Source: Candidatus Zixiibacteriota bacterium (GTDB lineage: Bacteria > Zixibacteria > MSB-5A5 > UBA10806 > 4484-95). From it: DNA of 35,061 nt. Of this stretch, positions 1 to 35,061 are shown in pieces (positions within the stretch are counted from its first letter, which is position 1; each line of letters starts with the position of its first letter). The position numbers were made by a program, and so were the translations under genes. The stretch is taken from NCBI GenBank assembly GCA_012517955.1, contig JAAYTW010000215.1, positions 1 to 35,061 of the forward strand. Reading direction: 5' to 3'. Under the pieces are notes generated by a model. The model was not told the origin of the DNA, did no database searches, and was given only the letters and a program-made list of their open reading frames with translations.

Positions 1-1783
1 TCAACACCGTTCCATCGTCCTCAATATCTATTTTTACGCCGGTTTTTTCGATAATCGCGCGGATATTTTTGCCGCCGGGACCAATGACCTCGCCGATTTT
101 ATCGACTTTGATTTTCATGAAAATGATTCTCGGCGCGAATGGGGACAGCTCGGCTCTGGGTTTGTCGATTGCTTCGTTCATTTTCTTCAAAACGAAAAGC
201 CTGGCCTGGCGGGCTTGTTCAAGAGCCTCCCGCATAATATCGATGCTGATGCCGCTCACCTTGACATCCATCTGAAATGCGGTTATCCCCTCGGCGGTAC
301 CGCATACTTTAAAGTCCATATCACCAAGATGATCTTCGGCGCCGAGAATATCGGTTAAAATGGCGTAGCGTTCGCCCTCAGTAATCAAGCCCATGGCGAT
401 TCCCGCAACCGGGCTTTTTATCGGAACGCCGGCATCCATCAGGCTGAGCGTGCCGCCGCATACTGTCGCCATCGAGGATGAACCATTGGATTCCAATATA
501 TCCGATACAATCCGAATTGTATAAGGAAACGACGATTCCGCTGGAATTACCGGCTCGATCGCGCGTTCCGCCAAAGCCCCATGGCCGACTTCGCGTCTGC
601 CGGTTCCGCGAATCGGTTTGACTTCGCCTGTGGCGGATGGCGGGAAATTGTAATGGAGCATATAGCTTTTAAAGGATTCCCCCAGCAAATCGTCGATTTT
701 TTGTTCATCCATTTTGGTTCCCAGCGTGGTTACAACCAACGCCTGGGTTTGACCACGTTGAAATATCGCCGAGCCATGAGTGCGAGGCAAGAAACCAATC
801 TGAATTTCTATCGGCCTGATTTCATCACAACGACGCCCGTCGATACGGCGTCCTTCCGATAAAATCATTTCCCTCATATCGTCGCGTTCGAAATCAGCAA
901 TAATGGCCAGGATTTCCTTTTCTTTTTCGGGAAACTTATCCGCTAAAGCCGCTTTTACTTCCTCGACCATTTTATTTATAATTTCCTGGCGCTGGAGTTT
1001 ATCCGTTGTCCGGTTGGCGATTTTAATCGTGGGAAGCGCCATCTCCGTAAGCGTCGCCAACAATTCGGGGTCCTTTACAGGCTGTTGAATTTCCGGTTTA
1101 GGTTTGCCGCATTTTCCTTTAAGTTCATCGATGGCCGAGACAACTTTGGCAATCCATTCATGAGCAAACCCCAGAGCTTCTATCATGGTTGATTCGCTAA
1201 TCTCTCGCGCTCCCCCTTCGACCATGTTGATGCTGTCTTTAGTCCCGGCGACCACAATATTAAGGTCATTTCCCTCTAATTCGGTAAATGTCGGGAACGC
1301 CACGAATTTATCCCCCACATGGGCGACCCGAACGCCTCCAAGTGGTACATAGAAAGGGATATCCGAAACTGATAAAGCCGCTGAGGCCGCAATTATGCCG
1401 AGCACATCCGAATCGTTTTCCTGATCGGATGACAGCACTTGTACGAGAACCTGCACTTCATTGAAGTAACCATCGGGAAATAATGGGCGAATCGGGCGGT
1501 CAATCAAGCGTGAACATAAAATTTCGCGTTCGGTCGGGCGACCTTCACGTTTAAAATATCCACCGGGTATTTTTCCGGCCGCGTACGCTTTTTCCCGATA
1601 ATCCACGGTCAACGGAAAAAAATCGCCGCCGTCTTTGGGGGGATTTCCCGCGCATGCGGTCGCCAGCACTACGGTATCGCCGAGTCGAACCAAAGCGGCG
1701 CCGCCGGCCTGTTTAGCGACGTGCCCGGTTTGAATAATCAGTTTTTTATCGCCGATGAGTACTTCTACTTGTTCATATGTCAT
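1..1783 (-). CDS. pnp: Polyribonucleotide nucleotidyltransferase (PNPase), C-terminus cut by window edge
   Basis: PNPase is a trimeric, phosphate-dependent 3'-5' exoribonuclease of the cytoplasm that also makes RNA tails. I translated the minus strand from the ATG at 1783, which follows an AGAGG ribosome site by eight bases. The visible 594 residues hold the first RNase PH domain (PGGYFKREGRPTE, LCSRLIDRPIRPLFP), the helical linker, the second RNase PH domain (RTHGSAIFQRGQTQ, GTGRREVGHGALAERA, the Asp-rich LGAEDHLGDMDFKV), and the start of the KH domain (IGEVIGPGGKNIR). The rest of KH and the S1 domain, about 100 residues by family length, lie outside the window. It is last in the rimP-to-pnp operon, 21 bases after rpsO, the classical rpsO-pnp arrangement. 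Identification is very secure. Confidence 0.97.
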   Translation of the reverse strand, partial: MTYEQVEVLIGDKKLIIQTGHVAKQAGGAALVRLGDTVVLATACAGNPPKDGGDFFPLTVDYREKAYAAGKIPGGYFKREGRPTEREILCSRLIDRPIRPLFPDGYFNEVQVLVQVLSSDQENDSDVLGIIAASAALSVSDIPFYVPLGGVRVAHVGDKFVAFPTFTELEGNDLNIVVAGTKDSINMVEGGAREISESTMIEALGFAHEWIAKVVSAIDELKGKCGKPKPEIQQPVKDPELLATLTEMALPTIKIANRTTDKLQRQEIINKMVEEVKAALADKFPEKEKEILAIIADFERDDMREMILSEGRRIDGRRCDEIRPIEIQIGFLPRTHGSAIFQRGQTQALVVTTLGTKMDEQKIDDLLGESFKSYMLHYNFPPSATGEVKPIRGTGRREVGHGALAERAIEPVIPAESSFPYTIRIVSDILESNGSSSMATVCGGTLSLMDAGVPIKSPVAGIAMGLITEGERYAILTDILGAEDHLGDMDFKVCGTAEGITAFQMDVKVSGISIDIMREALEQARQARLFVLKKMNEAIDKPRAELSPFAPRIIFMKIKVDKIGEVIGPGGKNIRAIIEKTGVKIDIEDDGTVL

Positions 1784-1804
1784 TTTTTATTCCTCTGGCC
1801 GCCA

Positions 1805-2074
1805 TTACTTACGCAGGCTTAAAGTTTCAATCAAAGCCTGATAAGCTTTCGGGTCGCTGTTGCGTAGATAGTTCAATAAACGGCGACGTTTTCCAACCAT
1901 TCGTAACAATCCCATATTGGAATGATGGTCCTTTGGATGATTCTTTAAATGTTCGGTTAAATAATTAACCCGTTCCGTCAGCATGGCGACCTGAACTTCT
2001 ACTGAACCCGTGTCTTTCTCGTGCAGATGGAAATTGCTGACTATCTCTTGTTTTTTCTCTTTCGTTAGAGCCAC
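1805..2074 (-). CDS. rpsO: 30S ribosomal protein S15
   Basis: S15 is a primary 16S rRNA binding protein of the 30S platform. The 89-residue product has the usual family length and its signature segments ([37 protein letters not shown]). The start codon is GTG at 2074, fixed by a perfect AGGAGG ribosome site six bases upstream; there is no ATG alternative nearby. It lies ten bases after ribF and 21 before pnp. In other bacteria S15 represses its own mRNA through a leader structure; the very short gap to ribF leaves no room for a separate leader here, so any such control would have to use ribF coding sequence. Confidence 0.98.
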
Positions 2075-2084
2075 TTTTTTCCTC

Positions 2085-3014
2085 CTAAATATTTAATATC
2101 CTTTTTATTTCCATTTCATCCTTGGCCAGCGCCGCCACCAGATATTCGGGCGACTCGAATTTTATCGGCGGCCGAGTGTATTTTTCCAGGCTTAATTTTA
2201 CTGATTTCCCAAGAGCATCGCCACTGAAATTAAACAGATTCGCCTCGACGCAAATAGTTTGGTCGCCGAATGTCAACCTGCCCCCGATATATGCCATCCC
2301 CGCATATTTTACGTCATCTATTTCCGCCCAGGCCGCGTAAACCCCGTCCTTTGGGATAAGTTTACCCGGCGGTATATTCAAATTAAGCGTTGGATAACCA
2401 AGCCTCCGGCCGGCGCCGTACCCTTTTATAACATCCCCCGTTAAAAAATATTTATAACCCAGCATCGCCGCCGCCTCATCATAGTCGCCTGTTTTAAGCT
2501 CGCGGCGGATAGAGCTGGACTTAATCGGGCGACCATCATCATAGACCGGCCCAACCATCTCAACCGAATAACCGTATCTTTCCGATAGCGAGCGGGCCAT
2601 CTCGAAATTCCCTTGTCGGTCTTTGCCGAACGAATGATCATATCCGATAACAAAATGTTTCATATTAAGATGTTCTATTAGAATTCTCTGAATAAAGTTT
2701 CCTGCGTCAAGAGAAGCTAATTGCTGATTGAACTCGAGGATAACCACCAAGTCAAGATTTAATTTCGAAAGCAGATGCAGTTTTTCATCTTTCGTGTTTA
2801 AGACCTCGGTACAGCCTTTGCGGCCTAAAATCAATTGCGGGTGGGGATCGAAAGTCAACAATGTCGCCAGTGAATTTGTATCTCTGGCGGCTTTGACTAA
2901 TCTCTCTATCAAAGCCACATGGCCGCGGTGAACTCCATCAAAAGTGCCGACCGTCACCGATGTTTCCCCAATGGTCTCTCTTTCAAGCTGACTCTTGCCG
3001 CAGATGACCTTCAT
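2085..3014 (-). CDS. ribF: Bifunctional riboflavin kinase / FAD synthetase
   Basis: RibF phosphorylates riboflavin to FMN and then adenylylates FMN to FAD. The 309-residue protein has the normal two-domain layout. The N-terminal nucleotidyltransferase domain (about 1-180) carries [11 protein letters not shown] and the [12 protein letters not shown] segment. The C-terminal riboflavin kinase domain (about 185-309) carries the [13 protein letters not shown] substrate loop and GVYAAWAEI. The first ATG at 3014 lies inside the end of truB (32-base overlap), which suggests translational coupling; no strong Shine-Dalgarno is visible. The truB-ribF-rpsO order is common in bacteria. Confident. Confidence 0.97.
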
Positions 3015-3939
3015 CGATAATTCTCACGTATTTGCCGAGGACATCGCGGCTGTCAAGCCGGTCAAAACTTCCCCAGCTGTAATTCAATTGGACCAGAGCC
3101 ACAACTTTGCTGTCTGAATCTACCAATAACGATAAGCATCCGCCAGGCCCGCGATATTCCGTTCGCGATAAGTATTTTTTAATAAAAGGCCGTCCCTCAA
3201 TAATCGATTTGATATATTCCGGGCGGACGAATATTCTTGGTTTCTCGGGCATGGCTTCCCAAAGCGGTTTTATCATACTGAAATCGTTAATCTCGACGGC
3301 TTTCTCCAATTCGCGCAACGTAACCGCCTGTTCAAGCTTGAAAGCACCGATTCCGGTTCTAATCAAATCGGTAAGATAGGCGCCGCAACCAACCATTTGC
3401 CCCATCTCATGCGCCAGACTGCGGACGTAAGTACCGGCGGAACAGGTCACGTCTATGGTAACATCAGGCCAGTCAAACGAAACGATTTTAATCTCGTATA
3501 ATTCCACCTCTTTATAACGTTCCGGAATGTTTTCTCCTCTGCGAGCGTTTTCGTACATCTTTTGTCCATCGACCTTGGCCGCCGAAAACGGTGGAATTAG
3601 TTGCTTTATTCTGCCGGTGAATTTTCCGCATAGTTCTTCGAATTGCTCAATAGCCATGAATCCTGGGTCTTTTTCGCCGGTGGTTTTGCCTTCGGCATCA
3701 AACGTATCGGTGGACCGGCCGAATTTAATTTCGGCGCGGTATTGTTTATTGGCGCCGGTCAATTGTTGCGAAAACAGCGTTCCCTTGCCAAGCAACATCA
3801 CCATTAATCCCGTTGCCAAAGGATCCAAAATACCGGTATGGCCGACTCGCCTTTGGTCAAAAAGAACCCGCAAGCGGTCCACGAGGTCATGCGATGTAAT
3901 TCCTTTAGGCTTATCAACCAAAATTACGCCGTTATACAT
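2983..3939 (-). CDS. truB: tRNA pseudouridine-55 synthase
   Basis: TruB converts uridine 55 in the T-loop of tRNAs to pseudouridine. The 318-residue product starts at an ATG at 3939 preceded by GGAG seven bases upstream. Family motifs are clear: VDKPKGITSHDLVDRLR near the N-terminus, HTGILDPLATGLMVMLLGKG with the catalytic Asp in the GILDPLATG block, the QLIPPFSAAKVDGQKMYENAR segment region, and SAGTYVRSLAHEMG. The C-terminal part is a short PUA-like extension. It overlaps the NrnA-like gene by eight bases and ribF by 32 bases, so it is an internal cistron of the operon. Confidence 0.97.
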   Translation of the reverse strand: MYNGVILVDKPKGITSHDLVDRLRVLFDQRRVGHTGILDPLATGLMVMLLGKGTLFSQQLTGANKQYRAEIKFGRSTDTFDAEGKTTGEKDPGFMAIEQFEELCGKFTGRIKQLIPPFSAAKVDGQKMYENARRGENIPERYKEVELYEIKIVSFDWPDVTIDVTCSAGTYVRSLAHEMGQMVGCGAYLTDLIRTGIGAFKLEQAVTLRELEKAVEINDFSMIKPLWEAMPEKPRIFVRPEYIKSIIEGRPFIKKYLSRTEYRGPGGCLSLLVDSDSKVVALVQLNYSWGSFDRLDSRDVLGKYVRIIDEGHLRQESA

Positions 3940-4912
3940 TCAAATACTCCGATAACGCTATCACCACGGTCGGTTCCGCCGAATCGAGATTTTCGGCAAG
4001 CGTAAATCCGGATGCGTTTAAATGGCCGCCCCCTCCCCGCTTGCCGGCAAATGAGCCGATATCGATTCCATCGCGCGAGCGTAAGCTGACTTTTACGGTT
4101 TTGGAATCAACCTCCTTGAGCAAGACACCTACTTCGACCCCTTTGATCATCATGCTGTAGTCGATTAAGCCCTCGGAGTTTTCCATCGATGCTCCGAATT
4201 TCGCCGGGTCGTTTTTAGCCAGTTTGAATACGCAAATTTTACCGTCGGCGTATAATCGCATATTTTGTAAAACGTAACCGACCATCTTCAGTGTCGCGGC
4301 CGTAAACGACGAAAAGATATTTTCGGCTATTGATTTCGGCCGAGCGCCTTTTTCGACCAAAACCGCCGCCGTATTCAAGCACCTGGATGTGGTATTGGAA
4401 AATTTAAAGCAACCGGTATCGGATATTAACGCCGCGTAAAGAGGACCGGCCACATCCGCATCGAAAGAACCCCCGGCGCTATTGAAAATATCGAATAATA
4501 TTTGGCCGACGGCACAGGCATCTTTATCAACAATATTCACCCGCCCATACATTTCGTTATCTTCGTGGTGGTCGATATTAACGATTAGCGTTTGGGGACC
4601 GATTAAATTTTTAACAAATCCGATGCGCTCGAAACGAGGACATTCCAATATGATAGCAACCGGAAAATCCGATGACGTTTTTGGGGCTTCGGATTTTATC
4701 ACGCCTTCTGAATCAAGAAAAACGTACTTGGATGGGATTATTCCCTGGGAATAAACCATCGTTTTTTTGCCAAGTCTTTTTAAATAATTATTCAAGCCTA
4801 TTAGAGAGCCGATCGAATCGCCATCGGGGTCTTGATGGGAAGTCAATAAGAACGTGTCGTTATCCGTTATCAGTTTATTCAGAATATTGATCTGTGCCCT
4901 GTTGTCTGTCAT
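3932..4912 (-). CDS. nrnA: DHH-family phosphoesterase, NrnA-like oligoribonuclease / pAp phosphatase
   Basis: This 326-residue protein belongs to the DHH/DHHA1 phosphoesterases. In characterised NrnA proteins these domains degrade 2-5 nt RNA fragments (nanoRNAs) and dephosphorylate 3'-phosphoadenosine 5'-phosphate. Metal-binding motifs are visible: HQDPDGDSIGS near residue 26, the IDHHED box that names the family, DTGCFKFSNT, and the C-terminal DHHA1 glycine motif GGGGHLNASGF. It sits between rbfA and truB, overlapping both (38 and eight bases), a position often held by this family in nusA-infB operons. The link to nanoRNA turnover fits the presence of pnp in the same operon but remains family inference. 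Confidence 0.92.
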   Translation of the reverse strand: MTDNRAQINILNKLITDNDTFLLTSHQDPDGDSIGSLIGLNNYLKRLGKKTMVYSQGIIPSKYVFLDSEGVIKSEAPKTSSDFPVAIILECPRFERIGFVKNLIGPQTLIVNIDHHEDNEMYGRVNIVDKDACAVGQILFDIFNSAGGSFDADVAGPLYAALISDTGCFKFSNTTSRCLNTAAVLVEKGARPKSIAENIFSSFTAATLKMVGYVLQNMRLYADGKICVFKLAKNDPAKFGASMENSEGLIDYSMMIKGVEVGVLLKEVDSKTVKVSLRSRDGIDIGSFAGKRGGGGHLNASGFTLAENLDSAEPTVVIALSEYLNV

Positions 4913-5252
4913 GTTTTATCTGGTCAAGAAGTTGATTGATTCGCTGCCCTCGTTCAATCGAATTGTCATACAAATACTTCAGTTCCGGTATAAATTTGAC
5001 GCGTATCTGCGACGCCGTTTCCATGCGAAGATATTTGGTCTGATGCTCAAAGTAGAGGGACGCTTTGTCGCGCATGACATCATCGCCCAATACCGAATAG
5101 AATACCTTGCCGTAACGAAGGTCTTTTGTCAATTCAACATCGGTTATGCTTATTATCATTCCTTCCGGAAGCTCCGGGTCATTGATTATCAATTTCGAAA
5201 GCGTCCTTTTTATCTGGGACGCCAGCCGGTCGATTCGTGAAAATGATTTCAT
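4875..5252 (-). CDS. rbfA: Ribosome-binding factor A
   Basis: RbfA is a small KH-fold factor that binds immature 30S subunits and helps mature the 5' end of 16S rRNA. The protein carries the family pattern: an N-terminal RIDRLASQIKRTLSKLI helix, ISITDVELTKDLRYGKVFYS and the IKFxPEL-like VKFIPELKYLYDNSIERG. I place the start at the ATG at 5252 (125 residues), which overlaps the stop of the upstream DUF503 gene as ATGA and has GGAG five bases before it. A GTG at 5258 gives two extra residues but is less well spaced. The 3' end overlaps the NrnA-like gene by 38 bases. Confidence 0.95.
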   Translation of the reverse strand: MKSFSRIDRLASQIKRTLSKLIINDPELPEGMIISITDVELTKDLRYGKVFYSVLGDDVMRDKASLYFEHQTKYLRMETASQIRVKFIPELKYLYDNSIERGQRINQLLDQIKHDRQQGTDQYSE

Positions 5253-5530
5253 CGCCACTCCAGGTTTATATCCGTTACAACCGCTTCAGGATGGTTTCCG
5301 GCCATGTTCGCGACATTCGATAACACGGTGTTGGCAAAAGCGCTATCGTTGGAAATTACCGCTACGCCGAGCGTGCAAACCTGCCAGAGATCGTTATCCT
5401 CGAGCTCGGCCACCGATACATTGAATTTGCTTTTTATCCGCTCTTTCATAGACATAATTATTTTCCGTTTGGCTTTAAGCGAATTTGACCCTGGTAAATG
5501 CAGTCGGATTTTTAATATGCCAACAACCAT
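5249..5530 (-). CDS. ylxP: DUF503 (YlxP-like) small protein
   Basis: This 93-residue protein matches the DUF503/YlxP family, which often lies between infB and rbfA. YlxP homologues have been linked to 30S ribosome assembly; no catalytic role is known. The family pattern MVVGILKIRLHLPGSNSLKAK at the N-terminus is followed by a helix starting KRKIIMSMKERIKSKFNVSV and the strand-rich segment around LWQVCTLGVAVISND. An AAGG ribosome site lies four bases before the ATG at 5530, 17 bases after infB. Its location between translation-initiation and ribosome-maturation genes is the main functional hint. Confidence 0.9.
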   Translation of the reverse strand: MVVGILKIRLHLPGSNSLKAKRKIIMSMKERIKSKFNVSVAELEDNDLWQVCTLGVAVISNDSAFANTVLSNVANMAGNHPEAVVTDINLEWR

Positions 5531-5547
5531 TGAACCTTACCTCATAA

Positions 5548-7788
5548 CTAATCGAGCGTTCTGGCCTTTTCCGTGATTTCGAACGTTTCGATAATGTCCC
5601 CTTCTTTGACATCCTGCATCGACGATAATCCGATACCGCATTCGAATCCGCTCTGGACTTCCCTGACATCATCTTTGAATCGCTTCAGAGAAGTAATAGT
5701 ACCTTCGCTGATAATGACACTATTACGCAACACCCTGTATTTGGCGTTCCGCTTGATAGCGCCGTCTTTTACGATGCTTCCGGCGATAAATCCCACTTTC
5801 GGAACTTTGATAATATTGCGAATTTCCGCGGCGCCGGTTTTGATTTCGACGCTTTCCGGCCTGAGCAATCCCTCCAGAGCTTTCTTTATATCGGATTCCA
5901 CTTCGTAGATGATTTTATAAAGCCGATAATCGACACCCTCTCGTTGAGCCAATTCTGCGGCTTTAATATCGGGGCGAACATGGAACCCGATAATGATGGC
6001 ATCAGAGGCGGCGGCCAACATAACATCAGATTCGTTAATCGCCCCCACGCCGCGATGGATAACCCGCACCGCTACTTCTTTATGTTCTATCTTGGAGAGC
6101 GTGTCGGATAGCGCCTCAACTGAACCATCGGCGTCCCCCTTTATCACCAGATTCAACTCGCGTATCTGACCCTCTTTGATGCGGCTGTAAACATCGGTAA
6201 GTTTAATCCTGTTAATGAGTCGGAAATCCCTTTCGCGTTTAAGGCGCAAACGTTTTTGGCTGATTTCCTTGGCGGCCGATTCGCTGCGGGTTACGACGAA
6301 CGCATCGCCGGCTTGAGGCACTCCGTCCGCTCCAAGTATCAGCACCGGCACTGACGGCTGAGCTTCGGTAACCATATTACCGCGTTCATCGAACATGGCG
6401 CGGACTTTTCCGGAATAAACCCCGCAAACGAATGGATCACCGACACGCAGAGTCCCCTTCTGAACCAGAATCGTACAGATAACCCCCTTACCCTTATCGA
6501 GCCTGGCTTCCACAACCACTCCAAGGGCCCGCCTCTCGGCATTGGCTTTAAGTTCCATCATTTCGGCTTGCAGCAAAATCATATCAAGCAGCTTATCGAC
6601 GTTCGTCCCGTATTTAGCCGATATTTCAACCATGATAGTTTTGCCGCCCCACTCTTCCGGAACGAGATTATGCTTGGCAAGCTGATTTTTTATATTATCC
6701 AGATTGATATTGGGTAAATCGATTTTATTGATTGCCACAATAATCGGAACTCCTGCGGCGCGAGCATGGTCGATGGCCTCTACAGTTTGCGGCATCACCG
6801 CGTCATCGGCGGCCACAACCAGCACAACGATATCGGTAACTTGCGCTCCCCGAGCCCGCATAGCCGAAAACGCCTCATGGCCGGGAGTATCCAAAAATGT
6901 AATCTTGCCATCGGCGTGATTTACAACATACGCGCCGATATGCTGCGTGATACCTCCTGATTCGCCGGCGACGATATTTGACTTGCGTATATAATCGAGC
7001 AAAGATGTTTTTCCATGATCGACATGTCCCATTATCGTAACGACCGGCCAACGCTTTGTTAATTTGGCCGATTCTTCCTGTTCGGCAATCTCTTCCTCTT
7101 CAGCATACAGCTTCTCTTCTTCGACATTGTAATTGAATTCGAGGGCGATTGTCTGAATTGTATCCATGTCGAGGCGCTGATTTATGGTAGCCATCATTCC
7201 CAATTCCATGCATTTAGCCACCACCTGAGCCGGTTTCACGTTCATCAAAGCCGCCAGTTCAGACACGGTTATATATTCCTGAACTTTGATGGTATTGGTT
7301 GCTTCAGCCGAAATCGACTGACTATCTTTATCCGGCCGATGATATTTTTTCCGTTTCACTCCCCCCAGACTGGACATGGTCTGGCGAAAGCTGGCTTCCA
7401 CCGCTTTGCGGTCAACGATATGTTCCTTGTGGCGCCGACGTTTTTCTTTCTTACGCTTTATCTCAACTTTTTTCGGTTCCGCTTTTTTGGGCGGTTTTTT
7501 CTTGGATTTAGCCAGTTCGGCAAGAATTCGTTTTTCCGCTTCACGCTTTTGTCTTAATTTGTCTTCCTCTTCGCGCCTTCGTTCTTCTTCTTTTCGCCGT
7601 TTTTCTTCCAGGCCCTTTTTAACTTCATCGGCCTGTTCTTTTATCTTGCGTTCGACTGCTTTAATGACATCATCGCCTACTGTTGATGAATGCGATTTTA
7701 TCTCGAAACCGAGGCCGCGAACCATATCAACCATCGCCTTGGAAGAAAGGTTAAATTCTTTGGCCAGGTCATATACTCTTTTTTTCAT
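5548..7788 (-). CDS. infB: Translation initiation factor IF-2
   Basis: IF-2 is the GTPase that places initiator tRNA on the 30S subunit and drives subunit joining. The 746-residue protein has an N-terminal IF2_N subdomain (1-45), a long Lys/Glu/Arg-rich linker (about 45-150), a second IF2_N (about 172-225), then the G domain with GHVDHGKT (254-261), DTPG (300-303) and NKID (354-357), and the C-terminal beta-barrel and fMet-tRNA binding domains. The start ATG at 7788 follows a GGAGGAG ribosome site. It is preceded by nusA with a 54-base gap. Length and order are normal for the family. Confidence 0.98.
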
Positions 7789-7842
7789 ATATTCTCCTCC
7801 CTGTCACCGAGTCCAAGCTCTTATAAAACAAGGCCTTTCCCA

Positions 7843-9195
7843 TTAAAATTCTTCCAAACGAGGCGATGTTTCGCTATCAGTTGGACTGAATTCATATTCG
7901 ACAGGCTTATCGGCGCCGGATTCCAACGCGGCTTTTTGTATTTCGGCGATTTTATCACTGATTGCTTTTTCGGCGATTTCAATAAGACGTTCGGCGGTAC
8001 GCTCGCCGATTCCCTCAATCTCCTGAAGTTTCTCTTTGCCTTTGCGGATAATATCCTGGGCCGTTTCAATACCCGACGATAAAAGTTTGGCTCGCAGTTT
8101 TTCGGTAATATCGACAATCGATTCAATATCGACTTTTTCCATCTCTTCAGTTTGACGTAGAGCGTTATATTCGGTTTCCGACATAATATTGATTTTCCAT
8201 CCGGTTAATTTAGCGGCCAGGCGCGCGTTCTGACCTGCTTTACCGATGGCCAAAGATAATTTATCATCGGCGACAATCACCAGCATCTTTTTATCTTCTT
8301 GGAAAATATCGACATGGACAATTTTAGCCGGAGCCAAGCTTTTGGTAACGAAAATCATCGGTTCGCCGGACCAGGGAACAATATCGATTCGTTCATTATT
8401 CAATTCGCGGACGATATTCTGAACCCGTACCCCTTTTACGCCTACGCAGGCACCAACAGCATCAATCCTATCATCGTTGGAATAGACGGCGATTTTACTG
8501 CGTTCGCCGGGTTCGCGGGAAATAGCCTTGATTTCGATTATTTTCTCGGCGATTTCGGGAACCTCCTGACTGAACAATTTACGTAAAAAATCGGCCGAAC
8601 CGCGGGTCAACATGATTTGGGGGCCGCGGTTGGATTTTTGAACGTCGTAAATCAACGCTTTTATTCTATCGCCCTGACGGAATTTTTCTTTTTTTATCTG
8701 TTCTTTCAGCGGCACGATACCCTCGGCACGCCCAAGATTAACCACTATGTTGCCTTTATCGACTTGCTGAACCACGCCGGTTATCAATTCGCCGACCTTC
8801 TTGATATATTCTTCATAGATTTGCTCGCGTTCAGCCTCTCGGACTTTCTGGATAAGAATTTGTTTGGCGGAGGCGATAGCGTTGCGGCCGAATTCCATAA
8901 AATCGATGGGGAAATCGAGTTCCTGCCCGATTTCGACATCCTCGTAGTGTTCTTCCGCCTGCGCGATTGTCGCTTCGGTATAAGGGTCGATTACGTTTTC
9001 AACTATTTTCTTGGTCATCCACATCTTGATTTCGCCGGACATGCGGTCGATTTCGGCCCGAATCGATTCGTTGGTTATATATTTCTTTTTGGCGGCCGCC
9101 ACCAACGCCGACTCCACCGTCTCGAGAACGTAGTCCATTTCAAGATTTTTATCGCGCGATATTTGCGACAACGCTTCTAAAATGTCATATTGCAT
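7843..9195 (-). CDS. nusA: Transcription termination/antitermination factor NusA
   Basis: NusA binds RNA polymerase and nascent RNA and modulates pausing, termination and antitermination. Domains in order are an N-terminal RNAP-binding domain (1-130), S1 (about 135-200, GELITGVVQQVDKGNIVVNL), KH1 and KH2 (about 230-345, with DAVGACVGVKGVRVQ and LAIGKAGQNARLAAKLTGW), then a short C-terminal helix-hairpin-helix segment (around IEGIGERTAERLIEIA). It lacks the paired acidic repeats seen in enterobacterial NusA. Two ATGs are adjacent at 9198 and 9195; GGAGG is three bases from the first and six from the second, so I favour 9195 (450 residues). It follows rimP by 19 bases. Confidence 0.97.
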   Translation of the reverse strand: MQYDILEALSQISRDKNLEMDYVLETVESALVAAAKKKYITNESIRAEIDRMSGEIKMWMTKKIVENVIDPYTEATIAQAEEHYEDVEIGQELDFPIDFMEFGRNAIASAKQILIQKVREAEREQIYEEYIKKVGELITGVVQQVDKGNIVVNLGRAEGIVPLKEQIKKEKFRQGDRIKALIYDVQKSNRGPQIMLTRGSADFLRKLFSQEVPEIAEKIIEIKAISREPGERSKIAVYSNDDRIDAVGACVGVKGVRVQNIVRELNNERIDIVPWSGEPMIFVTKSLAPAKIVHVDIFQEDKKMLVIVADDKLSLAIGKAGQNARLAAKLTGWKINIMSETEYNALRQTEEMEKVDIESIVDITEKLRAKLLSSGIETAQDIIRKGKEKLQEIEGIGERTAERLIEIAEKAISDKIAEIQKAALESGADKPVEYEFSPTDSETSPRLEEF

Positions 9196-9214
9196 CATAA
9201 GCCTCCGCTATTGG

Positions 9215-9661
9215 CTAATAAACGATTTTCCCCCGGATAATGTTCTCATACCTGTATTGTTCAGACAGGTCATCGACCGTAATCGTGATTGCCGCGTCGT
9301 CTGCCTGGCTTAACACTCCTTCAATTACATTTTTTTCGTAAATCCCCGGTTTAAATTCAATCCGGACTTTTTCTCCGATTCGCCTTTTAAAATCGATGGC
9401 TTTGATTAACGGCTTATCAAGTCCTAACGATGTTACCTCGAGCGTGTAATGGCCATGGATAATTTCGGAGGTGTCAAGATAGTCGGAAACATCGCGCGAC
9501 AGGTCGGCGCATTCACCTACCGTTACTCCCCCCGGTTTATGCACGGTGAGGCGCAAGATAGCGCGGCCGCCCAGGTGCACAATGGTGGTCTCCACCAATT
9601 CCAGGCCGAGCGATTGGGCGAGTTCGTCGAATTTCAGTCTTACGTTTTCAAGGATATCCAT
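9215..9661 (-). CDS. rimP: Ribosome maturation factor RimP
   Basis: RimP assists 30S subunit maturation. The protein shows the family fold: an N-terminal alpha/beta domain (LGLELVETTIVHLGGRAILR, CADLSRDVSDYLD, YTLEVTSLGLDKPL) and a C-terminal SH3-like barrel (VRIEFKPGIYEKNVIEGVL). The open frame extends to a TTG at 9679, but that codon overlaps the GAGG sequence that would serve as ribosome site for the ATG at 9661, so I choose 9661 (148 residues). It is the first gene of the nusA-infB operon, as in many bacteria. A terminator-like hairpin and a TATAAT box lie just upstream. Confidence 0.95.
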   Translation of the reverse strand: MDILENVRLKFDELAQSLGLELVETTIVHLGGRAILRLTVHKPGGVTVGECADLSRDVSDYLDTSEIIHGHYTLEVTSLGLDKPLIKAIDFKRRIGEKVRIEFKPGIYEKNVIEGVLSQADDAAITITVDDLSEQYRYENIIRGKIVY

Positions 9662-9688
9662 GGTTCCACTATTCCTCAATAGTCAAAA

Positions 9689-9710
9689 GAGTGGGTCTGT
9701 CAACCCACTC
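9689..9710 (-). terminator. Terminator-like leader hairpin ahead of rimP (possible attenuator)
   Basis: Read on the minus strand this is GAGTGGGT, a six-base loop, then ACCCACTC: a perfect 8-bp stem followed at once by TTTT. It falls about 25 bases before the rimP ATG and downstream of a TATAAT-like box. The shape is that of a weak intrinsic terminator inside a leader rather than at the end of a gene. A role as an attenuator of the rimP-nusA-infB operon is inference. Confidence 0.6.
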
Positions 9711-9732
9711 CCCAAGTTTTGCAATTTACCAA

Positions 9733-9738
9733 ATTATA
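9733..9738 (-). promoter_or_regulatory. Possible -10 box for the rimP operon
   Basis: On the minus strand this reads TATAAT, a perfect -10 hexamer, in AT-rich sequence about 70 bases before rimP. No good -35 hexamer sits at 16-18 bases. If real, transcription would begin near 9726 and the leader would include the 9689-9710 hairpin. Confidence 0.35.
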
Positions 9739-9840
9739 ATGTTTTACGCAAGTTTTATTTTAAGGAATTTTGGGGGTTGGAAGGGGGCGATTTAAGCAGA
9801 TAGGCTTCGGGAATTACCGGGAGAGATGTGGACATTAGAA

Positions 9841-9859
9841 CCCACGGCGGAGCCGTGGG
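9841..9859. repeat. GC-rich perfect palindrome
   Basis: CCCACGGC, a three-base loop GGA, then GCCGTGGG form a perfect 8-bp stem in an otherwise AT-rich gap between rimP and the lipoprotein gene. It lies 19 bases from repeat copy A. It lacks a T-tract on either side, so it is not an obvious terminator; it resembles a REP-like dispersed palindrome. Confidence 0.6.
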
Positions 9860-9878
9860 GCACCCCTTTGGGAGCGAT

Positions 9879-9928
9879 TCCGGCCGGCCACGCCTCAGTA
9901 GTTACGAGGGCTACGACCTCCCGGAACG
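9879..9928. repeat. 50-bp structured repeat, copy A
   Basis: This segment aligns without gaps to 10862-10911 in the same orientation, about 37 of 50 positions identical by hand, with the ends best conserved (TCCGGC...CTACGACCT.CCGGAACG). The outer arms pair imperfectly (7 of 10) and an inner CCTC/GAGG stem is possible. Together with copy B it flanks the lipoprotein gene. Confidence 0.65.
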
Positions 9929-9955
9929 ATAAAAAATAACGTTTCATTTTAATAA

Positions 9956-10720
9956 TTAATAATTATATATCCATATTTCATCTACATAAATATAAGGGGC
10001 TGTATCCTCAGTAAACCACAAACAAAGGCGAATGTTGTTTCCACATACTTGCGGAAATTGATCTAATGAATACATATGATAAAACCAGGTTGAACCATAA
10101 GGTCCGCTCCAATAGAGATCCTGCAAGTTATTATTCACATATATATAGACATCCATATAAGACATACCATATGGCGCCGATTTTCCCCTAATAATAAAGC
10201 CAATATTGTTGGGATCGGCATTAGCAGGAATCGGAAAAGATGAACTCAGCATGTAATCATCTTCAAGCCAATAATCTTCGAAAATGTATTTTTGCCCGTC
10301 GTTTACAACACCGCCATATAATAACCAACGTTGGGTAACATTTCCGGTGTCATGAAATACTGTATGAAATTCTTGGATTGACATATTTAACACTTCGTTA
10401 CTGTTGATATTAATTACAGTATCTTTTTCTATAAACCTCGGTAAATCAGCAATGATGATTTCATACGAACTCAATTCTACTGACGCCGCACCAGCATTGA
10501 TTCCGGAAACCGAATAAATGCCATCTTGATTAGTATAACCTGAATGTATCGTATTCTTAGAATCCGTAATCTCAACAAATAAATTAGAAGCTGGTAGTCC
10601 GCTTTGATTCAGAATAATGCCATCTATCGAATAAGTCGGATCATCCTGCTTGGTACTTTTTTTTGAACAAGCCAGGCTTATTAAGATTAATCCCATAAGA
10701 AAAACCATTATTCTTTTCAT
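9956..10720 (-). CDS. Putative lipoprotein with carboxypeptidase-regulatory-like domain
   Basis: The product (254 residues from the ATG at 10720) begins MKRIMVFLMGLILISLACSK, a hydrophobic signal peptide ending at a Cys that could be lipidated, although the residues before it (S-L-A) are not the canonical lipobox. Next, about 35-95 resembles a carboxypeptidase-regulatory/transthyretin-like beta domain (IDGIILNQSGLPASNLFVEI, SGYTNQDGIYSVSGI). The rest is Tyr/Trp-rich, beta-like, with no motif I recognise. GGAG five bases before 10720 and a promoter whose start site would lie near 10795 exclude the longer frame opening at 10801. The gene is visibly more AT-rich than its neighbours and is bracketed by two repeat copies, hinting at acquisition. 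Probably anchored in the outer membrane or periplasm; function unknown. Confidence 0.75.
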   Translation of the reverse strand: MKRIMVFLMGLILISLACSKKSTKQDDPTYSIDGIILNQSGLPASNLFVEITDSKNTIHSGYTNQDGIYSVSGINAGAASVELSSYEIIIADLPRFIEKDTVININSNEVLNMSIQEFHTVFHDTGNVTQRWLLYGGVVNDGQKYIFEDYWLEDDYMLSSSFPIPANADPNNIGFIIRGKSAPYGMSYMDVYIYVNNNLQDLYWSGPYGSTWFYHMYSLDQFPQVCGNNIRLCLWFTEDTAPYIYVDEIWIYNY

Positions 10721-10801
10721 CGGATCTCCTTTCTTAATACTTTTTCTCAGCGGGAACCACAGGCTGCTATGCAAGTCTGTGAGAAACATCCTTTCAAGCA
10801 A

Positions 10802-10830
10802 ATAATATAATACATGTCTTTGTTAGGCAA
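10802..10830 (-). promoter_or_regulatory. Sigma-70-type promoter for the lipoprotein gene
   Basis: On the minus strand TTGCCT (10830-10825) is followed after exactly 17 bases by TATTAT (10807-10802). Transcription would start near 10795, giving a leader of about 75 bases. This supports the internal ATG at 10720 as start. Confidence 0.6.
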
Positions 10831-10861
10831 GCAAAATGTACGTGATAATGCAGTCCGACTA

Positions 10862-10911
10862 TCCGGCAGGTCACGCTCCGGCGATTGCCGGGTCTACGAC
10901 CTACCGGAACG
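10862..10911. repeat. 50-bp structured repeat, copy B
   Basis: Direct-orientation partner of 9879-9928. The outer arms CCGGCAGGTC and GACCTACCGG pair at 9 of 10 positions and enclose a perfect CCGGC-GATT-GCCGG inner hairpin, so the element can fold into a long stem with an inner stem. It lies between the lipoprotein promoter and the end of guaB. Confidence 0.7.
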
Positions 10912-10920
10912 GTGAAATTA

Positions 10921-10941
10921 TCGAAACCACGTGGGTTTCGA
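10921..10941. terminator. Hairpin after guaB, weak terminator candidate
   Basis: TCGAAACC, five loop bases, GGTTTCGA: a perfect 8-bp stem 13 bases beyond the guaB stop. On the minus strand it is followed by TAATTTC, a poor T-tract, so termination would be weak at best. Confidence 0.4.
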
Positions 10942-10953
10942 AATACAATATGG

Positions 10954-12411
10954 TTATCCCCCCACCCGATAGTTTGGCGCTTCTTTGGTGATAATGATGC
11001 TGTGCGGATGGCTTTCTTTCACGCCGGCTTGAGTGACGCGCACGAATTTGGCGGTTTTGTGAAGTGTCTCGATATCTTTGGCGCCGCAGATTCCCATCCC
11101 GGCTTTTACGCCGCCCATCAGTTGAAATACCGATTCAGCCAATGGGCCTTTATATGGCACGCGACCAACCACGCCTTCGGGTACCATCTTGGACGAGTTC
11201 TCCTCCTGGAAATAGCGGTCGGCCGAACCAGCTTTCATGGCCTCGATAGAACCCATACCGCGATAGACTTTGAATGAACGTCCTTCAAACAGGATAGTCT
11301 CCCCTGGCGCCTCTTCGGTACCAGCGAACAACGAACCTATCATGACCGAATTCGCACCCGCCGCCAGCGCTTTCACGATATCGCCGGAATAGTTGATTCC
11401 GCCATCGGCGATAAGCGGGATATCGTATTTGGCGGCCGATTCGCGGCATTGCATGATAGCCGATATTTGTGGCACGCCCGCGCCGGTTACCACCCGAGTT
11501 GTGCAAATCGAGCCGGGACCGATACCAACCTTGACCGCATCCGCGCCCGCTTTGATAAGACTTTCGGCCCCCTCGGAGGTGGCCACGTTACCGCCGATTA
11601 TGGCTAAATCGGAAAACCTTTTCCGCAGACTTTCAATAGCATTCAGCACTCCTTTCGAATGCCCGTGAGATGAATCGACCGCGATAACATCAACGCCGGC
11701 TTGAATCAAGGCCGCCGCCCGTTCCAGCAAATCGCCGGAAACGCCGACGGCCGCGCCGACTCGCAATCTGCCGCGCGAATCTTTGCAGGCATCGGGGTAT
11801 TGGAGTTTCTTGTTGATATCTTTAAATGTAATCATTCCTTTCAGGATTCCCTGCGAATCTACAATCGGCAGCTTCTCGATTCGATGTTTATGAAGGATAT
11901 TTTGGGCCTGCTCGATATCTATGCCTTCGGGAGCGGTGACAAGATTTTCTTTGGTCATGACTTCGGATACCGGCACGTTTGTATCGGGGATAAAACGCAG
12001 GTCGCGGTTGGTCAAGATTCCCACCAATTTGCCGTTTTTCGTAATCGGCACGCCCGAAATCGAATATTTGTTCATCAACGCCAGAGCCTCTGATACTTTT
12101 GCCTGTGGTCCCAATGTGATTGGATCTACTATCATGCCGGACTCGTAGCGCTTGACTTTATCGACCTCTTCGGCCTGCCTGACAATCGACATATTTTTAT
12201 GGATAATACCGATTCCCCCTTCGCGGGCCAGGGCTATGGCCAGTTTGGCTTCGGTAACGGTGTCCATGGCCGATGATAAAAGGGGCATGTTCAGATAGAT
12301 ATCCTTGGCCAATCGGGTGCGCAAGTTTACATCCCTCGGCAATATCTCGGAATATGAGGGCGTTAAGAGAACATCATCGAAAGTTAAAGCCAATTCAAAA
12401 TCCTTAAACAT
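10954..12411 (-). CDS. guaB: IMP dehydrogenase
   Basis: IMP dehydrogenase oxidises IMP to XMP with NAD+, the committed step of GTP synthesis. The 485-residue protein has the (beta/alpha)8 catalytic domain split by two CBS domains (about 92-205: [32 protein letters not shown]). The active-site loop GPGSICTTR contains the catalytic Cys303, followed by the phosphate-binding IADGGI segment and the flap region [12 protein letters not shown]. Length is typical. An AAGGAG ribosome site lies six bases before the ATG at 12411. It appears to stand alone or to follow the zinc-ribbon gene with two hairpins in the gap. Identification is very secure. Confidence 0.98.
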
Positions 12412-12436
12412 ATTTATCTCCTTATATATCGAGAAC

Positions 12437-12454
12437 TCGCGGCTCTGCCCGCGA
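12437..12454. repeat. Short GC-rich hairpin in the guaB leader
   Basis: TCGCGG, a six-base loop, CCGCGA: a perfect 6-bp stem located 26 bases before the guaB start. It may be another of the dispersed GC-rich palindromes, or part of the guaB leader. Confidence 0.45.
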
Positions 12455-12471
12455 ATCGTCTAATAAACATA

Positions 12472-12493
12472 AGGGCGCAGCAAGCTGCGCCCT
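12472..12493 (-). terminator. Hairpin after the zinc-ribbon gene
   Basis: AGGGCGCAG, a four-base loop, CTGCGCCCT form a perfect 9-bp stem 38 bases past the zinc-ribbon stop. On the minus strand TTATGTTTATT follows, an imperfect T-rich tail. It is either an intrinsic terminator or one more dispersed palindrome. Confidence 0.5.
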
Positions 12494-12531
12494 GCAAAAA
12501 AGGTCTTTTATAAAACCGCCCAATTTACGAC

Positions 12532-13245
12532 TCATTCTTCCTCGTTGGTCCAAATCAGAATACGACCGCAACTATCGCAGGTATAGATTTTATCGCCGCG
12601 CCGGATTTCCTGAATCAGTTGAGGAGGAATCTGTTTATAACAGCCGCCGCAAGAACGCTTGCGAATCGGGACCACCGCCATGCTGCCTTTGCCCTTGCGG
12701 ATACGCTCATACATCGATAAAACGCGGCGATCGATATTTTTCACAAGGTTATCGCGTTGTTTTATCTTATTGTTGATTTTCGATTCAAGAGTGCTCATCT
12801 CGGCGTTTAAATTTTCCAGATGAGTTTTCGTCGTTTCGCGGGTTTCATCGAGCTTGGTTTTCAGTTCACTTAGTTTTTCGGTGCATTCATCGATAATTCC
12901 CATCAGCTTGAGAATTTCATCTTCGTTATCGCTGATTCGTTGCTTGCGGGAATCGATTTCGGCGACCAAGGCGTCATATTCTTTATTGGTTTTGATTACC
13001 TTCATCTGTTTTTGATATTTGCTCAACTCTTCTTTATCGGTTTCGATATCTATTTCGATTTCTTTTTGCCGTTTGCGGGCGTCCAGAAGCTTCTGCTCGT
13101 TTTCGGCGATTTCGGTTTCCAGGGCGATTATCTCGTTGTTTATATTGGCAATCATTTCCGGAAGGTAGACCTTTGAACGATCAAGTTCTCCCATGTCTTC
13201 ATCGATTATTTGCAGTTCGAGCAATAAATTTAACACATCTTGCAT
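12532..13245 (-). CDS. Coiled-coil protein with C4 zinc ribbon (DUF164-type)
   Basis: The 237-residue protein has a long charged coiled coil (about 10-185, heptad-like Leu/Ile with many Glu/Lys) and a C-terminal zinc ribbon whose Cys pairs are C199-G-G-C202 and C223-D-S-C226. This matches the widespread zf-RING_7/DUF164 family; some members have been proposed to act in nucleic-acid or translation-related roles, but no activity is assured here. GAGG seven bases before the ATG at 13245 supports the start. The gene begins only about ten bases after the T-tract of the tRNA terminator, so it either depends on read-through or has a promoter I could not see. Confidence 0.85.
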   Translation of the reverse strand: MQDVLNLLLELQIIDEDMGELDRSKVYLPEMIANINNEIIALETEIAENEQKLLDARKRQKEIEIDIETDKEELSKYQKQMKVIKTNKEYDALVAEIDSRKQRISDNEDEILKLMGIIDECTEKLSELKTKLDETRETTKTHLENLNAEMSTLESKINNKIKQRDNLVKNIDRRVLSMYERIRKGKGSMAVVPIRKRSCGGCYKQIPPQLIQEIRRGDKIYTCDSCGRILIWTNEEE

Positions 13246-13264
13246 AGTTTATCCTCAAAATAAA

Positions 13265-13290
13265 AAGGCGCGCAAACATCAGCGCACCTT
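13265..13290 (-). terminator. Intrinsic terminator of the tRNA operon
   Basis: On the minus strand AAGGTGCGC, an eight-base loop and GCGCGCCTT form a 9-bp stem with one mismatch, followed by TTTTTATTTT. It lies about 90 bases after tRNA-Val and immediately before the zinc-ribbon gene's ribosome site. Confidence 0.75.
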
Positions 13291-13382
13291 AAAAAGTGAA
13301 TACATATCGTTATTGGGGATGAATAATCGTCAGGTATTTTTATTAAAATTTTCATCCACCTGGCCTTCTTTTCGTTTTCAAC

Positions 13383-13456
13383 TGGGCAATACTGGACTTG
13401 AACCAGTGACCTTTCGGATGTGAACCGAACGCTCTAACCAGCTGAGCTAATTGCCC
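13383..13456 (-). tRNA. tRNA-Val (anticodon CAC)
   Basis: The minus strand folds into a full cloverleaf: acceptor GGGCAAT/ATTGCCC, D-stem GCTC/GAGC, anticodon stem TTCGG/CCGAA with loop TTCACAT (anticodon CAC, reading GTG), variable AGGTC, T-stem ACTGG/CCAGT with TTCAAGT, discriminator A. The CCA end is not encoded. It is the second gene of a two-tRNA transcript, seven bases behind the CAT tRNA. Confidence 0.95.
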
Positions 13457-13463
13457 TTCTTAC

Positions 13464-13537
13464 TGGGCCCACCAGGGCTCGAACCTGGGACCCATTGATT
13501 ATGAGTCAATTGCTCTAACCGACTGAGCTATGGGCCC
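13464..13537 (-). tRNA. tRNA with anticodon CAT (elongator Met or Ile2)
   Basis: The minus strand folds into a cloverleaf: acceptor GGGCCCA/TGGGCCC, D-stem GCTC/GAGC, anticodon stem ATTGA/TCAAT with loop CTCATAA, T-stem CCAGG/CCTGG, discriminator A. It is not initiator tRNA, since the first acceptor pair is matched. CAT can be elongator Met or, after lysidine modification by TilS, Ile2. The C4-G69 and C5-G68 pairs resemble TilS determinants described in E. coli, so Ile2 cannot be excluded. The CCA end is not encoded. Confidence 0.93.
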
Positions 13538-13552
13538 AAACCACATCGTGAT

Positions 13553-13581
13553 ATTTTATAGAATCTATCGACATAAGTCAA
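13553..13581 (-). promoter_or_regulatory. Promoter of the tRNA operon
   Basis: On the minus strand TTGACT (13581-13576) and TAAAAT (13558-13553) are separated by exactly 17 bases. The predicted start near 13546 lies about nine bases before the first tRNA, a typical distance for stable-RNA promoters. Confidence 0.75.
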
Positions 13582-14225
13582 TAATTTTGTTGAATTTTGA
13601 CGGAAAATGAATAAAATAGGTTTTCGACAAAAAGTTAAAATAGGGCGATAATAATTTAAAATATCTGGTTGTTTTGTGTTAAAGCGCGGTCTTGGACTGG
13701 TTGTCTTTAGCAGAATGCCTTTATGTAACTTAACATTCACCGAATGGATTTCTTCTCGGTCGGAGTTCATTTCGGCTGGTTATCTACGTGTTCCCAAAAC
13801 AACTATCGAAAAGGCGCTGGAAATCACCAACCATCATGCCAACTTCTTCCTTTACCCATACGACGCGGTAGTTTTGCATGGCGAAATCACGATGGGCCTC
13901 GAGATTTATTCATATTCTCGGATAGTGGCAAGAAGCGTTGGATTAACCTGCGCACCCGATAATTACGTTCGCTATATCGTCCGCGGCACAGGTATAAATT
14001 GAGGCCTTCATTGTATCGGGCCAGATTGCGGCTACGCCATTTGCCAAGAGTGTATCAGCCGGAACGCATTCAATCAGATTCAATGCCGATGATTTGAGTT
14101 CGAGAATATATTTCCACAAGGTGACAATAACGGAATCAGCCAGACCAGGAAATTGGCGTTGTTGAAATAGATAATTGCCAGAATCATAAGGATTCGAGAT
14201 TACTATATTTGGCAAGTCATCTTTT
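13582..14225. other. Gene-poor interval with no convincing coding region
   Basis: About 640 bases without a gene I can support. The first 100 are very AT-rich. Short open stretches exist on both strands (plus 13676-14002 from a GTG; minus 14215-13943 from a TTG; minus about 13909-13784), none with a ribosome site or recognisable motif. The minus-strand pieces follow one another in different frames directly downstream of the GAF gene, so they might be debris of a decayed gene, but this is weak. I saw no known small RNA, repeat or array here. Confidence 0.4.
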
Positions 14226-14696
14226 CTAAAACATCTCCCCTATCCGGGCGGCCACTTTCTCTAATATCGCTTTATCAGATTGCGAAAACGCGGCTGGGAT
14301 GTCCGAATCGATATCAATCTCCCCGACCGGATTTCCTTTCTTATCGAATATCGGCACCACGATTTCGGATCTGGTGGAAAGCGAACAGGCCAAAAAACGC
14401 GGATCGGCGTTGACGTCATCGACGATGATAGTCTGTTTTTCCCTGAATGCCGCGCCGCATATCCCTTTGTCAAGTTCAATTGTCGTGTGCGGCGAGGGCT
14501 CTCCCCTATATGGCCCCAATTTCAATACTCCGGATTCATATAGATATATTCCGGTCCAAGTAAAATGCTTGAAATTGGCCGCTAAAAGCGCCACTACGCC
14601 ATCGAGCGCGTTCCGCATGTTTCGGGAGGTTTTTAAAAAATCATCGATTAATCCTAAAAGTCGAGATTCACCGATAGTAGGCATGTATTCATCCAT
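14226..14696 (-). CDS. GAF-domain protein, free methionine-R-sulfoxide reductase-like
   Basis: The protein is a single GAF domain (156 residues from the ATG at 14696, which has AAGGA eight bases upstream; the longer frame to 14771 overlaps the upstream gene and lacks support). It resembles fRMsr/MsrC, which reduces free methionine-R-sulfoxide. The motifs GICGAAF (Cys80) and LACSLSTRSEIVVPI (Cys104) match two of the three conserved cysteines, including the catalytic position; the third, before the ICG loop, is replaced in the segment GEPSPHTT. IDIDSD near the C-terminus is also typical. It follows the UroD-like gene by 11 bases, probably cotranscribed. Activity is plausible with a two-Cys mechanism; a signalling GAF is the alternative. 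Confidence 0.75.
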   Translation of the reverse strand: MDEYMPTIGESRLLGLIDDFLKTSRNMRNALDGVVALLAANFKHFTWTGIYLYESGVLKLGPYRGEPSPHTTIELDKGICGAAFREKQTIIVDDVNADPRFLACSLSTRSEIVVPIFDKKGNPVGEIDIDSDIPAAFSQSDKAILEKVAARIGEMF

Positions 14697-14707
14697 AATA
14701 ATATTCC

Positions 14708-15700
14708 TTAATAAACGGCCTCGCGTAAAGCCATGATATTGGCTTCTGGAGTACCCAATTTTAATGAGCATCCCGGACCAACCAACAATGGATGGTCACC
14801 AGCATCAGCGATAGATTCTTTCACTTGCCGGCGGACATCCTCAGGGGTTCCGGTAAGCAGCGAAGTCAGATGATCGGCGCCGCCCAAAAATACCTGGTTG
14901 AATATCTTATCGGCCTGGGCGAAATCAAGATTCCCTTCCTCGAATTTATTCCAGCTTAATATTTCAACAGGATAATGTTTAAAAAGCGGCAACATATTGT
15001 AGCGCCGGCAGACATGCAAAATATTAAATTTCGCCGGTCGGGCGGCTCGAAGAATCCGAAGGTCATAAGGCTGGCCGAATTCCAGATATTGCTCTTCGGT
15101 GATATTATCGCGGGTAGCCCATTCAGTAGTCGCGAAAAAAATACCGCTGATTCCGATACGAAGCAACTCATCGACATAATCCTCAAGCGTGGCGGTAATC
15201 GCTTCCAAGGCGCTTTCCAAATTTTTCGGGGAATTGAGCAGTTTTTTAAACAGTTCATCGGAGCCGGTAAGATCAGCGGCAATCGATAAAGGCGAAAACA
15301 CGGTTTGGAAAAAATCGATTCTATCGTCAAGCTGACGTGAAATCAAATCGGTTGCTTTTAATTGTTCGCCAAAGGCCGCATCGCCAATATCAAGAGGCTT
15401 TATTGCCAGCCAATCCTGAGCCGATTTTACCGGCGCATATTCGAGAACCGGTTTTTCATCCGGTTTGCCTGAATGCTTGAATTTGGCGCCCCAGCCCTCA
15501 ATATAGTACGAAGATCGAGGATTTATTTTGATGAAATCCCAGCTATATTTGTTTTGGTATTCTAATGTGGCTTTGGCAAGTTTATCGGCGGACCATTCAT
15601 GGTCATAAAAATGCTGCCAACAACTGACAGGCGGCCGGTCGATTTCCCGACCATCCATCAATCTTTCGACTCTTTCTTTCGGTGAGAATTTATCTTCCAC
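14708..15700 (-). CDS. Uroporphyrinogen decarboxylase-superfamily protein, MtaA/MtbA-like
   Basis: This 330-residue protein has the UroD (beta/alpha)8 fold pattern (MDGREIDRPPVSCWQHFYDH, FFQTVFSPLSIAADL, GISGIFFATTEWATRD, NILHVCRRYNMLPLF). It also has His229-x-Cys231 and Cys311 (VGPGCSLKLGTPEANI), the H-x-C...C arrangement that binds zinc in the corrinoid:thiol methyltransferases MtaA and MtbA. True HemE lacks it. I therefore read it as a methyltransferase-type member rather than a heme enzyme. The start is a GTG at 15700 with GGAG seven bases before it. A good promoter lies just upstream, and the methionine synthase-like gene is the previous cistron. The methyl donor and acceptor cannot be read from sequence. 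Confidence 0.82.
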   Translation of the reverse strand: MEDKFSPKERVERLMDGREIDRPPVSCWQHFYDHEWSADKLAKATLEYQNKYSWDFIKINPRSSYYIEGWGAKFKHSGKPDEKPVLEYAPVKSAQDWLAIKPLDIGDAAFGEQLKATDLISRQLDDRIDFFQTVFSPLSIAADLTGSDELFKKLLNSPKNLESALEAITATLEDYVDELLRIGISGIFFATTEWATRDNITEEQYLEFGQPYDLRILRAARPAKFNILHVCRRYNMLPLFKHYPVEILSWNKFEEGNLDFAQADKIFNQVFLGGADHLTSLLTGTPEDVRRQVKESIADAGDHPLLVGPGCSLKLGTPEANIMALREAVY

Positions 15701-15746
15701 TCGTTTTCTCCAAAATTAAATGTATAATAACATATACTCCAAGCAG

Positions 15747-15775
15747 ATATTATCCGCGCCAAAGTATAATGTCAA
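15747..15775 (-). promoter_or_regulatory. Promoter for the UroD-like / GAF pair
   Basis: On the minus strand a perfect TTGACA (15775-15770) is followed after 17 bases by TAATAT (15752-15747). The start would be near 15740, leaving a leader of about 40 bases to the GTG at 15700. Confidence 0.65.
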
Positions 15776-15847
15776 TCTAAATTATTGCAGGTTAACGGAT
15801 TGTGAAATTAAGCACAAGGTTTCCAATGGGCTGGGTGATATTTAAGG

Positions 15848-17692
15848 CTAATGATTGATATACTTGATTATATTCATCGCGACTTCGAACTTGCCGAACG
15901 ATGGCATCAAGTATAGTCCATTAATATAGCCTTTGGATTTTTCTATCAACTCCAAAGCGATTTCCTGGCCTATCGATGCTGACTTTTCGCCGGCGTTTTT
16001 CATTCTTTCGAGCAGTTTATTAGGTATGGTAATTCCCGGCACCTCATTATGTAAAAATTCGGCGTGCTTAAAACTCATTAATGGCAGGATTCCCAGCACC
16101 ACGGGAAGATTATATTTGGCGATATCATCCACGCTTTGCTTAATTATGTCGATATCGAACAACGGCTGCGTAAAAACATACTGACCGCCGGCCGCGGCTT
16201 TCTGTTGAAGGCGGGATAATTCCAACCGATAATCCGGAGCAGTCGGATTAAAGGCGACGCCGATAGAAAAATTGGTCGGCTTACCAATCGCGTTTCCAAA
16301 AAAGTCGCTTCCCGAATTCAACTTTTGGATAACGTTTACAAGCCCAATCGAATCGACATCGTAAACCGCGGTCGCTTGAGGATAATCGCCCAAGGATGGC
16401 GGATCGCCGGTCAAGGCGAGTATGTCTTTGACTCCCATGGCGTGGGCTCCTAACAAATCGGCCTGAAGCCCCATCAGATTGCGGTCTCTGGTTGTAAAAT
16501 GCAGTATTATATCAATATCGACATATCGTTTAATCAAATAAGCCAGCGCCAGACAAGACATCTTTACGCGGGCCAATGGGGAATCGGCGATATTCACCGC
16601 GTCCGCCCCGATTTCCTTTAATTCGCCGGCCACTTTAATCAACTTTTCTGGATTGGAACCTTTCGGGGGATCCAGTTCAACTGAGACAACAAAATCATGA
16701 GTCAGCTTTTCTAAAAATGGCGAAATGGTCGGGATTTTTTTTTCGTCTTTTACCGCGATTATGTTCATTCGATCCCTCGCGGCATAGCCGCCGATTTTTT
16801 CGGGCATCGGCTTAATATCTTTAAGGGCCTTGCTGATAGCGGCGATATGGTCCGGTGTTGTACCGCAACAGCCTCCGATAATTGTGGCGCCCGCCTCGAC
16901 AAATTTACGGGCATATTCGGCCAGATAATCGGGAGAAGAAAAATATACGAAGCGGCCGTTATATAATCTTGGCAATCCGGCATTCGGCTGAGCCGATACG
17001 TAAGTTGTTCCAAATTCACAAAGTATCTGAATCACCTCAAGCATCATTTGAGGCCCTACTGAACAATTCGCTCCAATCACGTCAACGCCCAAAGGCACCA
17101 AATGGGAGGCCACATCTTCCGGCCTATTACCGAGTAGAGTCATCCCTTCAGCGGTGAATGTCATTTGGGCGACAATAGGTAGATCGCAGGTTTTTTTAAT
17201 GATTCCTACAATCAATTCCATTTCCTCGAGATTGGCTATAGTTTCGACCATGAACAAATCGACGCCCCCCTCAAGGAGCGATTCGACCTGTTCGCGAAAG
17301 ATATCCTTTGCCGCCGCCTTAAGAATTTTGCCGTAGGGTTCAAGTTGTTTACCCAACGGACCAATCGAGCCGGCGATATAAATATCCTTGCCGATAATAT
17401 CTCGGGCTTCGCGGGCGATTCTGGCGGCTTTGATATTTATCTCGCGGACTTTATCCTCAAGCCCATATCCGGAAAGGCGAACCGAATTGGCGCCGAACGT
17501 ATTGGTTTCGATTATTTCCGCCCCCGCTTCAATATACTCGCGATGAATCTGATTAATCAATTCTGGTTTAGATAAATTCAACTCATCAAATGACCTCTCA
17601 TAAGATATGCCTTTTTGATTGAGGTAAGTCCCCATCGCCCCGTCGCAAATAATCACGCCCTGCTTTAATCTCGATAAAAAAGAATATTCCAT
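15848..17692 (-). CDS. Bifunctional homocysteine S-methyltransferase / 5,10-methylenetetrahydrofolate reductase
   Basis: The 614-residue protein joins two enzymes. Residues 1-290 are a homocysteine S-methyltransferase domain with CDGAMGTYL, ETNTFGANS, and the zinc-binding cysteines Cys210 (GANCSVGP) and Cys275-Cys276 (GGCCGTTPDH). About 325-614 is an FAD-linked MTHFR domain (VVSVELDPPKGSN, HFTTRDRN, DILALTGDPP, GGQYVFTQPLFD). This is the layout of Bacillus YitJ. Unlike MetH it has no pterin-binding, cobalamin-binding or activation domain, so if it feeds methyl groups from methyl-tetrahydrofolate to homocysteine it needs another route or a separate corrinoid protein. No clear ribosome site precedes the ATG at 17692. 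It lies between a GGDEF-like gene and the UroD-like gene. Confidence 0.93.
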   Translation of the reverse strand: MEYSFLSRLKQGVIICDGAMGTYLNQKGISYERSFDELNLSKPELINQIHREYIEAGAEIIETNTFGANSVRLSGYGLEDKVREINIKAARIAREARDIIGKDIYIAGSIGPLGKQLEPYGKILKAAAKDIFREQVESLLEGGVDLFMVETIANLEEMELIVGIIKKTCDLPIVAQMTFTAEGMTLLGNRPEDVASHLVPLGVDVIGANCSVGPQMMLEVIQILCEFGTTYVSAQPNAGLPRLYNGRFVYFSSPDYLAEYARKFVEAGATIIGGCCGTTPDHIAAISKALKDIKPMPEKIGGYAARDRMNIIAVKDEKKIPTISPFLEKLTHDFVVSVELDPPKGSNPEKLIKVAGELKEIGADAVNIADSPLARVKMSCLALAYLIKRYVDIDIILHFTTRDRNLMGLQADLLGAHAMGVKDILALTGDPPSLGDYPQATAVYDVDSIGLVNVIQKLNSGSDFFGNAIGKPTNFSIGVAFNPTAPDYRLELSRLQQKAAAGGQYVFTQPLFDIDIIKQSVDDIAKYNLPVVLGILPLMSFKHAEFLHNEVPGITIPNKLLERMKNAGEKSASIGQEIALELIEKSKGYINGLYLMPSFGKFEVAMNIIKYINH

Positions 17693-17757
17693 TAATTCAG
17701 ATATATCAAAAACAAGTTGAACAGGTCAATAGAATTTATAACGACTAATAAACGAGG

Positions 17758-18237
17758 CTATGCGGTTAAAGCCGACCGGATATTATCCAGCACCGATGAT
17801 GGGGTCGCGTTATCGGTCGGGAAACAATTCGAAACGATTTCCACTTTCCAATTCTTCGGGGAGTTGATTATCTCGTGCAGAAAATAACGAATACTCTCCT
17901 GCAAGCGTCTCTCAACGGCAGTCGCCCCTTCGGCGGGGGTATCTACTAATAGGATACATATTTTGCCTTTATTGAAACCGCTGATTATATCGGTTTGGCG
18001 TATAGAAATTCTTATGTGGTGGCGAAGCTTTCGATAAAAATCATTTCCGGAACGGGAATTGTCAAATTCTATATTTTTAAGATGCGATGTGTCAACTATT
18101 AGATATGAAAGAAAATCAAGGTATCTTTGCGCCCGCTTCAATTCCTGGCTGGTTCTCGACATAAAATTTTCAGTCGAATTATACAACCTATCGAGAATTT
18201 CTATTTCTAAATCCATACCTTCAACTTCGCCAAGCAT
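17758..18237 (-). CDS. Degenerate GGDEF-like domain protein
   Basis: A 159-residue single-domain protein. The segment IRQTDIISGFNKGKICILLV followed by a helix AVERRLQESI has the spacing and flanking pattern of a GGDEF diguanylate cyclase (R..D.........GGDEF...LLP......A......L), but the signature residues are replaced (NKGKI where GGDEF would be). If the reading is right, it cannot make c-di-GMP and could only bind a partner or nucleotide. The start is either 18237 or the ATG at 18216; neither has a strong ribosome site. It follows the NtrC-type regulator gene with a 217-base gap containing a sigma-54-like sequence. Identification rests on pattern, so moderate. Confidence 0.55.
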   Translation of the reverse strand: MLGEVEGMDLEIEILDRLYNSTENFMSRTSQELKRAQRYLDFLSYLIVDTSHLKNIEFDNSRSGNDFYRKLRHHIRISIRQTDIISGFNKGKICILLVDTPAEGATAVERRLQESIRYFLHEIINSPKNWKVEIVSNCFPTDNATPSSVLDNIRSALTA

Positions 18238-18283
18238 TAACTTTCAACAAATTAAACTTCGTTTTATCAATTACTTAATAATA

Positions 18284-18299
18284 ATCAAATTTAATGCCA
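18284..18299 (-). promoter_or_regulatory. Sigma-54-like -24/-12 element
   Basis: The minus strand reads TGGCATTAAATTTGAT, compared with the consensus TGGCACG-N4-TTGCW. TGGCA, the spacing and TTG match; the CG pair and the C of TTGC do not. It lies about 50 bases before the GGDEF-like gene and just past the gene for a sigma-54 activator. The missing -12 C weakens it. Confidence 0.35.
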
Positions 18300-18454
18300 T
18301 AACGCGGCGTATCGAATTAATTCTATATATTACTATTGTACGATACAACTTATTATCCTTTAAAAGGTTAGGCCGCTTCCCGGGCATAATGGAGTGAATG
18401 TCAATGACGATATTATTTGTTGTGTGCAGAATATTTCACAATATATGAATGCAA

Positions 18455-19849
18455 TCAGTCGATAATCTTATATTCCTTAATCTTGTACAATAATGACCGA
18501 TAGCTTATATCGAGCAATTTAGCCGCCTTGCGTCTGTTCCAGTTTGTTTTGGTTAGGCAGCGCGTAATAAGATTCTTCTCAACCTCAGCGACCACCTTAT
18601 CAACTTTGGCCTTTAGCGTAAAATTATCGTCATCAAGATTAACCGGCAACGCCATTTGTCCGGCGGCTGGAGCCGGAATCGGCCCTTTAAGGGTTTCGTA
18701 AATAATTTGTTCATCGCCCCTAACGACGATTTGTTTGGTAAGATTTTCGAGCTGGCGCACGTTTCCGGGCCAATAATAGTTGCAGAGGTGTTTCATGGTT
18801 TCCGGACGAATACTACGATAGTCTTTATTATATAATAAGCTATATTTTTCCAGATAGTGATTTACAATTAGCGGAATATCTTCTTTTCTATCACGTAACG
18901 GCGGCAATTGTATCGTGATTTCGTTCAGCCTATAATACAAATCATCGCGCATCAAACCTTTCTGCATCGCCTCTTCAAGATTACGGTTGGTGGCGCAGAC
19001 GATTCTAACATCGACATGGATATTATTAATGCCGCCGACTCTAACAAATTCCTGGTGTTCTAACACCTGTAGAAGTTTGGTTTGTAAATCGATTGGCATA
19101 TCGCCGATTTCGTCAAGGAACATTGTCCCTTTATTCGCGACCTCAAACCGGCCCGGCTTAGTTTTATTGGCTCCCGTGAAAGCCCCTTTTTCATATCCAA
19201 ATAGTTCCGCTTCCAAAAGCTCTCGGGGGATAGCCGCGCAGTTGACTTTGACAAATGGTTCGGCTTTGCGCGGGGATAAATTATGAATCATTCTAGCGAT
19301 AATCTCTTTGCCCGTTCCGGATTCGCCTCTTATCAAAACGGTTAACTCACTGGGGGCGACCTGTTCGACCACGTTTTTTACGCGCAGCATCGATTCCGAA
19401 TCGCCGATTAAGGTTTCATGCGCGGTTTCGCGAAGTTTTTTCTTTAAATTGCTGATTTCTTCTTTGAGCTTCTTTTTTTCCAGGACGGTTCGGATATGAA
19501 TTTCCAGTTCTTTGACATCAAACGGCTTATTGATAAACTCCGTGGCGCCGCGTTTGATGGATTCGACGATATTTTTGGTATCGCCGTGTCCCGATAGCAT
19601 CATGACATCCAAGCCGGTATCGAGCTTTTTGATTCGCTCAAGGATATCAAGGCCGTTAAGCCCAGGCATCTTGATATCGAGCAAGACAAGATCCGGTTGA
19701 GTTGATGGAGTCTTTTTGGAAAGAAGGCTTAACGCTTCCTGGCCATCGCGTACGGATTCGATTTCGAAACGTTCACCAAGGCCCTCCGAGATTATCCAGG
19801 GGACCTTAGGATCGTCGTCAACGACCAAAATTTTTACTTTTGTTTCCAT
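18455..19849 (-). CDS. NtrC-family sigma-54-dependent response regulator
   Basis: The 464-residue protein has all three parts of an NtrC-type activator. The receiver (1-120) has the acidic pair DDD, phospho-acceptor Asp58 ([10 protein letters not shown]) and Lys108. The AAA+ domain (about 145-385) has Walker A GESGTGKE (175-182), the sigma-54-contacting GAFTGA loop (222-227), and Walker B MFLDEIGD. The C-terminal Fis-type helix-turn-helix is at about 418-463 ([20 protein letters not shown]). The intact GAFTGA means it should remodel sigma-54 holoenzyme. It starts two bases after the hybrid kinase gene, as the third cistron of a signalling operon. Targets are unknown; the downstream GGDEF-like gene has a sigma-54-like element. 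Confidence 0.96.
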
Positions 19850-19851
19850 AT

Positions 19852-21936
19852 TTAAATCGGCAAATCTATTTTAAAGGTTGTGCCTTCCCCTACTTTGCTT
19901 TCGACCGTAAGCCTACCATTATGCGCCGCAATGACTCTTTCGACAATCGCCAGACCCAAACCGGTGCCGGTTTCTTTTGTCGTATAATATCTTTCGAATA
20001 TTTTCGGCAATTCATTTTCGGGAATGCCACAGCCGGTATCGGAAATCGTCATATGAACATACGGCTCCGCCTTTGGATGTGGTCCTATTTTGACAATTAT
20101 ACGGCCGCCCGACTCCATGCTTTCGACCGCATTTAAAATGATGTTGAGGATAGATTCAAGAATTTCATTTCTATTTATTTCAATATCCGGCACTGTCTCG
20201 CAAACGAGTTGAAAATCGATATTCTTTTTTTGAAAATCGCGCGCAAGCAACTCAGCGACCTTTTCAACCACGTTTTTAAGCGATTCGCGTTGAGTGTAAT
20301 ATTTGTTAGGGTTGGCGAAATTGACGATTTCTTTTACCAATTCATGAAGGCGGTTAAGCTCTTTCTCACTACCGGCGAAAAATTCATCGGCGAGGGGACC
20401 GTCGAATTTATCCCTGTAAATCTGGATATTGCCTTTTATATTCGTAAGGGGTTTTTTCAAATCATGGCAGATTTCGGAAATCATTTTCCCCATAGAGACC
20501 AATTTCGTCGCGTTAAGAACAGCCTTCTGCCTTTCATATATTGAAGCGGCCTGGGCGGCCACAATTGTCGATAGATTTTGTCCTGTCGCGCTAAGTGCGC
20601 CATCAGATAAAATTACCATAAATCCCGAAATCGCTCCTCTTAATTGAACCGGGATAATCTCGGTTGCAAACTTATTTCGGGCGGCATACTCTGCAAAAGA
20701 ATTCAGTAGCTGGCCGCCTATGGTATTTATATCGACATCCTGCCCGATTCCTATAACTTCTTTAGCGATTTTTAGTTCTGTCGGAAACAGTCTTTCGGGA
20801 CCGCATCTTTCGGACTCATAATGCAATTCAAGCCGTAAAGAATTGGTACGTTCAATCAGACCAAACCAGAAAATCGCCTGAATATTGTGAATCAGTTTGC
20901 GCATTTCAAAATAAATCGTTTCGCCAACTTTATCGATATCGTCGATAGTCGATATTTTTCTGGTGATATCGAAAAGTATCGAAAGTTCGTTGATTTTTTC
21001 GACTCTCTCGCCGAAAATGTTCGCTCTATCTATAGCGATTGCCGCTTGAGCGGCCAGAGAACTCAAAATTCTCAAGTCATCGTTATCAAAAGGAGCGCCG
21101 TTTATCTTATTGTTCAGATTAATTACTCCAAGAATATTACCTTTGTATTGAAGAGGCACCGAAATCAGCGATTTTGATTCGTAATGCTGACGGTTGATTC
21201 TGGAAAACCGCGGATCTTTTTCGATATTGTCAATCATTAAGGGTTTTCCCGTCTTGGCCACATATCCCGAAATTGAACTGCCCACTTTCATTCGGGTATT
21301 AGACACAATTTCGTTGGCCAAGCCGCAAGCGGCGCCGATATAAAGTTCCTGTTTATTCGGGTCCAAAATCATCACCGAACCGATACGAGCCCCGATAACA
21401 TCGATAGCCAATGAAAGTATTTGAGTAAGGGCCTCGGTTAAATCAATTGTCGATGCCAGAATCGTGCTGGCGCTGTAGAGCGCGTCGAACTGCGCCAACG
21501 ATTGGCGTAATTTAGTATTCGCAATCGTTAATTCATCGAGAAGCCGTTCTTTTTCGATAGCGGTATGGCGTTTTTCCAACGAACGGGCGATTGTTATTTT
21601 CAATTCCTCAAATTCGACCGGTTTCGCCAGATAGCCGAAGGCGCCTTGGTCGACCGCCTCCTTTGCCGATGCCAGCGAGGCATAGCCGGTCATCAGAATA
21701 ACCTCAAGATAAGGGTCCCGCTGACGGGCACGGCGAAGGATTTCCAGACCGGAGACCTTTGGCATCTTGATATCAGTAATAATAAGGTCGAAATCGTTTT
21801 CGGCCAATAATTCGAGGGCCTTTTCTGGATTGGTCGTGGCTTGAACCTGATAGTTTTCCATTTCGAGGAGCGTCTTCAGGCTGTCGCACATCCCCTTTTC
21901 ATCATCGACCAGCAATATGTTGGCTTTATGTTTCAT
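19852..21936 (-). CDS. Hybrid sensor kinase: receiver - GAF - GAF-like - HisKA - HATPase
   Basis: The 694-residue protein has no membrane segment, so it should be cytoplasmic. Domains in order: receiver (1-122; Asp55 in LIITDIKMP, Lys105), coiled linker, GAF (about 150-310), a second GAF-like region (about 315-470), a HisKA dimerisation helix with phospho-accepting His491 (SEICHDLKKPLTNIKG), and HATPase (about 590-694; N-box NIILNAVESM, DTGCGIPE, GTGLGLAIVERV). The receiver at the N-terminus means it can be phosphorylated by another kinase and then modulate its own kinase core. It overlaps the upstream kinase gene by 11 bases and is followed two bases later by the NtrC-type gene, which suggests a phosphorelay among the three. 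Confidence 0.93.
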   Translation of the reverse strand: MKHKANILLVDDEKGMCDSLKTLLEMENYQVQATTNPEKALELLAENDFDLIITDIKMPKVSGLEILRRARQRDPYLEVILMTGYASLASAKEAVDQGAFGYLAKPVEFEELKITIARSLEKRHTAIEKERLLDELTIANTKLRQSLAQFDALYSASTILASTIDLTEALTQILSLAIDVIGARIGSVMILDPNKQELYIGAACGLANEIVSNTRMKVGSSISGYVAKTGKPLMIDNIEKDPRFSRINRQHYESKSLISVPLQYKGNILGVINLNNKINGAPFDNDDLRILSSLAAQAAIAIDRANIFGERVEKINELSILFDITRKISTIDDIDKVGETIYFEMRKLIHNIQAIFWFGLIERTNSLRLELHYESERCGPERLFPTELKIAKEVIGIGQDVDINTIGGQLLNSFAEYAARNKFATEIIPVQLRGAISGFMVILSDGALSATGQNLSTIVAAQAASIYERQKAVLNATKLVSMGKMISEICHDLKKPLTNIKGNIQIYRDKFDGPLADEFFAGSEKELNRLHELVKEIVNFANPNKYYTQRESLKNVVEKVAELLARDFQKKNIDFQLVCETVPDIEINRNEILESILNIILNAVESMESGGRIIVKIGPHPKAEPYVHMTISDTGCGIPENELPKIFERYYTTKETGTGLGLAIVERVIAAHNGRLTVESKVGEGTTFKIDLPI

Positions 21937-23284
21937 CGGCCCGTTTCAATGGCAACGTTATAATAAACGTCGCTCCTCCCCTAGGATTGTTACGTACAAC
22001 TATATTACCTTGATGCCATTGGATTATTCCATAACAGACGGATAATCCCAATCCGGAACCCTCCCGGCCGGGCTTGGTCGTGAAAAAAGGCTCAAACACT
22101 TTGGAAATGATTTCTTTAGGAATTCCCGGTCCGTTATCGCTGAATTCTATATTTATATTATTGCCGTTGATTTTCGCCGAGACATCAATTTGGCCGCCGG
22201 AGGGCATAAAATCGCGCGAATTCATCAACAAGTTCAAAAACACTTGTTTAAGCTTCTCTGGGGAACCCGGGATAATCGGCATTTTATTGGGCAGGTCCAA
22301 ATTGACGTCTATATCCGCGTTGGAAAGTTGATTAGACATCAGGGCAAGCGATTCGGCAATCACACATTTTAAATCGACCTGGTCGATTTCTTCCTGCTGG
22401 GGCCGATAAAAATCCAGCAATTGTCGGACTATTCCGGCGATTCGCTTAACCTCTTCTTTCAGGATATTGATATAATTGGCGTATACGTCATCGGGCAATT
22501 TACGATTTGACAGTATTTGCAGATAATTGCTGATAATACCGAGCGGATTATTGACCTCATGAGCAATCGAGGCCGATAGTTTGCCGAGAGCCGCCATTTT
22601 CTCGCTTACAATAAGCAATTGCTGAGTGTGCTCCAATTCCCGTCGGGCTTCGCGCTCGCGCACATATAAGTTCGAATTTTCCAAAGCCACCGAAAGCTGA
22701 TTCATCAGGAGCGACAAAAACTCAATATCATTTTCATGATATTCGGCACCGGATATTTTTGCCGGTAAAAACAAAAGTCCCAACAGCCTGTTTTTCATTG
22801 TCAGAGGCACAATAAGATTGACGTTGTATTGCCTCAGAATCGCCAGAATACACTTGTTTACATCGAATAACTCTTCGAATTGGTTTATCGTCAGGGGCTT
22901 GCCGTTCCTGATAATGGAATCGATTTGGGGATTTCGGGGATCAATCGCAATATCGGATAAGCTTACGGGGTCAATTCCTTTAGCGTAGACTTTATTCAGC
23001 AACGGAGAATCGGGACCAGCGGTGATAATCGCGGCGCTTTCAACCCCCATCTGGCCGAGACAAGTCAATAAAATCGCGTCGATAAGCGTATCGGTATCAA
23101 GCATCGATGACAAGTGCCGCGAGATTTCAAAAACAGTATAAAGGTCGAAAATTTTACGTCGAAGGCGCCGGTTGTTCTCCGAAAGTTCGCCCAGCTGTTC
23201 GGTCATAATTTCTATATTAGCGAGATCTTCGCTATGGGATGGATTGGTTGGTTCGAGTTCAGCCATCATTATTACTTTCGGCAT
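21926..23284 (-). CDS. GAF-domain sensor histidine kinase
   Basis: This 452-residue kinase has an N-terminal coiled coil (about 25-60), a GAF domain (about 60-205), a second coiled linker, HisKA with His242 (ASIAHEVNNPLGIISNYLQI), and a C-terminal HATPase (LLMNSRDFMPSGG, DNGPGIPKE, GSGLGLSVCYGIIQWH). No membrane segment is visible, so it senses something in the cytoplasm. The 5' end is uncertain: ATGs at 23284, 23269 and 23266 are in frame and none has a convincing ribosome site; the shorter forms lose only five or six residues. It is the first gene of the signalling operon. The ligand is unknown. Confidence 0.92.
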   Translation of the reverse strand: MPKVIMMAELEPTNPSHSEDLANIEIMTEQLGELSENNRRLRRKIFDLYTVFEISRHLSSMLDTDTLIDAILLTCLGQMGVESAAIITAGPDSPLLNKVYAKGIDPVSLSDIAIDPRNPQIDSIIRNGKPLTINQFEELFDVNKCILAILRQYNVNLIVPLTMKNRLLGLLFLPAKISGAEYHENDIEFLSLLMNQLSVALENSNLYVREREARRELEHTQQLLIVSEKMAALGKLSASIAHEVNNPLGIISNYLQILSNRKLPDDVYANYINILKEEVKRIAGIVRQLLDFYRPQQEEIDQVDLKCVIAESLALMSNQLSNADIDVNLDLPNKMPIIPGSPEKLKQVFLNLLMNSRDFMPSGGQIDVSAKINGNNINIEFSDNGPGIPKEIISKVFEPFFTTKPGREGSGLGLSVCYGIIQWHQGNIVVRNNPRGGATFIITLPLKRADET

Positions 23285-23362
23285 TAAGAAAGTTAATGTT
23301 AATGTGCGTTAAAGAATCGGAGTCCCCTCTTGGCGATTTGAGAAACCCAATCATATAAATTG

Positions 23363-23393
23363 ATAATAGTACCAAAGAGCTTACAATTGTCAA
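23363..23393 (-). promoter_or_regulatory. Possible promoter of the signalling operon
   Basis: On the minus strand a perfect TTGACA (23393-23388) and TATTAT (23368-23363) are separated by 19 bases, slightly too long for an ideal promoter. It would give a leader of about 70 bases. Confidence 0.4.
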
Positions 23394-23418
23394 TAAAGAA
23401 ATATAGCCCAATTTTATA

Positions 23419-23447
23419 TTGCGTTGATAGTTCGATAACGATATAAT
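23419..23447 (+). promoter_or_regulatory. Possible promoter of the site-2 protease gene
   Basis: TTGCGT and a perfect TATAAT (23442-23447) are separated by 17 bases on the plus strand, about 130 bases before the protease ATG. It diverges from the kinase promoter candidate with about 25 bases between them, so a shared regulator could act on both. Confidence 0.4.
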
Positions 23448-23581
23448 GAAATCGTTATTCAAAATGGTAGTTACAGATAAGATAAATTAGTGAGGCGGCT
23501 TAATTTTCGACAAAGCGATAACGAATAGCAAAGGCAAACCGATAAATATAAACAATTACTTTAAGCATTACCTACAATAAT

Positions 23582-24679
23582 ATGACATACAATGAATTAA
23601 TAGATATTTATATTGGAGCATTGAGCGATATTATCAGCATTGATGTCGTTTATGGAGGAGCGGGCGAAATCATTTTTAAGGGTCGGCTTAACGATAGTGC
23701 TCTTATATCGGATTCGCTGATAGAAGATCGCTTGAGAAGACTTCCGGGAACCCCGCGTCTTTTGAGCAGCCGTCCCAATACAGTAATCCAGGTGCGGATA
23801 CCAGAAGAAATAGTCAGGCGGCCTATCCCCTGGCTCAACATAATCCTTTTTATCCTGACAGTTTTTTCGACCATATTAAGCGGGGCCGGACTTGAGGGAA
23901 TGGATATTTTGGGTAATCCATCCCTGATATGGAATAATCCACTTGACATAATAAAGGCTGGAATCCCGTTTTCGTTCGCCCTGTTGGGAATTCTTTTATT
24001 TCATGAGTTCGGGCATTATATCGCCTCGCGGCGAAATGGCGTAAAGGTAACGCTTCCGTTTTTTGTGCCTTTCCCCAATTTCGTGGGGACGCTGGGGGCG
24101 GTTATCAGATCAAAATCCCCATTTATCAATAGACGGCAACTTATGGAAGTCGGCGCAGCCGGACCTTTGGCGGGCGTGGTAATAGCCATTCCTTTATTGA
24201 TATGGGGAACGGCTCATTCCAGATTCATTCCTGAGCCGCCAAATCTTGACGGCATGATAAATTTGGGGTCATCGCTTTTAATTTATGTCATAAATAAGCT
24301 GTTCTCGCCGACGCCGCCGGTCGGGATGATAAGCATTATTCATCCGGTGGCATTTGCCGGTTGGGTCGGGCTTTTGGTTACCATGTTAAATCTCATGCCA
24401 ATCAGTCAATTGGACGGCGGGCATATTCTATACGCATTGTTCGGCAAGTTTCAGCATAAATTGGCATATTTATTTATCGCGATATTGGTGGCTTTATCGT
24501 TTTACTGGATGGGGTGGTTAATTTGGATCGTTTTCGGTCTCTTATTAAAACCAAACCACCCGCCGACCGTTTTGGATGATATCCCTCTGGAAAGAAAACA
24601 TAAAATCGTTGGATATATTTGTATATTGCTGTTTATTTTTTGTTTTATGCCCGTGCCGATTTCTATTACCGCTCCTTAA
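23582..24679 (+). CDS. Site-2 protease (M50) family membrane metalloprotease
   Basis: Site-2 proteases cut substrates inside the membrane. The 365-residue protein has a soluble N-terminal region (1-82) and then several hydrophobic segments. The zinc motif H141-E-F-G-H145 lies in a membrane helix (LLGILLFHEFGHYIASRR). The third zinc ligand is Asp278 in NLMPISQLDGGHILYAL, corresponding to the usual NPDG motif. GAAGPLAGVV is the conserved core G-x-x-x-GP segment. It resembles the short EGY1-like bacterial group without a PDZ domain, so its substrates cannot be guessed from a PDZ. The start at 23582 has no obvious ribosome site. It is divergent from the kinase operon. Physiological partner unknown. 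Confidence 0.93.
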   Translation: MTYNELIDIYIGALSDIISIDVVYGGAGEIIFKGRLNDSALISDSLIEDRLRRLPGTPRLLSSRPNTVIQVRIPEEIVRRPIPWLNIILFILTVFSTILSGAGLEGMDILGNPSLIWNNPLDIIKAGIPFSFALLGILLFHEFGHYIASRRNGVKVTLPFFVPFPNFVGTLGAVIRSKSPFINRRQLMEVGAAGPLAGVVIAIPLLIWGTAHSRFIPEPPNLDGMINLGSSLLIYVINKLFSPTPPVGMISIIHPVAFAGWVGLLVTMLNLMPISQLDGGHILYALFGKFQHKLAYLFIAILVALSFYWMGWLIWIVFGLLLKPNHPPTVLDDIPLERKHKIVGYICILLFIFCFMPVPISITAP

Positions 24680-24768
24680 ATCCCAATAAATTTTCCGATA
24701 TTGAATCGCTAAAAAAAATCGATTCACTGCCGATTTCTAATATGGAAAAATAAAGGAGGTATGCTAAT

Positions 24769-25053
24769 ATGCCGGCAAAAAAAGAAATATCGGCTGGTTC
24801 ATTGCCAAAGCCTGGTTACGATGGAATTTGTCCGCAGTGCGGTCGGCCTACCCGCTTTCTGCACGCGGAACAGTTCCCTGGAGACGGTCCATTTATCGCT
24901 TATCAAGAACCTCTTGAGAAGCAAAAGATTCCGCTCGTACAGGTACGGAAAATGAAATGCAATCGCGACGATTGCCGCCAGCTGATAGTTACATTGGACT
25001 GCCCAACATTCAGCGGTATCCTTTATCCAAATCAGAATACATCTAAAAATTAG
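24769..25053 (+). CDS. Small protein with two Cys pairs, probable zinc-binding, unknown function
   Basis: The 94-residue product has Cys pairs CPQC (near 21-24) and CNRDDC (near 64-69), separated by about 40 residues, as expected for a single zinc site in a treble-clef or ribbon-like fold. I do not recognise the family. A strong GGAGG lies nine bases before the ATG at 24769; an ATG at 24761 is too close to it and is in another frame. It follows the site-2 protease by 89 bases on the same strand and is followed by a good terminator, so it is probably a real gene, perhaps cotranscribed with the protease. Confidence 0.7.
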   Translation: MPAKKEISAGSLPKPGYDGICPQCGRPTRFLHAEQFPGDGPFIAYQEPLEKQKIPLVQVRKMKCNRDDCRQLIVTLDCPTFSGILYPNQNTSKN

Positions 25054-25078
25054 TTAAATAGTTTATAACGAAATAAAA

Positions 25079-25105
25079 ACAGGCGGTCGGGATACGATCG
25101 CCTGT
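25079..25105. terminator. Bidirectional intrinsic terminator
   Basis: ACAGGCGGTC, a seven-base loop, GATCGCCTGT form a 10-bp stem with one G-T pair. T-rich sequence follows on both strands (TTTATTTAT on plus, TTTTTATTTC on minus). It lies between the convergent ends of the small Cys protein gene and rtcB and can stop both transcripts. Confidence 0.85.
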
Positions 25106-25126
25106 TTATTTATATTCGGTGATGGC

Positions 25127-26572
25127 TCACCCCTTGATATTGGCCAATGGTATAAAGCGCGCCACTTTAAGGGAAATCCCCAGTTTATGAACCGCGTTGA
25201 CCACCTGTTCGACGTTTTTATAGGCGAACCCAGCCTCCTCAGCCAAACCTTTTAACGAGGCGGTTCTCACCAGAATTCCCTGCGATTCCATCTGGGACCT
25301 TAAGGCCGCTCCCTGAATTCGTTTCATGGCGGCCGCCCGCGACATTGTGCGGCCGGCGCCGTGAAGTGTGCTACCGAAAGTTATTTCGCCGGATTTTTTC
25401 GTTCCAACCAAAAGATAGGATCCGGTCTGCATTGAGCCGCCGACCAAGACAGGTTGGCCGATAGCCCGATACATTTCCGGCAAGTCGGGCGAGCCAGGGC
25501 CAAATGCTCGAGTTGCGCCTTTTCGATGTACTATAACTTTTTCGTAGCCCTTTCCGGTATCGTGGCTTTCTATTTTGGCTATATTGTGGGCGACATCATA
25601 GATTAGCCGCATTTCGAGGTCTTCGGGCTTCTTGTGAAACACCCGCGAAAAGGCCTCCCGTATCCTGTGGGTTATTACCTGGCGGTTTGCGAAAGCGGCA
25701 TTGGCGGCGCAGGCCATCGCGCCATAATAGGCTTGACCCTCGGGCGAATCGAAAGGGGCGCACGCGAGTTCGCGGTCGTTGGTGTGGATACCATACCGTT
25801 TCATCGCCTGGCCAAAACTCTGTAGATAATCGGTTCCTATCTGATGGCCGAAACCGCGCGACCCGCAATGAACCATCACGGTAATTTGATTTTCCCGCTC
25901 AATTCCCATCATTTCGGCTGTTTTTTTATCGCATTCATCGTCGAAACTCGTCTTTTGGATTTCCAAATAATGATTACCGGAACCCAGCGTGCCGATTTGG
26001 TCAAAACCCCGTTCGCGGGCTTTGGCCGACACCGCTTGCGGCTTCGCGCCGGGAATTTGCCCGCGTTGTTCGGTAAAATCGATATCGCTTTCCCAGGCGT
26101 AGCCGTTTCTGTAACACCAAGATACCCCTTCTATCATTAAATTATCAAATTCCTTGTCGGTCAATTTCACAAAACCCGTTGAACCTACTCCGGAAGGAAC
26201 AAGCCTGAAAAGTGTGTCAATCAGTTCTTTTAATTTTGGTTTTAATTCATCCTCGGTCAGATTGGTTCTTATCAACCGCACGCCGCAGTTTATATCGAAA
26301 CCAATTCCGCCGGGCGAAATCACGCCGTCATTCAGACCAAAAGCGGCCACGCCGCCAATTGGGAAACCATAGCCGCGGTGACCATCGGGAATACAAACAG
26401 CATATTTACGGATACCGGGAAGACAGGCGACATTAGTTATTTGTTCGATTACGCCTTCATCGAGGTTTTTTAAGATATCCTCGGAGGCAATCAGTCTGGC
26501 CGGTACTTTCATTCCGGCTTTGGCTGAAGGAGGGATTTCCCAAGTAAATTCATCTATACGTTTCTTTTCCAT
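25127..26572 (-). CDS. rtcB: RNA-splicing ligase RtcB (3'-phosphate/5'-OH RNA ligase)
   Basis: RtcB joins RNA ends bearing 2',3'-cyclic phosphate or 3'-phosphate to 5'-OH ends, using GTP and manganese through a histidine-GMP intermediate. The 481-residue protein keeps all catalytic residues in place: Asp93 and Cys96 (GFDINCGVRL), His201 (LGSGNHYLE), His235 (VMVHCGSRG), His329 (DVAHNIAK), and His404, the guanylylated histidine, in STLHGAGRTMSR. Length and numbering are almost those of the archaeal enzyme. It follows archease by three bases and ends the twelve-gene operon. In bacteria it usually serves RNA repair; its natural substrate here is unknown. Confidence 0.97.
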   Translation of the reverse strand: MEKKRIDEFTWEIPPSAKAGMKVPARLIASEDILKNLDEGVIEQITNVACLPGIRKYAVCIPDGHRGYGFPIGGVAAFGLNDGVISPGGIGFDINCGVRLIRTNLTEDELKPKLKELIDTLFRLVPSGVGSTGFVKLTDKEFDNLMIEGVSWCYRNGYAWESDIDFTEQRGQIPGAKPQAVSAKARERGFDQIGTLGSGNHYLEIQKTSFDDECDKKTAEMMGIERENQITVMVHCGSRGFGHQIGTDYLQSFGQAMKRYGIHTNDRELACAPFDSPEGQAYYGAMACAANAAFANRQVITHRIREAFSRVFHKKPEDLEMRLIYDVAHNIAKIESHDTGKGYEKVIVHRKGATRAFGPGSPDLPEMYRAIGQPVLVGGSMQTGSYLLVGTKKSGEITFGSTLHGAGRTMSRAAAMKRIQGAALRSQMESQGILVRTASLKGLAEEAGFAYKNVEQVVNAVHKLGISLKVARFIPLANIKG

Positions 26573-26575
26573 GGC

Positions 26576-27001
26576 TTATAAATCCAAAATTACCCTAACC
26601 CTATAATAACCAGAGTCGTTTATTTCGATTTTCAATTTATGATAGGTGGCTGCCTTGACATCAATTTTCGGTTGATGTTTATCTCTATCAATCGGCTCAC
26701 CTATCGCTTTACAATATAAACTATAATTTCCGGAAATTTCGACAATAAATTTGCTGAAGAGCATTTTTTTCGTGTCCTTCAAATATATCAATTCGGATAA
26801 AAATCCGAATAGCAGGTCTTCAAGCGAATCCGCATTCAGGTTGAATTCAACAGGTATTTTGCTTTCAATCAGTCTGAGCTCGGAAATCGCTATAAAGACA
26901 GCTTTTCCGCACTCGATAAAAAGCGATTCGAGCGATTCGGCGAAGGCCTCGAATTCGAAATCGGCGGAGGCGCCATCCTCTATAACGCGAATCGGGGTCA
27001 T
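26576..27001 (-). CDS. Archease, RtcB guanylylation cofactor
   Basis: Archease speeds guanylylation of RtcB and lets it turn over repeatedly. The 141-residue protein matches the family length and motifs: an N-terminal strand with Asp14, the helix ESLESLFIECGKAV, LEDLLFGFLSELIYLKD, and the C-terminal VKAATYHKLKIE and RVILDL. The usual N-terminal HTAD motif is changed to ASAD: the metal-binding Asp is kept but the His is lost. It ends three bases before rtcB and starts one base after comF, so production with RtcB is nearly certain. Confidence 0.88.
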   Translation of the reverse strand: MTPIRVIEDGASADFEFEAFAESLESLFIECGKAVFIAISELRLIESKIPVEFNLNADSLEDLLFGFLSELIYLKDTKKMLFSKFIVEISGNYSLYCKAIGEPIDRDKHQPKIDVKAATYHKLKIEINDSGYYRVRVILDL

Positions 27002-27002
27002 A

Positions 27003-27764
27003 TCAACCGGCCTGTTTTCTGATATCAGCGCACGCCAGCGCGAAAACGGTTACTTTTAGGGCGCCCGCAGAATATAAAGCCCGGGAGGCTTCCCTGCTTG
27101 TAGCGCCGGTAGTAACGATATCATCGACCAGTAATATCGATTTCCCCCTCACGGAATCAATATCTTCGACGGCGAAAACATCTTTCACGTTCAACCAGCG
27201 TTCCTTTGCCGACAAATTGGCCTGGAGCCGGGTAGGCTTGATTTTATGGAGCAGATTCAGGTCTATCGGCGCGTTTATTATTGAGCCAATTTTCTCCGCT
27301 ATCAAATCAGATTGGTTGAAACCGCGATGTCGTTTATCCTTAGGGCGAAGCGGTATCGGCACAATCTTTTCGCAAGCGATTTTCGACAAGCGTTCACTCA
27401 TTACATTTAAAGCCATATCAATTAAAAAGGAGCCCAGCCTGATATCTCCCTGAAATTTGAATCCATGAATGAGCGATTTCACGGTTTCCGTATAGTCGCA
27501 CCAGTAAAACATCGACGGCATAGGATAACGATTATCTATCAAGCAGCCGCAGGCGATTGCTTGCGGGGCATGACAAATCAGACATACCGGCCCTTCGCCG
27601 TGGAAATCATTGACAAGCCGCAAGCGGCAGATATCACACAGAGGCAGATGGTTGTATTCGAGGTTGCGCCCGCATCCCGAACACAACGGGGACGAAATAA
27701 ACGCGAACAGGTCATCAAGAAGAAATCGCGATTTTTTAATTAATTCCGGAAGAAACCCGGGCAT
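27003..27764 (-). CDS. comF: ComF-family phosphoribosyltransferase-like protein
   Basis: The 253-residue protein has an N-terminal Cys-rich region (CSGCGRNL and CDICRLRL at about 32-51, then CLICHAPQAIACGC) likely to bind zinc, and a C-terminal type I phosphoribosyltransferase domain with the PRPP loop ILLVDDIVTTGATSREA. ComF proteins act in DNA uptake or in handling single-stranded DNA in several bacteria; GntX is a relative. No other competence genes are in the window. The ATG at 27764 lies 29 bases inside lgt, suggesting coupling, and archease follows after one base. Confidence 0.9.
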   Translation of the reverse strand: MPGFLPELIKKSRFLLDDLFAFISSPLCSGCGRNLEYNHLPLCDICRLRLVNDFHGEGPVCLICHAPQAIACGCLIDNRYPMPSMFYWCDYTETVKSLIHGFKFQGDIRLGSFLIDMALNVMSERLSKIACEKIVPIPLRPKDKRHRGFNQSDLIAEKIGSIINAPIDLNLLHKIKPTRLQANLSAKERWLNVKDVFAVEDIDSVRGKSILLVDDIVTTGATSREASRALYSAGALKVTVFALACADIRKQAG

Positions 27765-28557
27765 TTTTTCTTTTAAGATAGATAAACCACCAGGCCGCGA
27801 TAATCAGAAGACAGAGGCAAAGAAATTGGTTTCGTGAAAAATCGACGGAACCGATTCTTACAAAAACCATCGATTCTTCGTAGTAGCGAAAGAAATCGAT
27901 AATGAAACGCCAGATACTGTACATAGCAAGGCCGATCCAGAAAGTATAACCGTTGAAAGTCTTTTTACGCTCAAATAGAATCAATAATCCGGCCAGTAAA
28001 AAACCCGCGACAGACGAGAATATCTGTGTCGGCCAAATCGCGGTGTTAGGGAACACCCAGCCTGCCATTGAATCGGGAGGAAATACCACTCCACAACCGC
28101 AATGGGTAGGTTTGCCGAAGCAGCAACCGTTAAGAAAGCAGCCAATCCGGGTAATCCCTTCGCCAATGAAAAAAGACGGCGTCAAAGCATCGAGCAAGCC
28201 CCAGGGATAGACTTTGCGGATAATGAAATACAGAACAGCCGCGATAATCGCCAATACAAGTCCACCCATCATAGATAAGCCGGCGATTCCAATTTGGCCG
28301 GTACTCTGGAAAGGATTTATTGTATCTATCCAGTGTCCGGCGAATTCATCAGGATGGTATATCACGTAGAAAAAACGCGAACCGACGATGGCCGCCACCA
28401 TGACAATAAAACATAAATCTATCATCACTTTTTCGCTGTAACCGGCTTTCTTAGCGCGCCGGACCGCGAGCCACACGCCGACAAAAAACGAAATGGCCAG
28501 CATCAATCCATAAGCTTTAACAGAAAACGGGCCAAAATGAAATAATTCTGGATGCAT
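27736..28557 (-). CDS. lgt: Prolipoprotein diacylglyceryl transferase
   Basis: Lgt moves a diacylglyceryl group from phosphatidylglycerol to the lipobox cysteine of prolipoproteins, the first step of lipoprotein maturation, in the inner membrane. The 273-residue protein has about seven hydrophobic segments. The signature region GEGITRIGCFLNGCCFGKPT corresponds to the Lgt motif with the essential Arg. The N-terminal HPELFHFGPFSVKAYGLML is typical. It starts one base after rodA and overlaps comF by 29 bases. It gives a cellular route for lipidating proteins such as the 9956-10720 product. Confidence 0.96.
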   Translation of the reverse strand: MHPELFHFGPFSVKAYGLMLAISFFVGVWLAVRRAKKAGYSEKVMIDLCFIVMVAAIVGSRFFYVIYHPDEFAGHWIDTINPFQSTGQIGIAGLSMMGGLVLAIIAAVLYFIIRKVYPWGLLDALTPSFFIGEGITRIGCFLNGCCFGKPTHCGCGVVFPPDSMAGWVFPNTAIWPTQIFSSVAGFLLAGLLILFERKKTFNGYTFWIGLAMYSIWRFIIDFFRYYEESMVFVRIGSVDFSRNQFLCLCLLIIAAWWFIYLKRKNARVSSGIN

Positions 28558-28558
28558 A

Positions 28559-29773
28559 TTAATACTCCTGCCAATCGCGATTTATCGCTAAAATTACTCC
28601 AATCAACGCCCAGTTGTAAAGCATCGACGAACCGCCGTAGCTAACAAAAGGCAACGGGACGCCTGTCACCGGCATCAAACCGACGGTCATACCGATGTTG
28701 ACCAGCGTTTGAAAGGCCACCGCTCCCGTAAGGCCGGCGGCCACGTAGCTATTAAAGGGGTTTCGAGCTTTGTAGGCAACCATAAATCCGCGAACGATTA
28801 TCAACGAAAAAAGCAGTAACACCATTATGCTTCCCACAAATCCCAATTCTTCGGAAATAACCGAATAAATGAAATCGGTATGACGTTCCGGCAAATAATC
28901 GAGTTTGGTTTGCGTGCCTTTCATGAATCCGCGGCCGATAATGCCTCCCGAACCAATGGCGATTTTTGATTGAATCACATGATAACCGGAACCGCTTGGG
29001 TCTTGTCCCGGGTCAAGAAACGTCAAAACGCGCTGACGTTGATATTCGTGTAAGCGGTTCCAAAGATACGGCGTAGCCATCCCGAAACCGATAAATACCA
29101 ATAAAAACAAAATGCTGATGGTGATTCCCGGACGAGAAATATATAAAAGCATTAAAAACGCGGCAAACGCGAAAATCCAGGTTACCCAATGAAACGCCGT
29201 AATCAGACTGATAACCGGTGAGACAATCAAAATTATGCGGGATATGGGCATGCCGGTCCAGACAAGCAAGGTCAAATAAGTGGCCAATCCGACAAGCGAA
29301 CTTCCCAAATCAGGCTGTTTAACAATCAGCAATGTTGGGATAATTACGATAAGGAGAGCGATTACAATCGTGGAGAATTTTTTGATTTTCAACTGCCGAT
29401 AGACGAAAAACCTCGAAAGCACGATACAAACGGCGAATTTGGCGAATTCGGCCGGTTGCAAACCTAAGCCGCCGATATTAAACCATCTGGCGGCGCCGCT
29501 TTTGGATACAAACAAAACCAAAACAAGAAGGAAAATGGCCGCGCCATAATAAACATATGCCATAACTTCATGGACCTTCAATGGAATAAAATATAGAACG
29601 ATTGCCAGTCCGATTCCGAGCATCAGCCATAGTATTTGTTTTTCGAAATAAGTATGTTCGGCGGTAATAGCGGAGTTTTTAGTGGCGCTATAAATAAAAA
29701 TTATCCCTATTATAGACAGAATTATCGGGACAAAAGCCAAAATCGAATCTAATTTTAAACGCGATATTTTCAT
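28559..29773 (-). CDS. rodA: Rod-shape peptidoglycan glycosyltransferase RodA (SEDS)
   Basis: RodA polymerises lipid II into glycan strands during side-wall growth, working with PBP2. The 404-residue protein has about ten membrane segments and SEDS motifs such as KQPDLGSSLVG, the extracellular loop with the HTDFIYSVISEELGFVG segment and the C-terminal GVPLPFVSYGGSSMLYNWA. The start overlaps the mrdA stop as ATGA (29773-29770). It is cotranscribed with mrdA, its known partner, and with mreC and mreD. Confidence 0.97.
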   Translation of the reverse strand: MKISRLKLDSILAFVPIILSIIGIIFIYSATKNSAITAEHTYFEKQILWLMLGIGLAIVLYFIPLKVHEVMAYVYYGAAIFLLVLVLFVSKSGAARWFNIGGLGLQPAEFAKFAVCIVLSRFFVYRQLKIKKFSTIVIALLIVIIPTLLIVKQPDLGSSLVGLATYLTLLVWTGMPISRIILIVSPVISLITAFHWVTWIFAFAAFLMLLYISRPGITISILFLLVFIGFGMATPYLWNRLHEYQRQRVLTFLDPGQDPSGSGYHVIQSKIAIGSGGIIGRGFMKGTQTKLDYLPERHTDFIYSVISEELGFVGSIMVLLLFSLIIVRGFMVAYKARNPFNSYVAAGLTGAVAFQTLVNIGMTVGLMPVTGVPLPFVSYGGSSMLYNWALIGVILAINRDWQEY

Positions 29774-31551
29774 GCTATCGGTTTTGTCGGGATTTTAAAA
29801 TAATATTGCAAGATTCGTTTGGCCAAAGGCGCGGCAACCGTGCTGCCGTGTCCGGCGTTTTCCACCAGTACCGCTATTGATATTTCGGGGTTTACCGCCG
29901 GCGCGATGCAAACGAACCAGGAGTGTTCTTTCCCGTGGGGATTTTGCGCCGTTCCGGTTTTTCCGGCCACTGATATTCCCGGAAGCTGAACGCCTCGGGC
30001 CGTGCCACCACCCTCCTCCGTTACGCCGGTCATGGCTTCAACCAAGAAATCAAGCTGGGCCTGAGTCAAGGGAAGTTTACCTGTTTCTTTGGGCGATATA
30101 ATAGTTTCGGTACCGTAGCTATCGGTAATTTTTTTTACGATTTGAGGTTGATAGATAGTGCCGCCGTTTCCCACGGCAGCGTACAAAGTCGCCATCTGAA
30201 CAGGCGTAACCAAGACTTCCCCCTGTCCAATGGCCAGGTTTACGATAAATATTTTTGTCCAGCCGTTCTTGCCGTAACGGTTATCATAGTATTTAATTGA
30301 AGGCGAATTGCCCGGTTTCTCGCCTGGGATATCGATTCCTGTCAATTGTCCGAGATGGCACATCGGCATGAATTTTTCCCAGAGTTCCATGCCGCAGGCA
30401 AGCCCCATTTGATAAAAATAAATATCGCACGATTGGACAATAGCGCCATGCAAATCAAGGCGTCCGTGTCCCTCGGGACGCCAGCACTTAAAAACACGGT
30501 TACCAAACCGTTTGGCGCCGCGGCATGCATCGAAACCGCGTTCGGCGCTGACCTTATCGAAGTAAAGCGCCATACCGGCGGTAAAGATTTTCATCGTCGA
30601 ACCCGGCGGGTAGGTTGCTTGTATGCCGCGATTTAAAAGCGGGTGGGCCGGATCGTTTACGATTTCATTCCATTTATCGGGCGAGATGAATCCCGAAAAC
30701 AGGTTGGCGTCAAATTCGGGCGAAGAAGCCAGGGTCAATACGCCGCCGGTATTAACATCCATAACAACGACGGCCCCTTGACCGCACGAATCTAAAAGGT
30801 GGTCGGCCAGCTTCTGCATTTCCAAATCTATATTAAGTGTCAAGGTGGCTCCGCTAATCGGTTCGACATCCTCTTTTTCCGGGTATTTTCCCAATACCCT
30901 GCCTTGCGCGGTCACCTCCAGATAAGAAAGTCCATCTCGGCCTCTCAGGTAACTATCGTACTGTTTTTCAATACCTTTTTTGCCTACCAGATCGCCGCTT
31001 CGATAATCGGGATTTGTTTCGATTTCTTTGTCGTAAACTTCGCCTATATAACCAAGGAAATGCGAGCCGATACCACTATCGGGATACATCCGGGTGGGTT
31101 CAATCTGAAAAGCGACTCCAGGCAAGTCCAGCGAGTGTTCTTCCAATATGCTCAAGGTCGTAAAATCGATATCGCGGCGAAGTCTAATCGGCAGGAATTT
31201 ATTTTTCCAGTTGGCGACAATGGTATTTTGAAGATAGGTTTTGTCCACATTAAGGAAATTAGCCAACTTGGCGGCGACCAATTTTATATCAGGCACCTGA
31301 TACGGGACCAGATACATCGAGTAAGACGGCCTGTTACGAACGATGATGTTCCCGAACCTATCGAGGATTATACCGCGAGGAGCTTTAATCGGGACGATAC
31401 GGACGCTGTTTTCCAAAGACGCTCTACGGTAATAAGATGCGGAGAATATCTGCATGGCCGAGAGTTTTATAAAAATGGCGATGGCTATTAATAAATATAC
31501 CGCCATCAATACTTTAAAATTGAATTTGCGGTCCAGTCGCTGGTCAACCAT
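29770..31551 (-). CDS. mrdA: Penicillin-binding protein 2 (elongation transpeptidase)
   Basis: PBP2 crosslinks peptidoglycan during elongation. The 593-residue protein has one N-terminal membrane anchor (about 12-35), the dimerisation/pedestal region (about 50-230) with the APRGIILDRFGN motif, and a transpeptidase domain with catalytic Ser318 in STMK (318-321), the SCD motif (374-376; SxD is usual for PBP2) and KTGT (531-534). The start shares one base with the mreD stop. It overlaps rodA by four bases. All catalytic residues are present. Confidence 0.97.
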   Translation of the reverse strand: MVDQRLDRKFNFKVLMAVYLLIAIAIFIKLSAMQIFSASYYRRASLENSVRIVPIKAPRGIILDRFGNIIVRNRPSYSMYLVPYQVPDIKLVAAKLANFLNVDKTYLQNTIVANWKNKFLPIRLRRDIDFTTLSILEEHSLDLPGVAFQIEPTRMYPDSGIGSHFLGYIGEVYDKEIETNPDYRSGDLVGKKGIEKQYDSYLRGRDGLSYLEVTAQGRVLGKYPEKEDVEPISGATLTLNIDLEMQKLADHLLDSCGQGAVVVMDVNTGGVLTLASSPEFDANLFSGFISPDKWNEIVNDPAHPLLNRGIQATYPPGSTMKIFTAGMALYFDKVSAERGFDACRGAKRFGNRVFKCWRPEGHGRLDLHGAIVQSCDIYFYQMGLACGMELWEKFMPMCHLGQLTGIDIPGEKPGNSPSIKYYDNRYGKNGWTKIFIVNLAIGQGEVLVTPVQMATLYAAVGNGGTIYQPQIVKKITDSYGTETIISPKETGKLPLTQAQLDFLVEAMTGVTEEGGGTARGVQLPGISVAGKTGTAQNPHGKEHSWFVCIAPAVNPEISIAVLVENAGHGSTVAAPLAKRILQYYFKIPTKPIA

Positions 31552-32048
31552 TAAAACATATTCCTGAAAATATATCTATATTGAATCAACAGAAAAGTAA
31601 CGATCCCGACGGCTGTCGAGTAAAGAGTCGTTATCAACGTATGAGAAAGAATAAAACCAAAATCCCCGCTAAGCATATCGAAACGACTAAAGGACAGGAA
31701 TAACAACGTATAAATAAAACTAACGATTAAAAGCGTCAAAAAACGCAACGGCATCGATTCAATGACGAATTTCCCTTTAAGAGTGGACAAGCCAAGAGAG
31801 AAAAAGGCCAGAAGTAACGCCGCCCAACCGAAATCTGCCGGCGATATTATTCCCACGAATGCGCCGCAGGCAAAACCAAACAACATAGCGGTTCGCGGTT
31901 GTTTAACCAAAGCAATCCAAAGGCTGATAATTAAAGCCATATCGGCTGTTGCGCCGGCGATAGTGATGCGGGGAGCCACAATTATTTGAAAAAACAAAAC
32001 GAATATTATGGCGAACGCGTATTCGAAATTTACGATTTTATTGACCAT
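31551..32048 (-). CDS. mreD: Rod shape-determining protein MreD
   Basis: MreD is a small inner-membrane protein of the elongasome. The 165-residue sequence is almost entirely hydrophobic with five or six membrane segments, and has the expected features: ISLWIALVKQPRTAMLFGFA and the FVGIISPADFGWAALL loop. The sequence alone is weakly conserved across bacteria, but position between mreC (11-base overlap) and mrdA (one-base overlap) settles it. Confidence 0.92.
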   Translation of the reverse strand: MVNKIVNFEYAFAIIFVLFFQIIVAPRITIAGATADMALIISLWIALVKQPRTAMLFGFACGAFVGIISPADFGWAALLLAFFSLGLSTLKGKFVIESMPLRFLTLLIVSFIYTLLFLSFSRFDMLSGDFGFILSHTLITTLYSTAVGIVTFLLIQYRYIFRNMF

Positions 32049-32826
32049 AGAGGATAACGAACACCTCCTCCAGCGACCAAAACTGCACGGCTGGCTTCAC
32101 CAATATCTCTTTAAAAAGCGATCCAGTCTGGTTTTTGGCGTATACCACCGTTCCCACTTGAATCCCAGGAGGGAATATGCCTCCGAAACCGGAAGAAACG
32201 ATAGTGTCGCCAACAGCTAATTGACTTTCGACCGGCACCTCACCCATCTGAAGCAGTTTTCCGCCGCGCCAGCGGATTATTCCCTGGGTCCGCGTATTTT
32301 GGTCAATCGCCGACACGCGGCAGTTATGGTCGGTCAGCAATTGCACCATACATGAATTCTGAGTGACAGCTATAGTTTTGCCAACTATCCCGTCCGCAGT
32401 AACAACCGGATTATTCACTCGTACGCCCCGGTTCGCGCCGACATTAATCAAAATTGATTTGGCATTGGGGTTGTTTCCAATGCCGATTACTTTGGCCGGA
32501 ACCAGCGTGTAGGGCATGTGAATATTGAAATCAAGCATCTTTCTCAAGCGGGCGTTCTCGGCGCGTTCTTCGGCAAAACTCGCCACTTGAACCGATAGTT
32601 CGGCCAGCTTTTGATTTAATAGTATGTTTTGTTTTTTCGCTGTAGCAATATCGTTTAAAAATCCGTCGAAAGCCGTAAGTGGGAAATATAAAGTATTGAT
32701 AACGGCGGTCGAGATGGAAGTTTTAATATCGAGCGGAATAGCGATAAATATAATAGAAAGCAGGAAAATTCCCGCAATCCACAGGAAGTTTCTATTTCTT
32801 ATAAGATTTAATATAAATCCGAACAT
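32038..32826 (-). CDS. mreC: Rod shape-determining protein MreC
   Basis: MreC is a periplasmic scaffold of the elongasome that activates PBP2. The 262-residue protein has one N-terminal membrane segment (about 12-35), a coiled coil (about 62-95) and a C-terminal beta-domain with KVIGIGNNPNAKSILINVGA, VVTADGIVGKTI and LLTDHNCRVSAI. Its start shares one base with the ptsN-like stop. The usual upstream partner mreB is not adjacent; a PtsN-like gene holds that place. Confidence 0.96.
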   Translation of the reverse strand: MFGFILNLIRNRNFLWIAGIFLLSIIFIAIPLDIKTSISTAVINTLYFPLTAFDGFLNDIATAKKQNILLNQKLAELSVQVASFAEERAENARLRKMLDFNIHMPYTLVPAKVIGIGNNPNAKSILINVGANRGVRVNNPVVTADGIVGKTIAVTQNSCMVQLLTDHNCRVSAIDQNTRTQGIIRWRGGKLLQMGEVPVESQLAVGDTIVSSGFGGIFPPGIQVGTVVYAKNQTGSLFKEILVKPAVQFWSLEEVFVILYGQ

Positions 32827-33281
32827 TATTCGTCGGAATCAAGTACCTCAATCAGATCTTCTTTATATTTCGCCTTGAGGAGTTTTTGCCGATTTTTCTC
32901 ATTTTTCATTAAAAACGACAGTTTGGCCATAACGTTAAGATGGGCTCCGATGGCATCCTCGGGCGCCGCAATCAAGAAAAACAGGTTGACCGGTTTTCTA
33001 TCCATAGACTCGAAGTCAACGCCTTCGGTTTTTCTGCCAAATGCGATAACCACACCCCTGACCGATTTGGTTTTGGCGTGGGGAAACGCGACATTGTAGC
33101 CGACTCCGGTGGTAACGAGTTTTTCACGTTCCAGCACCGATTTGAGCAACTCCTCTTTATTTTTAACTAAATCGGAATTTCCCGCCAATTCGACCAGTTC
33201 CTTGATGATTTCTTCTTTATTATTCCCTTTTAGGTCGAATGATATCAATTTATCGTCAATAAATCGGGATAGCTTTATCAT
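32826..33281 (-). CDS. ptsN: PtsN-like EIIA domain protein (nitrogen-PTS type)
   Basis: A 151-residue EIIA-fructose/Ntr type domain. The phospho-acceptor is His68 in VAFPHAKT, followed by KTEGVDFESMDRKPVNLFFL and the family segment APEDAIGAHLNVMAKLSFLM. EIIANtr proteins are regulatory phospho-carriers, often affecting envelope or potassium functions, without transporter partners. AAGGAGG four bases before the ATG at 33281 gives a strong start, suggesting higher translation or a local control point within the operon. It lies nine bases after the Trm112-like gene. Confidence 0.9.
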   Translation of the reverse strand: MIKLSRFIDDKLISFDLKGNNKEEIIKELVELAGNSDLVKNKEELLKSVLEREKLVTTGVGYNVAFPHAKTKSVRGVVIAFGRKTEGVDFESMDRKPVNLFFLIAAPEDAIGAHLNVMAKLSFLMKNEKNRQKLLKAKYKEDLIEVLDSDE

Positions 33282-33290
33282 TTTTCCTCC

Positions 33291-33458
33291 TTAATACTTC
33301 TGAGCCTCATCTATAAGCATTACCGGAATATCGCCATCCTCGACTCTGTATAGCAGGCGACAAGCCGGGCAAAGCAGAACATTTTTAACTTCGTCATACT
33401 CGAGGTCCCCTTTACACTTGGGACAGGCGAGAATTTCAATCAACTTAGGATTAAGCAT
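33291..33458 (-). CDS. Trm112-family zinc-ribbon protein (YcaR-like)
   Basis: A 55-residue protein that is easily missed. It begins [17 protein letters not shown] and has two Cys pairs (CPKC at 12-15, CPAC at 30-33) around a short beta segment, then [15 protein letters not shown]. This is the Trm112/UPF0434 pattern. In eukaryotes and archaea Trm112 activates methyltransferases; the bacterial short forms are less well understood. Read from the ATG at 33458 it ends at 33291, nine bases before the ptsN-like gene and 15 after accA. The ribosome site is weak. Context fits a small cistron in the envelope operon. Confidence 0.88.
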
Positions 33459-33473
33459 TTGGTTTACTCACTT

Positions 33474-34460
33474 TCATTCATTATATACGCCAATAACGCG
33501 GTATTTCTCAAGTCTTTTATTGCAAAGTTCTTCGGGAGAAAGCATTTTTAACTCATTTAGGGCTTGAATCAGCTCCCCCTTGATAATACGAGCGGTTCCT
33601 TCGTAGTCCATATGAGCCCCGCCCGGGGGTTCAGGCACAACCTTATCGATTATTTCAAACGCGGCGTTGTCGCTGGCGGTCAGTTTTAAGGCCTCCGCGG
33701 CCTGACGGCGGCGGGCCTCCAGTTTGGCTGGGTCGGCCCCTGCCTCCGCTTTCCAGAGAATGGCGGCGCAACCTTCAGGGGAAATTACCGTGTACCATGA
33801 ATTTTCGAGCATATACACCCTATCGCCCACACCGATACCGAGCGCGCCGCCGGAGGCTCCCTCGCCGATAATAAAACAAATAATCGGGACCTCAATCGCG
33901 GCCATCTCCATGATATTTCTGGCAATCGCCTCCGCTTGCCCCCTCTCTTCGGCGCCTACTCCCGGGTAGGCCCCCGGCGTATCGATAAAGATAACTATCG
34001 GTAAACCGAATTTTTCGGCGACTTTCATTAAACGAAGAGCTTTGCGATAGCCCTCCGGATGACACATACCAAAATTACGATATTGGCGTTGCTTGGTATC
34101 GCGCCCTTTTTGTTGACCAATCACCATTACCCGGTGCTCATCAAGTTTGGCAAATCCGCCAATCATGGCTTTATCGTCGGCAAATCGGCGGTCGCCATGC
34201 AATTCGAAGAAATCGGTGAAGGCCAATTGAATAATATCCAGGCTATACGGCCTTAGAGGATGGCGGGCCAATTGCACCCTTTGCCAACGAGTCAGTTTAG
34301 AATAGACCTCGGCGCGGAGCCGGTTTCTTCGTCGTTCCAGAAGTTCGATTTCTTTTGAGAGTTCCAGATTCTCGGCTGAAGCCAGATCGCGCATCTCCTT
34401 TATTTTGCGGTCCAACTCGAGAATCGGGCGCTCAAAGTCGAGATAATCCTGTTCCTTCAT
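33474..34460 (-). CDS. accA: Acetyl-CoA carboxylase carboxyltransferase subunit alpha
   Basis: AccA, with AccD, transfers the carboxyl group from biotin to acetyl-CoA, giving malonyl-CoA for fatty acid synthesis. The 328-residue protein has the N-terminal coiled helices ([17 protein letters not shown]) and the crotonase-fold carboxyltransferase domain with [46 protein letters not shown] and the [18 protein letters not shown] segment. The start overlaps the glycosyltransferase stop as ATGA (34460-34457). accD is not in the window. Confidence 0.97.
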
Positions 34461-35061
34461 TTTTTCTCGGCCCTCCCCGCTTTAAGATTTCGGGTCACAA
34501 CGATGGCTGTAAATATAATGAAAGCCGTCTGTAAGACAAATAAAATATTACGATTACCTCCGGCAATCGCAAAAGCCGCCAGGGCAAATTGGAAACTGAC
34601 AAGATAGAAAAGCCAAACCGTAACGCGTTCGGGAATACCTAAATCTAATAGGAGATGGAATATGTGGCGTCTGTCGGCGATATATATTTTCTTTCCCGAC
34701 AAAAGCCTTCTGGAAAATGTGCTTACAATTTCGATAATCGGCACTCCCAGCGCCAATATCGGAACGAACATAACGATAGTGGCGAAACTTTTCGGCCAGA
34801 ATAGCGATATAGCCGCGAACATATACCCTAAAAACAGGGAACCGGAATCACCCATAAAAATTGAGGCCGGAAAATAATTGTATTTAAGAAACGCCAAAGA
34901 GGTCCCGATTACACCGGCGGCCAGAAGCGAAGGCAGCGGCAAATCGAGAATAATGCTCAATACCAGAAAGCTGGCCGCGACTATCGCGCTTACTCCAGCC
35001 GCCAAACCGTCAAGACCATCAATAAGGTTAATGGTATTGGTTATTGCCACCAGCCAGATAA
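34457..35061 (-). CDS. WecA/MraY-family glycosyl-1-phosphate transferase, N-terminus cut by window edge
   Basis: This family transfers a sugar-1-phosphate from a UDP-sugar to undecaprenyl phosphate. About 201 C-terminal residues are visible, with several membrane segments and the motifs [29 protein letters not shown] (catalytic Asp region) and [14 protein letters not shown]. The D-R-x-H-x-x-H motif points to the WecA side (UDP-GlcNAc type) rather than MraY. The frame stays open to the window edge and reads sensibly into it (IWLVAITNT), so the GTG at 35050 is not the start. It is the first visible gene of the envelope operon. Confidence 0.9.

Follow-up and report, generated by a model that had tools for sequence, protein, structure and literature searches.

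Three consecutive genes on a Zixibacteria contig raise the question of whether they constitute one route to methionine. An earlier note on this DNA had read them as a homocysteine (Hcy) methyltransferase-MTHFR fusion, a MtaA-like protein of the UroD fold and a protein resembling free methionine-R-sulfoxide reductase (fRMsr), and had proposed that together they form a split, non-MetH methionine synthesis route with its own repair step. The stretch analysed here (the window, 35,061 nucleotides) carries all three ORFs on the minus strand, at the coordinates given in that note.

Gene order and surroundings

The features of the locus are as follows.

15848..17692, minus strand: fusion enzyme, 614 aa, the sole PF02574 and sole PF02219 match in the genome
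16823..17653, minus strand: Hcy methyltransferase domain PF02574, with zinc cysteines C210, C275 and C276
15908..16699, minus strand: MTHFR domain PF02219, with E339, D430 and Q509 present
15701..15847, no strand: intergenic gap of 147 nt from the fusion stop to the UroD start, with a promoter-like site inside
14708..15700, minus strand: UroD-fold MtaA-like protein, 330 aa, GTG start, the sole PF01208 match in the genome
15008..15016, minus strand: His229-x-Cys231 zinc motif, found in 49/49 sequences in the class, both residues in 57/57 outside
14768..14770, minus strand: Cys311, predicted third zinc ligand, found in 49/49 in the class and 56/57 outside
14226..14696, minus strand: fRMsr gene, likely start 14696, ORF open from 14771
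17758..18237, minus strand: GGDEF-like ORF upstream of the fusion

Five of the nine genomes of the taxonomic order keep fusion, UroD and fRMsr in this succession. The same arrangement as in the window was recovered from G001, G004, G005 and G006, where the GGDEF-like ORF is also a neighbour, and the fusion and UroD-like genes are adjacent in G024 and G026 as well. In RBG-1 (G024), a split MetE, the fusion, the UroD-like gene and the fRMsr gene all lie inside approximately 10 kb; only there was a thioredoxin-fold ORF identified between the UroD-like and fRMsr genes. SHMT adjoins the fusion in G063 and G046. The promoter-like site in the gap (TTGACA-17-TAATAT, 15775-15747, minus strand) is not evidence by itself, because the region contains 14 such sites as compared to 11.1 (sd 3.3) in shuffled sequences, and promoter and terminator counts are near the shuffled mean. 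At the gathering threshold, no SAM riboswitch or other Rfam family was found near the fusion, and the window yielded two tRNAs only.

The fusion enzyme

Domain searches identified PF02574 (269 bits, aa 14-290) and PF02219 (123 bits, aa 332-594) in the 614-aa protein, and no cobalamin domain, in agreement with the domain calls and the zinc site of the earlier note. The fusion scores 752 bits against the NF006396 model (curated cut-off 453) over aa 4-613, which makes it a full-length member of this family, to which B. subtilis YitJ presumably also belongs. The three zinc cysteines are invariant in an alignment of 20 fusions, 4 MetH, 10 MttB-cluster and 4 lone Hcy proteins, and E339, D430 and Q509 are what we take to be the equivalents of the active-site residues of E. 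coli MetF. By its sequence, the protein is an N-terminal MetH-type zinc-barrel homocysteine S-methyltransferase joined to a C-terminal methylenetetrahydrofolate reductase of the NF006396/YitJ family, both activities being predicted. It shares its whole architecture with the bifunctional homocysteine S-methyltransferase/MTHFR proteins (PRK08645, NF006396; YitJ/SamT), from which it differs in that no SAM riboswitch is nearby and its partner synthase is a split MetE, as described below. A search of the genome recovered the fusion as its only MTHFR and its only Hcy methyltransferase.

The probable methionine synthase of the genome

The genome that carries the window is that of a Zixibacteria relative and is 95.5% complete. 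PF02607, the domain of MetH/MtaC-type corrinoid proteins, is absent from it in a search that was positive in 9 of 14 known genomes used as a control, and the "non-MetH" part of the earlier proposal is borne out. MetE is present elsewhere in the genome, in the form of a split pair on contigs C202/C113, read across two contigs whose 290-bp overlap is 97.9% identical and not exact. The catalytic ORF (332 aa, as compared to 321 aa in RBG-1) matches PF01717 with 276 bits, and its partner prefers the N-terminal model (PF08267, 107.9, versus PF01717, 72.6), whereas the folate-barrel partner in RBG-1 prefers the catalytic model (PF01717, 146, versus PF08267, 99). With NF003317 as a stand-in for a comparison to PF1269, the catalytic ORF scored 388.5 and that of RBG-1 421.9, against a cut-off of 406.

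In an alignment of 12 catalytic and 13 partner sequences, the zinc residues are confined to the catalytic part: H218, C220, E242 and C303 are invariant in 12/12 catalytic proteins, while three ligand positions of the N partners are occupied by Tyr (13/13), Asp (13/13) and mostly Phe/Tyr (7/13). These residues match those of the disabled N-terminal barrel of MetE, as described in PMC539065. The split MetE pair is the evident methionine synthase of this genome. No MetX-type enzyme was found in it, which is uninformative about prototrophy since only G074 had a convincing match and even control genomes were under the cut-off.

Split MetE of the PF1268/PF1269 type is presented as primarily archaeal in the account of Price et al. 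(2021; PMC7857596), where one bacterium, Sulfobacillus, is named. Like that type, the pair consists of two adjacent ORFs of less than 400 aa, a zinc-intact catalytic barrel and a zinc-less folate-type barrel; unlike it, the pair is found in a bacterial phylum, where the fusion frequently joins it in a single operon-like stretch. Split MetH/MtgBCDE likewise has methionine synthase modules on separate genes, including a Hcy module, but needs a corrinoid protein (PMC12478193), which is absent here; a related gene set is present in other Zixibacteria instead.

Co-occurrence of the fusion and split MetE

Among 78 genomes of the class, 24 encode both the fusion and split MetE (at least two PF01717 matches), 8 the fusion only, 2 split MetE only and 44 neither (Fisher p 3e-11); this and the other p-values given here overstate independence, because the genome comparisons follow shared descent. 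The corresponding numbers are 17/5/0/38 for the 60 better genomes (at least 90% complete, at most 5% contaminated). The 32 fusion genomes include three assigned by hand: G025, whose Hcy and MTHFR pieces fall on separate contigs; G026, where the two are distinct ORFs; and G014, with a piece at a contig edge. A full-length MetE of 702 aa (G010) was excluded from the split MetE set, G020 and G033 have one weak match each, and stand-alone corrinoid proteins were picked by eye. Of the eight fusion genomes with no split MetE, five have MetH (G002, G005, G007, G037, G055), and G006 has no PF01717 and no PF02607 match at all.

The fusion lies on the same strand as MetE and within 1.5 kb of it in 13 genomes from four families, in the operon-like order MetE-N, MetE-C, fusion; at loci L175 and L179 the catalytic MetE ORF was removed by the ORF filter in the gene-order comparison. 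Split MetE is the conserved partner of the fusion. Since the two co-occur across the 78 genomes and are adjacent in 13, and given their domain content, the most likely reading is that split MetE receives its methyl-THF from the fusion. Our literature searches found no published account of this link.

A possible role for the Hcy domain of the fusion

The Hcy domain keeps its zinc site although the genome encodes no cobalamin partner, and it probably therefore serves a side reaction. B. subtilis YitJ/SamT has been assigned AdoMet-dependent Hcy methylation, with a proposed role in the repair of racemised AdoMet (PMC6302742), and by analogy a reaction of this kind is a possible candidate. A more specific version, in which the domain methylates homocysteine with AdoMet or S-methylmethionine, either in salvage or to repair racemised AdoMet, would be compatible with a fusion that feeds split MetE. 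The membership of SamT in the same NCBIfam family by domain architecture, the SamT assignment itself and the lack of a corrinoid partner all point in this direction. However, the nearest match of the domain is the Hcy module of MetH (8ssc, E 6e-59), with the 5dml type further off (E 1e-21), and it reaches 131 bits against a cut-off of 215 for NF007020. We regard this version as possible rather than probable.

The UroD-like protein

The second gene product matches PF01208 with 106 bits, and its AlphaFold2 model (pLDDT 95) retrieved UroD, MtaA, MetE and MetH folds in a structure comparison, in which families that did not come up are given no weight. The best solved match is MtaA from M. mazei (4ay7; Z 34.0, rmsd 2.4, 314 aligned residues, 18% identity), and the fold is also related to the catalytic barrel of MetE (Z about 20-21). 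The earlier note had numbered the zinc motif correctly: H229, C231 and C311 are invariant in 49/49 sequences of the class. With the UroD fold and predicted HxC...C zinc ligands, the protein resembles the coenzyme M methyltransferases MtaA/MtbA and the bacterial MtaA-like proteins (Mlps; PMC10418091). It differs from these in its 18% identity to 4ay7 and in scores far below the MtaA/CmuA cut-offs (TIGR01463, 71.2 versus 235.4; NF004889, 92.2 versus 244), and it is located outside any corrinoid cluster, with no PF02607 protein in the genome as a cognate partner. We consider it to be a putative methyltransferase with the MtaA fold, one that activates thiols with zinc.

As the sole PF01208 protein in the genome, it might be taken for the uroporphyrinogen decarboxylase HemE, but the HemE model gives no match to it at E 1e-3, in contrast to an MtaA-type model with E 3e-26, and it carries the invariant HxC...C motif; we reject this identification.

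That it passes methyl groups to the Hcy domain of the fusion, the two forming a non-MetH route with fRMsr, would fit the adjacency in the window and the gene orders shared with relatives. Yet co-occurrence of the UroD-like and fusion genes is no better than chance (22/29/10/17 of 78 genomes, p 0.64) and the two are neighbors in few lineages; furthermore, the genome has a split MetE and no MtaC/MetH-type corrinoid methyl carrier, and at the 57 loci outside the class, none with an adjacent fRMsr gene, only L118 has a Hcy-type ORF, about 4.7 kb away. We consider such a three-gene route very unlikely. The methionine theme of the earlier note stands for the fusion and fRMsr, but the three genes are not themselves a methionine synthase route. 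The UroD-like protein was also considered as a partner of split MetE, and rejected (co-occurrence p 1.0).

A methionine synthase of a further "core" type, with zinc-activated homocysteine, is likewise an improbable identity for the UroD-like protein, although its zinc motif is invariant in the class and its fold related to MetE. It is present in five of eight genomes with no known methionine synthase domain (G035, G040, G060, G068, G072), all but G060 with strong PF01053 enzymes. However, it is equally frequent where MetH or split MetE exists, it is missing from the other three synthase-less genomes (G019, G027, G038), MetX was found at no convincing score in these genomes, and the closest fold is MtaA rather than MetE (Z 34 versus about 21). 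Among the 60 better genomes it occurs in 5/6 synthase-less genomes as compared to 42/54 others, for which reason no enrichment is worth claiming.

Pairing of the UroD-like and fRMsr genes

The best solved relative of the third gene product is Ta0848 (E 9e-25). This protein, TafRMsr, is described as a free Met-R-O reductase in which C60 and C84 are essential (PMC6211008). The two residues align to C105 and C129, the cysteines of a type II fRMsr, which are invariant in an alignment of 40 homologues except for one X; the resemblance to a methionine sulfoxide repair enzyme suggested earlier is upheld. The gene probably starts at the ATG at 14696, 11 nt past the UroD stop, and not at 14771; homologues are mostly about 155 aa. 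TafRMsr is similar in overall sequence, but here the gene is coupled to the UroD-like gene.

The two genes are on the same strand and close to each other in 39 of 51 loci from relatives, with a gap of at most 130 nt in 37, and within the class fRMsr is the conserved partner of the UroD-like gene. Members of the UroD-like family occur in Zixibacteria, Chloroflexi and further phyla, but fRMsr is beside the gene in 0/57 loci outside the class. ORF clustering of 80 loci showed that outside-class neighbors differ by lineage, and they thus provide no functional clue.

A proposed arrangement of two modules

The explanation that we favor, and think likely, is that two adjacent modules of methionine metabolism meet in the window. 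The fusion, as the only MTHFR of the cell, would make 5-methyl-THF, with which the split MetE, in which the folate-type barrel is separate from the catalytic Zn/Hcy barrel, would methylate homocysteine. The UroD-like protein, as a zinc thiol-activating methyltransferase, and fRMsr, predicted to reduce free Met-R-sulfoxide to methionine, would form a separate, class-conserved pair, and in the gene order of the window the two modules would have come to sit side by side. A more speculative idea, to which we give little credence, is that the pair is an unrecognised module of thiol methylation and methionine salvage, in which a zinc methyltransferase with no dedicated corrinoid protein methylates homocysteine or another thiol and fRMsr keeps the product reduced. 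If true, the UroD-like protein would be a methionine synthase in lineages with no other.

For uncultured Zixibacteria, these results suggest a concrete way to make methionine, in which a single, fused MTHFR would supply a split MetE of a kind so far described mainly from archaea. They also sharpen the old puzzle of why a MetH-type Hcy domain remains fused to MTHFR with no cobalamin module. Finally, they single out a UroD-like family with an invariant zinc motif, whose substrate can be approached experimentally through its coupling to fRMsr within one class.

Gene content of the cluster

The three ORFs claimed in the earlier note are present, all on the minus strand, in the following arrangement:

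14226-17692, minus strand, three genes: homocysteine methyltransferase/MTHFR fusion (614 aa), UroD-like protein (330 aa) and GAF protein resembling free Met-R-sulfoxide reductase (fRMsr)
13383-13537, minus strand, two tandem tRNA genes immediately downstream of the cluster

In profile searches of the own assembly (2.69 Mb, 400 contigs, 95.5% complete, with the window as contig C16), the fusion was the sole match to both PF02574 and PF02219, and the UroD-like gene the sole match to PF01208. This 95.5% complete genome gave no match to PF02607, a cap domain shared by MetH and corrinoid proteins of the MtaC type, which agrees with the absence of MetH expected from the earlier note. The search with PF01717 recovered a pair of short MetE-type ORFs, which speaks against the three genes being the methionine synthesis route by themselves.

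With 752 bits against NF006396 (cut-off 453), the fusion is a clear-cut case of a bifunctional homocysteine S-methyltransferase/MTHFR. The three zinc cysteines of its Hcy domain are kept without exception in 20 fusions. In a tree of 38 Hcy domains, which contained several weak forks and one very long row, the 20 fusions clustered with two lone Hcy proteins, separate from MetH and from the Hcy proteins of MttB clusters. The nearest published idea comes from B. subtilis SamT(YitJ), which also joins MTHFR with a homocysteine methyltransferase and has been proposed to methylate homocysteine from (R,S)-AdoMet (PMC6302742). A similar activity of the fusion is possible, and we hold it to be somewhat less likely than not because the sequence of its Hcy domain leans toward the MetH type, being closest to the Hcy module of MetH (8ssc, E 6e-59), followed by BHMT and the homocysteine methyltransferase 5dml.

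A probable split MetE linked to the fusion

The catalytic ORF of the MetE-type pair contains H218, C220, E242 and C303, while its partner crosses a contig end and continues on a second contig, the two ends overlapping by 290 bp at 97.9%. This overlap between C113 and C202 (loci L006 and L007) lies inside the partner gene, as if two strains had been binned together. C202 also bears genes that read as acyl-CoA dehydrogenase-like and an ORF that reads as B12-binding mutase-like. In the class relative RBG-1 (locus L047), the pair is intact on a single contig. This arrangement fits most, but not all, of the description of split MetE by Price et al. (PMC7857596).

One set of 78 genomes of the class, own included (G000-G077), was searched for several families, with matches to PF02574 in 70, PF02607 in 49, PF01717 in 29, PF02219 in 44, PF01053 in 78 and the UroD-like family in 51. 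Both the fusion and split MetE were present in 24 genomes, only the fusion in 8, only split MetE in 2 and neither in 44 (p 3e-11); p-values for co-occurrence are descriptive, since the genomes are related by descent. The corresponding numbers for the 60 better genomes were 17, 5, 0 and 38. In 13 genomes (families f3, f6, f7 and f14) the two share a strand and lie at most 1.5 kb apart, in the order MetE-N, MetE-C, fusion; the distance in RBG-1 is 3.7 kb. A gene for SHMT, which produces the MTHFR substrate, adjoins the fusion in G063 and G046. In contrast to the genomes with fusion and split MetE, 11 of 17 MetH genomes have a stand-alone MTHFR of the MetF type.

The UroD-like gene and its neighbours

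The UroD-like gene tracks neither the fusion (both, UroD-like only, fusion only, neither: 22/29/10/17; p 0.64) nor split MetE (17/34/9/18; p 1.0) across the 78 genomes. Rather, fRMsr is found on its strand in 39 of 51 loci (50 relatives), and in 37 no more than 130 nt separate the two genes, the negative gaps arising partly from over-long starts set by the ORF caller; loci without this neighbour include contigs that end too early (e.g., G014, G026). In RBG-1 (G024), a thioredoxin-fold ORF and one further ORF are located between the two genes.

The order fusion, UroD-like gene, fRMsr seen in the window, put forward in the earlier note as a possible new arrangement, was retained in five (own, G001, G004, G005, G006) of the nine genomes of the taxonomic order, G000-G008, and not in the other four. 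The UroD-like gene was absent from G002 and G003, and located with fRMsr on a contig other than that of the fusion in G008. In G007 it is broken up, with one piece next to the fusion and another next to fRMsr, as by an inversion breakpoint within the gene or a misassembly. In this one-contig genome the two sites (L071, L088) are distant on the chromosome, with the N part near the fusion and the C part near fRMsr.

No fRMsr adjoined the UroD-like gene in 57 loci of other phyla, sorted from 80 loci by record title, with two records, one titled FCB group and one Ignavibacterium, counted as Zixibacteria. Yet His229 and Cys231 of the zinc site are conserved at all 57 of these loci and Cys311 at 56; the gene thus belongs to a single enzyme family, in which the zinc site is constant and the genomic partner varies with lineage. 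Seven Chloroflexi loci (L098, L109, L129, L130, L135, L142, L165) have the same two neighbours after the UroD-like gene, presumably RibF (cluster 3) and a tRNA synthetase (cluster 2).

The UroD-like ORF encodes a UroD-fold protein (PF01208), the AlphaFold2 model of which (34-sequence alignment, pLDDT 95.2) was most similar among solved structures to M. mazei MtaA (4ay7; Z 34.0, rmsd 2.4, 314 aligned, 18% identity), followed by HemE (Z about 31-32) and MetE (Z about 21). It scores well below the MtaA family cut-offs, and is therefore termed MtaA-like rather than MtaA. Bacterial MtaA-like proteins have been tied to selenium or methionine salvage in a different, corrinoid-containing cluster (PMC10418091), the corrinoid partner of which is lacking in the own genome. 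The third ORF has a GAF fold, and two essential cysteines, the role of which is described in PMC6211008, mark it as a type II fRMsr.

Other possible methionine routes in Zixibacteria

Seven loci in other Zixibacteria (L194-L199, L209) contain four genes, for an MttB-family methyltransferase (PF06253), a MetH-activation-like protein (PF02965), an MtgC-like corrinoid protein and a lone Hcy methyltransferase; L193 is similar but without the activation gene. The system for comparison is MtgBCDE (PMC12478193). Several genomes with the four-gene cluster have no MTHFR, which suggests that they may make methionine from a quaternary amine without folate. Five genomes at least 95% complete (G035, G040, G060, G068, G072) have no PF02574, PF01717, MTHFR, or MetH-type or cluster-type corrinoid protein, and all have the UroD-like gene; they are either auxotrophs or holders of a novel type of synthase. 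Matches to PF01053 are weak (best E 1e-12 to 1e-7) in G003, G043, G048, G050, G060, G066, G073 and G075, and strong in nearly all others; the transsulfuration/sulfhydrylation enzymes have apparently been lost from these eight.

Proposed working of the system

The analysis shows which domains and gene sets are present, that the zinc and catalytic residues are intact, and which genes adjoin or co-occur. In the proposed working, the MTHFR of the fusion would make methyl-THF, which split MetE would spend on homocysteine, while fRMsr would repair free methionine sulfoxide and the UroD-like protein may activate a thiol at its zinc for methyl group transfer. The fusion, split MetE, fRMsr and the MtaA-like fold are each already known. 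The literature searches listed no prior report of the fusion running together with split MetE in a bacterial phylum, nor of the UroD-fRMsr pair. As far as these searches show, both are new.
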